The notes beneath the pieces were generated by a model. It did not search any database. It was not told the origin of the DNA and saw only the letters and a program-made list of their open reading frames with translations. This document shows positions 1 through 44,993 of a stretch of DNA of 44,993 bases, one piece after another. This stretch comes from Phycisphaerae bacterium. Lineage in GTDB: Bacteria > Planctomycetota > Phycisphaerae > Phycisphaerales > SM1A02. The stretch covers positions 1 through 44,993 of the forward strand of contig VGXL01000008.1 of assembly GCA_016873315.1 (NCBI GenBank), in the 5' to 3' direction. Each line of letters opens with the position of its first letter. Positions within the stretch are counted from its first letter, which is position 1. A program made the position numbers and the translations under genes.

Positions 1-1
1 T

Positions 2-49
2 GCTGACCTCGGCCTGATGCTCACGGCCTTCGGTTCGTGCGAGCCGTGA
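2..49 (+). CDS. 3' end of a secreted protein with dockerin-like C-terminus (partial)
   Basis: Only the last 15 codons are present. They read ADLGLMLTAFGSCEP and stop at TGA. The segment closely matches the C-terminus of the lectin-domain protein near 6.9 kb (GGGDLGIMLVAWGQCPQ), so this is the tail of another exported protein ending in the dockerin-like calcium-loop module common in Phycisphaerae. The function of the missing part cannot be judged. A strong hairpin follows 25 bases downstream. Confidence 0.6.
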   Translation, partial: ADLGLMLTAFGSCEP

Positions 50-74
50 GTCAGACGCGTGCCGGAAGAACAAC

Positions 75-95
75 GGGCCCCGGAATCCGGGGCCC
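75..95. terminator. Bidirectional hairpin between convergent genes
   Basis: Bases 75-83 pair perfectly with 87-95 (9 bp, all G-C) around a 3-base loop. The hairpin lies between the dockerin-like gene on plus and the acyl-CoA dehydrogenase gene on minus, which converge here. There is no clear T-run on either side, so intrinsic termination is inferred from position and stem strength. Confidence 0.55.
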
Positions 96-136
96 GCGTG
101 GAGTGGCTTGGTCATCGGCCGAGCGCCGAATGAAGA

Positions 137-1369
137 TCACTTGAACGCTTCGAAGTCCTTGCCGAGCAGCGCGGCACCGAACTTGAGCTTCATGATCTCG
201 TCGGTGCCTTCGTAGATGCGGCACACGCGCACATCCTGCAGGTGACGGAACGGACGGTAGAGCTCGCTCCATCCGCGGCCGCCAAAGATCTGCACCGCAC
301 GGTCGGCGGCTTCCCAGGCGGCGTTGCTCGCCCAGTACTTGGCCTGCGCCACAAGGAAGTCAGCCTTCGCGAGGAGTTCCTTGTTGCCGGGGTTCTCGTC
401 GCTGACCTGCTTGGCGATCGCGGCGCGTTCGATCACGGCATCCGAGGTCGCGCGCATGATCTCGATGCGGGCCAAGTGATCCTGCACCAGCTGGTGCTTG
501 CCGATCTCCTTGCCGTGCTGGTGACGCTCCTTGCAGTAGCGCACGCATTCGTCGATCAGGTCTTCGATCGTGCCCAAGCAGCCTGCGGCCACGCTCAGGC
601 GGCCCGAGACGAGCGTGTGCATGGCGATGCGGAAGCCCTCGCCTTCCTTGCCGAGCAAGTTCCGACTCTCGACCGGGTGGTCGTTCATCTGGAACATGGC
701 GGTGTCGCTGGTGTACATGCCGGGCTTCGAGTGCAGCTGCTCCTTCTCGAAGGTGTCGCCAGCGGTGTCAACGATGAACGCGCTCATCCGCCGCTCAGCA
801 CCGGTCTTGTCTTCGGGGAACGCAAAGACGATGACCGCTTCGGCCACGGATCCGTTCGAGATCAGGTACTTGACGCCGTTCAGCATGAACTTGTCGCCTT
901 CGCGGCGGTAGGTGCATGTGCCTTCAAGCGGATTCGAGCCGGCATCGGGCTCGGTCAGGCCAAAGGCCATCGTGCATTCGCCACGACAGGATTTGGGCAG
1001 GTAGCGCTGCTTCTGGTCTTCGGTGCCGTACTTCAGAACCGGGTATTGGCCGATCGAGCAGTGGCCGCTGAAGAAGGTGCGCACGCCGGTGCCTTCCTTG
1101 TTGATGCGCACGAGCGCGCGCATGTAGGTCAGGCTGTCCGCGCCGCGCCCGCCGTACTGCTTGGGCATGCTCATGCCGAGCAGATTGTGCTTCTTCGCAA
1201 GGTCGCAGATGGCCGGGTTGAAGCGGCGCTCGAGGTACGCGATCTCCTCGATCGGGCGGATCTCCTGGCAGTAGGCCTCGACATCCGCTTCAAGCTTCGC
1301 CTTCTCGGCGGCGGTGAAGGTGGCGTTGCAGGTTGATGCGGCGGCGTCGGGCATGATGGCTGGGTTCAC
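137..1369 (-). CDS. Acyl-CoA dehydrogenase
   Basis: A 410-residue FAD-dependent acyl-CoA dehydrogenase, the usual family length, which oxidises an acyl-CoA to the trans-2-enoyl-CoA. Visible family marks are FGLTEPDAGSN in the middle domain (FAD/substrate contacts), QIFGGRGW in the C-terminal helical domain, and RIYEGTDEI, whose Glu (about residue 387) is at the catalytic-base position of short/medium-chain enzymes. Substrate chain length cannot be read from sequence. The start is GTG at 1369, because AAGGAG lies 8 bases upstream on the minus strand; an internal ATG five codons later lacks this. It is the last gene of a minus-strand run, 118 bases after the transglutaminase/esterase gene. No electron-transfer flavoprotein gene is nearby. 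Confidence 0.93.
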   Translation of the reverse strand: MNPAIMPDAAASTCNATFTAAEKAKLEADVEAYCQEIRPIEEIAYLERRFNPAICDLAKKHNLLGMSMPKQYGGRGADSLTYMRALVRINKEGTGVRTFFSGHCSIGQYPVLKYGTEDQKQRYLPKSCRGECTMAFGLTEPDAGSNPLEGTCTYRREGDKFMLNGVKYLISNGSVAEAVIVFAFPEDKTGAERRMSAFIVDTAGDTFEKEQLHSKPGMYTSDTAMFQMNDHPVESRNLLGKEGEGFRIAMHTLVSGRLSVAAGCLGTIEDLIDECVRYCKERHQHGKEIGKHQLVQDHLARIEIMRATSDAVIERAAIAKQVSDENPGNKELLAKADFLVAQAKYWASNAAWEAADRAVQIFGGRGWSELYRPFRHLQDVRVCRIYEGTDEIMKLKFGAALLGKDFEAFK

Positions 1370-1377
1370 GAGCTGGT

Positions 1378-1383
1378 CTCCTT
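1378..1383 (-). promoter_or_regulatory. Shine-Dalgarno AAGGAG deciding a GTG start
   Basis: On the minus strand AAGGAG sits 8 bases before GTG (1369) of the acyl-CoA dehydrogenase gene, favouring GTG over the downstream ATG. Confidence 0.6.
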
Positions 1384-1487
1384 GGAAGACGAGTAAGTGT
1401 AGGCCACGACGGCAAGTGCGCCGAAGCCGGACTCGGACTCCGCTTTTTCGTGTCCGCCGAGCCGACGGCCCGCGTCAGGGCGCAGGA

Positions 1488-3863
1488 TCAGGGCGCGGGA
1501 TCAGAGGTCGTCGCCGGGAGCGTGACGGTGAGCTCTGCGGGGTAGATGCCCGTGGGATCGCCGCGTTCGGCGAGCGTGGTCTCCATGACCTTGCGACTGC
1601 GCGCGACGGGACCATCGTGGAGCACCGTTGTGGGCGTGCGCACCACGACGGGTTCGTCCAGATCCACCATCGTGTCGTCCAGACGAATCGTGAGCTCACT
1701 CAGATCGCGCCAAGACTCGATCGTGATTGTGTTGCCTGTGCGCGTGACCACGACGCGACTGCCTTGCTTCGGCGCGCTCACCTTCAGCCAGTAGAAGCGG
1801 TCGTGCGTGACATCATCTTGCAACCAGACGATCTTCGTGGGGCGATCGACACGCGTGTGCTCGGACATCCACACGATGCCCTCTGCATCCTCCCGGTCCA
1901 TCCAGTGTCCCTTGCCCTCGTGCACCTTGACAAAGTGGGGATAGCCGCCGGGATCTTTCGCGGCGAGTTCGTCCAGGCGCGTCGACCATTCGCGAGCGAT
2001 GCCGTTGCGATTGAAGTTCCCGTCGTCACCGCCCACATGCAGCGTGAACGCCAGATTGCGCAGCCCATCCGGCTGCGTTTCGTTGGGATGCCCGGCCATC
2101 ATGCCTGCACCAGCGAACCAATCGGCCATGCGCGGAGCAAGCTGGTAGGTGCCATCGCCGCCCGCGCTGTAGCCGGTGATGTACACCCGGTCGGGGTTCA
2201 CATCATGCACCAGGATCATGTCGCGGATGAGCTTGGCGAAGAGCGCATCGATGTGACTTTGATGCCACAGGTTCCAAGTGTCGGTCGGTGCGCGCGGGGC
2301 CACATACACGCCCTCGCCCGCGACGAAGCCCTTGCCAGGCATGTCGTAGAGGTGCTTCTGATTCTCCCACTGCTGATCGTTGACCTCCTTGGGTGCGCCG
2401 CCGCCACCGTGCATGCTGATCCACAGGCTTCGGCCGCCCTTGGGCTTCGCTCCGTGGATCGCGAACCAGATCGGCATCGTCGCGCCATCGGCCTGGAGCG
2501 CGCCAGACTCAAGTTCCGCCTTCGCAGCCTTCTTGTTCTTCGATGCATACGCGCTCCAAAGCGATCGCTTGAGCTTTTCGGCCGCTGCCTTGGTCAGCGA
2601 CTTGTCGGCGGTGCCACCGGCGGAGCGCTTGGAATCGTCCGCAGAGGGACGTGGATCATCCGCAGCGCCCTGGGCATCGTCGCCGACCGCGCCGGGGGCA
2701 GGCAGGGCCGAAGACTTGAGCACGAAGTGTGCCGTCGTCGGATCCTTCGTGGCCGTCATCGACATCGTGGCTTCGCCACCGTTGACCGAGACGAGCACCG
2801 CGGTGCCTTCGGGCACGAGCAAGGAGAAGTGATCGTTCGCGTCGAATCGCTCGTCCTTCGTCGTCCCGCGTCCAAGTTCCCGACCGTGCGCATCGCTCAC
2901 AACGACAGGCTCCGCCGTGCGCTGCTCATCGCGCACAACCGTGATGTACACGCGCACCTGCCCTGCCGGCACAGCCGTACTGAGTGTGCGGTAGCGACCC
3001 GTCACATCGCGAGCGCGCGAGACGGGACCCGCTGCATTCCAAACCATGGGGAACGCAAGCGGTGAGTCCTGCCAGGTGACGGCATAGATGCCGTGCTGAG
3101 GATCATCGCTGGACTGCTCCGCGGCGCGCGCCGTGAACCAGCCCTGATCGAGTGACTCGCCGGTCGCTTCGGCCGCGCCGGTGAAGCGCCACGCGGAGCC
3201 GTCCCACACTTCAACCCACGAGTGGTTGCCGGAACCGTCCATCCACATCGGAACGCCGACGAAACGCGCTGGAATCCCAACGCTTCGGCAGGCATCGACC
3301 AGCAAGATGCTCAGTCCCGTGCACGAAGCGAGTCCCGTCTCCATCGACTCGGATGGGCTCTGGTTCGCCTTGCGACGCTTGGTCGAGTACTGCACCTTGA
3401 CGACTGGCCACAGGCCACGGTTCACCGCCGTCGCTGCTGCGGCGAGTGAAGTGCGATCGCCGACGAGTTGCAGCGCGATGGCGCGCAGTCGCTCGCGCCA
3501 CGGCTCGCGCGTTTCATCGACGCATGCATAGGGAAGGATCGCATCGCGAAACAGGTCCTCGCTCACCTGCGCGCGCCACGGGGAAGACTGCCATGCGTCG
3601 AGAGCCTGCTGCGCATCGAGCACGAGAAACCCACCCTTCACCGTGCGCAAGTCCGCTTCGGGCATGTGCGCGATGAGCCACTCCAGATGCGGACGCAACG
3701 CAGGGCTCGCCTGCGCGAGCGCGGACTCAAGTTCCACGCGGTTTGGTCCTGCGAGTTCAAGCGCCTTCCCGCAACCGGGCGTCATGGACTCGGCGTGCGC
3801 CGGGACCGTCATGGCCGTGATGGTGAAGAGGGCCAAGACCACGCAGCGAACGATCTGGTGCAT
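1488..3863 (-). CDS. Secreted transglutaminase-like / alpha-beta hydrolase fusion
   Basis: A 791-residue exported protein with a signal peptide (hydrophobic stretch, then VPAHA-ES). The N-terminal half holds a transglutaminase-like fold with Cys in ASCTGLS (about residue 180), His in NHSWVEVWD (about 212) and the following Asp, a complete papain-like triad. After a Ser/Asp/Ala-rich linker comes an alpha/beta hydrolase of the esterase/phospholipase type: HGGGG oxyanion loop, nucleophile Ser in GYSAGG (about 565) and a late His in GKGHW (about 650). The C-terminal tail looks like a beta domain. The protein may therefore cut or rearrange peptide bonds and hydrolyse esters outside the cytoplasm; substrates are unknown. 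It starts 48 bases after the glycosyltransferase gene and could be in its operon. No strong ribosome site is seen before the ATG. Confidence 0.82.
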   Translation of the reverse strand: MHQIVRCVVLALFTITAMTVPAHAESMTPGCGKALELAGPNRVELESALAQASPALRPHLEWLIAHMPEADLRTVKGGFLVLDAQQALDAWQSSPWRAQVSEDLFRDAILPYACVDETREPWRERLRAIALQLVGDRTSLAAAATAVNRGLWPVVKVQYSTKRRKANQSPSESMETGLASCTGLSILLVDACRSVGIPARFVGVPMWMDGSGNHSWVEVWDGSAWRFTGAAEATGESLDQGWFTARAAEQSSDDPQHGIYAVTWQDSPLAFPMVWNAAGPVSRARDVTGRYRTLSTAVPAGQVRVYITVVRDEQRTAEPVVVSDAHGRELGRGTTKDERFDANDHFSLLVPEGTAVLVSVNGGEATMSMTATKDPTTAHFVLKSSALPAPGAVGDDAQGAADDPRPSADDSKRSAGGTADKSLTKAAAEKLKRSLWSAYASKNKKAAKAELESGALQADGATMPIWFAIHGAKPKGGRSLWISMHGGGGAPKEVNDQQWENQKHLYDMPGKGFVAGEGVYVAPRAPTDTWNLWHQSHIDALFAKLIRDMILVHDVNPDRVYITGYSAGGDGTYQLAPRMADWFAGAGMMAGHPNETQPDGLRNLAFTLHVGGDDGNFNRNGIAREWSTRLDELAAKDPGGYPHFVKVHEGKGHWMDREDAEGIVWMSEHTRVDRPTKIVWLQDDVTHDRFYWLKVSAPKQGSRVVVTRTGNTITIESWRDLSELTIRLDDTMVDLDEPVVVRTPTTVLHDGPVARSRKVMETTLAERGDPTGIYPAELTVTLPATTSDPAP

Positions 3864-3911
3864 GCACGAAGCGTAGTCGCGGGGACCACGGTCACGAAGG
3901 CGAGCGCGTCG

Positions 3912-4877
3912 CTAGTTCGCCTGTCCCTGCCGGATGCTGCGAATCAAGTAGGGCTGGACGCCGCCGACCGTGTTGTTGGCCTCGCTGAGCAGTTCGAGCA
4001 TGAATCCCGCTGCGAAAATGAAGAGCGCGCTCAAGAAGAGCATGATCGCCACCAGGAATGGCGGGCGGGTGCCCATGTCCTTGTCCATCGCGAACTTCTC
4101 GTAGAGGAGCCACGGCATGATCACGCAGTCGATCGCGATGAGCGCGATCCCCACGCGGCCGAAGAGATACATCGGCCGACTCTTGAACGAGCCCTGCATC
4201 CAGAGCAGCACGATGTCGATGAGGACATCGAGCGTACGAGCGAGACCGTAGTGGCTTCGACCTGCAAAGCGCGCATGATGCTGCACGGTGACTTCGCTCG
4301 TGGAGCCTCCGCGCATGTGCACGATCGCCGGCAGCAGGCGATGTTGCCCGGGTCGCAATCGCAGCGAGCGCGCGACCTCGCCGCGCAGGATCTTGTAGCC
4401 GCCCATGTCGCGCACCTCGCAGCCACTGACGCGACGCAACAGCCAATTGGCGAGCCGGCTCGGAATGCGTCGGATCGGCCCCTCGACGCGGCCACCTCGG
4501 AACCCGCTGACGAGGTCGTGCCCGCGCGCGAGTTCCGCTGCGAGCATCGGAATGTCCTCGGGTGCATTCTGAAGGTCACCGTCCATGACGACGACCACCT
4601 GCCCCCGGCTCGACTGAAGGCCAGCCATGAGCGCGCTGCACTGCCCCACATTCCTAGCGAGCGTGATCACGCGCAGTCGCATCATGTGCGTGAGCGCGCC
4701 GTCGAGAAGCGCCGGCGTTCGATCCGTCGACCCATCATCGACGATCACGACTTCGTGATCGCCCGGGATCGCAGCAAGCACAGCGTCGGTCCGCCGCAGG
4801 AATTCCAGCACGCAATCCTCTTCATCATGCATCGGCGTGACCACGCTGATGCCGATCGCCCCGACCCCGTGGGTCAC
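3912..4877 (-). CDS. Membrane-anchored family 2 glycosyltransferase (DPM1/GtrB type)
   Basis: 321 residues. The N-terminal GT-A domain has DDGSTDRT (47-54) and the metal-binding DGDLQ (about 99-103), typical of enzymes that move a sugar from a nucleotide to a polyprenyl phosphate. Two hydrophobic helices follow (about 232-255 and 268-292), as in GtrB/ArnC/DPM-synthase relatives. The expected product is a polyprenyl-phosphate-linked sugar for envelope modification; the sugar is unknown. The GTG start overlaps the stop of the upstream lipoprotein gene (GTGA), so translation is probably coupled. That neighbour is an acid-phosphatase-fold lipoprotein, which suggests a shared envelope role. Confidence 0.88.
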   Translation of the reverse strand: MTHGVGAIGISVVTPMHDEEDCVLEFLRRTDAVLAAIPGDHEVVIVDDGSTDRTPALLDGALTHMMRLRVITLARNVGQCSALMAGLQSSRGQVVVVMDGDLQNAPEDIPMLAAELARGHDLVSGFRGGRVEGPIRRIPSRLANWLLRRVSGCEVRDMGGYKILRGEVARSLRLRPGQHRLLPAIVHMRGGSTSEVTVQHHARFAGRSHYGLARTLDVLIDIVLLWMQGSFKSRPMYLFGRVGIALIAIDCVIMPWLLYEKFAMDKDMGTRPPFLVAIMLFLSALFIFAAGFMLELLSEANNTVGGVQPYLIRSIRQGQAN

Positions 4878-5860
4878 TTGGAGCTCCCGCTGCCAGCCTG
4901 CGGCTTCGCGGGCGCGCTTGCATCTGCTGCGGGCTCCGGCTCATCCGGCTTGGGTCGGCGACCTCGCTGCTGCGCGATCGCGGCGAACTCATCCTGCAAC
5001 TCGACCTTGCGCTTGCACCACGCATCGCCCGCGATGATCTGTCGCGCCAACGCCGTGCCGAGCTGCTCGGCCGCGCGAACATCCGATGGGAAGTTCACGC
5101 CGCCGAGCGTGCGCGCGAAGCCGACCTCTCTTGCCCGTTCCATCAGCGCATCCTTGCGATCCTCGAACGCGTTGGCGAGGAGCGCAGCAAACACGGTGGC
5201 GCGCAGCGCCGGTCCGCAGGGGTAGCCGTTGGCGAGCGTGACCTTGCCGCTGACGGTGATCGCGTCCTCGCGCGGCAGGCACGGCAGGATCGCGGGGTTG
5301 GCGTGCGGACGCTCACGCTTGAAGGAATCGGGCAGGTCCAGAAGCAGCAGGCTCAGATCGTTGCGGACCTCGTTGAAGGTCTTGAACAGCAGCGGGTACC
5401 ACGTCGAGTCCAGCCGTGCGTCGAGCGCTTCGTCGAACCAGGTCAGATCGAAACTGAGGCTGCGCCAAGCGCGCGATTCGTCTTCGCGCGTGCGACGGTC
5501 CTGCAGCCACACCAAGATCGCTTCGTCCTTGGCGTGCTCGGCCGACGCTGGCTTGGGAGGCGCTTCCACGAGCGCGGTGAGATCGACGGACTCTGGGAAC
5601 AAGAATCGGCACTCGGGCTGCTTGGATCGAGCGGGCTCCTTGGCGGGCTCAGTCGCGGGCTCGGCAGCCGCGTCGGTCGACGGCACGACCTGCGCGGGCG
5701 TGTCGCGTGCGGGCTGCTGCGGAGTGGTCGCGACCACCGGGGTCACCGGCTGCTCGGGGACCACAGCGGGTGCTTGGCAGCCCGCGGCCGCACCGAGCAG
5801 GATCGCAAGAGGGATCGAGTGCATGAGTGCACCGTAACGAACGACGGCCGATCGCGCCAT
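4874..5860 (-). CDS. Lipoprotein of the class A acid phosphatase (PAP2) fold, catalytic His missing
   Basis: 328 residues from the ATG at 5860, preceded by GGGGAG; the frame is open further upstream but without family similarity. The N-terminus is a signal peptide ending in GAAAGC, so it is probably a lipoprotein, followed by a Pro/Ala/Glu-rich linker. The C-terminal half matches bacterial class A acid phosphatases: RP motif, YPSGHT region and SRxxxGxHxxxD region in order. The key residues are altered. The PSGH-type motif reads YPCGP (about residue 210) and the HxxxD motif reads NFPSD (about 250), so both catalytic histidines are absent, while one motif Arg and the Asp remain. It may be a non-catalytic binding protein or use other chemistry. 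It overlaps the glycosyltransferase gene by GTGA. Confidence 0.75.
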   Translation of the reverse strand: MARSAVVRYGALMHSIPLAILLGAAAGCQAPAVVPEQPVTPVVATTPQQPARDTPAQVVPSTDAAAEPATEPAKEPARSKQPECRFLFPESVDLTALVEAPPKPASAEHAKDEAILVWLQDRRTREDESRAWRSLSFDLTWFDEALDARLDSTWYPLLFKTFNEVRNDLSLLLLDLPDSFKRERPHANPAILPCLPREDAITVSGKVTLANGYPCGPALRATVFAALLANAFEDRKDALMERAREVGFARTLGGVNFPSDVRAAEQLGTALARQIIAGDAWCKRKVELQDEFAAIAQQRGRRPKPDEPEPAADASAPAKPQAGSGSSK

Positions 5861-5863
5861 GTG

Positions 5864-5869
5864 CTCCCC
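5864..5869 (-). promoter_or_regulatory. G-rich ribosome site selecting the start of the lipoprotein gene
   Basis: On the minus strand GGGGAG lies just before ATG 5860. The next in-frame ATG (5824) has no such site, so the longer signal peptide form is preferred. Confidence 0.4.
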
Positions 5870-5953
5870 CCGCGTCGGACCACGCGGAGTTCGACGATCT
5901 CGTCCTTGGCCCCGAGCCCGGATGGGGGCACACTCTCCCGACCAGGAGCCACC

Positions 5954-6994
5954 ATGACCACTGCACTCATCGTTCATGCGCTCGCGGCCTCCGCCATGGG
6001 GCTTCCTCCCGCCAATGACGCGTGCGTGAGCGCAGAACCGATCGCCGGTCTGGGCTCGTTCGCCTTCACGAGCGTGGACGCAACGACCGACGGCCCGCTC
6101 CACGCCCAGTGCAACTTCTTCAGCCAAGCACAGGTCTGGAAGGATGTCTGGTTCTGCTGGACTCCTTCCGTGTCAGGTCTGGTCACTTTCGCGACCTGCG
6201 GGGGTGCGACCTGGGACACCAAGCTCGCCGTCTATGCAGGCTGTGACTGCGCGGCCACCGGAACCTCGATCCTGGCGTGCAGTGACGATGACTGCTTCTC
6301 GCAGTCGCGCGTCACCATCGCCGCAGCAGCTGGCCAGCAGTACTTGGTCCGCATCGGCGGGTACGGAGCGAGCGATGCCAGCGCGGCGAGCGGAACCGGC
6401 ACGCTGACGATCTCTGATGGCGCACTCTTCGAGGTCACGCGCCCCGAGACGGGCAAGCGCTATGTGGCGTATGCAGCGACCACTTGGCAGAGTGCCGAGG
6501 CCACGGCCGTGCAATTGGGCGGGCACCTCGTCTCGATCGACGATGCCCAAGAGAACGAATGGGTGCGTGCCAACATCGCCAACTTCGGTGGTGTGGACCG
6601 CCGTCTTTGGATCGGCTTCAACGATGTTCAGGTCGAGGGACAGTTTGAGTGGACTGATGGCACGCCGCCAAGCTTCACGAATTGGAACCAAGGCGAGCCC
6701 AACAACAGCGGCGGCGCTGAGGACTTCACGGAACTCCTCGGATCGAACGGACAGTGGAATGATCAGGATGCCGATGGCACGGGCCAGCAAATCGGTGTGA
6801 CCGAACTGGACATCGGAGCGCCCGCCTGTGCATCCGACCTCGATGGCGATGGCTCGGTCGGCGGCGGAGACCTGGGCATTCTGCTCACCGCGTGGGGCAC
6901 CGCCGATGCTGCGGCGGACCTTGATGACGATGGCCTGGTCGGCGGCGGAGACCTGGGCATCATGCTGGTCGCTTGGGGTCAGTGCCCACAGTGA
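5954..6994 (+). CDS. Secreted C-type-lectin-domain protein with dockerin-like tail
   Basis: 346 residues; ATG at 5954 is preceded by AGGAG (5944-5948), while the open frame further upstream is antisense to the lipoprotein gene. A short signal peptide leads into a beta-sandwich region resembling bacterial pre-peptidase C-terminal domains (WKDVWFCWTP, then TWDTKLAVYAGCDC). Residues about 165-290 form a C-type lectin fold: WIGFND, EPN in NQGEPNN and WND near the end, the calcium/sugar-binding motifs. The disulfide cysteines of animal lectins are absent. The C-terminus has two EF-hand-like repeats (DLDGDG and DLDDDG, each followed by GGGDLGI), about 27 residues apart. Likely an exported glycan-binding protein; partner unknown. 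Confidence 0.82.
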   Translation: MTTALIVHALAASAMGLPPANDACVSAEPIAGLGSFAFTSVDATTDGPLHAQCNFFSQAQVWKDVWFCWTPSVSGLVTFATCGGATWDTKLAVYAGCDCAATGTSILACSDDDCFSQSRVTIAAAAGQQYLVRIGGYGASDASAASGTGTLTISDGALFEVTRPETGKRYVAYAATTWQSAEATAVQLGGHLVSIDDAQENEWVRANIANFGGVDRRLWIGFNDVQVEGQFEWTDGTPPSFTNWNQGEPNNSGGAEDFTELLGSNGQWNDQDADGTGQQIGVTELDIGAPACASDLDGDGSVGGGDLGILLTAWGTADAAADLDDDGLVGGGDLGIMLVAWGQCPQ

Positions 6995-7012
6995 TTGCGG
7001 TACGCTCACCGC

Positions 7013-8092
7013 ATGGCCATCACGCCGATCCTGCTCGCATGCTCGCTCGTTGCACAGGCTGGTGACCAGCCATCTTCGCAAGCGGCGCCCGAGCCACCAT
7101 CGCTCATTCCGATCACGCTGCAACTGAACTGGGTTGCCGAACCAGAGTTCGGCGGGTTGTTCGCCGCCGTCGAGGATGGCATCTTTGAGCGCGCCGGGTA
7201 CATGGTCACGCTGCTTCAGGGCGCCGGCGGCACGCCGACCTGCACGCTCGTTGCCGCGGGGACCTGCGACTACTCAGTCGCGCAGGCAGACCAGATCCTG
7301 TTGGCGCGCGCCAGTGGGCAGGATGTCGTTGGATTGTTCGCGACCTTTCAACACGCGCCGACGGCGATCATGCTGCACGACTCGAACCCAGCGCAAACGC
7401 TGGCACAAGCGTGGACAAGCGGGCTGACGATCGAGATCGAACCCGGCCTGCCGTTTGTGCGCCATCTGAACGACATGCTCGGCGACCATGGCGTGACGCT
7501 CGTGAGCCGATCGCCCGGCGTGGCCACCTTTGAACGCGACCTGAAGCTCGGCGTCGTGTGCTGGTGCAGCAGCGAACCGATCACGCTTCTGCGCCAAGGC
7601 ATCCAGACCAAGTGCCTCATGATCAGCGACTGTGGATTCGATCCGTACTCGACCGTGCTCATCACCACCTCCAGTCGTGTGGATGCCGACCCCAACGGCG
7701 TGAAGAACTTTGTCGCGTGCGTGCGCGAGGGCTGGGCCGCGTACCTCGCCAATCCGACCCCCTACCACACGCGCATGATGAAGCTCAATCGCGCGATGGA
7801 CGAGCAAGCGATGGAACTCTGCGCGAAGGCGCAGCGACCCCTGATCATGCCCGAGGGCATGACCACCGCGCAACTGGGCAGCATGGACGCGCGCCGATGG
7901 CAATCGCTGACTGACCAGATGGTCGAGTCAGGCATCCTGCGACCCGACTTCGACGCGAGCGGTTCATGGGTGGAGTGGGCGCCGGAACCCGCGCCAGAGG
8001 GAGCGGTCGTCATCGAAGAGATCACCGAGGAAATCGTGGTTCCCACTGAAGCACCCCCCGCTGCGGAGCCGAACGAGCAGGTGGCCCCATGA
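7013..8092 (+). CDS. THI5/NMT1-type (SsuA/ThiY-like) substrate-binding protein
   Basis: 359 residues with a signal sequence followed by a periplasmic-binding-protein fold of the NMT1/THI5 family. The signature is seen in LQLNWVAEPEFGGLFAA and QADQILLARASGQDV. Relatives bind pyrimidine precursors of thiamine, taurine/sulfonates or similar small molecules for ABC import; the ligand here is unknown. No ABC permease or ATPase gene is adjacent, so it is an orphan in this window. The ATG at 7013 gives a signal peptidase I site after VAQA. A TTG at 6995, directly after the previous stop, would add a charged n-region and create an LLAC lipobox; which start is used is uncertain. Its stop overlaps the next gene (ATGA). 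Confidence 0.83.
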   Translation: MAITPILLACSLVAQAGDQPSSQAAPEPPSLIPITLQLNWVAEPEFGGLFAAVEDGIFERAGYMVTLLQGAGGTPTCTLVAAGTCDYSVAQADQILLARASGQDVVGLFATFQHAPTAIMLHDSNPAQTLAQAWTSGLTIEIEPGLPFVRHLNDMLGDHGVTLVSRSPGVATFERDLKLGVVCWCSSEPITLLRQGIQTKCLMISDCGFDPYSTVLITTSSRVDADPNGVKNFVACVREGWAAYLANPTPYHTRMMKLNRAMDEQAMELCAKAQRPLIMPEGMTTAQLGSMDARRWQSLTDQMVESGILRPDFDASGSWVEWAPEPAPEGAVVIEEITEEIVVPTEAPPAAEPNEQVAP

Positions 8093-8985
8093 ACTCGATC
8101 CTGAGAACGATGCTTGCTGTCGCGTGCTGCGCGATGAGCCTGACCGCCACGGTGGTCGCGCAGGACGCGGCGCCCGAAGGGACGGCCGCAGTCGCGGACC
8201 ACACCGCGCTCCCCCCGCAAGCCAAGGTCAAATCGACGACACCGACACAGGTCGCGCAGGCCGCGCGGTCACTGCGACGCAGCATGCAGTGCGAAGCCTG
8301 CGGCGGCGATGGCGTCGTCGTGCGGCAACGCACCCGCAAGGCCGAACGGCTCTTCGCGAAGGGTCAGATCTATCACGAGCAAGATGCCTGCTCCACCTGC
8401 AAGGGCACAGGCTCGGCGAAGCACGAACTCATCATGCAGCGGCTCGATGCCCTGGTGCTGGCCATGGCCGGATGCCCGGATGAGCTCGCGAAGAACGCCG
8501 CCGCCACCAAGGTCCTGACCGATGCGTTCGACTCGATCACGGCCTTCTCGCGGACGAACAACGCCGAGGCCATCGACAAGGCCGCGCAACTGATTGCGGG
8601 TGGATTCGGTGACGATGCCGGCGCGCCGCTGGTGGGCATCGGCGTCGTCAAACCTTCGGTCGATCTTGGACTGGGCTCGCCGAGCCTGGTGATCGAACTG
8701 CCCAGTGGTGCGCTCATCGCGATCACCGATGCGCAGTTCCATGACGCGAAGGCGGGCGATCGTGCGCTCGGAACCGGCGTCATCCGCGGCCACATCGCAC
8801 GGGAGCAGAACGACTACCTCGTCATCGATCGCGGCATCGTGCTCATGGTGACCAGCGAGAAGGACCTGAAGATTCAGGAGGACGAGGCTGAAGCGGCTCG
8901 GCGCGCAGCGCGCGAACCCGCACCGACGGCCGAACCCCGCGAACCGCCGCGCGATCCGAACGACGACCAGAGGACCGATCCCTGA
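8089..8985 (+). CDS. Exported protein with paired CxxCxGxG zinc-finger motifs
   Basis: 298 residues, signal peptide ending VVAQD. Two DnaJ-type CxxCxGxG motifs (CEACGGDG about residue 67, CSTCKGTG about 101) lie 34 residues apart, enough for one zinc site. A helical stretch follows, then a beta-rich region (about 170-260), then a charged Glu/Arg/Pro tail. No J-domain is present, so this is not DnaJ. I do not recognise the family. ATGA coupling to the THI5-type binding protein suggests a joint role. The tail converges with the Popeye-like gene, with 9 bases between the stops. Confidence 0.72.
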   Translation: MNSILRTMLAVACCAMSLTATVVAQDAAPEGTAAVADHTALPPQAKVKSTTPTQVAQAARSLRRSMQCEACGGDGVVVRQRTRKAERLFAKGQIYHEQDACSTCKGTGSAKHELIMQRLDALVLAMAGCPDELAKNAAATKVLTDAFDSITAFSRTNNAEAIDKAAQLIAGGFGDDAGAPLVGIGVVKPSVDLGLGSPSLVIELPSGALIAITDAQFHDAKAGDRALGTGVIRGHIAREQNDYLVIDRGIVLMVTSEKDLKIQEDEAEAARRAAREPAPTAEPREPPRDPNDDQRTDP

Positions 8986-8994
8986 ACGCCGTGA

Positions 8995-9651
8995 TCAGAC
9001 CGGGCCAGTGCGGTCTTGACTCGCCTTGCGACGGAGTTTCTGCGACATGTTCGTGCCCAGCGCAGCATGGAAGCCACGCTGGATCTCGGGTTCGTCGGCG
9101 AGCAGCTCGTGCAGGCGCTGCGCATCCCACACCATGAGCGTGCTCGGCGTGCATGCACGCACCGTGGCCGACGCCGCGGCGCGATCGACGAAGGCCATTT
9201 CGCCCACGAAGTCATCAGGGATGCAGGTCGCCACGAGACGGCCATCCACGATGACCTCAAACTCTCCGCTTTCGACAAGCCACAACGATGTCACTGCATG
9301 GCCACGCTCCACAAGCGCGGGATCACCGGGCACGACGCGCATGCGTGTTGCATGCCGGACGAGGATCGCAAACTTGTGCGCGGGCGTCCACGGGAACACC
9401 CGCTCGCGGAGCGCGGCGTCGGCTGGCGTGAGCTTTCCGCGCATGCGCTCACGAACAAGCAGGGCGATCTGCACGGCATTGACGACGACATAGACCACAT
9501 TCCAGGCCGCCGCTTCCCTGTTGGGGACATCGAGCAGCAGGAAGTAGGCGATGAAGCAGCCGCTCGCGATGACCGCTGCCACGCGCAACAGAAGGATGTC
9601 GCGCACGAGGTAACACCCAAGGAGCAGGAGATTCGCCACATGAAGCAGCAC
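8995..9651 (-). CDS. Popeye-like membrane protein with cyclic-nucleotide-binding domain
   Basis: About 218 residues. Three hydrophobic helices at the N-terminus include YLVRDILLLR and the segment around WNVVYVVVNAVQIALL, followed by a CRP-type cyclic-nucleotide-binding fold (about 110-200). This is the layout of bacterial relatives of Popeye-domain proteins, without a DNA-binding domain. The phosphate-binding cassette reads VGEMAF...AAASATV. The GE pair is kept, but the Arg that normally precedes the ATV strand is replaced, so ligand binding may differ from CRP. The start is uncertain: GTG at 9651 lies 11 bases after the MFS stop and a second GTG is at 9639. Likely last gene of the oxidoreductase-MFS operon. 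Confidence 0.72.
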   Translation of the reverse strand: MLLHVANLLLLGCYLVRDILLLRVAAVIASGCFIAYFLLLDVPNREAAAWNVVYVVVNAVQIALLVRERMRGKLTPADAALRERVFPWTPAHKFAILVRHATRMRVVPGDPALVERGHAVTSLWLVESGEFEVIVDGRLVATCIPDDFVGEMAFVDRAAASATVRACTPSTLMVWDAQRLHELLADEPEIQRGFHAALGTNMSQKLRRKASQDRTGPV

Positions 9652-9662
9652 GGCGCACGATC

Positions 9663-10916
9663 CTACGGTCGACGGCGCAGCGCGATCGCCCCGACACCCC
9701 AGATCAGCGCGGCGACCGCGAATCCCATCGGAACCAGATTTAGCCCCTGAGCGAGCGAGCCCGTGGCATCGCTGACCTTGCCGACGAGCCACGGGCTCGG
9801 CACATCACCGAGCACATGGATCACCAAAGTGCTCATGCCGACCGCAAAGGCCCGCGCATCGGAGCCCACGCTGTTCAGGATCGCTGCGTTGATCGGAGCC
9901 TGCGGAACGAAGGCGAGAAAGCACCCGAGCCCTGTGGCCGCGATGCAGACCGTGCGGTCCTGCGTGCCGATGGCGAGCATGAGCATGGGCGCCGCCACAA
10001 GTGCCGTGACCGCACAAAGTCCAAAGCTCGTCGCCGCGCGACCACGGGCAAGCCGCGCGTCCACAGCCCCGCCGACGATCGTGCCAAGGAAACCCGTCAC
10101 CACGACGATGCCACTGAAGATGATGGCAGCAGACTCCGCCGACCAACCACGCTCTCGCTGCATGAACGCTGGCATCCAAACCGCCAGCGCACCGAGCGCG
10201 AAGGTGTACGCCGCGTAGCCGGCCACCGACCAGTTCCACTGCGCATTCGTGGCGAGTGACCAAAGCGCTTCTCTTCGACCGGTGTGACGCGCAGCCGGCG
10301 CGGACTCGGCGGGCCGAGTCGACGGGTATTGACTCTCCACAACCGGCGCGTCCATCGCTCCGCGCGCGGGCTCGGTCAACTTGAAGCACAGAAACCCCAG
10401 CACCATCCCCGGTCCGCCCGCGATCCAGAACGCCGCCCGCCAGCCGATCCACTCGCTGACGAGACCACCAACGAGGAACCCAAGCGCACTTCCCACGGGA
10501 ATCGCCGCGTAGAAGATGGCCAGCACGGTGCTGCGGCGCTCGGCGGGGAACCAGTCGCCCAGAATGGACGGACCAACGGTCGCGTACGCCGCCTCGCCCA
10601 CGCCGATGACCGCGCGGCTGGTCAGAAGCGGCGCGAATCCACCGGCGAATCCCGCTGCGATCGTGGCCGCGCTCCACACCACCACGCCAGCACCCAGGAT
10701 CGCCGTGCGACGCATCGCGCGCGCCATCGCCCCGAAGAGCGGGCTCGCGATCATGTACGACACCAAGAACACGCTCGTGAGCAGTCCAATGTCGGCGTCA
10801 TCGACACCAAACTCGTTCTTCAACGGGCCAACCATGCCCGCGACCACGAAGCGGTCGAGGTAGTTCAGCAGATTGAGCGCCGTCAGCGCGATGACCGCGC
10901 TGGTGGCAGGCTTCAT
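9663..10916 (-). CDS. MFS transporter (Spinster-like)
   Basis: 417 residues with about 12 hydrophobic segments. The N-terminal helix carries NYLDR, the loop between helices 2 and 3 is of MFS type, and GVGEAAYATVGPSILGDWFP in helix 4/5 is typical of the Spinster/Spns-like branch of the major facilitator superfamily. The substrate is unknown; relatives move organic anions, sugars or lipids. Its ATG overlaps the stop of the Gfo/Idh/MocA oxidoreductase gene (ATGA), so the two are probably co-translated, which suggests transport of a sugar-related compound handled by that enzyme. Confidence 0.87.
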   Translation of the reverse strand: MKPATSAVIALTALNLLNYLDRFVVAGMVGPLKNEFGVDDADIGLLTSVFLVSYMIASPLFGAMARAMRRTAILGAGVVVWSAATIAAGFAGGFAPLLTSRAVIGVGEAAYATVGPSILGDWFPAERRSTVLAIFYAAIPVGSALGFLVGGLVSEWIGWRAAFWIAGGPGMVLGFLCFKLTEPARGAMDAPVVESQYPSTRPAESAPAARHTGRREALWSLATNAQWNWSVAGYAAYTFALGALAVWMPAFMQRERGWSAESAAIIFSGIVVVTGFLGTIVGGAVDARLARGRAATSFGLCAVTALVAAPMLMLAIGTQDRTVCIAATGLGCFLAFVPQAPINAAILNSVGSDARAFAVGMSTLVIHVLGDVPSPWLVGKVSDATGSLAQGLNLVPMGFAVAALIWGVGAIALRRRP

Positions 10917-12289
10917 CCAAGCCCCTCGACCGACCAGCCATCGCGGTAGGCGCGTCGCACCATCGCTGTGGCAGCGTCATCATCGAAGGTCTGCTTCACT
11001 GAGTCATAGCGCAGCGTCTTGCCTGGGACCACTCCGCCAACCACCCCGCAGAGCACGCCCTCGGTGAGCGGGCCAGCGAACTCGAGCGGAGCACTCGTGG
11101 TGCCCGTCCCCATGCAGGCATCGACCCACTGGTGCCAGTGGTTGTACTCAGGCAGGTCAGGAAGCTTGACGCCATCCGCGAGCGTGCCAGGGAACAGGTG
11201 CACATCGCCGGGGTGACACACGATCATCGTGCCGCGCTCGCCGACCACGATCGTGGCTCCATCTCGCGATCGCTTGGCCATGTTGAAGTCCGCCGGAACG
11301 CCGGGCAGAATCGATGTCGAGGGCATGCGCCCGCCGTCGTACCAGGTCAGCGTGAGCGCCTTGCCGCCCGCAGCGGCGACCCCCTCATACGTCAACTCGA
11401 CGACCTCGCTCGACGGATACTGATCCGCGGTCAGTCCTTCGCTTTCGCCGCGAATCAGTGTGGGGTAGCCAAGGCCGAGCGCCTTGTAGGGCACATCAAA
11501 GAAGTGGCACGCCATGTCACCAAGCGCGCCAGTGCCAAAATCGCGAACGCCGCGCCACTTGAAGGGCGCGTAGGCATCGTGCTTGTACGGACGCTCAGGA
11601 GCAACGCAGAGCCACGATGACCAGTCGAAACTCGCAGGCACGGGATCGCTGCCAGCAAGCCGATCACCGCCCTGCGGCCACCAGCCGGTCGGACGATTGG
11701 TCCAGATGTGGACCGCCTTGACCTGACCGAGCACGCCAGCCTTGAGGAGTTCCATCGCCTTGCGACGGCCGGGATTCGCCGTGTTCTGAATACCCATCTG
11801 CGTGACGACCTTGTGCGCGGTCGCCGTTTGGGCGATCACACGCGCTTCGTGCAGCGAGCGCGTGAGCGGCTTCTGCACATACGCATGCTTGCCCATGCGC
11901 ATGGCCTGCACGGCGACTGGTGCGTGGGCGTGATCGGGCGTGCTCACGATGACGGCATCGATCGTGCCGCCGGCCTTCGCCAAGAACTCGCGGTAGTCAG
12001 TGAAGCGAGCATCCACTGGGACGCCGTATATTTCACCTTGCTTCATGAGCGTGTCGCGGTTGACATCGCACAGCGACGCGATCGAGACGCCTGGATGGCT
12101 CGCCACTTGAGCGAGATCGGACGCGCCCATGCCGCCGCAGCCAACGCACGCGACACGAAGTTTGCTCGATGCGCCGTGCGCTGCAGCACGGCGGACCCAC
12201 CATGGCAGTTGTGTCGCGGCACTCGCGGCAGCGGCGGTCAGGATGAAGTGGCGACGAGACGCGGTGAACGACGAGGGGTCGATGCGCAT
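10913..12289 (-). CDS. Tat-exported Gfo/Idh/MocA family oxidoreductase
   Basis: 458 residues. SRRHFI near residue 11 followed by an Ala-rich stretch is a twin-arginine signal, so the enzyme is exported folded with its cofactor. The Rossmann motif GCGGMG (about 50-55) binds NAD(P). The family EKP motif appears as QKP in YVQKPL; the Lys is retained. The C-terminal alpha/beta domain contains WHQWVDACMGTG, common in planctomycete members. These proteins oxidise sugars or cyclitols; the substrate is unknown. The start is firm: AAGGAG at 12295-12300 precedes the ATG. It is the first gene of a run with the MFS and Popeye-like genes, divergent from kup. Confidence 0.9.
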   Translation of the reverse strand: MRIDPSSFTASRRHFILTAAAASAATQLPWWVRRAAAHGASSKLRVACVGCGGMGASDLAQVASHPGVSIASLCDVNRDTLMKQGEIYGVPVDARFTDYREFLAKAGGTIDAVIVSTPDHAHAPVAVQAMRMGKHAYVQKPLTRSLHEARVIAQTATAHKVVTQMGIQNTANPGRRKAMELLKAGVLGQVKAVHIWTNRPTGWWPQGGDRLAGSDPVPASFDWSSWLCVAPERPYKHDAYAPFKWRGVRDFGTGALGDMACHFFDVPYKALGLGYPTLIRGESEGLTADQYPSSEVVELTYEGVAAAGGKALTLTWYDGGRMPSTSILPGVPADFNMAKRSRDGATIVVGERGTMIVCHPGDVHLFPGTLADGVKLPDLPEYNHWHQWVDACMGTGTTSAPLEFAGPLTEGVLCGVVGGVVPGKTLRYDSVKQTFDDDAATAMVRRAYRDGWSVEGLG

Positions 12290-12310
12290 GGTGGCTCCTT
12301 CTTGGTGAGC

Positions 12311-12326
12311 GCCCGCACGCGCGGGC
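12311..12326. other. GC hairpin in the divergent kup / oxidoreductase region
   Basis: Six perfect base pairs (12311-12316 with 12321-12326) around the loop acgc, between the two divergent genes. It could be an operator palindrome or a leader hairpin of kup. Position and symmetry are the only evidence. Confidence 0.25.
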
Positions 12327-12389
12327 AGTGAAGTGTCCCGGTCCCTGCCTCATGATGCAACTGGGTACCATGTTGGGGTTTCGCCCCCC

Positions 12390-14294
12390 ATGGCCGGAAT
12401 TGAACCCACGCCAGCCGACCACCACCACCACGGCCCTTCTGGGACGGCGGCGAAGTTGGCCCTCACCATGCTGGCGCTCGGCGTGGTCTTCGGCGACATC
12501 GGTACGAGCCCGCTGTACGCGATCAAGGAGTCGATGTCGGCCCACCACGGCATGCCGCGGGATCCGTCGACGGTCCTTGGGGTGCTGAGCTTGTTCTTCT
12601 GGTCGCTCACGATCGTCATCACGACCAAGTATGCGTGGCTCGTCCTGCAGGCAGACAACCGCGGCGAAGGTGGCATCTTCTCCCTCCTCTCGCTGCTGCC
12701 TGAACAAGGCAAGGGGATGAAGTCGCTGCCGCTGCCCCTCTTCGTGATGGGGCTCTTGGGTGCGTCGCTGCTGTACGCCGAGGGCGTCATCACGCCAAGC
12801 CTGTCCGTGCTCAGTGCCGTCGAGGGGCTCGAGGTCATCTCGCCCGACCTGACGATGTTCGTGATCCCGGCGACCTGCGTGATCATGGTGGCGTTGTTCA
12901 GCATCCAGCGGTTCGGCACCGCGGTGCTCGGGTCATGGCTCGGTCCCGTCATGCTCGCGTGGTTCACCGTCATGGCGCTGTTGGGAATCCGCGGCATCAT
13001 GCTGGAGCCGAGCGTGCTCGGGGCGATCAATCCGGTTCACGCGATCGATCTCGCGCGACACCATCCGCACGAGTGCTTCGTGGCTCTGGGCAGCGTGATG
13101 CTCTGCATCACCGGTGGCGAGGCGCTCTACGCCGACCTTGGGCACTTCGGCCGCTTCCCCATCCGTGCGGCCTGGTACGGGCTCGTCATGCCGAGCCTGC
13201 TCCTGAACTACTTCGGGCAGGGTGCGATGTACCTGCAGGACATGACGATCGAGCAGCCGTTCTTCCGCCTCGCGCCGTCATGGGGATTGATTCCGCTCGT
13301 CATCTTCGCCACGCTGGCCACGTGCATCGCGAGTCAGTCGATTCTGACGGGGCTCTTCAGCCTGACGCACCAGGCTGTGCAGTTGGGCCTGATGCCGCGT
13401 CTGCGCATCCTGCAAACCGGCGATCACCAAGGGCACATCTTCGTGCCGCTCCTGAACCTGGTGATGATGATCGTGTGCCTGCTGTTGGTGCTCATCTTCC
13501 GCCGCAGCATGGCGCTGGCGGATGCGTACGGGCTCAGCGTCTCGATGCTGATGCTGATGACGACGATCCTGTTCACGGTCTACAAGTCCCGCACTGGTTG
13601 GGGGCCAATTCGGTGCGGCCTCTTCCTGATCGTGCTGGGCAGCGTGGACCTGGTGTTCCTTGGCGCGAACTTGTTGAAGATCCCCACCGGCGGTTGGCTC
13701 ACGCTGACGATCGCTGCCGGCATGTTGACCCTGATGTGGACCTGGCACCGAGGCCGACAGGTCCTGAGCTTCAGGTTCAACAAGCAAGTGCTCTCCTTCG
13801 ATGCCCTGCTCAACTCCATCGACGCGCATCCGGTGCCGCGCGTGCAGGGCACGGCGATCTTCCTGACTCCGAGCGACGATGGCGTGCCGCCCACGCTGCT
13901 GCACCACCTCAAGCACAACAAGGTCCTGCACCAGAATGTCGCGATCATGAGCATCCGCACTGCGCCGGTTCCGCGTGTTCCGGAGGACGAACAAGTTCAG
14001 GTCACCGAGCTTCGCGATGGATTCTTCCGAGTGCGCTGCCAGCACGGCTACAACCAGTCCGTCGATGTGCCACGCCTGACCAAGCTCGCGGCTCAGCTCG
14101 GGCTCGAGTCGCGCGAAGGCTCCACGACGTACTACCTCGGACGCACCATCCTCACGCCGCGCGGAAACAGCGAACTCGCTGGCTGGCAGAAGCGGCTCTT
14201 CTGCACGATGTCGCAGGTCGGTGCGAACAACCCGTTGCACTTCTCGATCCCGCCAGGCCGGATGGTCGAACTCGGCATCCAGATCGATCTCTGA
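12390..14294 (+). CDS. kup: Kup-family potassium transporter
   Basis: 634 residues, the family's normal size. The first membrane helix has the diagnostic GVVFGDIGTSPLYA (about 32-45), followed by around 11 more helices and a soluble C-terminal domain (about 470-634). It takes up K+ probably with H+. The N-terminus carries a short His run (HHHH, residues 11-14), unusual but with no known role. I place the start at ATG 12390; a GTG at 12333 in the same frame would add 19 residues. No Shine-Dalgarno is seen, and the ATG lies inside a hairpin (reported separately). The terC-like gene follows after 22 bases. Confidence 0.93.
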   Translation: MAGIEPTPADHHHHGPSGTAAKLALTMLALGVVFGDIGTSPLYAIKESMSAHHGMPRDPSTVLGVLSLFFWSLTIVITTKYAWLVLQADNRGEGGIFSLLSLLPEQGKGMKSLPLPLFVMGLLGASLLYAEGVITPSLSVLSAVEGLEVISPDLTMFVIPATCVIMVALFSIQRFGTAVLGSWLGPVMLAWFTVMALLGIRGIMLEPSVLGAINPVHAIDLARHHPHECFVALGSVMLCITGGEALYADLGHFGRFPIRAAWYGLVMPSLLLNYFGQGAMYLQDMTIEQPFFRLAPSWGLIPLVIFATLATCIASQSILTGLFSLTHQAVQLGLMPRLRILQTGDHQGHIFVPLLNLVMMIVCLLLVLIFRRSMALADAYGLSVSMLMLMTTILFTVYKSRTGWGPIRCGLFLIVLGSVDLVFLGANLLKIPTGGWLTLTIAAGMLTLMWTWHRGRQVLSFRFNKQVLSFDALLNSIDAHPVPRVQGTAIFLTPSDDGVPPTLLHHLKHNKVLHQNVAIMSIRTAPVPRVPEDEQVQVTELRDGFFRVRCQHGYNQSVDVPRLTKLAAQLGLESREGSTTYYLGRTILTPRGNSELAGWQKRLFCTMSQVGANNPLHFSIPPGRMVELGIQIDL

Positions 14295-14316
14295 GCGCGC
14301 CTACACTTCGCTGCTC

Positions 14317-15327
14317 ATGATCGCGCCAGTCGAACTCACGACACCCGCTACGGGAGCACCGCTGCAGGTCCCCCTGTGGGTCTGGGGCGCCTTCATCGGC
14401 GGCGTCGCGCTCGCGATCATCGCTGACCTCAAGATCATGCACCGCTCTGCGCACGAGATCGCCATGCGCGAAGCGCTGCGCATGGTCGCCTTCTGGGTGT
14501 CGCTCGGCATGCTGGTCGGCGCAGGGATCTGGGTCACGCTCGGTGCCGACGCGGGCGCGCAGTATCTGGCTGGCTACCTCGTCGAGCTGTCACTCTCGAT
14601 CGACAATGTCTTCGTGTTCGCCGTGATCTTCGATCGCTTCAAGGTCTCGCGCGAACGCCAGCCACGCGTGCTGTTCTGGGGGATCCTGGGTGCTGTCCTC
14701 ATGCGCGGAGCATGCATCGCTGGCGGGCTCGCGCTCCTCTCGTACTTCACCTGGACGATGTTCATCTTCGGCGCGATGCTGCTGCTCACGAGCGTGAAGA
14801 TGCTCCGGAGCGGCAACGACGATCCCGATGTGGACCCCTCGCGCAGCCGCGCGCTGCGTCTGATGCGCCGCATCATCCCCATCAGCGATGCGTACGACGG
14901 CCATCGGTTCTTCACGCGACAGGCCGGACGATGCATGGCCACGCCGCTCCTGGCCGTACTGCTCATCGTCGAGATCAGCGATCTCGTCTTCGCCGTCGAC
15001 TCGATTCCCGCGGTGTTCGGCATCACGCAAGATCCGTTCCTCGTCTTCAGTTCGAACATCATGGCGATCATCGGCCTGCGCGCGCTCTATTTCGCCGTCG
15101 CCAGCTTGCTCGGCGAATACCGGTTCCTCAAACCGGGTCTGGCGATCCTGATCGCGGCGGTGGGCGTGAAGTTGATTCTGCAGCCCATGGGCTTCCATGT
15201 TCCGCCCCTCGCCACCCTGACGGTCATCGGTGCCATCCTCGGCTGTTCGATCGGCCTGAGTCTGCTCTTCCCCAAACGCGCGACGAATGAGCCTGGCAGC
15301 GCAATGAGGAGTGCAAAGCCGGATTGA
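14317..15327 (+). CDS. TerC/Alx family integral membrane protein
   Basis: 336 residues with about nine hydrophobic helices. The two acidic family motifs are present: ELSLSIDNVFVF (helix 3) and EISDLVFAVDSIPAV (later half). Members of this family are implicated in manganese export and in metalation of exported proteins, and some are called tellurium resistance proteins. The specific role here is inference. The ATG at 14317 fits the family N-terminus, and upstream codons in this frame overlap the kup end. It lies between kup and the Sel1-repeat gene and is probably co-transcribed. I saw no yybP-ykoY manganese riboswitch; the 22-base gap is too short. Confidence 0.9.
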   Translation: MIAPVELTTPATGAPLQVPLWVWGAFIGGVALAIIADLKIMHRSAHEIAMREALRMVAFWVSLGMLVGAGIWVTLGADAGAQYLAGYLVELSLSIDNVFVFAVIFDRFKVSRERQPRVLFWGILGAVLMRGACIAGGLALLSYFTWTMFIFGAMLLLTSVKMLRSGNDDPDVDPSRSRALRLMRRIIPISDAYDGHRFFTRQAGRCMATPLLAVLLIVEISDLVFAVDSIPAVFGITQDPFLVFSSNIMAIIGLRALYFAVASLLGEYRFLKPGLAILIAAVGVKLILQPMGFHVPPLATLTVIGAILGCSIGLSLLFPKRATNEPGSAMRSAKPD

Positions 15328-15357
15328 ACCGGCGTCGCGCGTCGCTAGACTGCGGGA

Positions 15358-17247
15358 ATGCCGGTCCAACGCCGCACGATCGTGGCGCTCGCCACTGGTA
15401 TTGCCGTCGCCACGGCAACCGGGGTGGCCGTCATCACCATCAACGGTCGCCAGACGCCAGCGGACATGCTCGCTCAGGGTCAGGCGTACCTGACCGGCGA
15501 CGGCGTGGACCGCAACTTGACCAAGGCGATCGCCTTCCTCGAGCGCGCAGCGCTCAGTGAGGACCGTGCCAATGCGCGCGAGGCGTCGCTCGAGTTGGTG
15601 AGCCACTTCGAGGACTCAAGCAGCGACGCCAGCAGTCAAGCGAGTGCGCAGCGCTGGCGCATGCGTGCCGCCGAGTGCGGCCACCGCGAGTCAGCCGAGG
15701 CGCTCCTCGTCGGACTGATCGACCAAATCCCGATTCCCGAACAGACTGAGACCGTGGCGCGCGCTGGAGCCAAGGCCGGAAGTGCCTACTGCATGCTGGT
15801 ACTTGGTGACTTGCTCGCGCAGGGTCGAGGCACGGTGAAGCAGGATCTTCCCGGCGCGCGTGCGTGGTATCGCAAGGCCGACGAGGCGGGCGAACCACGC
15901 GGGAATGCACGCCTGGCGCTCATGTTGCTCGATGATCCGACGCAGCAAGCGGACTGCCTGCAGCGATTGATTCGAGCTGGTCAAGGTGGCGATGCAGAGT
16001 GCGCTTTCCACGCGGGCGTGCGGCTCCTGAACCATCATGGTGTTGAGCCCGATGTGAAGACTGCCGTCAGGATGTTTGAGCAGGCGATCGCCGCCGGGCA
16101 CGCCAAGTCGTGCTTCGAGCTCGCCGGTCTGCTCGAAGCCGGAGTGCTCGTCCCGCAGGATCTTCCTCGGGCCCGCGCGCTGCAACTGGTCGCCTCGGGC
16201 GAGGATCCGCGCGCGTGCTTCGCCTACGCACAGATGTGCGAACTTGGAATCGGCGGACCAATCGATGTGCACACTGCCATGGCGCACTATGCACGCGCCG
16301 CGCAGTCGGGGCTCTTCGGCGCACGCCTGCGAATGGGTGTGCTCTGCCAAGAGGGTCGACCGGGCTTCGAACCCAATCCTGCCGAAGCCGAGCGCCATCT
16401 GCGCGCGGCCGCGGATGCCGGTGACTCCATGGCGCAGTGGCGACTCTCGCGTGTGCTGGTGGAAACAGGTCGCGGCGGCGAGGATGCTGCTGAACTTTCG
16501 GCCAAGGCCGCCAAGGCCGCCGTGCCGGGTGCGCTGTACGACCAGTACTGGTTCCTGCTCAAGGGCAATGCGAATCAGCCAGCCAACCGCATCGCCGCGA
16601 TTGAGTCGCTCGATGCCGCCGTCGAGGCAAACTTCCCCGAGGCGCTCTATCGCCGCGGTGTGCTGCTGTCCGAAGGCGTGCAAGGCGTGATCGGAAACAT
16701 GAAGGATGCGGCAGACGCCTTCAACAAGGCCGTGGAGTTGGATGTGCCGTTGGCCGCGCTTCAACTCGGTGCGCTGTACCAACTCGGTCTCGATGCTCCG
16801 CCCGATGACACCATGGCCGCGTCGCAGTATCGATTCGCCGCCGAGCGTGGCATCACCGAGGCGCAGTACCGCTTGGGTCTGATGTACGAGTTCGGCACCG
16901 GGCTTCCTGCTGACGAGCGCGAGGCGTACCGCTGGTATCACTTGGCTTCGGCCGAGGGCGATGGCCGGGCGATCTCCCGTCGTGCGCACCTTCGCACGAA
17001 GCTCCTTCAACAGGACTGGCAGGCGCTCGAGGACACGGCTCCCACGCTGTTGCTCGTCGAGCCCTCGATGGCTCGGTTCTATCGCGAACAAACATGGTCG
17101 CCGCTCGATCGGCGAAGTGGCCGCAGCGCTCCCACCAAGGGTGAGGGATTCGCCGGCCGCGAGATGGCGATGCCAACGGATCGGCCGGCGGCTGGTGGGA
17201 GCGGCCGTTCAAGTGGCCCGCGCCCCAAGCGCAACCGCGGCTCGTGA
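15358..17247 (+). CDS. Exported or membrane-anchored Sel1-repeat protein
   Basis: 629 residues. The N-terminus (RR, then Ala/Thr/Val-rich hydrophobic stretch about 8-28) is a signal anchor. The rest is a solenoid of Sel1/TPR-like repeats, visible as A..WY.KAAE.G...A...L..LY..G units, for example GARAWYRKADEAGEPRGNARLALML and YRLGLMYEFGTGLPADEREAYRWYHLASAEGD. The C-terminal 60 residues are Arg/Ser/Gly-rich and probably disordered. Sel1 proteins act as scaffolds in envelope or signalling complexes; no partner is evident. It starts 30 bases after the TerC gene. Confidence 0.8.
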   Translation: MPVQRRTIVALATGIAVATATGVAVITINGRQTPADMLAQGQAYLTGDGVDRNLTKAIAFLERAALSEDRANAREASLELVSHFEDSSSDASSQASAQRWRMRAAECGHRESAEALLVGLIDQIPIPEQTETVARAGAKAGSAYCMLVLGDLLAQGRGTVKQDLPGARAWYRKADEAGEPRGNARLALMLLDDPTQQADCLQRLIRAGQGGDAECAFHAGVRLLNHHGVEPDVKTAVRMFEQAIAAGHAKSCFELAGLLEAGVLVPQDLPRARALQLVASGEDPRACFAYAQMCELGIGGPIDVHTAMAHYARAAQSGLFGARLRMGVLCQEGRPGFEPNPAEAERHLRAAADAGDSMAQWRLSRVLVETGRGGEDAAELSAKAAKAAVPGALYDQYWFLLKGNANQPANRIAAIESLDAAVEANFPEALYRRGVLLSEGVQGVIGNMKDAADAFNKAVELDVPLAALQLGALYQLGLDAPPDDTMAASQYRFAAERGITEAQYRLGLMYEFGTGLPADEREAYRWYHLASAEGDGRAISRRAHLRTKLLQQDWQALEDTAPTLLLVEPSMARFYREQTWSPLDRRSGRSAPTKGEGFAGREMAMPTDRPAAGGSGRSSGPRPKRNRGS

Positions 17248-17393
17248 GCAGCGTCGTTCCGCCCGCCACGCCTGGAGCGACATGGATTCCCGTACCTCTG
17301 CGCTTATTGTGGTGTTTCATCCATAACTTGAATAAGTGAGCGCTCCACCCGAGTTGACGCGGCGGAACAACCAACTCATCAGCCCATGAAACA

Positions 17394-17423
17394 CAGCGAG
17401 CCAGCCCGAAGGCTGGCTCGCTG
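17394..17423. terminator. Strong bidirectional terminator hairpin
   Basis: A perfect 13-bp stem (17394-17406 with 17411-17423) capped by the loop cgaa. Downstream on the plus side the sequence is GT-rich, and on the minus side it continues TGTTTCAT. It lies 26 bases past the stop of the RRM gene on minus and 146 bases past the Sel1 gene on plus, so it probably ends both transcripts. Confidence 0.8.
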
Positions 17424-17449
17424 GAGTGTGTTGTGTTGGTCAGGCTGAA

Positions 17450-17911
17450 TCAGCCGTCGTAGCCACCACGGCCGCCACCGCCGCTGTAGCCACCGCGACC
17501 GCCGCCGCCACCGTAGCCGCCGCGGCCACCGCCGCCGCCGCCGCCGCCACCGTAGCCACCACGGCCACCGCCGCCGCCGCCGCCGCCACCGTAGCCGCCA
17601 CGGCCACCGCCGCCGCCGCCACCGTAGCCACCACGACCGCCGCCGCCGCCACCACCGCCGCCACCCTGCGCGGGCGGACGAGCTTCGTTCACGGTCAGCG
17701 TGCGACCGTCAAACTGGGTGCCATTGGTTTTTTCGATGGCTTCGTTGCCCTGGGCAGCGTCGCCCATGGTGACGAAACCGAAGCCGCGGCTGCGACCAGT
17801 GTCGCGATCCTTGGCGATGAACACGTCGACGACAGTACCGAACTGCTCGAAGAAAGAGCGCATGTCGTCTTCAGTAGTACCGAACGGCAGATTGCCGATA
17901 TAGAGCTTCAC
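17450..17911 (-). CDS. Glycine-rich RRM RNA-binding protein
   Basis: 153 residues. One RNA recognition motif (1-80) has RNP2 LYIGNL and RNP1 RGFGFVTM with the aromatic residues that stack on RNA. Residues about 83-153 are almost pure Gly with RGGY repeats, an RGG-like tail. The architecture equals that of cyanobacterial Rbp and plant GRP cold-induced RNA chaperones. The start is GTG at 17911, with AAGGA (17919-17923) at proper spacing; a nearby ATG is out of frame. A long leader (about 120 bases) with a stable hairpin precedes it, as often seen for cold-responsive RNA-chaperone genes (inference). It ends at a strong terminator. Confidence 0.93.
   Translation of the reverse strand: MKLYIGNLPFGTTEDDMRSFFEQFGTVVDVFIAKDRDTGRSRGFGFVTMGDAAQGNEAIEKTNGTQFDGRTLTVNEARPPAQGGGGGGGGGGRGGYGGGGGGGRGGYGGGGGGGGGRGGYGGGGGGGGGRGGYGGGGGRGGYSGGGGRGGYDG
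17456..17665 (-). repeat. In-frame GGC/GGT-rich repeat coding Gly-Gly-Arg-Gly-Gly-Tyr units
   Basis: Imperfect direct repeats of roughly 24-39 bases, each encoding GGRGGYGG plus a variable Gly run. Repeat number is likely to vary by slippage. It is coding repeat, not a CRISPR array: there are no unique spacers. Confidence 0.7.
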
Positions 17912-17918
17912 GAGGCAT

Positions 17919-17923
17919 TCCTT
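17919..17923 (-). promoter_or_regulatory. Shine-Dalgarno AAGGA for the GTG start of the RRM gene
   Basis: AAGGA on the minus strand lies 7 bases before GTG 17911. It settles the start, since the closer ATG (17918) is in another frame. Confidence 0.55.
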
Positions 17924-17998
17924 TCAATGCGGGACAACAAGGCCGATGATTCGAGATCCCACATTGACGAAAGCTGGCTCGAAACTCGGAAGAGGCAT

Positions 17999-18029
17999 GC
18001 TGAACTGATGGCACTGTGCCGAGTTCAGC
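17999..18029 (-). promoter_or_regulatory. Leader hairpin upstream of the RRM gene
   Basis: An 8-bp perfect stem (17999-18006 with 18022-18029) encloses an inner 4-bp stem (18010-18013 with 18017-18020). It lies immediately downstream of the predicted minus-strand promoter, so it would form at the very 5' end of the RRM mRNA. A role in mRNA stability or temperature response is inference. Confidence 0.45.
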
Positions 18030-18036
18030 GTTGACG

Positions 18037-18065
18037 AGTGTAGCGGATCGGCTCGTTCCCACCAA
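18037..18065 (-). promoter_or_regulatory. Candidate sigma-70 promoter for the RRM gene
   Basis: On the minus strand TTGGTG (18060-18065) and TACACT (18037-18042) are separated by exactly 17 bases. The -35 box is a poor match. It would give a leader of about 115-120 bases. Confidence 0.3.
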
Positions 18066-18084
18066 GTCCTGCAGACAATTCCTC

Positions 18085-20220
18085 ATGGCCAACAACCACC
18101 TTTCCTTCCACCAACGCATCGCCGGTCGTCTCACCCTGCTCGGCGTGATCCCAGCGGTGCTGTTATTGGGCATCATGACGGCGATCAAGATTCGGGGCGA
18201 CTATCAACAGGCGGTCGAGGAAACGGAAGTCAGGCTGCAGCGCGTTGCCGCACAAGTCGCCGCGCGACTGGACTCGCAGAACCGCGTGGCCTGCGAGCTG
18301 GTGCAAACGATGGCGCTTCAGCGCGCCGCAACATGGGGAAGCAGCATCGGTGATCGCGAAGAGTTGCTCGTCCTGATGGGCGATCTGGTCAGAGCCAACC
18401 CGTGGACGATCGGCACCTACTTCACCTACGAGCCCGATGCCGACGGTCTGGATGCGCACTACCTCGCTCATCCGCTGCCTGGCGCGCAGCCCCCGGGTAG
18501 CGGCCAGTTCGTGCCCTATGCGTTCCTCGATTGGACGAAGGGCAACACGCTCGCCTTCAAGGCGAGCGTCGACATGGAGACGAGCTTGTACTACGCGGGC
18601 GCACGCACGCTGTGGAACACATCGAAGCAGGTCCGCCCGCGCATCACCGAACCCTATGTGTATGACGGGCAGGCGATGATCGAGACGGTGTCACCCATTG
18701 CCGTTGGCGGCATCTTCAAGGGCATCGCTGGTGCCGACCGCTCACTGCGCGACATCGCGACGCTTGTGCGCGACGAGTGCGAACTGCACGGGGTCGATGC
18801 GTTCGTGATCAGTTCTGGCAGTGATGTCCCAGGACTCATCAAGCCGCGCGCCTTCATCACGGCGACGATCGATCGCAAGGACGCTGCGGAGGACGAGACC
18901 GATGGCATGCTGCGCACGAAGGCTGTCGAGTCGTCGCCGTACGCAGCGTTGTTTGAGCCCATGCTCGCCGGGTCCACCGGCAGCAGCACAACCATGAGCA
19001 TGGCCACGATCCGGACGGCGATCGATCCTGTCACCGGCGAGCCATGCATGTGGGCACACCAAGTGCTTCCCCTGCCCGATGGACTGCATTGGGATGTGAT
19101 CGTGCGCGAAAGTGAGCGAGATGCGCTAGCCAGCGCCGAGGACGGCTTGATCACGCAGATCCTGATCGCAGGCGGCGGTGTCACGCTGCTCGCCATGCTC
19201 CTGCTCGCTCCAGCGATCCTGGTGGGAAAGCGACTCTCGGTGGCCTCGACGAGCGCCACGGCCATGGCGGGCGGCGACCTGAGCGGCACGGCGCCATCGT
19301 GCGATGGCACCGACGAAGCCGCACTACTCGTCAATGCGCTTGGCGCCATGCATCACGGCATGGAGTCCCTCATCAGCAAGGTGAAGGAAGCCACGATCAA
19401 CATCAACTCAACCGCCACAGAACTCACGGCCACCGCGCGCCAGCAGGAGCGCAACTCGCATGGACTCAGCGCGAGCACCACGCAGGTTGCCGCCGCGGCG
19501 AAGCAGATCGCCGCCACGAGCGGTGAACTCGGCGACACGATGGAGCGCGTGGCGCTGAGCGCCGCTCGCGCTGCGGACCTTGCACGAAGCGGTCGGAGCG
19601 GCCTCGATGGCATGGGTGAGACGATCCGCGGGCTCGAGGAAGCCACCGCAGGCATCGCCGCGCGACTCTCGGCGATCAGCGAGAAGGCGGCCACGATCAA
19701 CGGCGTCGTCACGACGATCACGAAGGTCGCCGATCAGACCAACCTGCTTTCGGTCAACGCGGCCATCGAGGCAGAGAAGGCAGGCGAGCATGGCGTTGGC
19801 TTCTTGGTGGTCGCGCGCGAAATCCGTCGATTGGCCGACCAGACTGCGGCGGCGACGCTGGACATCGAACAGACGGTCCGACACATGCAGACGGCCGTGA
19901 GCACCGGCGTGATGGAGATGGACCGCTTCGCGGAGCAGGTGCGTCGTGGCGTGCGCGATGTGGGCACGATCGGTGGGCAACTTGGTCAGATCATCGAACA
20001 GGTCGACGAGGGCAGTTCGCAGTTTGCCGATGTCAACCGCGGCATGAAGAGCCAGAGCGAAGGCGCCCGCCAGATCAGCGATGCGATGGGCCAACTCACC
20101 ACGACCACGCGTGAGACGATGCTCGCCGCCGAAGAATCGTCGCGCGCTGCGGACCGATTGCTCGCCGCCATGTCCGAACTCAAGACAGCGGTCGAGGCCT
20201 TCAAGATTCGCCGGGGTTGA
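18085..20220 (+). CDS. wspA: Methyl-accepting chemoreceptor, WspA type, with dCache sensor
   Basis: 711 residues. Helix 1 (about 17-38), then a periplasmic double-Cache domain with the signature EPYVYDGQAMIETVSPI, helix 2 (about 353-376), a HAMP region, a long coiled coil and the signalling tip around residue 553 (NLLSVNAAIEAEKAG). The stretch GFLVVAREIRRLADQTA followed by DIEQTVRHMQ strongly resembles Pseudomonas WspA. It senses an extracellular cue and controls the CheA-type kinase of the operon. Unlike classical WspA, the sensor here looks like dCache, hinting at a small ligand. ATG 18085 is chosen because upstream codons have no family match. It is the first gene of the Wsp-type operon, with 3 bases to the next gene. 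Confidence 0.92.
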   Translation: MANNHLSFHQRIAGRLTLLGVIPAVLLLGIMTAIKIRGDYQQAVEETEVRLQRVAAQVAARLDSQNRVACELVQTMALQRAATWGSSIGDREELLVLMGDLVRANPWTIGTYFTYEPDADGLDAHYLAHPLPGAQPPGSGQFVPYAFLDWTKGNTLAFKASVDMETSLYYAGARTLWNTSKQVRPRITEPYVYDGQAMIETVSPIAVGGIFKGIAGADRSLRDIATLVRDECELHGVDAFVISSGSDVPGLIKPRAFITATIDRKDAAEDETDGMLRTKAVESSPYAALFEPMLAGSTGSSTTMSMATIRTAIDPVTGEPCMWAHQVLPLPDGLHWDVIVRESERDALASAEDGLITQILIAGGGVTLLAMLLLAPAILVGKRLSVASTSATAMAGGDLSGTAPSCDGTDEAALLVNALGAMHHGMESLISKVKEATININSTATELTATARQQERNSHGLSASTTQVAAAAKQIAATSGELGDTMERVALSAARAADLARSGRSGLDGMGETIRGLEEATAGIAARLSAISEKAATINGVVTTITKVADQTNLLSVNAAIEAEKAGEHGVGFLVVAREIRRLADQTAAATLDIEQTVRHMQTAVSTGVMEMDRFAEQVRRGVRDVGTIGGQLGQIIEQVDEGSSQFADVNRGMKSQSEGARQISDAMGQLTTTTRETMLAAEESSRAADRLLAAMSELKTAVEAFKIRRG

Positions 20221-20223
20221 TGC

Positions 20224-20661
20224 ATGCGGCACCTGTGCCTGATGATCGGCGGCGAACGATTCGCGCTCGCGACGAAGGATGTTCACGAAGTTGCACCTGC
20301 AGTGGCCGCGCGGCGTGTTCCAGGTGCGCCCGAGTGGTGCCTAGGGCTTGCGTGCGCACGCGGCACTTGGTTGCCGCTCGTGCACGCCGCCGCACTGCTC
20401 GGCCTGCCTGCCACCGCCGCCACCACAGCGAGCCGCACGCTGCTCATGCGACCTGAAGGTGCGCCCGCGCTGCTCCTGCTCGTCGACGAGGTGCTCGAGT
20501 TCGTGGAGCTCGACCTGACGGGAAGCCACCCTGGACTGGCGATCGACGATCAAGCGTGGCTCGGTGCCGTCTGCTCGCCCGGCGTCCAAGTGCTCCATGC
20601 AGCCGCGTTGGCCCGGCATCCCGCACTGGGCATCGTGCGCGATGGGACATCCCACGCATGA
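20224..20661 (+). CDS. wspB: CheW-like coupling protein, WspB position
   Basis: 145 residues forming one CheW fold: FALATKDVHEV at the start, VPGAPEWCLGLACARGTWLPLV in the middle (the R/G-x-x-P-L/V segment of CheW), and a Leu-rich C-terminal half. It would couple the chemoreceptor to the CheA-type kinase. It starts 3 bases after the receptor gene and overlaps the methyltransferase gene by ATGA. A second CheW gene two places on matches the wspB/wspD pattern. Confidence 0.82.
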   Translation: MRHLCLMIGGERFALATKDVHEVAPAVAARRVPGAPEWCLGLACARGTWLPLVHAAALLGLPATAATTASRTLLMRPEGAPALLLLVDEVLEFVELDLTGSHPGLAIDDQAWLGAVCSPGVQVLHAAALARHPALGIVRDGTSHA

Positions 20662-21869
20662 GCCATCCTGTGCGCGCACTGCTCCTCGAGAACGGCGGGA
20701 TCGACGCGACGCACTGCGAAGGCGCGGCCTTCCAGTCGCTGTGCGCCGCCGAGCGTCGGCGGGTGGGCGCGCGCGATGATGCAGAGTTGGCGCGTCACCT
20801 TCGACAGGATGAGGCAGCGCTTCATGCGTTCGTGGCACAGGTCGCCGTGCCCGAGACCTGGTTCTTCCGTTATCCGATGAGCTTCGAGGCGTTGCATGCG
20901 CACCTCACGGGTCGCGATCGGCCCGTACGAATCGCAAGCATCGGATGCGCGACCGGCCAAGAGGCGTACACGGCAGCTGCGACGGCGCTGGCGGCGCTCG
21001 GTCCGGGCGGCAGCGTGAGCGTCGAGGCCTTTGACCGGAATCCTGTCGCAATCGAGGTGGCGCGGCGTGCGCAGTGGACTGGCTCGCTGGCTCTGCGCGC
21101 CAGCGTTCCAATCTGGGCCACGCCTTGGATCAGGATCGAACCGAACGGAGCGTGGATCCATCCCCATGTGAAGGCGGCCGTGTCATGCACGCACGTGCGG
21201 TCGAGCGCGCACATGATTGAAGTGCTCGAGGGTCGCACCTTCGATGTGGTCCTGTGCCGAAACCTGCTCATCTATCTGGATGCGTCGACGCGCGATGCGC
21301 TCGTGGCCGCGATGGTGCGCGCCGTGCCTGTGGGCGGGCTCCTGATGCTCGGTCACGCCGAGCGCGTGGACTTGGGGCCAAGCTGGCACCGCGACGATCG
21401 CCCGGAGAGTTTCGCGTGGCATCGAGGCGCCCTTCCGCCGCTGGTGTCGCCATCGCCCGCCTTGGAACGCTCGAGCGGCCCACGCGCATCGCGTGACGCG
21501 GCGCGCGGAGCCGCGGAGCCGATCGTGTTGCGACCGACGATGATGGACCGCCAGGCCTCGGCATCGATGGCGAGCGCCGAATCGCCAACGACCGCTGCTG
21601 ATGGAGCTGTGCCGCACGCGGCGGCTCAGGACACCAGTCTGGATCGTCAAGTCGGTTCGCTCTTCGCTCACGCCGAAACCGCGATGGCCGCCCACGATCA
21701 TGTCCGCGCGCTGGAAATCCTTGAACAAGTGATCTATCTGGCGCCGCAGCATGACCTGGCGATGCTGGCCTTGGCAACGGTGGCCGAACGGCTCGGTCGC
21801 TTCGACGAGGCGAAGCGTTGGCGGACACGGGCGCAACGCGCGGCAGCGCACGGACGGAACGCACCATGA
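20658..21869 (+). CDS. wspC: CheR-type methyltransferase with C-terminal TPR, WspC type
   Basis: 403 residues. The N-terminal helical part ends in VPETWFFRYP, the CheR motif that contacts the receptor. The SAM site is IASIGCATGQEAYTAA, and FDVVLCRNLLIYLD is the conserved CheR strand-loop. It methylates Glu side chains of the receptor for adaptation. Residues about 335-400 are TPR-like (AMAAHDHVRALEILEQVIYLAP), as in WspC, joined by an Ala/Ser-rich linker. Start at ATG 20658 overlaps the previous stop, and its own stop overlaps the next start (both ATGA). Confidence 0.92.
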   Translation: MSHPVRALLLENGGIDATHCEGAAFQSLCAAERRRVGARDDAELARHLRQDEAALHAFVAQVAVPETWFFRYPMSFEALHAHLTGRDRPVRIASIGCATGQEAYTAAATALAALGPGGSVSVEAFDRNPVAIEVARRAQWTGSLALRASVPIWATPWIRIEPNGAWIHPHVKAAVSCTHVRSSAHMIEVLEGRTFDVVLCRNLLIYLDASTRDALVAAMVRAVPVGGLLMLGHAERVDLGPSWHRDDRPESFAWHRGALPPLVSPSPALERSSGPRASRDAARGAAEPIVLRPTMMDRQASASMASAESPTTAADGAVPHAAAQDTSLDRQVGSLFAHAETAMAAHDHVRALEILEQVIYLAPQHDLAMLALATVAERLGRFDEAKRWRTRAQRAAAHGRNAP

Positions 21870-22396
21870 GCGATCACCGTCCGCTCACGCCGTCGGAACT
21901 GGAGTCCAATGCCCAGGCCTTTGCGCGGGTCATCGAGCGTGAACGCGCGACCGATGTGCATGCGGTGCTCGCTCGCGTGGGTTCGTCGTGGATTGCCGTG
22001 CCGGCGGCGCGCGTCCTGCGGGTCACGCCCGCCGTCAAGCCACATCGCATCCCGCATCGATCGCATCACGCACTGCGCGGACTGGCCAACATCGAAGGCG
22101 AGGTCGCCATCGTGCTGAATTTGGCTGCACTGTGCGGATTCACCTGGTCGCCGAGTGGCGACGGCGCTGCGCGCATGGTGGTGATCGGCGATCGTGGCGC
22201 CGCATGGGCCTTCGAAGCCGACGAGGTCCCCGGAACCGTGGCCTGCAACGCACAGGACCTGCTCGCCGCACCGCTCACGGTGGCGGCGACCGGCGCGGGC
22301 TTCACCACGAATCTCATGCCGATCGCGAACGGCCACGCGGGCCTTCTCGATGTGGACGCCCTGCTCACGGTGTGTGCCGAGGCGGTGCGGTCATGA
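21866..22396 (+). CDS. wspD: CheW-like coupling protein, WspD position
   Basis: 176 residues. After about 40 residues that may form a helix (TPSELESNAQAFARVIERER) comes a CheW domain: SSWIAVPAARVLRVTPAVKPHRIP, HALRGLANIEGEVAIVLNL. It is the second coupler of the set and probably tunes receptor-kinase array composition. ATGA overlaps on both sides show tight translational coupling. Confidence 0.85.
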   Translation: MSDHRPLTPSELESNAQAFARVIERERATDVHAVLARVGSSWIAVPAARVLRVTPAVKPHRIPHRSHHALRGLANIEGEVAIVLNLAALCGFTWSPSGDGAARMVVIGDRGAAWAFEADEVPGTVACNAQDLLAAPLTVAATGAGFTTNLMPIANGHAGLLDVDALLTVCAEAVRS

Positions 22397-24726
22397 GTCT
22401 GGGCGGCTTCAGCATGTTCGATCTGTACAAGGTCGAGGCCGAACAGCACGGACGCGCGCTGAGCGATGGCTTGGTTGCGCTTGAGACCGCGACCGATCCG
22501 GCCTTGGTCGAGCCGCTGATGCGCGCGGCGCACAGCATCAAGGGCGCGGCGCGGATCGTGGGCTTTGAGTTGGTCGTCACCTTGGCACACGCGATGGAAG
22601 ACTGCCTCGTGCGCCTGCAGCGCGCACAGGAGTCGATCGTGCCTGCGCGCGTCGATCAGTTGCTCAAGGGAACGGACCTTCTCGTGCTGAGTGCGCAGGT
22701 CACCGAGGCCGAGGTGGCGTCGTGGAGCGCGCAGCACGCCGCAGTGATCGAGCACTTGGCCCGCTCGCTGCAGCAGCCTGCGTCATCGCGCGCGCCGGCA
22801 CCTGCGCCCGCGCCTGCGACGGCACCTTCAACTGCGAATGCACCTGCACCTGCACCGACATCGGCGCAGGCAGCGACCCCCACGCAGCCAAACGCATCGA
22901 CGCACGACGCGACGACGCCGGCGAGGACCACTTCGGCCACGCAGGTGGCACACTCGCCCGCCGACGGCGCGCCCACGCCGTCGAGCACGGTCGCGGGAAA
23001 GCCCGCCGCCGGAGAGTCGAGCGTCATGGTGCGCTCGCGCAATCTCGATCGACTCATGCGACTCTCGGGTGAAGGGATGGTCGAAGCTCGCCGGCTCGAC
23101 GCCATGCGGGCGCGACTGCGCGCCATCCGCACGCGCGAGCGCGTGCTCGAGGATCTGTTCGATCGTCGTCGGCAGCGCAAGGAAGTGAGCGATCTGGACT
23201 TCGAGCAGGCGCACGCAGCGATTCGCAGCGAGGTCGCGCTGCTCGAAGCCGATCTTCAGGCCCACCTGCGACGCACCGAGGAACTGAGCACCACGCTTCA
23301 CCACGAGGCGATCGACTGTCGCATGCGCCCCTTCGGCGATGCCTGCCTGACGATTCCACGCACGGTGCGCGATCTCGCTCGTTCGCTCGACAAGGACGCG
23401 ACGGCGCACCTCGAGGGTCAGTCGGTGAGCGTGGACCGCGACATCCTGCGCAAGCTCGAGGCACCGCTCACGCACCTGGTGCGCAATGCGCTCGATCACG
23501 GCATCGAGTCGCGCGCGGATCGCATGTCGAGTGGCAAGCGCGCGCAGGCCACGCTTCGTGTCTCGGCCGTCCACCAGGCCGGCATGCTCGTGGTCGAGGT
23601 GGCCGACGATGGCCGCGGAATCGACCTCGCCAAGCTTCGCACGATCATCGTTCAGCGCAACCTGAGCACGCCAGAGTTGGTGGCCCGCATGAGCGACCGC
23701 GAAGTGACGGAGTTCCTGTTCCTGCCTGGCTTCAGTACTGCGAAGTCCGTCACCGATCTGTCGGGCCGCGGCGTCGGGCTCGATGTCGTGCAATCGACCG
23801 TGCACGAAGTCGGCGGCAGCGTCGAAGTGCACACTGAACCCGGCCGCGGCACGACATTCCGGATGCGGTTGCCGGTCACGCTCAGCGTGCTCCGCGCGGC
23901 CATCGTGTCGATCGCTGGCGAACCCTACGCGATGCCGCTCGCGCGCATGGAACGCATCGATCGGCTCGAGCACCACGCGCTCGAACATGTCGAGGGCCGA
24001 CTCGCCGCGCGAGTCAACGATGAGGTCATCGGTCTCGTGCGCGGCGATGAATTGCTCGGCATCCCAGGCGAAATCGAGAGCGGCACGCTCGCCGTCGTGA
24101 GCTTGCGGACTCGACAGTGCACGCTCGGAGTGATCGTCGATGGATTCCTCGGCGAAGAGGATGTCGTCGTGCAACCGCTCGACGAGCGACTCGGCACGGT
24201 CCCGCATGTGTCGAGCGCCAGCGTGCGGCAGAGCGGCGAGCTGGTGCTGATTCTCGATGTCGATGCGATGGCGATCGACGCCGCACGACGACTCGACGAA
24301 GGCACGCTGCGGGGCGCGACGGCCGGCATCGAGGATGCAGGTCGCCGCGTGCGTCGTGTGCTGGTCGTCGAGGACTCGCTCACGGTCCGCGAGGTCGAGC
24401 GGCAGATGCTCGTGCGCGCTGGGTACCAGGTGGATGTGGCGGTCGATGGACTCGATGGTTGGAACGCGCTGCAACGCGAGCGCTACGACCTTGTGCTCAG
24501 CGATGTGGACATGCCGCGCATGAACGGACTCGACCTTGTCCGCCGCATCCGTGCGGATCGTCGGCTCGCATTGCTCCCCGTCGTGATGGTGTCGTACAAG
24601 GATCGGGAGGAGGATCGGCTCGCGGGGCTCGACGCAGGCGCGACCGCCTACCTCACCAAGGGCGCGTTCCATGATCGGACGCTGCTCGACACCGTCGCTG
24701 ACCTGATCGACACCTCGCGGGAATGA
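22393..24726 (+). CDS. wspE: Hybrid chemotaxis histidine kinase CheA-REC, WspE type
   Basis: 777 residues. The HPt domain has the phosphorylated His in RAAHSIKGAARI (His47). An Ala/Pro/Thr-rich linker (about 130-210) is followed by a dimerisation coiled coil, the HATPase domain (NALDHGIE, DDGRGI, GRGVGLDVV), a CheW-like regulatory domain (about 500-640) and a C-terminal receiver (from about 655) with phosphoacceptor Asp in VLSDVDMPRMNG (about 705) and Lys in YLTKG. There is no separate P2 domain. This is the WspE arrangement: it phosphorylates the CheB-type methylesterase and the output regulator of the operon, with its own receiver as phosphate sink. ATGA overlap with the preceding gene. Confidence 0.94.
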   Translation: MSLGGFSMFDLYKVEAEQHGRALSDGLVALETATDPALVEPLMRAAHSIKGAARIVGFELVVTLAHAMEDCLVRLQRAQESIVPARVDQLLKGTDLLVLSAQVTEAEVASWSAQHAAVIEHLARSLQQPASSRAPAPAPAPATAPSTANAPAPAPTSAQAATPTQPNASTHDATTPARTTSATQVAHSPADGAPTPSSTVAGKPAAGESSVMVRSRNLDRLMRLSGEGMVEARRLDAMRARLRAIRTRERVLEDLFDRRRQRKEVSDLDFEQAHAAIRSEVALLEADLQAHLRRTEELSTTLHHEAIDCRMRPFGDACLTIPRTVRDLARSLDKDATAHLEGQSVSVDRDILRKLEAPLTHLVRNALDHGIESRADRMSSGKRAQATLRVSAVHQAGMLVVEVADDGRGIDLAKLRTIIVQRNLSTPELVARMSDREVTEFLFLPGFSTAKSVTDLSGRGVGLDVVQSTVHEVGGSVEVHTEPGRGTTFRMRLPVTLSVLRAAIVSIAGEPYAMPLARMERIDRLEHHALEHVEGRLAARVNDEVIGLVRGDELLGIPGEIESGTLAVVSLRTRQCTLGVIVDGFLGEEDVVVQPLDERLGTVPHVSSASVRQSGELVLILDVDAMAIDAARRLDEGTLRGATAGIEDAGRRVRRVLVVEDSLTVREVERQMLVRAGYQVDVAVDGLDGWNALQRERYDLVLSDVDMPRMNGLDLVRRIRADRRLALLPVVMVSYKDREEDRLAGLDAGATAYLTKGAFHDRTLLDTVADLIDTSRE

Positions 24727-24745
24727 CGGCGGGTACAGTCCTCGC

Positions 24746-25750
24746 GTGCGCGTTGCGATCGTCAATGACCTGAAGCTCGCCGTGGAAGTGCTGCGGCAGT
24801 CGGTGCTGCGGATCCCGGGCGCCGAGGTGGCTTGGATCGCTGAGGACGGCCGTCAGGCCATCGAGTGCTGCGCGCGGGATCGACCCGACCTGGTGCTGAT
24901 GGACATGCAGATGCCCGTGATGGACGGGGCAGTCGCGACGCGCGAGATCATGCGCAACACGCCCTGCCCGATCATCGTCGTCACGGCGTCCATTCAAGCG
25001 AATCTGGATCGCGTGTACGACGCGCTTGGTGCTGGTGCACTCGATGTCACGACCACACCAAGCTTCGGCCCAGCCGGTGCCATCGAGGGACTCGAATCAC
25101 TCGCACGGAAGATCGACCATGTGCGCCAGCTGGAACGCGGGCACGCCGTGCGCGAACCCGGGCCAGATCGGACGAAATCCCCCAGCGGCGGCATCATCGC
25201 CATCGGGGCGAGCACTGGGGGTCCTCACGCGTTGGCCGCGGCGCTGCCGCGCGGCAAGGAACTTCAAGCACCAGTCGTCATCGTCCAGCACATCGATCGG
25301 GCGTTCGCGCCCGGTCTGGCAGAGTGGCTCGCCCGCGAAACGGGCCATACGGTCGTGATCGCGCACGAAGGCCAAGTGCCCACGACCGGCACGGTGTATG
25401 TCGCCTGCAGCAACGATCACTTGGTTCTTGAGCGGGGCCGCTTCGAGCATCGCGCTGAGCCGCGCCATCTGGCCCATCGGCCATCGGTCGATGTCTTTTT
25501 CGAAAGCCTGGTTCGGCAACCCTGCGGCGTGGCTGTTCTGTTGACGGGCATGGGGCGCGATGGCGCCGAAGGACTGCGTGCGCTTCGTCGCGCAGGCTGG
25601 CACACGATTGCGCAGGACCAGGCGACCAGTGTGGTCTGGGGCATGCCGGGAGCCGCGGTTGCGCTCGATGCCGCAGTCGAGGTCCTTCCCATCCAGCGGA
25701 TCGCGCAGGCGATCGAACTTGCCTGCGCCGCACCCGGGAGAACACGATGA
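24746..25750 (+). CDS. wspF: CheB-type receptor methylesterase, WspF type
   Basis: 334 residues: receiver domain with Asp53 in LMDMQMPVMDG, then the methylesterase domain with catalytic Ser156 (IGASTGG), His182 (VQHID) and Asp272 (GMGRDGAEGL). Phosphorylation by the CheA-type kinase should activate removal of receptor methyl groups, giving adaptation; loss of WspF in Pseudomonas locks the system on. The start is a GTG at 24746 beginning RVAIVNDLKLAVE, as in WspF relatives; no ATG fits. It overlaps the output-regulator gene by ATGA. Confidence 0.93.
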   Translation: MRVAIVNDLKLAVEVLRQSVLRIPGAEVAWIAEDGRQAIECCARDRPDLVLMDMQMPVMDGAVATREIMRNTPCPIIVVTASIQANLDRVYDALGAGALDVTTTPSFGPAGAIEGLESLARKIDHVRQLERGHAVREPGPDRTKSPSGGIIAIGASTGGPHALAAALPRGKELQAPVVIVQHIDRAFAPGLAEWLARETGHTVVIAHEGQVPTTGTVYVACSNDHLVLERGRFEHRAEPRHLAHRPSVDVFFESLVRQPCGVAVLLTGMGRDGAEGLRALRRAGWHTIAQDQATSVVWGMPGAAVALDAAVEVLPIQRIAQAIELACAAPGRTR

Positions 25751-26901
25751 GCCAGCTCGGCGGCACGACCGCCCAGCGCATCAGCGTGCTCCTCATCGAT
25801 GACCAAGCGATCATCGGCGAGGCGATGCGTCGCATCTGCGCGACGCAGCCAGACATCACCTACCACTTCGTGAGCGATCCACGGAAGGCGATCGAGGAAG
25901 CGCTGCGCGTGCAGCCCACCGTGATCCTGCAGGACTTGGTCATGCCTGGTGTGGACGGACTCGACCTCGTGCGCGAATTCCGAGCGGAGCCTGGTACCGC
26001 CGAGATCCCGCTCGTCGTGCTGAGCTCCAAGGAAGAAGGCACGACCAAGGCCGAGGCGTTCGCGCGCGGCGCCAACGACTACATGGTCAAACTGCCGGAT
26101 CCGCTCGAGATCATCGCGCGAATCCGCTACCACTCGAAGGGCTACATCGCGGCTCTCGAACGCAACGCGGCCTACGAAGCGCTGCGATCTGAGCTGCACC
26201 AGGCCGCCGAGTATGTGCGCAGCCTGCTTCCCGAACCCATCGACGAGCCACGCCTGCGCACGGCCTGGGAGTTCACACCGTCGGCATCGCTCGGCGGTGA
26301 CTGCTTCGGCTATCGCATGCTCGACAGCGAGCGGTTCGCATTCTGGCTCATCGATGTCTGCGGGCACGGGGTCGGGCCGTCACTGCTCTCCGTGAGCGTG
26401 CGCAACATGCTGCAGGGTCTGACCGGTTCGCTCGATCTGGGGGAACCCGGTCTCGTGATGGCGGCGCTCAACGCGGCCTTCCAGATGTCGCGGCACAACA
26501 ACTTGTACTTCACGGGCTGGTACGGAGTGCTCGACCTGCGCACGCGCTCGTTGCGATGGTCGGGCGGTGGGCATCCGCCGGTCATGGCGATCGGCTCGTC
26601 AGGCGTGCGCGAACTCGAGTCGCAGAACCCGATCGTCGGCATGATCGACGGGCTTCCCTACGAGGAGACGCAGGTGCACCTGGATCGCGGCGACAGGCTT
26701 TACCTGTACAGCGATGGACTCGTCGAGATCCTGCTTCCCAACGGATCGGTCTGGAGCCACTCGCAGTTCCGCGAATTCCTGACGCGCGATGCGCTCCACG
26801 CTCCGCGGCCGCTCGCGCGCATGCTCGAGCACACTTCGCAATTGCAGGGATCGCCGCAGTACGCCGACGATGTGAGCGCAGTCGAGATCGAGGTCCGCTG
26901 A
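25747..26901 (+). CDS. Wsp output regulator: WspR-like receiver fused to PPM/SpoIIE-type phosphatase
   Basis: 384 residues. The receiver (about 12-135) strongly resembles WspR: DDQAIIGEAMRR, VILQDLVMPGVDGL (phosphoacceptor Asp63), then LSSKEE and RGANDYMVKLPD..EIIARIRYHS. After a short helix (about 134-160), where WspR has its GGDEF domain, there is instead a PPM (PP2C/SpoIIE/RsbU) serine phosphatase (about 170-384). Metal ligands are present: Asp185 in GGDCFG, Asp203 in DVCGHG, Asp323 in YSDGLVE and Asp374/375 in ADDV. No GGDEF motif occurs. The phosphorylated regulator would be expected to dephosphorylate a protein, probably a STAS-domain anti-anti-sigma factor (family knowledge; target not in the window). 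Confidence 0.93.
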   Translation: MSQLGGTTAQRISVLLIDDQAIIGEAMRRICATQPDITYHFVSDPRKAIEEALRVQPTVILQDLVMPGVDGLDLVREFRAEPGTAEIPLVVLSSKEEGTTKAEAFARGANDYMVKLPDPLEIIARIRYHSKGYIAALERNAAYEALRSELHQAAEYVRSLLPEPIDEPRLRTAWEFTPSASLGGDCFGYRMLDSERFAFWLIDVCGHGVGPSLLSVSVRNMLQGLTGSLDLGEPGLVMAALNAAFQMSRHNNLYFTGWYGVLDLRTRSLRWSGGGHPPVMAIGSSGVRELESQNPIVGMIDGLPYEETQVHLDRGDRLYLYSDGLVEILLPNGSVWSHSQFREFLTRDALHAPRPLARMLEHTSQLQGSPQYADDVSAVEIEVR

Positions 26902-26904
26902 ACC

Positions 26905-27918
26905 ATGGCGACCGGGGAGCAATGGTCGCTCTTCGGGGGTTCGGACGAAGAGCCGGCCGTCGACGGCGCGGTGGCGCCGTGCGCGCACGATGCCGCGATG
27001 GCGTCGCTCGCCGATGCGTTGCCGACCTCGATCAGGCTCGGCACGAGTTCATGGAGCTTCCCCGGCTGGAAGGGCTTGGTCTACGCGGGTCGCCACACCG
27101 AGTCCGCACTCGCACGCGATGGACTGCGCGCGTATGCGCAGCACCCGCTGCTGCGCACCGTTGGCGTGGACAAGACCTACTACCGGCCAGCGCCAACTGA
27201 GGAGTTCATGCGACTGGCCGAGCAGGTCCCGCGCGACTTTCGATTCCTCGTCAAGGCGCACGAATCGCTCATGCAACCATCGCAACCGCTCGATGGATGG
27301 CGCCCTGCTCCGGGAGCGCCGCACCGACCGTCGCGCTGGCTTGACGCGGCCTTCGCCGCCGATGAGATCGTGGCACCCTGCGTGGGCGGACTGGCCGAAC
27401 GGTGCGGACCGATCCTGTTTCAGTTCTCGCACCTTGGTGTTCGCACTGATCACGAGGCGGATCACATCATCAACGAAGTCGGCGAGTTCATCACGCGCTT
27501 GCCGCCGGGTCCGCTCTATGCGATCGAGTGGCGCGATCGTCGCATGCTGCGGCCAAAGTACCTGGCGATGTTGCGATCGAGCGGTGCAAGCCACTGCTAC
27601 TCCGTGCATCCATCGATGCCCGGACCACTCGCGCAAGCTGAAGTGGTTCCCGTCGACGCCAATCGCGTTCTCTGCTGCCGATGGATGCTCCACAGCGGGC
27701 TCGGGTACGAGGAAGCCCAGGAGCGCTACGCCCCCTTCGACCGCATCGTCGATCCGGATCCGACGGGGCTCGTGGCGTGGGTCCGGCTGAACCGTCACGC
27801 CACCTCCGCGGGGCTTGCTGGCTTCGTCATCGTGAACAACAAGGCAGAGGGGAGTTCGCCTCGATCCGTCGAGCGCCTTGCACGAGCCTTGCAGGATGCT
27901 GGTATGACGCGCACATGA
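26905..27918 (+). CDS. DUF72 (YecE-like) family protein
   Basis: 337 residues with the DUF72 TIM-barrel-like fold: IRLGTSSWSFPGWKG near residue 42, the Tyr-rich TYYRPAPTEEF, FLVKAHESL, YAIEWRD and the C-terminal VNNKAEGSSPRSV. The first 40 residues are a family-unlike extension. The biochemical function of DUF72 is not established. It starts 3 bases after the phosphatase regulator gene and overlaps the metallophosphoesterase gene by ATGA, so it is co-transcribed with the Wsp-type genes; whether it serves that pathway is unknown. Confidence 0.85.
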   Translation: MATGEQWSLFGGSDEEPAVDGAVAPCAHDAAMASLADALPTSIRLGTSSWSFPGWKGLVYAGRHTESALARDGLRAYAQHPLLRTVGVDKTYYRPAPTEEFMRLAEQVPRDFRFLVKAHESLMQPSQPLDGWRPAPGAPHRPSRWLDAAFAADEIVAPCVGGLAERCGPILFQFSHLGVRTDHEADHIINEVGEFITRLPPGPLYAIEWRDRRMLRPKYLAMLRSSGASHCYSVHPSMPGPLAQAEVVPVDANRVLCCRWMLHSGLGYEEAQERYAPFDRIVDPDPTGLVAWVRLNRHATSAGLAGFVIVNNKAEGSSPRSVERLARALQDAGMTRT

Positions 27919-28880
27919 GCACATCGATCGACCGTCGTGGTGCCCTGGCCGCAACTGCCGGACTTGTGCTGGCACCACTCGTGGGACGCTCGCGAGCGCA
28001 GACCGAGGCTGCAACGATCCACGATGCGGCGGCCGCGAAGCCCTTTCGACTGATTCACATGACCGACATCCATGTGCAGCCCGAGCGTCATGCGGAGCGC
28101 GGGGCCGCGATGGCCTGGGCGCGCGCGCAGGAACTCAAGCCCGATCTGGTGATCACAGGCGGGGACTCCGTGATGGATGTCTTCGATGCCAAGCGCGATC
28201 GGGCCACGCTCCTGCGTGGTTGTTTCGAGCGCATGATGAAGGATGTCTCCGTTCCAGTGCTTCACACGCTCGGCAATCACGACATCCTTGGTTGGAACCG
28301 CTCGCGGACCGATGTTCCGACGGATGCGGCCGATTGGGGCAAGGCGTGGGCGTGTGAGTTGTTCGCGCAGCAACGCACTTGGTTCTCGAGCGACCGCGGC
28401 GGATGGAAGTTCATCATGCTCGACAGCGTGCAACCAAATGGCAACGGGTACCAAGGATTCCTCGATCCCGAGCAACGCGCGTGGTTCGAGACCGAACTCA
28501 AGTCGACCCCCGACGGCATGCCCGTCTGCGTCGTGAGCCACATCCCGATCCTTGCCATCACGGCGATCACCTACGGCAAGCCGCCCGCGCGTGGTGCCGA
28601 CACGATCGTCGCGGGCGCCGAGATGCATACGGACTGCGCACAACTGCACGAGGTCATGCGTGCGAGCGGCAAGGTCCGACTTTGCCTGAGCGGGCATGTC
28701 CACTTGCGCGACCGATGCGAAACCGACGGCATCACCTACATCAACGATGGTGCGGTGTGCGGTTCGTGGTGGAAGGGCGCGCTCGAAGGGATTCCTGAAG
28801 GATTCGGCGTGCTCGACCTGAAGCCCGACGGCTCGTTCGAGCATCGCTACGAGACCTACGGCTGGACGGCGCAGGGCTGA
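27915..28880 (+). CDS. Exported calcineurin-like metallophosphoesterase
   Basis: 321 residues. The N-terminus (DRRGALAATAGLVLAPLVG...RAQ) looks like a Tat or Sec signal. All metal-binding blocks of the calcineurin-like family are in order: MTDIHV, TGGDSV, LGNHD, VVSHIP and SGHVHLRD. It hydrolyses phosphomonoesters or diesters outside the cytoplasm; the substrate is unknown. The ATG overlaps the DUF72 stop. The 3' end is embedded in a cluster of short direct repeats, so the last codons and stop are copied just downstream. Confidence 0.9.
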   Translation: MSTSIDRRGALAATAGLVLAPLVGRSRAQTEAATIHDAAAAKPFRLIHMTDIHVQPERHAERGAAMAWARAQELKPDLVITGGDSVMDVFDAKRDRATLLRGCFERMMKDVSVPVLHTLGNHDILGWNRSRTDVPTDAADWGKAWACELFAQQRTWFSSDRGGWKFIMLDSVQPNGNGYQGFLDPEQRAWFETELKSTPDGMPVCVVSHIPILAITAITYGKPPARGADTIVAGAEMHTDCAQLHEVMRASGKVRLCLSGHVHLRDRCETDGITYINDGAVCGSWWKGALEGIPEGFGVLDLKPDGSFEHRYETYGWTAQG

Positions 28881-28939
28881 ACGCGCGGTCCTGAACGCGG
28901 GCCTGAACGCGGGCCAGGAGCGCAGGGCTGAACGCGCGG
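28869..28939 (+). repeat. Short direct repeats spanning a stop codon
   Basis: A 20-base sequence containing the stop of the metallophosphoesterase gene (28869-28888) recurs exactly at 28920-28939. Between them a 12-base unit, cctgaacgcggg, occurs twice in tandem (28890-28901, 28902-28913). The whole block is built from the theme ctgaacgcg. It looks like local slippage or duplication. Confidence 0.75.
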
Positions 28940-28946
28940 GCCCGCG
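28935..28946. terminator. GC palindrome between convergent genes
   Basis: The perfect 12-base palindrome cgcgggcccgcg is followed on plus by tctt. It sits between the stops of the metallophosphoesterase gene (plus) and the potassium channel gene (minus). It is a plausible weak terminator. Confidence 0.35.
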
Positions 28947-28948
28947 TC

Positions 28949-29683
28949 TTAGCGATCGTGGTGCTTGGGAACGAAGGTCTGGGCAACCACGCCGAGCACC
29001 GTCGCGAGGTAGCCGATGCCCGAGATCATGAGCACGGCGCCAGCAACGCGCCCCTCGATCGTGACGGGGAATCGGTCGCCGTACCCGACCGTGGTCACGG
29101 TGGTCATGGCCCACCAGAGCACATCGCCCGCGGTCCGGATGTTCCCATCCGGCGCGGAGTGTTCGAAGTGCAGCACCACGATGCAGATCACGATGAAGAG
29201 CGTTTGGATGAGGAACGTCGCGCAGGCCATCGTGATGCTGCGCCGCTCGACCTTGGCTGACTCCCACAGGACGCGCGCCGCACGCAGCAGCATCAGGAAG
29301 CGGAGCAGCCGCGCTAGGCGAAGCCATCGCGTTTCAAGCACGAATGGGAAACTGCTGAGGAGATCAATGATCCCCCACCCACACAGGTACTTGAGCTTCG
29401 AGGGAGCCTTCCAGAGGTGCCGCAGGAAGTCGTAGAAGAAGAAGAGGCAGAGCACGAAGTCCACGACCGTGAGCACGCCGATGACATCCGGTTCGCTCGG
29501 CGACACGAAGAGCCCAACGGACACAAGGATCGCCAGCATCGCCAGCGCTGCCATGTAAATGTGGTAGACCGAATCCTGCCGCTCGGCCGTGGCCTGTTCA
29601 TCGGGCGTGGTCACCTTCGTCGGCACGGGCTCGATAGCGCGCGCCGTGCGACGCGACCTGATCGGTGGACTGATTCTGGCCAT
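28949..29683 (-). CDS. Voltage-sensor-type potassium channel subunit
   Basis: 244 residues with six hydrophobic segments. The S4-like helix carries spaced arginines (RWLRLARLLRFLMLLRAARVL region, about residue 118-138), and the pore loop has the potassium selectivity filter TVTTVGYGD. The overall layout is S1-S4 sensor plus S5-P-S6, as in small bacterial Kv channels; there is no cytoplasmic RCK or cyclic-nucleotide domain. It would pass K+ across the inner membrane. The ATG at 29683 is chosen; an ATG at 29734 would add 17 residues. It diverges from the thioesterase gene. Confidence 0.88.
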   Translation of the reverse strand: MARISPPIRSRRTARAIEPVPTKVTTPDEQATAERQDSVYHIYMAALAMLAILVSVGLFVSPSEPDVIGVLTVVDFVLCLFFFYDFLRHLWKAPSKLKYLCGWGIIDLLSSFPFVLETRWLRLARLLRFLMLLRAARVLWESAKVERRSITMACATFLIQTLFIVICIVVLHFEHSAPDGNIRTAGDVLWWAMTTVTTVGYGDRFPVTIEGRVAGAVLMISGIGYLATVLGVVAQTFVPKHHDR

Positions 29684-29765
29684 GCCTGAAAGGTAGCGAC
29701 CAATGAGCACAGCGGGGTCAGGGGCGGCTCGCATGGTGGTCGTGCCCAGCCCCTAGGATGCCTTC

Positions 29766-30158
29766 GTGCAACACGCGTTCCGACACATCGTCTCGCTCGC
29801 CGACACCGACGCCGCCGGCGTGGTGTTCACGGCGCGGGCGATCGAGATCGCTCATCGCGGCTTCGAGCACTGGCTCGCGGCGCATGGTGCGCCCATCGGT
29901 GACATGCTTGCCGGGCGGCTCCCCGCCATGCCCATCGTGCGGGTCGAGGCCGATCTTCACACCCCACTGCGCGTCGGTGATGCGGTCGAGGTGCACTCTT
30001 CCATGACGGCGTGCACCGATCGCTCGGTGACGATGCTCCACGAAGTCATGCTCGGCTCACGCTGTGCGGCCCGCATCACACTCGTGCACGCGTGTGTGGG
30101 CCGCGACGGAACTTCAGTCGCCGTGCCCGACGCCATCCGCCGACTCGCCGCTCGCTGA
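29766..30158 (+). CDS. Hotdog-fold acyl-CoA thioesterase, candidate DHNA-CoA thioesterase
   Basis: 130 residues, 4-hydroxybenzoyl-CoA-thioesterase type: SLADTDAAGVVFTARAIEIAH holds the catalytic Asp and the Gly-Val-Val-Phe turn of the family. It lies next to the menaquinone operon, which has every other step, so it probably releases 1,4-dihydroxy-2-naphthoate from its CoA ester before MenA (inference from context). The start is GTG 29766, with TAGGA about 9 bases upstream; no ATG is in frame. It is on the opposite strand to menE, and the two coding regions overlap tail to tail by 45 bases. Confidence 0.8.
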   Translation: MQHAFRHIVSLADTDAAGVVFTARAIEIAHRGFEHWLAAHGAPIGDMLAGRLPAMPIVRVEADLHTPLRVGDAVEVHSSMTACTDRSVTMLHEVMLGSRCAARITLVHACVGRDGTSVAVPDAIRRLAAR

Positions 30159-31508
30159 ACGCTCTGGCGCGGGCTTGCACCACACCACGCGCGCGGCCGG
30201 CAACGCCGCATGACATTGCGCGAGTGATGCCTTGTGCGGAAGGTCCGTGGGCCACTCGACGATGGAGTCCGGCAAGGCGTGGCGCGGCAGCCGTTCTGCA
30301 AGGGTCGCGATGAGCGCATCCCAGTCCACCGCGCTGCCGTCGGTCCGGACAAACGCGGCCGGGCGCATGCCCCAGTGATCGTTGGGCACACCGATCACGC
30401 GTGCACCCAGCAGCGCGCCGTGATGCAAGAGCTGCGTCTCGAGCTCGACCGGATCGATGTTCTCGCCGCCGGAGATGAACACTCGGTCGCTGCGACCGGT
30501 GACGATCACTGCGCCCTGCTCGAATCGGCCCTGATCACTCGTGCGGAGCCAACCGCCCGCCTCGACGATCGGTTCGATCGTGCCATCCCGCCACGCGCCG
30601 AGCGCCATCGTCGGCGATCGCACGAACAGGTCCGCGCCAAGGCGCTTGGCCACGACGCCATCGAGCCAGCGACCTGACCAACCGTCGGTCGAATCCGGAG
30701 TCGGTCGACCAGCCGCGATCATGGCACCCGTCTCGGTCATGCCGTAGGTCATGACGAGCGGCCAGCCGTTGGCAAGGGCTTGGTTGCGCCAATCGATTGG
30801 GCAGGACGCGCCACCCACGACGAGCGCCTTCATCGCGCGAATCCGCTCATGCAGTGAAGGATCCTGACGAGCCGCATGCAAGAGCCCCGCGAGTTGCGTG
30901 GGCACGATCGAAGCGTGCGTCACCGACGGCGCGCTGAGCAGGAAGGCGTGCAAGGGCACCGATGCATCACCGCGCGTCATGGCCACACGCGCGCCAACGA
31001 GCGCGGCACGCATGAGGATGCCCAGTCCGCCGACATGGTGCCAAGGAATCGTGAGCGCCCAGCAATCATCGGCCGCAAACGAGCACGCCTTCGACGCGCG
31101 CACCGCTGCTTCAACGAGCGTGGCCGCCGAGTGCACGATCAACCTGGATTCGCCGCTCGAACCGCTCGTCGGCACGATGGCTGTGGGGCGCGCCGGATCA
31201 GGGTCAGTGCCGGGCACCGTGCAACTGGGCGCACTCGGCGCGGGCAGACTCACAGCACCCGCTTGCGCGCAGACTGCCGTGCGTCGCGCTTCGGGATCTC
31301 GTGGATTCAGGAGTACCGCGCACGCGCCGCGGCGCACGACCGCGAAGAGCGCGCTGATCGACTCTGCGTCGAGCGATGCTCGCACGCCCACGCGCACGCC
31401 CGCGCCGATGCCCTCGGCCCAAAGCGAATGTTCGTACGCGGCGCGGACACCCTGCCAATGCGGGTCGACGATGCCCCCGGGGCCCATCTGAAACACCATC
31501 ACATCCAT
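30114..31508 (-). CDS. menE: o-Succinylbenzoate--CoA ligase
   Basis: 464 residues of the acyl-adenylating ANL superfamily: P-loop TSGSSGESRLIVHS, TYGMTETG, and the hinge TGRSDRVFISGGENIDPVELE with the C-terminal Lys region HKASL. It activates o-succinylbenzoate with ATP and CoA, the step before MenB. The identity as MenE rests on both the motifs and the surrounding men genes. The start could be ATG 31508 or ATG 31499; the latter makes a TGATG junction with the menC stop, as at the menA/menC junction. It is the last gene of the operon, overlapping the thioesterase gene on plus by 45 bases. Confidence 0.9.
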   Translation of the reverse strand: MDVMVFQMGPGGIVDPHWQGVRAAYEHSLWAEGIGAGVRVGVRASLDAESISALFAVVRRGACAVLLNPRDPEARRTAVCAQAGAVSLPAPSAPSCTVPGTDPDPARPTAIVPTSGSSGESRLIVHSAATLVEAAVRASKACSFAADDCWALTIPWHHVGGLGILMRAALVGARVAMTRGDASVPLHAFLLSAPSVTHASIVPTQLAGLLHAARQDPSLHERIRAMKALVVGGASCPIDWRNQALANGWPLVMTYGMTETGAMIAAGRPTPDSTDGWSGRWLDGVVAKRLGADLFVRSPTMALGAWRDGTIEPIVEAGGWLRTSDQGRFEQGAVIVTGRSDRVFISGGENIDPVELETQLLHHGALLGARVIGVPNDHWGMRPAAFVRTDGSAVDWDALIATLAERLPRHALPDSIVEWPTDLPHKASLAQCHAALPAARVVWCKPAPERSASGESADGVGHGD

Positions 31509-31816
31509 GGAACGACTGCCTCCTTGAGCGGCTGGTACTCGAGTTTGGGGAGAGGGAGCGCAGGAGCGATCTCCATCCGGCCGTCCCGCACGACCGCTTG
31601 CTCCACGACATCGAATTCGAACAGTCCAGCCGACGCCAGACCATGGTCACGACCACCCGTCGCGGTGACCGCTGCGAGCCGCGCAAGGAGCGCGAGCGTG
31701 AAAGACGATTCGAGGCAGCTCGAGAGCACCGTGTCCATGCCATGGATCCGGCCGCGCGTCACCGCGTGTTCGATCTCCTCGAGTGCGCCGAGCAAGCTCG
31801 GCTTGATGACCTGCAC
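31499..31816 (-). pseudogene. menC: menC 3' fragment, displaced frame
   Basis: An open frame encoding the natural C-terminus of o-succinylbenzoate synthase. It begins within the second-transcribed copy of the 50-base duplication (QVIKPSLLGALEEIEHAV...) and ends EAVVPWM just inside the menE start. It continues the upstream menC fragment exactly if one repeat copy is removed, giving a 338-residue protein, the normal MenC length. As written it lacks the barrel's first two thirds and cannot act alone. Translation from the GTG at 31816 is possible but unproven. Confidence 0.75.
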
Positions 31817-32565
31817 CTCGACGCCCGGGGCACCGCGCCGAGCAAGCTCGGCTTGATGACCTGCACCTCGACGCCCGGGGCACCCACGAGCGATTCGCGA
31901 TGCTCTGGCTCGTACAGCGATTCGTCGATGGCCATCGGAATGCCCGTCCGACGGCTGAGTTCCGGAAGCTCAAGCGGATCGCGCAGTGGTTCTTCCATGT
32001 ACTCGATGCGCCCGGCATCGAGCCGCTTCATCATGCGTGCCGCCGAGGTGAGCGTGAGCCGACGATTGCCATCCAAGCGCAGGCGGACTGATGGATCGAG
32101 CCCGTCGAGCATCGCGCGGATCAACGCCGCATCGTCGGCGACCTTGCCCAGCCCGACCTTGACCTTCACGGTTCGGAATCCTGTGAAGTCACCGCGCTCG
32201 ATCGCGACGCTCGCGGCGGCCGCATCGCCGGAAAACACTGCGTTCACGCCGACGCCGCTGTGTTCGCTGCGAGCGAATCCGAAACGGCGATCATGCGTCA
32301 TCGTCGCCTGCGCACAAGAGAGTCCAAATGCGGCGCTCGGCGACATCGGCATCGAGCCGCTGCATGCGGCTTCCTGCACGCCTTCAAGAGCATCCTGCAG
32401 GGTCTCGCGATGCAACCCAGCTAGTGGCGCGATCTCGCCGTAGCCGATCTGACCACCTTCTTCCACGCGAAGGATCGCGCCGCGCCGAACCTGAACCATC
32501 TCCTTGCCCGCCGGAAACGGCGTGCGAAGCGGAAGTTCGTACCAACCAACGCTGTAGGACTTCAT
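31759..32565 (-). pseudogene. menC: o-Succinylbenzoate synthase 5' part, frameshifted by tandem duplication
   Basis: Enolase-superfamily MenC, which dehydrates SHCHC to o-succinylbenzoate. The 268-residue frame keeps every catalytic residue: KxK in TVKVKVG, the metal ligands in RLDGN, YMEEP and IDES, and the second Lys in VIKPS (about residue 238). Directly after that it runs into the second copy of a 50-base repeat and ends in about 25 out-of-frame residues (VPRASRC...), losing roughly 95 C-terminal residues including the last barrel strands. Because the surrounding operon is otherwise intact, either the break is recent or reversible, or it is an assembly error. ATG 32565 overlaps the menA stop as TGATG. 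Confidence 0.85.
31785..31884. repeat. Exact 50-bp tandem duplication inside menC
   Basis: Copies at 31785-31834 and 31835-31884 are identical, each starting gcgccgagcaagctcggctt. Fifty is not a multiple of three, so the second copy shifts the reading frame; removing one copy restores a single 1017-base gene. Confidence 0.95.
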
Positions 32566-33488
32566 CAGGACCGGATCAGGACGACGGCGAAGAGCACCGC
32601 AGTCGCCAGCAGAGCCGATCCCGTAGAGGCTAACACGCCATTCAACGGTCGACCGTCGAGCCCGCGCAACACACGCCAAACTTGCGCGAGAAGGAGCACC
32701 GACGGAACGCATGGCAGATAAGCCATTGGATCCTGCCCTGCGGCGAGCCATGCGAAGCATCCGAGCGCTCCCACGACGCAGGCGGCGAACTCAATTCGCG
32801 CGAAACGCTCGCCCAGACGAACAGCCAGCGTGAGCTTGCGCGCGCGTGCGTCGCCAACTCGATCACGCAAGTTGTTCACCGCCAAGATCGCCGTCGAGAG
32901 CAATCCGCACGCCACACCGGCGATCACCAGTTGCGCATGAAGTTCCGCGCCGAGTGCGAGTCCGGTGGCGACCACGGCCACGATGCCGAAGAAGGCGAGC
33001 ACGAAGAGATCACCCAAGCCGACATAGGCCAGTGGCATCGGTCCGCCGGTGTACGCGAGCGCAAGCGCGGCACTGATCACGCCAAGCACGGCGTAGCCCG
33101 GGCTCACCTCGATCGACAGCCAGGCGGCAGCAAGTCCCGCGACGGCCAGCGCGATGGCCGTCGCGATCCACATCTGCGCTGGGGCGATGATTCCCGCCGC
33201 GACGGCGCGCGTGGGACCGATCCGATCCGGACCGTCGGCGCCCTTGCGAAAGTCATGACATTCGTTGGCGAAGTTGGTGGCCACCTGCACGCTGAGTGCG
33301 CCGATCGCGCACGCCGCGAAGAGCCCCCACTCACGCGCCTGCCATGGTGCGCCTTGCTGCGAGTGGCCAATCGCCGCACCGACCACCACGGGCGCAAGTC
33401 CCGCCGGCAGCGTCTTGGGTCGCATCGCGGCGACCCATGTCATCAGTCCAGCGCGACCCGGCCGTGCGATGTGCGCGGCGTCGCTCAC
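32565..33488 (-). CDS. menA: 1,4-Dihydroxy-2-naphthoate polyprenyltransferase
   Basis: 307 residues, UbiA superfamily with eight or nine helices. The prenyl-diphosphate motif is [18 protein letters not shown], and the second Asp-rich motif is [14 protein letters not shown]. It attaches the isoprenoid tail to DHNA in the membrane, giving demethylmenaquinone. A GTG at 33512 could add eight residues, but GTG 33488 overlaps the menB stop as GTGA, the pattern used elsewhere in this operon, so I prefer it. No menG/ubiE methyltransferase gene is in the window. Confidence 0.92.
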
Positions 33489-34321
33489 GGGCGGCGCGTG
33501 ATCGTGTCCCACGATGGTGGACGGCGTTCACGCCAGGCGCGCGAACCCTCTTGCGCCTCGTCGGTCATGTAGTAGAGCATCGTGGCGCAGCCGGCCAGTT
33601 CTTGCAGACCAGCCTGTCCGTCGCAATCGGCGTTCATCGCAGCCTTCAGGCAGCGCAGCGCCGTGGGTGAGCACACCAGCATTTCACGGCACCACTGCAA
33701 GGTCTCGCGTTCAAGATCGGCCAGCGGCACCACCGTGTTCACCAGGCCCATGTCGAGCGCCTGCTGCGCGGAGTACTGCCGACAGAGGAACCACATCTCG
33801 CGCGCCTTCTTCTGACCGATGATGCGCGCCATGTACGAACTGCCGTAGCCGCCGTCGAACGAGCCGACCTTCGGTCCGATTTGGCCGAACTTGGCGTTGT
33901 CCGCCGCGATCGTGAGATCGCACATCATGTGGAGCACATGACCGCCACCGATCGCGAACCCAGCGACCATCGCGACGATCGGCTTGGGGCATGTGCGGAT
34001 TTCGCGCTGGAAATCCAGCACATTCAGGCGGTGCACGCCCGACTCATCCACATAGCCCGCTTCGCCGCGCACACTGTGGTCGCCGCCCGCGCAGAACGCA
34101 TCGGGTCCCTCGCCGCACAGGATGACCACGCCGATGGCGGCGTCTTCGCGCGCCAGTTGCAGAGCGCGGCGCATCTCCATCACCGTCTCTGGGCGGAAGG
34201 CGTTGCGCTTGTGCGGACGGTTGATCGTGATCTTGGCGATGCCTTCGGGCAGCGTGTGGTAGCGGATGTCGGTCCACTCGCCGACGGCCGTCCAGGCCTG
34301 TGCAGTACTGGTCGTGGTCAT
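33485..34321 (-). CDS. menB: 1,4-Dihydroxy-2-naphthoyl-CoA synthase
   Basis: 278 residues of the crotonase superfamily. Diagnostic MenB segments are [34 protein letters not shown] (oxyanion hole) and [19 protein letters not shown], the last containing the conserved Asp and Tyr. It closes the second ring of naphthoquinone from o-succinylbenzoyl-CoA. ATG 34321 overlaps the menH stop (ATGA). The N-terminal MHA extension of the open frame is not needed. Confidence 0.95.
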
Positions 34322-35124
34322 GGCGTGCAAGCGTAGTCCAGGACCCTCGCCACGGCCGCGGGTGCCTCGACGAGGAGCGCGTGTGTGGTCGGTCGGTCGT
34401 CGCCAGCATCGGCCACGGTGACCTGGAGGTGCCGACCCGCGCGCAGGTTGCGCAAGCGCTCACCTTCCTGGAGGTAGATCGTGTCGTCCTTCCCGGCGAT
34501 GAACCAGCAGCGAGTCGCACGCGAGAGATCGGGCGTCCCAAGCGACTTTCCCGGAGAGAGTTCGTGCACGATCCGAACCCAGCTTGGCGTGTTGGCGACC
34601 CGCGAAGCCGCGAGGGTCCCCGCGAATCCGCGCGCCACCAGTCCCGCAAACATCGGTCGTTCGTGCCACGAACGCATGAACGCTTGCATGCCGTCGCGGG
34701 CGAGTGCCGCGGCGAGCGCCGCATCGGTCCGTTGGCGCTCGATCGCCTGCACGGTCGGCAACGGAAGCACGCGCGCGCTCACGAGGACGAGCGCTTCAGG
34801 AGCAAGTGCAGCGGTGGCAGCCGCAGCAAGGCGTCCACCGAAGCTGTACCCCGTCAACACAAGCGGCGCACCTGGACGCATGGCGCGGATCGCCTGCACG
34901 GTGCGCACGACTGCGGCGGCTGCGTGGGCCATGTCAAGCACGGCGCACTGCGCCAACGGTGCGAGCGCGACGGCGTGGAACGATGCGTGCGCGCTCAGTC
35001 GCGCCGCCACGAGTTTCCAATCGCGTGGTTCGCCGAACGAGCCATGCAACGCAACGATGCAGGGCTGATCGCTCTGCGCTGAACGCAGATCGATCCACGG
35101 AAGGATGGTTGCCCGTGCGGTCAT
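34318..35124 (-). CDS. menH: Alpha/beta hydrolase, probable SHCHC synthase
   Basis: 268 residues with an alpha/beta hydrolase fold: [10 protein letters not shown] oxyanion loop, nucleophile Ser in GYSFGGRLA (about residue 94), Asp in AGKDD and His in PTTHALLVE near the end. MenH removes pyruvate from the MenD product to give SHCHC. The assignment rests on the position directly after menD as well as the fold, since this family is hard to tell apart by sequence. It shares ATGA overlaps with menD and menB. Confidence 0.82.
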
Positions 35125-36887
35125 CCTGCGAGCGCCGCGTCGATCGCCTGCGCAACGGCGGCCTGCAGTGAACGGTGACGACTCAGATTCTCCGCTCGCG
35201 GCGTGACGAGTTCAACGATCGCGGGCCCACCCTGCGACCACGCTCGCTGCAACGCGTGCACCGCGTCCTGCCGCGTGGTGGCGCGTGCATAGGGCAGCGA
35301 GAACATCGATGCCGCTCCCTCGAAGAGGCACCCGTGTGGCGTTCCAAAGAGCGCTTCGAACGGCACGGCCTGCTGCGCGACCGGAAGGAAGTGGAAGATG
35401 CCGCCACCATCGTTGTTCACGATCGTCAGCGTGCAGCGACCAGGCGTGCGGCGCAGGAGCTCAAGACTCGACAGATCATGCAGCGCACTGACATCACCGA
35501 CCATCGCCGTGGTCGGCGCGCCACTTCGCGCGATCCCACTGGCGGTGGCGATCAGTCCGTCGATGCCGCTCGCGCCGCGCTGACCAAGCACCACCAGATC
35601 GCGTCGCACCGGCGCGTGCATGTCCAGATCGCGCACCGGCATGCTGTTGCCGGCGAACAGGACGCCCGCTGGAGCGTGCTGCGCGATCCACCACGCGATC
35701 CATGGCTCGCTGAGATCATCAGTCGACTCCATCCAGGCTTCGATCGCGGCTAGGGCGGCAAGATCCACTTGAACGAATGCATCGGTGAGCGCGCTCGGCA
35801 CCGCCGGCAGTGCTTCAGGTGAGCTGTTCACGAGATCGCGCGCCAAAGCTGCCAGATCGACATCAAGCGAGAACGCCGCTGTGTGCGATGGATCCTGCCG
35901 CTGGGCATGACGACCGACGAGCACGGGTCGCACGCGCGACGCAACGATCCACTGCGCCACGGCCTTGCTCGTGAGCGCGCCACCGACTCGCAAGATCGCG
36001 TCGGGCGCGAGTGCTTGCTGCGCGAGTTCGCTGCGCACGACCAGATCGCCGTGTGCGATCACGCGCGCGAGCGCTGTCGGCACGCCGCGAAGTCCACTGG
36101 TGATGTCGGCGACCACGGGCCAGCCAAGTCGCGCCGCAAGGATGAGCACGGCATCGCGTTCGGCTTCATCACGAAGGGCGCCCGCGACGATGACCCCGCG
36201 TGAACTGCCGCGCGTGACCGCGCGCAATGCGGCGAGCAGGCCTGGACCGCCGCCGAAGCACGCCTCGGCGCGCCAGGGTGCGTTCGATCCAATCCACGCG
36301 TGGATGGACTCGAGCACGCGGCGATTCCAAGCGAACTCCTGCAGTCCAAGCGGCTCGCGACACGGGCAATTCAGTTGCACTGCTCCGCACGGCACGGTGT
36401 GCGCTCGGTTCCAGGCTTCGGCAGCCGTCGAGAGCACGACGCGCGCATCGACCTCATCAGTCGGGCAACCAAGATCGACGCTCCATCGCGCGAATCGACC
36501 GAACACCTCGCGCTGCGGAATCGCTTGGTTTGCTCCGCATTCCAAGAGTTCGGGCGGCCGATCGGCCGTCAGCAGGATCATCGGGACGCCGCTCGCCCAT
36601 GCCTCGACGGCAGCAGGAAGAAGGTTGGCGACCGCGGTGCCGCTGGTCGTGATCACAGGCGCGGCACATCCGGTGGCCTTCGCGATGCCCAGCGCATGGA
36701 ACGCAGCGCCGCGCTCATCGAGTGCCACCACGACATCAAGCCCACTTGCGTGTGCAGCCAACGCCAGCGGCGTACTGCGCGACCCCGGGCAGACCACCAC
36801 ATGACGCGCGCCCGAGCGCACGAACTCGGCCATCAGCAAGCGCGCCCAGAGGGCATTCAGGTTGGGAGCGTCGTCGAAGGTCATCAT
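35121..36887 (-). CDS. menD: SEPHCHC synthase, thiamine-diphosphate dependent
   Basis: 588 residues. The N-terminal half has CPGSRSTPLALAA and the Glu-bearing LDERGAAFHALGIAKATG of MenD. The C-terminal ThDP domain has GDVSALHDLSSLELLRR and VNNDGGGIFHFLP, the metal/ThDP-binding GDG-NN-type motif. It joins isochorismate and 2-oxoglutarate, the committed step of classical menaquinone synthesis. Tandem ATGs at 36887 and 36884; the gap to menF is 9 bases. No clear Shine-Dalgarno. Confidence 0.95.
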   Translation of the reverse strand: MMTFDDAPNLNALWARLLMAEFVRSGARHVVVCPGSRSTPLALAAHASGLDVVVALDERGAAFHALGIAKATGCAAPVITTSGTAVANLLPAAVEAWASGVPMILLTADRPPELLECGANQAIPQREVFGRFARWSVDLGCPTDEVDARVVLSTAAEAWNRAHTVPCGAVQLNCPCREPLGLQEFAWNRRVLESIHAWIGSNAPWRAEACFGGGPGLLAALRAVTRGSSRGVIVAGALRDEAERDAVLILAARLGWPVVADITSGLRGVPTALARVIAHGDLVVRSELAQQALAPDAILRVGGALTSKAVAQWIVASRVRPVLVGRHAQRQDPSHTAAFSLDVDLAALARDLVNSSPEALPAVPSALTDAFVQVDLAALAAIEAWMESTDDLSEPWIAWWIAQHAPAGVLFAGNSMPVRDLDMHAPVRRDLVVLGQRGASGIDGLIATASGIARSGAPTTAMVGDVSALHDLSSLELLRRTPGRCTLTIVNNDGGGIFHFLPVAQQAVPFEALFGTPHGCLFEGAASMFSLPYARATTRQDAVHALQRAWSQGGPAIVELVTPRAENLSRHRSLQAAVAQAIDAALAG

Positions 36888-36896
36888 GCGTGGGGC

Positions 36897-38261
36897 TCAG
36901 GAGACGGCGTCGAACGACTCCATCTTGCGGGCCGTCTCGAGCCATTCAGCATCGGCCTCGCTGCCCTGCACGATACCCGCGCCACCGTACGCCACGGCCT
37001 GATCGCCATGCACGAGCGCGCAGCGGATGCCCACGGCGAAGTCGCTGCGGCTCGCACTGACGAGCCCGACCACGCCGGCGTACAGGCCACGCTGATCCGC
37101 TTCGTGCGACGCAATGAAGGCACGCGCGGCTTCCGTGGGCGTTCCGCACACCGCTGGCGTGGGATGCAGCGCTTCAAGCAGCGCCGCATCTCGGACATCA
37201 TCGCCCAGACGCGCGCTGACGCCGGTCATCAAGTGCTGCACATGCGCCAGGCGCACGATGCCCGGCGTCGGCTCGGCATCGAGTTGATCGCACCACGGCG
37301 CAAGAACAGCCTTGATGCGTTCGAGCACCAAATCGTGCTCGAGACGGTTCTTCGCACTCGCGAGCAGACGACTGGCCAACCACGCATCGGCGGCAAGATC
37401 CGGCCCGCGCGGGCAGGTCCCTGCAATCGCTTCGGTATGCACCACGCGTCCCTTGCGCTTGAAGAGACGCTCGGGCGTGATCGACACGAAACTCGAACCG
37501 GGCGCTGCTTCGAGCGCAACCTGGAAGACATCATGCGCCGCCGACCGAAGCGACATCAGCAGCGCCATCGGATCGATCGGATTCACGGCGCGATAGCGGC
37601 GCGTGCGCGCCACGACGACCTTGTCGAGCGTCCGCGCCGAGATCGCATCGAGCGCCTCATCGACCATGCGCGCCCAATGCGACGGATCACTGTCGGACTC
37701 CAGCCGCAGGGCCACGCGCTGCACCGAAGTGGGCTGGCGCAGCGCGCGCAGCGCGTCGATCGATCGCGATGCATCGCCGTTCAGATGCACGGCCAGAGTC
37801 GTCACAGTGCGCATGCGGCGCACTTCGACCAAAGGAAGCGAGACTCGCATCGCACCGAACGCGGACCATGCACCGGCAGGCGCGGCGGTCTCGAACGCGC
37901 AGGTCGTCACCAGGAACGGCGACGCGGGCTCGTGCATGCGCGGGAAGATCGGTGGCTCTTGCTCAAGCAGGCACTGCACGCGCGCGTCGTCAAGCGATGG
38001 CGCAGCGAACAGGCAACCCAGGCTGGCCATCTCAAGGCTGCCCTCGCGGTTGCGGAACATGGTCCGCTGCCCGGGTGCCTGACTGGCCACCCAAGCCATG
38101 ATGTCAAGCGGTTCGATCTCAACCTCGATGCGGTCCAGGGCATCGGATGAACGAGCACCAAGGGACTCGATCGCCGCAGCCAGATCCTGCGCCGCGCGCG
38201 CGATCGGAACGACGCCCGGAAGGCGTCGAACATGCAGCGTGATCGTGTCGGCCGAGGCCAT
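36897..38261 (-). CDS. menF: Isochorismate synthase
   Basis: 454 residues of the chorismate-binding family. The C-terminal catalytic part has PERLFKRKGRVVHTEAIAGT, NRLEHDLVLERI, LHPTPAVCGTP and GIRCALVHGDQAVAYGGAGIVQGS, which hold the magnesium and substrate ligands. It converts chorismate to isochorismate for MenD. The N-terminal 200 residues are less conserved, as usual. ATG 38261 is preferred over an upstream TTG. It is the first gene of the seven-gene men operon, and the divergent 212-base region before it holds the only AT-rich patch, so the operon promoter is probably there. Confidence 0.93.
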   Translation of the reverse strand: MASADTITLHVRRLPGVVPIARAAQDLAAAIESLGARSSDALDRIEVEIEPLDIMAWVASQAPGQRTMFRNREGSLEMASLGCLFAAPSLDDARVQCLLEQEPPIFPRMHEPASPFLVTTCAFETAAPAGAWSAFGAMRVSLPLVEVRRMRTVTTLAVHLNGDASRSIDALRALRQPTSVQRVALRLESDSDPSHWARMVDEALDAISARTLDKVVVARTRRYRAVNPIDPMALLMSLRSAAHDVFQVALEAAPGSSFVSITPERLFKRKGRVVHTEAIAGTCPRGPDLAADAWLASRLLASAKNRLEHDLVLERIKAVLAPWCDQLDAEPTPGIVRLAHVQHLMTGVSARLGDDVRDAALLEALHPTPAVCGTPTEAARAFIASHEADQRGLYAGVVGLVSASRSDFAVGIRCALVHGDQAVAYGGAGIVQGSEADAEWLETARKMESFDAVS

Positions 38262-38473
38262 GGGTCGCAAAGTCTAGGAATCGCGCAGGGCGTCACGGAG
38301 TTCCGGACCTCTTCGTGGGCAACTTGGTTTTTATAGGACTTTGGATCGCCGCATCGTCCCGACCCCCGTACATTCCATTCTTCGTGAACTTCCGCCGCCG
38401 CAAGCGATCCATCCACCATGCCGAGGCCCACGCCGACGAGGCGCTCTCCAAGATCCGGGTCTTGGAGCACCCC
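38262..38473. promoter_or_regulatory. Divergent promoter region, menF / rnd
   Basis: 212 non-coding bases between divergent genes. The AT-rich patch at 38325-38337 (ttggtttttatag) stands out in this GC-rich background; on minus it reads TATAAAAACC. I cannot assign a convincing -35/-10 pair to either direction. An alternative GTG start for rnd at 38315 would lie inside it. Confidence 0.35.
38464..38467 (+). promoter_or_regulatory. Ribosome site GGAG choosing the rnd start
   Basis: GGAG lies six bases before ATG 38474, giving a 390-residue protein of normal RNase D length instead of the 53-residue longer form. Confidence 0.4.
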
Positions 38474-39646
38474 ATGGTGCCGCAGGGGGCCGCGTCGGTG
38501 GTGCAAACCCAGGCGGAGCTGGCCGAACTCGTCGAACACATCCGGTCCGCCGGGACCTTTGCCTACGACACCGAGTTCATCGGTGAAGAGACCTTCCATC
38601 CTCGCATCTACCTCCTGCAGGTCGCCACGACTGAGCGCGTGGCGATCATCGATCCAACACAGACTCCCGACCTGTCCAGTGTGTGGTCGGCCGTCTGTGA
38701 CCAGACACTGGTCACGCTGGTCCACGCCGGTGGCCAGGATGTGAATGCCGCGCAGCGTTCCGCCGGCGTACTCGCGAGCAATGTGGTCGACACCCAAGTC
38801 GGCGCGGCATTGATCGGGATGCCGTGGCCGGCAAGCTTGGCCAACACGGTCGAGTCGCTCACGGGGCATCGCCTTTCGAAGGGGCACACCTTCACGGACT
38901 GGGATGCGCGACCGCTCACCGCGAGCCAGATCAGTTACGCGGCCGACGATGTTCGCTACCTCCCGTTGGTGTGGCAACGCATGAAGGAGCGTCTTGCTGA
39001 GCTCGGACGAGTCGACTGGGCTCGGCACGAGTGCGAACTTGAAATCAAGGCCAGCGAGTCATTCGATCCCGAGAGCCAGGTCCGCCGCGCCTGCCGCGGG
39101 ATGAACCTGCGCCCGCGCGTGATGACGATCCTGCGCGAGCTGGTGGTGCTGCGCTACGACCTTGCACGCATCAAGGATGTTCCGCCGCGCACCTTCTTGG
39201 CCGACGCCCCCCTGCTCGATGTGGCGCGAGCCAAGCCGGAATCGGTCCGCGAACTCGAGGACATTCGCGGCCTGCCGCGACCGGTCGTGCATGAATCGGG
39301 CCAGGCGATCATCGACTGCATCGCGCGCGCCAAGGATCTTCCGATCGACCGGGATCGGATCTGGACCCCACCCGACGAGAGCGCCGACGACCGCATGAAG
39401 ATCGACGCCCTGTGGTCGATCGTCAACATGCGTTGCATCGGCATGCATCTCGCGCCGACGATGGTGCTCACCCGCCAGAAGCTCAGCCGTTGGTATCTGG
39501 CGCGGCAGAAGGACCCCTCCGCCCGCCTCTTCGATGACGGCGACTGGCGTCACGCCGCCATCGGGATCTGGCTGGACTCGTTCATGGCAGGCAAGGAGCG
39601 CCTGGAACTCGAGTGGGGCCCACAGGGGCCGCAGTCGGCAGCTTGA
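38474..39646 (+). CDS. rnd: Ribonuclease D
   Basis: 390 residues from ATG 38474, close to E. coli RNase D in length. The DEDDy 3'-5' exonuclease motifs are FAYDTEFIGE (Exo I), HAGGQDVN (Exo II) and YAADDVRYL (Exo III, with the Tyr). They are followed by two helical HRDC-type regions (about 205-280 and 300-375). It trims the 3' ends of tRNA and other structured RNAs. Upstream in-frame codons back to a GTG at 38315 have no counterpart in the family. It precedes clpS, separated by 137 bases. Confidence 0.92.
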   Translation: MVPQGAASVVQTQAELAELVEHIRSAGTFAYDTEFIGEETFHPRIYLLQVATTERVAIIDPTQTPDLSSVWSAVCDQTLVTLVHAGGQDVNAAQRSAGVLASNVVDTQVGAALIGMPWPASLANTVESLTGHRLSKGHTFTDWDARPLTASQISYAADDVRYLPLVWQRMKERLAELGRVDWARHECELEIKASESFDPESQVRRACRGMNLRPRVMTILRELVVLRYDLARIKDVPPRTFLADAPLLDVARAKPESVRELEDIRGLPRPVVHESGQAIIDCIARAKDLPIDRDRIWTPPDESADDRMKIDALWSIVNMRCIGMHLAPTMVLTRQKLSRWYLARQKDPSARLFDDGDWRHAAIGIWLDSFMAGKERLELEWGPQGPQSAA

Positions 39647-39783
39647 GTCCGCCCCCCTCGCGGGCCCCAGTGGAGCGCCCCGTGGACCGCCAGCCCCCTC
39701 GGTCGGATCGGGAAAATCCCTTGAATTTTCATTGAAACTCGTCGGGGTGCCCATACCCTCGCGGCATCCACCGGAGGTCCAGC

Positions 39784-40077
39784 ATGAGCACCACCATTCA
39801 AGGCACCCCGACTCGGAAGCCAAGCCCGACCAAGCCCCGTCCGCTGCCACTGTGGAAGGTGTTGGTCCACAACGATGATGTGAACACCTACGAGCATGTC
39901 ATCCGCAGTTTCATGGACATCCTGCGCATGGAAGTCACCACAGCGCTCGTGAAGACGACCGAGGTCGATCGCACCGGCGCCGCCGTGGTCTTCGTGACCC
40001 ACCGCGAGCGCGCTGAACTCGTCCAGGGCCAGCTGCAGTCGAAGTCGTTGACGGTCTCGATCGAACCCGACGCCTGA
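39784..40077 (+). CDS. clpS: ClpS adaptor
   Basis: 97 residues, normal ClpS length. The N-terminal tail (1-24) is flexible and Pro/Thr/Lys-rich. The core has WKVLVHNDDVNTYEHVI, the N-degron-binding Asn-Asp pair, and TEVDRTGAAVVFVTHRERAELVQ, the helix that meets the ClpA N-domain. It delivers N-end-rule substrates to ClpAP; no clpA is in the window. GGAGG at 39773-39777 gives a firm start. TTGAAA (39732-39737) upstream is a possible -35 box with a weak TACCCT -10. Confidence 0.95.
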   Translation: MSTTIQGTPTRKPSPTKPRPLPLWKVLVHNDDVNTYEHVIRSFMDILRMEVTTALVKTTEVDRTGAAVVFVTHRERAELVQGQLQSKSLTVSIEPDA

Positions 40078-40113
40078 GTGCGCGCCCGTTCGGTCGCCCT
40101 GCGACCCCAGCCC

Positions 40114-40133
40114 CGGTGCAAGCCGACGCTCAC
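40114..40133. repeat. Copy 1 of a 20-base intergenic motif
   Basis: It matches 44024-44043 at 19 of 20 bases. It contains CGGT-GCAA-GCCG, a small stem with a GNRA-type loop, and abuts the stop of a minus-strand gene. Function unknown. Confidence 0.5.
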
Positions 40134-41308
40134 TATCGCACGCGGTGCCAGCCGTCCCGATCGATCGAGTGAATGCCGTCCTGTTCGATCCAAAGATGTG
40201 CGATGTGGACCGGCGCACATCGGACCCGGAGCACCTCACGCAGGGTTCGCGACTCGAAGATCACGAGTGAACCATCGACCGTGCCCACGACGAAACGATC
40301 CGCATCGTGAGGGATCGCCGAGGCGGGCACGCTCTGCGTGAATGGCTTCTCCTCCCGTTCGACTTCGCCAGTCGCAGCATTCACGCGCAACACATGTCCC
40401 TCGCGACCCGTGACGATCGCAAAGGAACCATCCGAAGCGATCGAGGACGACTCCAGTTGGCTGATCGGCTTCACCGTCCACCGCACCCGCCCCGAATCCA
40501 GTTCGTGCAGACTCGCGCCACGGCGTCGCGAACCAACCAAGACCGTGTTGGCAGGACCGCAGATCGAGAGGCTTCGGAATCCATGACGCTCCCGCTCATG
40601 AATGCTGTCGCCGACTCCGTCCAGTCGCCAACGCTCCTGCCCTGAAGCAACATCAACACATCGCAACGACGCGTCGTCAAGCGCCACGACGATCGTGGTG
40701 CCGTCATCATCGATCGTGCCACACAGCACCGGGATCCCCTGGGCAATGGTCACATCCTGCGACTCCGGGCCGCGCACGATGCGCACGCTCCCGATGCCGG
40801 CTCGCTCCAGTCTCAGTCCGCTGTGCCGAACATCAAGAGGTGCCAGCCGACGAGCTCCGAACCAGCGATCCACTTCGCTCGCCGCAATCGTGAATGCACC
40901 TGATTGGCTCGAGACACCCATGGCGCCCTCGCGCGAAGCAATGCTCCAGAGTCGTTCCGTGGCCAGTGGCAGTCGCCCGAGTTCCCGACCAGTCGCGATC
41001 GACCAGAGCTCGACCGTGCCATCGCTGCCGACGCTGATGACCCGTTCGTCATCAAGACGAGCGAGCCCCCAGACTGTCCCGCCGTTGCCAGGAACCGACC
41101 ACGATGGTCCGTTGCCGTTGACCGCGACACAGGTGATCCCCCGTCCGCCGACCATCACTCCGTTCCCATCTGCAGTCCACTCAATCGCGAATGTCGCAAA
41201 GCCTGGCTCCCCAACGGGAGTGACCAACCCCGTGGACACATCGACCGTGACCGCACCGCCTTCGCCACCCACAGCAACGACCGAGGGCGCGCTCGGGTGG
41301 GCTGCCAT
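40133..41308 (-). pseudogene. C-terminal repeat domain of the Ser/Thr kinase, displaced frame
   Basis: 391 residues of WD40/PQQ-like beta-propeller repeats, for example GGTVWGLARLDDERVISVGSDGTVELWSIATGRELGRLPL and LDDASLRCVDVASGQERWRL. The open frame has no signal peptide or domain boundary at its ATG and continues upstream into the 56-base duplication. Removing one repeat copy joins it in frame to the upstream kinase (1007 residues in total), the usual planctomycete kinase-propeller architecture. It may be untranslated, or restarted at 41308. Confidence 0.7.
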
Positions 41309-43125
41309 CGAACGGACGAGGCCAACGCCAAGGGGAAGAATGCTGCTCGGTTTCGTGGGCGAGTCACGATTCCAGACCCGGAGTTCGTAGCCCGCGCCGA
41401 CGATCTGCCCATTGCCGAGTTCGGCAGTGATGGCCTGGTCGTACTCAGCGACGGACTGTCGAAGGAGCGGCGGTCCACCACAGTGATGGCCTGGTCGTAC
41501 TCAGCGACGGGCTGTCGAAGGAGCGGCGGTCCACCACCCGTCGCGACATCATGCAGCGTCAAGTCCCCGCGCAGGTTGGCCACGGCGATCGTCAGCGCAT
41601 CTCGCGTCACGCAAAGCGCCCCGACCTCCGTCAGTGGCTGAGGGGTGCACCAGGTCAACGCGCCCCGGTCCCCGCGGACAAGCACATCCAACCCCGTCTT
41701 CCCGATCCCTTCGCCTGTGAAGAGACCGATGCCCGCTTGGGCACCCGGAAGAAGCACCCAGTCCTTGCAGGAGTACGGGAGCACATCGTGCCAACCCAGG
41801 TTGAGCAAACGCCGCGTCACATCAACTTCAAGACACGGATCGCCGTCGAGAAGATCCGTCGCCACAGACTCGATGGCGGATCGATCGGCGTCGGCAACGG
41901 CTCGCGACAGCAACGACAACCGTGCCGCCCGTGTCTGGTCACGCGCGTGCCTGGCCTGCACGACTGCGACCCATGCGATCGACACGAGCGCCGCCATGAT
42001 GGCCACGGTGGTCGCGACCGGCACTCGGTTGCGCCACATCGCTCGCCGCAATCGTTCCAACCGCCCCTGCTCAGACACCAGGACTGGTTCGCCGCGTAGG
42101 TGGCGGCGCAAGTCTTCCGCGAATTGAGCAGCCGTTGGGTATCGGTTGGCCGGATCGTGGGCCGTAGCGCGCTGAATGATGCGCTCGAGCTCCGTCCGTC
42201 GCAGTCCCGTCAGCCCTGAGAGTTGCACGACGACGGGTTGACTGACGACCTGCAACTGCTGCGCGATGCCCGCGCCCGACAATCGTCGCAGCGGTTCATC
42301 GGCGATGAGTTCGTACAGCATCGCGCCAAGCGCGAACAGATCGCAACGGACATCTGGAACACGCGATGGATCGAGCGCCTCTGGCGCGACATAACGCATC
42401 GTGCCTTCGAGCCGCGATCCGAGCAACACTTTGGTCACCGCGGGCGATTGCTCCGACAGGCCTGCGATGCCGAAGTCGATCACGACCGGACGGTCATCCG
42501 CATCCACGAGAATGTTGTCGGGCTTGAGGTCCCGATGAATCACGCCACGGCCGTGCGCATGCTGCACGGCCTCTGCAACCGTAGCGAGTGCGGACACGCG
42601 CTCCTCGAGCGGGCGCGCTCCATTCGTGGCCCACTCCGTGAGTGTGCGCGCTTCGCGCACGAGCTCCATGGCGATCCAGAACCAGCGACGCCCATCGATG
42701 GACGACACATCGGCTCGATAGAGGCGCGCGATGCCAGGGTGCTCCAGTTGCGCGAGCAAGCGTGCCTCGGCTGGGCGCAGCGGACGGTCATCGGCGCGCC
42801 AAACCGCTGGCATCACTTTGAGTGCCACGCTTCGGCCAACACCCCGCTCGACCGCCTCGAACACACGGCCTATGCCACCTTCACCGAGTTGGCGAACGAT
42901 GGTGAACTCGCCCAGCTCAGTGCCAACGCCGAGCCCATCGCTCGTCACGACATCAGAGGGATCCAGAGGTTGCATCGAGTCGTTCAGACCCAGCAGGGCA
43001 AGCGCCTCGGCCACGATGGCTGGAGCGAACCGAGCAAGGGCTTCTGCCTCGCGGTCTTCGCAGAGCAACTCAAAGCAGGCATGGACCTCGCGCAGGCGAG
43101 CTGGGTCGGGCGACTCGCGGTCCAT
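41155..43125 (-). CDS. Membrane Ser/Thr protein kinase, C-terminus frameshifted
   Basis: 656 residues as written. N-terminal 60 residues precede a Hanks-type kinase: GEGGIGRVFE (Gly loop), Lys103 in ALKVM, HRDLKPDN catalytic loop, DFG in VIDFGIAG, and GTMRYVAPEAL. A single membrane helix (about 405-428) is followed by the start of a propeller-like outer domain. From about residue 549 the frame is wrong because of a 56-base tandem duplication, giving about 107 unrelated residues. The kinase itself is intact. The gene diverges from the ECF sigma gene 63 bases away, the known pairing of planctomycete ECF factors with kinases, so it probably controls that sigma factor by phosphorylation (inference). 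ATG 43125 is preferred over an upstream start. Confidence 0.85.
   Translation of the reverse strand: MDRESPDPARLREVHACFELLCEDREAEALARFAPAIVAEALALLGLNDSMQPLDPSDVVTSDGLGVGTELGEFTIVRQLGEGGIGRVFEAVERGVGRSVALKVMPAVWRADDRPLRPAEARLLAQLEHPGIARLYRADVSSIDGRRWFWIAMELVREARTLTEWATNGARPLEERVSALATVAEAVQHAHGRGVIHRDLKPDNILVDADDRPVVIDFGIAGLSEQSPAVTKVLLGSRLEGTMRYVAPEALDPSRVPDVRCDLFALGAMLYELIADEPLRRLSGAGIAQQLQVVSQPVVVQLSGLTGLRRTELERIIQRATAHDPANRYPTAAQFAEDLRRHLRGEPVLVSEQGRLERLRRAMWRNRVPVATTVAIMAALVSIAWVAVVQARHARDQTRAARLSLLSRAVADADRSAIESVATDLLDGDPCLEVDVTRRLLNLGWHDVLPYSCKDWVLLPGAQAGIGLFTGEGIGKTGLDVLVRGDRGALTWCTPQPLTEVGALCVTRDALTIAVANLRGDLTLHDVATGGGPPLLRQPVAEYDQAITVVDRRSFDSPSLSTTRPSLPNSAMGRSSARATNSGSGIVTRPRNRAAFFPLALASSVRWQPTRARPRSLLWVAKAVRSRSMCPRGWSLPLGSQALRHSRLSGLQMGTE
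41425..41536. repeat. 56-bp tandem duplication inside the kinase gene
   Basis: Copies at 41425-41480 and 41481-41536 differ by one base (a at 41455, g at 41511). Fifty-six is not a multiple of three, so the kinase and its propeller are placed in different frames; deleting one copy gives a single 3024-base gene. Confidence 0.95.
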
Positions 43126-43188
43126 GGGCCGTCCAGTGTAGTTGTTTGGCCTCGATCGCCGATCTAGAAGGAGCCCAGAACGGTCTCC

Positions 43189-43845
43189 ATGCCAACGAGC
43201 GAACCGTCCCAACCCGACCTGGCCTTTACGAGCCCTTCCGAACGGGCTCGGATCATTGATGGACTGTTGCAGCGTCGTCAGCGCGGTGATCTGTCAGCTT
43301 TGCGCGAACTGTGGGACCAGATCTACGCCGAGGTGCATCGCATGGCGCGGAGTCGCTTGCGATCGGAAGGTCCGCGCCGTCCGATTGACACGACGGTGCT
43401 GGTGCACGAGCTCTATCTGAAGGCCGGCGATGTCGCGTTCGAGAACCGCGCGCATCTGTTCGGATCACTCGTGCGCATGATGGGCCAGGTGATCATCGAC
43501 TCGGGTCGTCGCGCGCAGCTCGAGCGTCGAACGGGCACCACGGCCAGTGGCGGCGCGATCCAGTTGGATCTCGTGCAGCTCGGCTTCGATCCAGTGGTGA
43601 CACCAGAGTTGAGTGGCGCGATTGTCCAGGCGCTCGACCGGCTCGATGCGTCAACACCCCGTGCGGCCAGCGTGGCTTGGCTGCGCTTCGTCGGTGGATT
43701 GGAGCTCGAGGAGACGGCGACATGCCTTGACATCTCTCGGCGCACCGTCGTCAGCGACTGGAAGTTCGCACGCGCCTGGCTCCGCCGTGAACTCTCGACG
43801 CGGTATCCGGAGCTCAGTCCTGACGGCTCTTCCGGAAACCTCTGA
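43189..43845 (+). CDS. ECF-type RNA polymerase sigma factor (Sigma70_ECF family)
   Basis: 218 residues. Region 2: ALRELWDQIYAEVHRMARSRLRSE and DTTVLVHELYLKAG, the hallmark of the planctomycete/acidobacterial Sigma70_ECF family; then HLFGSLVRMMGQVIIDSGRRAQLERR. Region 4 is helix-turn-helix: FVGGLELEETATCLDISRRTVVSDWKFARAWLRREL. It directs RNA polymerase to a specific regulon. No anti-sigma gene is adjacent; instead the divergent kinase gene suggests control by phosphorylation. ATG 43189 is the only sensible start (an in-frame stop lies just upstream); AAGGAG is present but 15 bases away. Confidence 0.92.
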   Translation: MPTSEPSQPDLAFTSPSERARIIDGLLQRRQRGDLSALRELWDQIYAEVHRMARSRLRSEGPRRPIDTTVLVHELYLKAGDVAFENRAHLFGSLVRMMGQVIIDSGRRAQLERRTGTTASGGAIQLDLVQLGFDPVVTPELSGAIVQALDRLDASTPRAASVAWLRFVGGLELEETATCLDISRRTVVSDWKFARAWLRRELSTRYPELSPDGSSGNL

Positions 43846-44023
43846 GCGCCACCCCTCGACGGGCCACACCACCCTCGCGACCTCATCGATGTGGTCGTTC
43901 GGCTGTCTTCTGCGGCCGCGGCGGCGCCACATCGCTCGTGAATTCGACGAACTTCGAAAAACCCTTGCCCTCGGTCCCGGACCAATCCGCTTGGACCCCT
44001 GAGGCAGCCTTCCCGGGGGGCGC

Positions 44024-44043
44024 CGGTGCAAACCGACGCTCAC
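44024..44043. repeat. Copy 2 of a 20-base intergenic motif
   Basis: Near-identical to 40114-40133. Here the stem is CGGT-GCAA-ACCG, so the single difference turns a G-T pair into an A-T pair and keeps the hairpin. It lies 11 bases past the mltA-like stop on the minus strand. Confidence 0.5.
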
Positions 44044-44054
44044 GGCTGCCGAGG

Positions 44055-44993
44055 TCAATCCGGCGTGATGCGGTACACACGCATCCGGGCGTGGACGCGG
44101 CCAGCCGTGGCCAGCGCTTCGTCGCCCGCGCCAAGGTAAAGATCGACCCGATTCGCCCCCGTGATCGCGCCGCCGCAGTCGGCGGCGTACACGATGCGTG
44201 GCACCGCAAGGTCCGCCGACAGCTCATCGTCACGCGCGTCCGGCACGAGCAGCAGCAGCGATCCGATCGGAATCACGCGTGGATCGACTGCGACGGCATG
44301 CCCCGCCAACAGCGTGAGACCGAACGGCGACTGCGGCCATCGATCGCACGGGACTTCGCGCCACCAGACGAATCGCTCGTTGCGGTCACACGCCGCACGC
44401 ACCACCGTTGGTTCGCGAAGCCACAGCGCGCGCAGGCCGTCGAGCGACGCGGCCTTCGGATCGAGTGCGCCATCGGCCACGAGCATCATGGCAAGGCTCG
44501 AGTACGGTCGCTCGTTCGTGCCGTCGTGGACGAGGCACCGCAGCGAACCATCTGCGCGTTCCAACTGGACGCTGCCGTTCACCGCTGCCAGATAGACACT
44601 GAATTCATCAGGACCATGAGCGATCACGGGGTGCGCGCTTGGGTCGTGCGCCGCAGCCGCCAACCACTCTGCACGGGTCGGACCAACGCCACCCGCGGGC
44701 ACCGCGCTCGGGCGCGCGAAGAACGCCGTCCGAGCATCGCCCGTCGCCGACTCACGCAGGCGCGGCGAGGCGTACGCCGTCACCAACGCAGGCTCGGCAT
44801 GAACTGGATGCAGCGAGAGACGCGCGTGCGATGCCGCCGTGCCACCGACGAGCGCGTGCAACGCATCGATCGTCGGGGCGGATGGGACGCGTGGCCCAAC
44901 CAGGGAACCCGCAGTCGGCGCCGGCTGCTCACCATCCATGAGCCACGGTTCGAGCGCGCGGCGCACACCATGAAGCGCCGTGCGATCGGCGGC
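44055..44993 (-). CDS. mltA: MltA-type lytic murein transglycosylase (5' end beyond window)
   Basis: 313 codons are visible and the frame stays open to the window edge (AADRTALHGVRRALEPWL), so the start lies outside. MltA features: VTAYASPRL (the GYxEP region), TRAEW, GTNERPYSSLAMMLVADGAL, NERFVWWRE, and the 3D-domain end with AVDPRVIPIGSLLLL and AADCGGAITGANRVDLYLGAGDEA, whose first Asp matches the catalytic Asp of E. coli MltA. It cleaves the peptidoglycan glycan strand to 1,6-anhydro ends. A GTG at 44966 is an unlikely internal start. Signal peptide not visible. It converges with the ECF sigma gene; the 209 bases between hold only the 20-base motif. Confidence 0.85.
   Translation of the reverse strand, partial: AADRTALHGVRRALEPWLMDGEQPAPTAGSLVGPRVPSAPTIDALHALVGGTAASHARLSLHPVHAEPALVTAYASPRLRESATGDARTAFFARPSAVPAGGVGPTRAEWLAAAAHDPSAHPVIAHGPDEFSVYLAAVNGSVQLERADGSLRCLVHDGTNERPYSSLAMMLVADGALDPKAASLDGLRALWLREPTVVRAACDRNERFVWWREVPCDRWPQSPFGLTLLAGHAVAVDPRVIPIGSLLLLVPDARDDELSADLAVPRIVYAADCGGAITGANRVDLYLGAGDEALATAGRVHARMRVYRITPD

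Follow-up and report, generated by a model that had tools for sequence, protein, structure and literature searches.

A membrane kinase gene split by a tandem duplication

The window analysed here, 44,993 b in length, is a whole contig (G000:C8) of a 2.42-Mb genome that is distributed over 170 contigs and has an estimated completeness of 95.4%. It carries a gene for a Ser/Thr kinase with a propeller domain and a divergent gene for an ECF sigma factor (Table 1). The kinase gene is interrupted by two tandem copies of a 56-base unit, at 41425-41537, where Tandem Repeats Finder and another repeat finder agree on 2.0 copies of 56 b with a 98% match and 0 indels. A near-perfect tandem match of this size is far beyond chance, so a chance origin was discarded. 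The single mismatch between the copies falls at position 31 of the unit and, 56 not being a multiple of three, the minus-strand kinase frame is shifted.

Table 1. Positions of the genes and duplicated units (window coordinates unless a contig is named)
Feature	Position	Strand	Remarks
Copy 1 of the 56-base unit	41425..41480		Propeller side; A at 41455
Copy 2 of the 56-base unit	41481..41536		Kinase side; G at 41511
Kinase frame as written	41155..43125	-	656 aa, ATG 43125 to stop at 41155
Detached propeller part of the kinase gene	40133..41500	-	Other frame; Pfam PQQ_2 and WD40-type propeller matches
ECF sigma factor gene	43189..43845	+	Divergent from the kinase; Pfam PF07638, E 6.8e-32; DTTV replaces DAED
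Second sharp tandem duplication	31785..31884		2 x 50 bases, identical; breaks menC
menC (o-succinylbenzoate synthase)	31505..32760	-	Span holding the broken gene
Third sharp tandem duplication	G000:C1:78325 (= L084:18325-18424; G000 is this genome)		2 x 50 b, one mismatch; 3' end of an htrA-like protease gene

The written kinase frame comprises, in this order, a protein kinase domain (residues 75-283; Pfam Pkinase PF00069, E 1.9e-36) that keeps the ALK, HRDLKPDN, DFG and APE motifs, a hydrophobic helix near residues 370-390, about 120 residues from the start of the propeller, and finally some 110 out-of-frame residues. The rest of the propeller lies in a frame that is open from 41500, has its first ATG at 41308 and ends at 40133. 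When one copy of the unit is removed in silico, the open span grows from 712 to 1034 codons. An earlier note on this DNA had described a kinase-propeller gene split by a 56-bp tandem duplication with one diverged base, its kinase domain and membrane helix surviving and its propeller cut off, and the repeat finders, the frame analysis and the Pfam matches all agree with this description. The note had also foreseen a kinase of 1007 residues after removal of one copy; a single frame is indeed restored, but that length needs a TTG start at 43212, whereas ATG 43125, which aligns with the start codons of four relatives, gives 978 residues, as does the interval 40133-43125.

The proximity of a sigma factor, likewise claimed in the note, is borne out by the PF07638 match and by the conservation of the pair, since the ECF gene (75-81% identity) adjoins the kinase in all four relatives whose sequence reaches that far. 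Canonical ECF sigma factors have DAED where DTTV, a motif with one acidic residue kept, is invariant in five sequences. The kinase/ECF-sigma pair is of a known planctomycete type. In group ECF43, the protein EcfP carries STTA at the DAED site and is activated when the neighbouring kinase PknT phosphorylates the second Thr (PMC8999054). The pairs EcfP-PknT and EcfK-PknS of that group resemble the planctomycete one in the adjacency of the kinase and ECF genes and in the replacement of DAED by a Thr-containing motif; they differ from it in that the planctomycete genes are divergent and the sensor is a propeller. The planctomycete sigma factor would be a candidate ECF43-like protein. Because of the EcfP-PknT precedent, we infer that this kinase may phosphorylate this sigma factor.

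The kinase gene in related genomes

Five relatives of the same genus carry kinase and propeller in one open frame with a single copy of the unit. In three of them (L198, L200 and L201, from relatives G006, G008 and G004) a single frame closed by a stop codon encodes the entire protein of about 975 aa, and in the other two (L199 and G007) the frame continues up to the contig limit. The closest relative, G007, in which kinase and propeller are fused, is 74% identical in both halves, and its single copy aligns to each of the two window copies in turn. The helix and the C-terminal propeller, which belong to the same protein in the five relatives, are divided between two frames of the window sequence as it stands, and the 56-b duplication, absent from the related genomes, is specific to this assembly. 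That kinase and propeller could be naturally separate genes, a possibility for which the earlier note had pointed to a comparison with relatives, is ruled out by the single frame in all five.

Judging from these alignments, the intact gene would encode an ordinary, single and naturally fused membrane Ser/Thr kinase of 978 residues with a propeller sensor. Planctomycete Ser/Thr kinases with a cytoplasmic kinase, a helix and an outside propeller represent an architecture already known in the phylum (PMC11032199). The natural gene has the same N-terminal cytoplasmic-type kinase, one helix and C-terminal propeller; the difference is that in the sequence given here a frameshift severs the propeller, whereas the proteins of the relatives are whole.

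Two other observations came out of these comparisons. Against L198, L200 and L201, which belong to the same genus, identity is 62-69% over the kinase half and only about 32% over the propeller half, G007 being the exception, and this divergence would reflect either a kinase that is combined with two kinds of sensor or rapid evolution of the sensor. The record of L199 (JASGCG010000165.1) is titled Bacteroidia bacterium, with a kinase, a sigma factor and a neighbouring gene 69-83% identical (kinase 69%) to those of this planctomycete, and it is most probably mislabelled or misbinned.

Two further duplications in the same assembly

The same kind of fault occurs at unrelated sites of this assembly, in menC and in an htrA-like gene. 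The menC duplication, whose copies show no mismatch, lies 9.6 kb from that of the kinase, within a menF-D-H-B-A-C-E cluster (38270-30114) in which menF, D, H, B, A and E are all open. The first piece of the broken gene matches NCBIfam TIGR01927 above the cut-off, and five relatives hold one copy of the 50-b unit, with both pieces in one open frame of 435-441 aa; the relative G002 has a TGA elsewhere in its menC match. A search of this genome for a second menC found none, and the gene is therefore single. Planctomycetes rely on menaquinone. The third duplication shifts the last residues of the htrA-like protease, which has one copy of the unit in three relatives; an alignment over the full length of its C-terminal 162 residues is obtained only when one copy is kept.

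The three sharp duplications have units of 50, 50 and 56 b and a microhomology of 0-1 b at their junctions, while the other tandem repeats of the genome with units that are not multiples of three are mostly intergenic and commonly run 4-23 b past the unit. Among the tandem duplications in the 1.81 Mb of this genome that were analysed, these three break genes and were confirmed by comparison with relatives, a count that is a lower bound with about 75% of the genome covered. Across 1.50 Mb of the relatives' DNA, a search for gene-breaking tandem duplications in the range of 40-60 b found none, although the contrast is weak (2.5 duplications expected, P 0.08), and one candidate of 28 b is present in each of this genome and relative G004. 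Other sites were rejected: a 57-b tandem site (G000:C7:36159), whose unit length is divisible by three and whose surroundings are naturally repetitive and vary in relatives too; a 38-b site (G000:C30:4686) upstream of the stretch conserved in relatives; and a 26-b site (L083:11721) between two separate frames. The duplicated units were also inspected for unusual folding and none was seen, which dismisses a hairpin-driven duplication.

The window contains other repeats of a different nature. Two 69-b repeats at 6829-6978, separated by 81 b and with 81% similarity, resemble dockerin-type repeats that bind calcium, and a long imperfect GCC-rich array at 17462-17665, built in multiples of 9 b, probably codes for a glycine-rich stretch.

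Origin and meaning of the duplications

The contigs of this genome look like unscaffolded and unmerged primary de Bruijn contigs with a largest word of 127, because 13 of the 16 exact end-to-end overlaps at the contig ends examined measure 127 b and no runs of Ns were found in the 1.5 Mb searched for them. These 13 pairs of ends would allow a tentative joining of several contigs. The four nearest named relatives are metagenome-assembled genomes. A junction that lacks microhomology contains words that are not derivable from single-copy reads; therefore, at least one read (from a true molecule, a chimera or a fused read pair) or a gap-closing step supplied it. This argument works in two directions, since a mere stutter of the graph is excluded by it while a real duplication stays conceivable. 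A loop of the de Bruijn graph on a shared word is rejected in view of the 0-1 b of microhomology, and a scaffolding error with Ns, or the merging of overlaps, is not supported, given the absence of N runs and the unmerged 127-b ends.

The reading that we favour, and that we regard as probable but far from secure, is that the 56-b duplication is an error in the consensus of a metagenome-type assembly, an artefact of assembly or reads and not a feature of the organism. An artefact is more likely than biology because the same assembly has two similar duplications by which other, unrelated conserved genes are broken. The single copy and single open frame of the relatives, where the menC and htrA-like units are single as well, would also fit an error, and the three units of 50-56 b with hardly any junction homology are unlike the genome's other repeats of this class. 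As for the route, where coverage was low a single faulty molecule or read, for instance a chimera or a fused read pair whose overlap had not been removed, or else a gap-closing step, could have linked two sequence ends, both of which contained the 56 bases beforehand. If these ends came from cells or reads differing at one base, the single mismatch would follow, and the same process could have produced the duplicated 50 bases of menC and of the htrA-like gene. Metagenome assemblies are described as containing errors in which an overlap goes unrecognised and its sequence remains in duplicate, with Ns between the copies (Chen et al. 2020, PMC7111523). The present case shares with that class a short stretch written twice in tandem where the genome should hold one, with genes broken, but it has no Ns between the copies and we do not claim that subtype for it; the class is defined by missing read support, and the likeness drawn here is one of the consensus sequence.

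The earlier note took the one diverged base as an argument against an assembly fault. This argument is weak, given that the same picture would result from two alleles of a population or from an error in an overlapping read, and that the copies breaking menC are identical. The residue affected (Pro or Ser) occupies a position that is variable between relatives.

A real duplication of the 56 bases is the less probable alternative, still credible because a plain de Bruijn contig can include the junction only if one or more reads span it; the absence of Ns and the weak contrast with the relatives also speak against an error. In its most ordinary form, which we judge somewhat unlikely, most of the sampled cells would carry a tandem duplication whose frameshift inactivated the propeller part, one copy being substituted later, as a common loss of function. 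The junction reads that a de Bruijn contig without microhomology requires and the one-base difference between the copies both favour it, and spontaneous short tandem duplications within bacterial genes are known (Waite et al., as cited in PMC4022640). This account needs, however, three independent gene-breaking events of near-equal size, one of them killing the sole menC, and the loss of menC alone amid an otherwise open operon counts against a duplication carried by the majority of cells. So does the narrow size range of 50-56 b, a pattern noticed afterwards, and an additional but weak objection is that the propeller frame has no additional stop even though one mismatch per 56 b implies some age.

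Tandem duplications could also be functional. In pneumococcus, spontaneous ones control capsule genes and thereby their phase variation, according to Waite et al. (2001, 2003; cited in PMC4022640), and three genes of this genome carry comparable duplications, so one could imagine a reversible switch in which slippage gains or loses the unit and part of the population always lacks the sensor domain. The pneumococcal cases share with ours a short in-gene tandem duplication that shifts the frame and that the loss of one copy could undo; here, in contrast, only one form is visible in the consensus, one copy has diverged and no relative holds the duplicated form. We consider such a switch very improbable and do not class the duplication as phase variation, which would require that both forms coexist and interconvert. 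The least probable reading is a selected truncation, in which a constitutively active kinase without its propeller drives the adjoining ECF sigma factor. The kinase motifs and the membrane helix are intact, and the DTTV of the sigma factor recalls the STTA of the phospho-activated ECF43 (PMC8999054), but the idea requires both an inhibitory propeller and a real duplication. It is the deregulated kinase suggested in the earlier note, and it is unsupported; the written product would retain the kinase and the helix, followed by about 120 residues of propeller and about 110 out-of-frame residues, and its stability and constitutive activity would be assumptions. Equally hard to credit is the broader proposal that real, homology-free tandem duplications of some 50 bases arise within genes of this lineage unusually often, and that they are used or tolerated there to turn off, reversibly, a sensor kinase, the synthesis of menaquinone and a protease of the envelope.

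If reads were to support the duplications, an unusual mutation process would be indicated. Taken at face value, the record suggests an organism with a split kinase, a deficiency in menaquinone and an altered protease; the pattern common to the three sites, sharp duplications of 50-56 b that lack junction homology and that relatives do not share, is a reason not to annotate these genes as pseudogenes and not to infer the metabolism of the organism from this genome.
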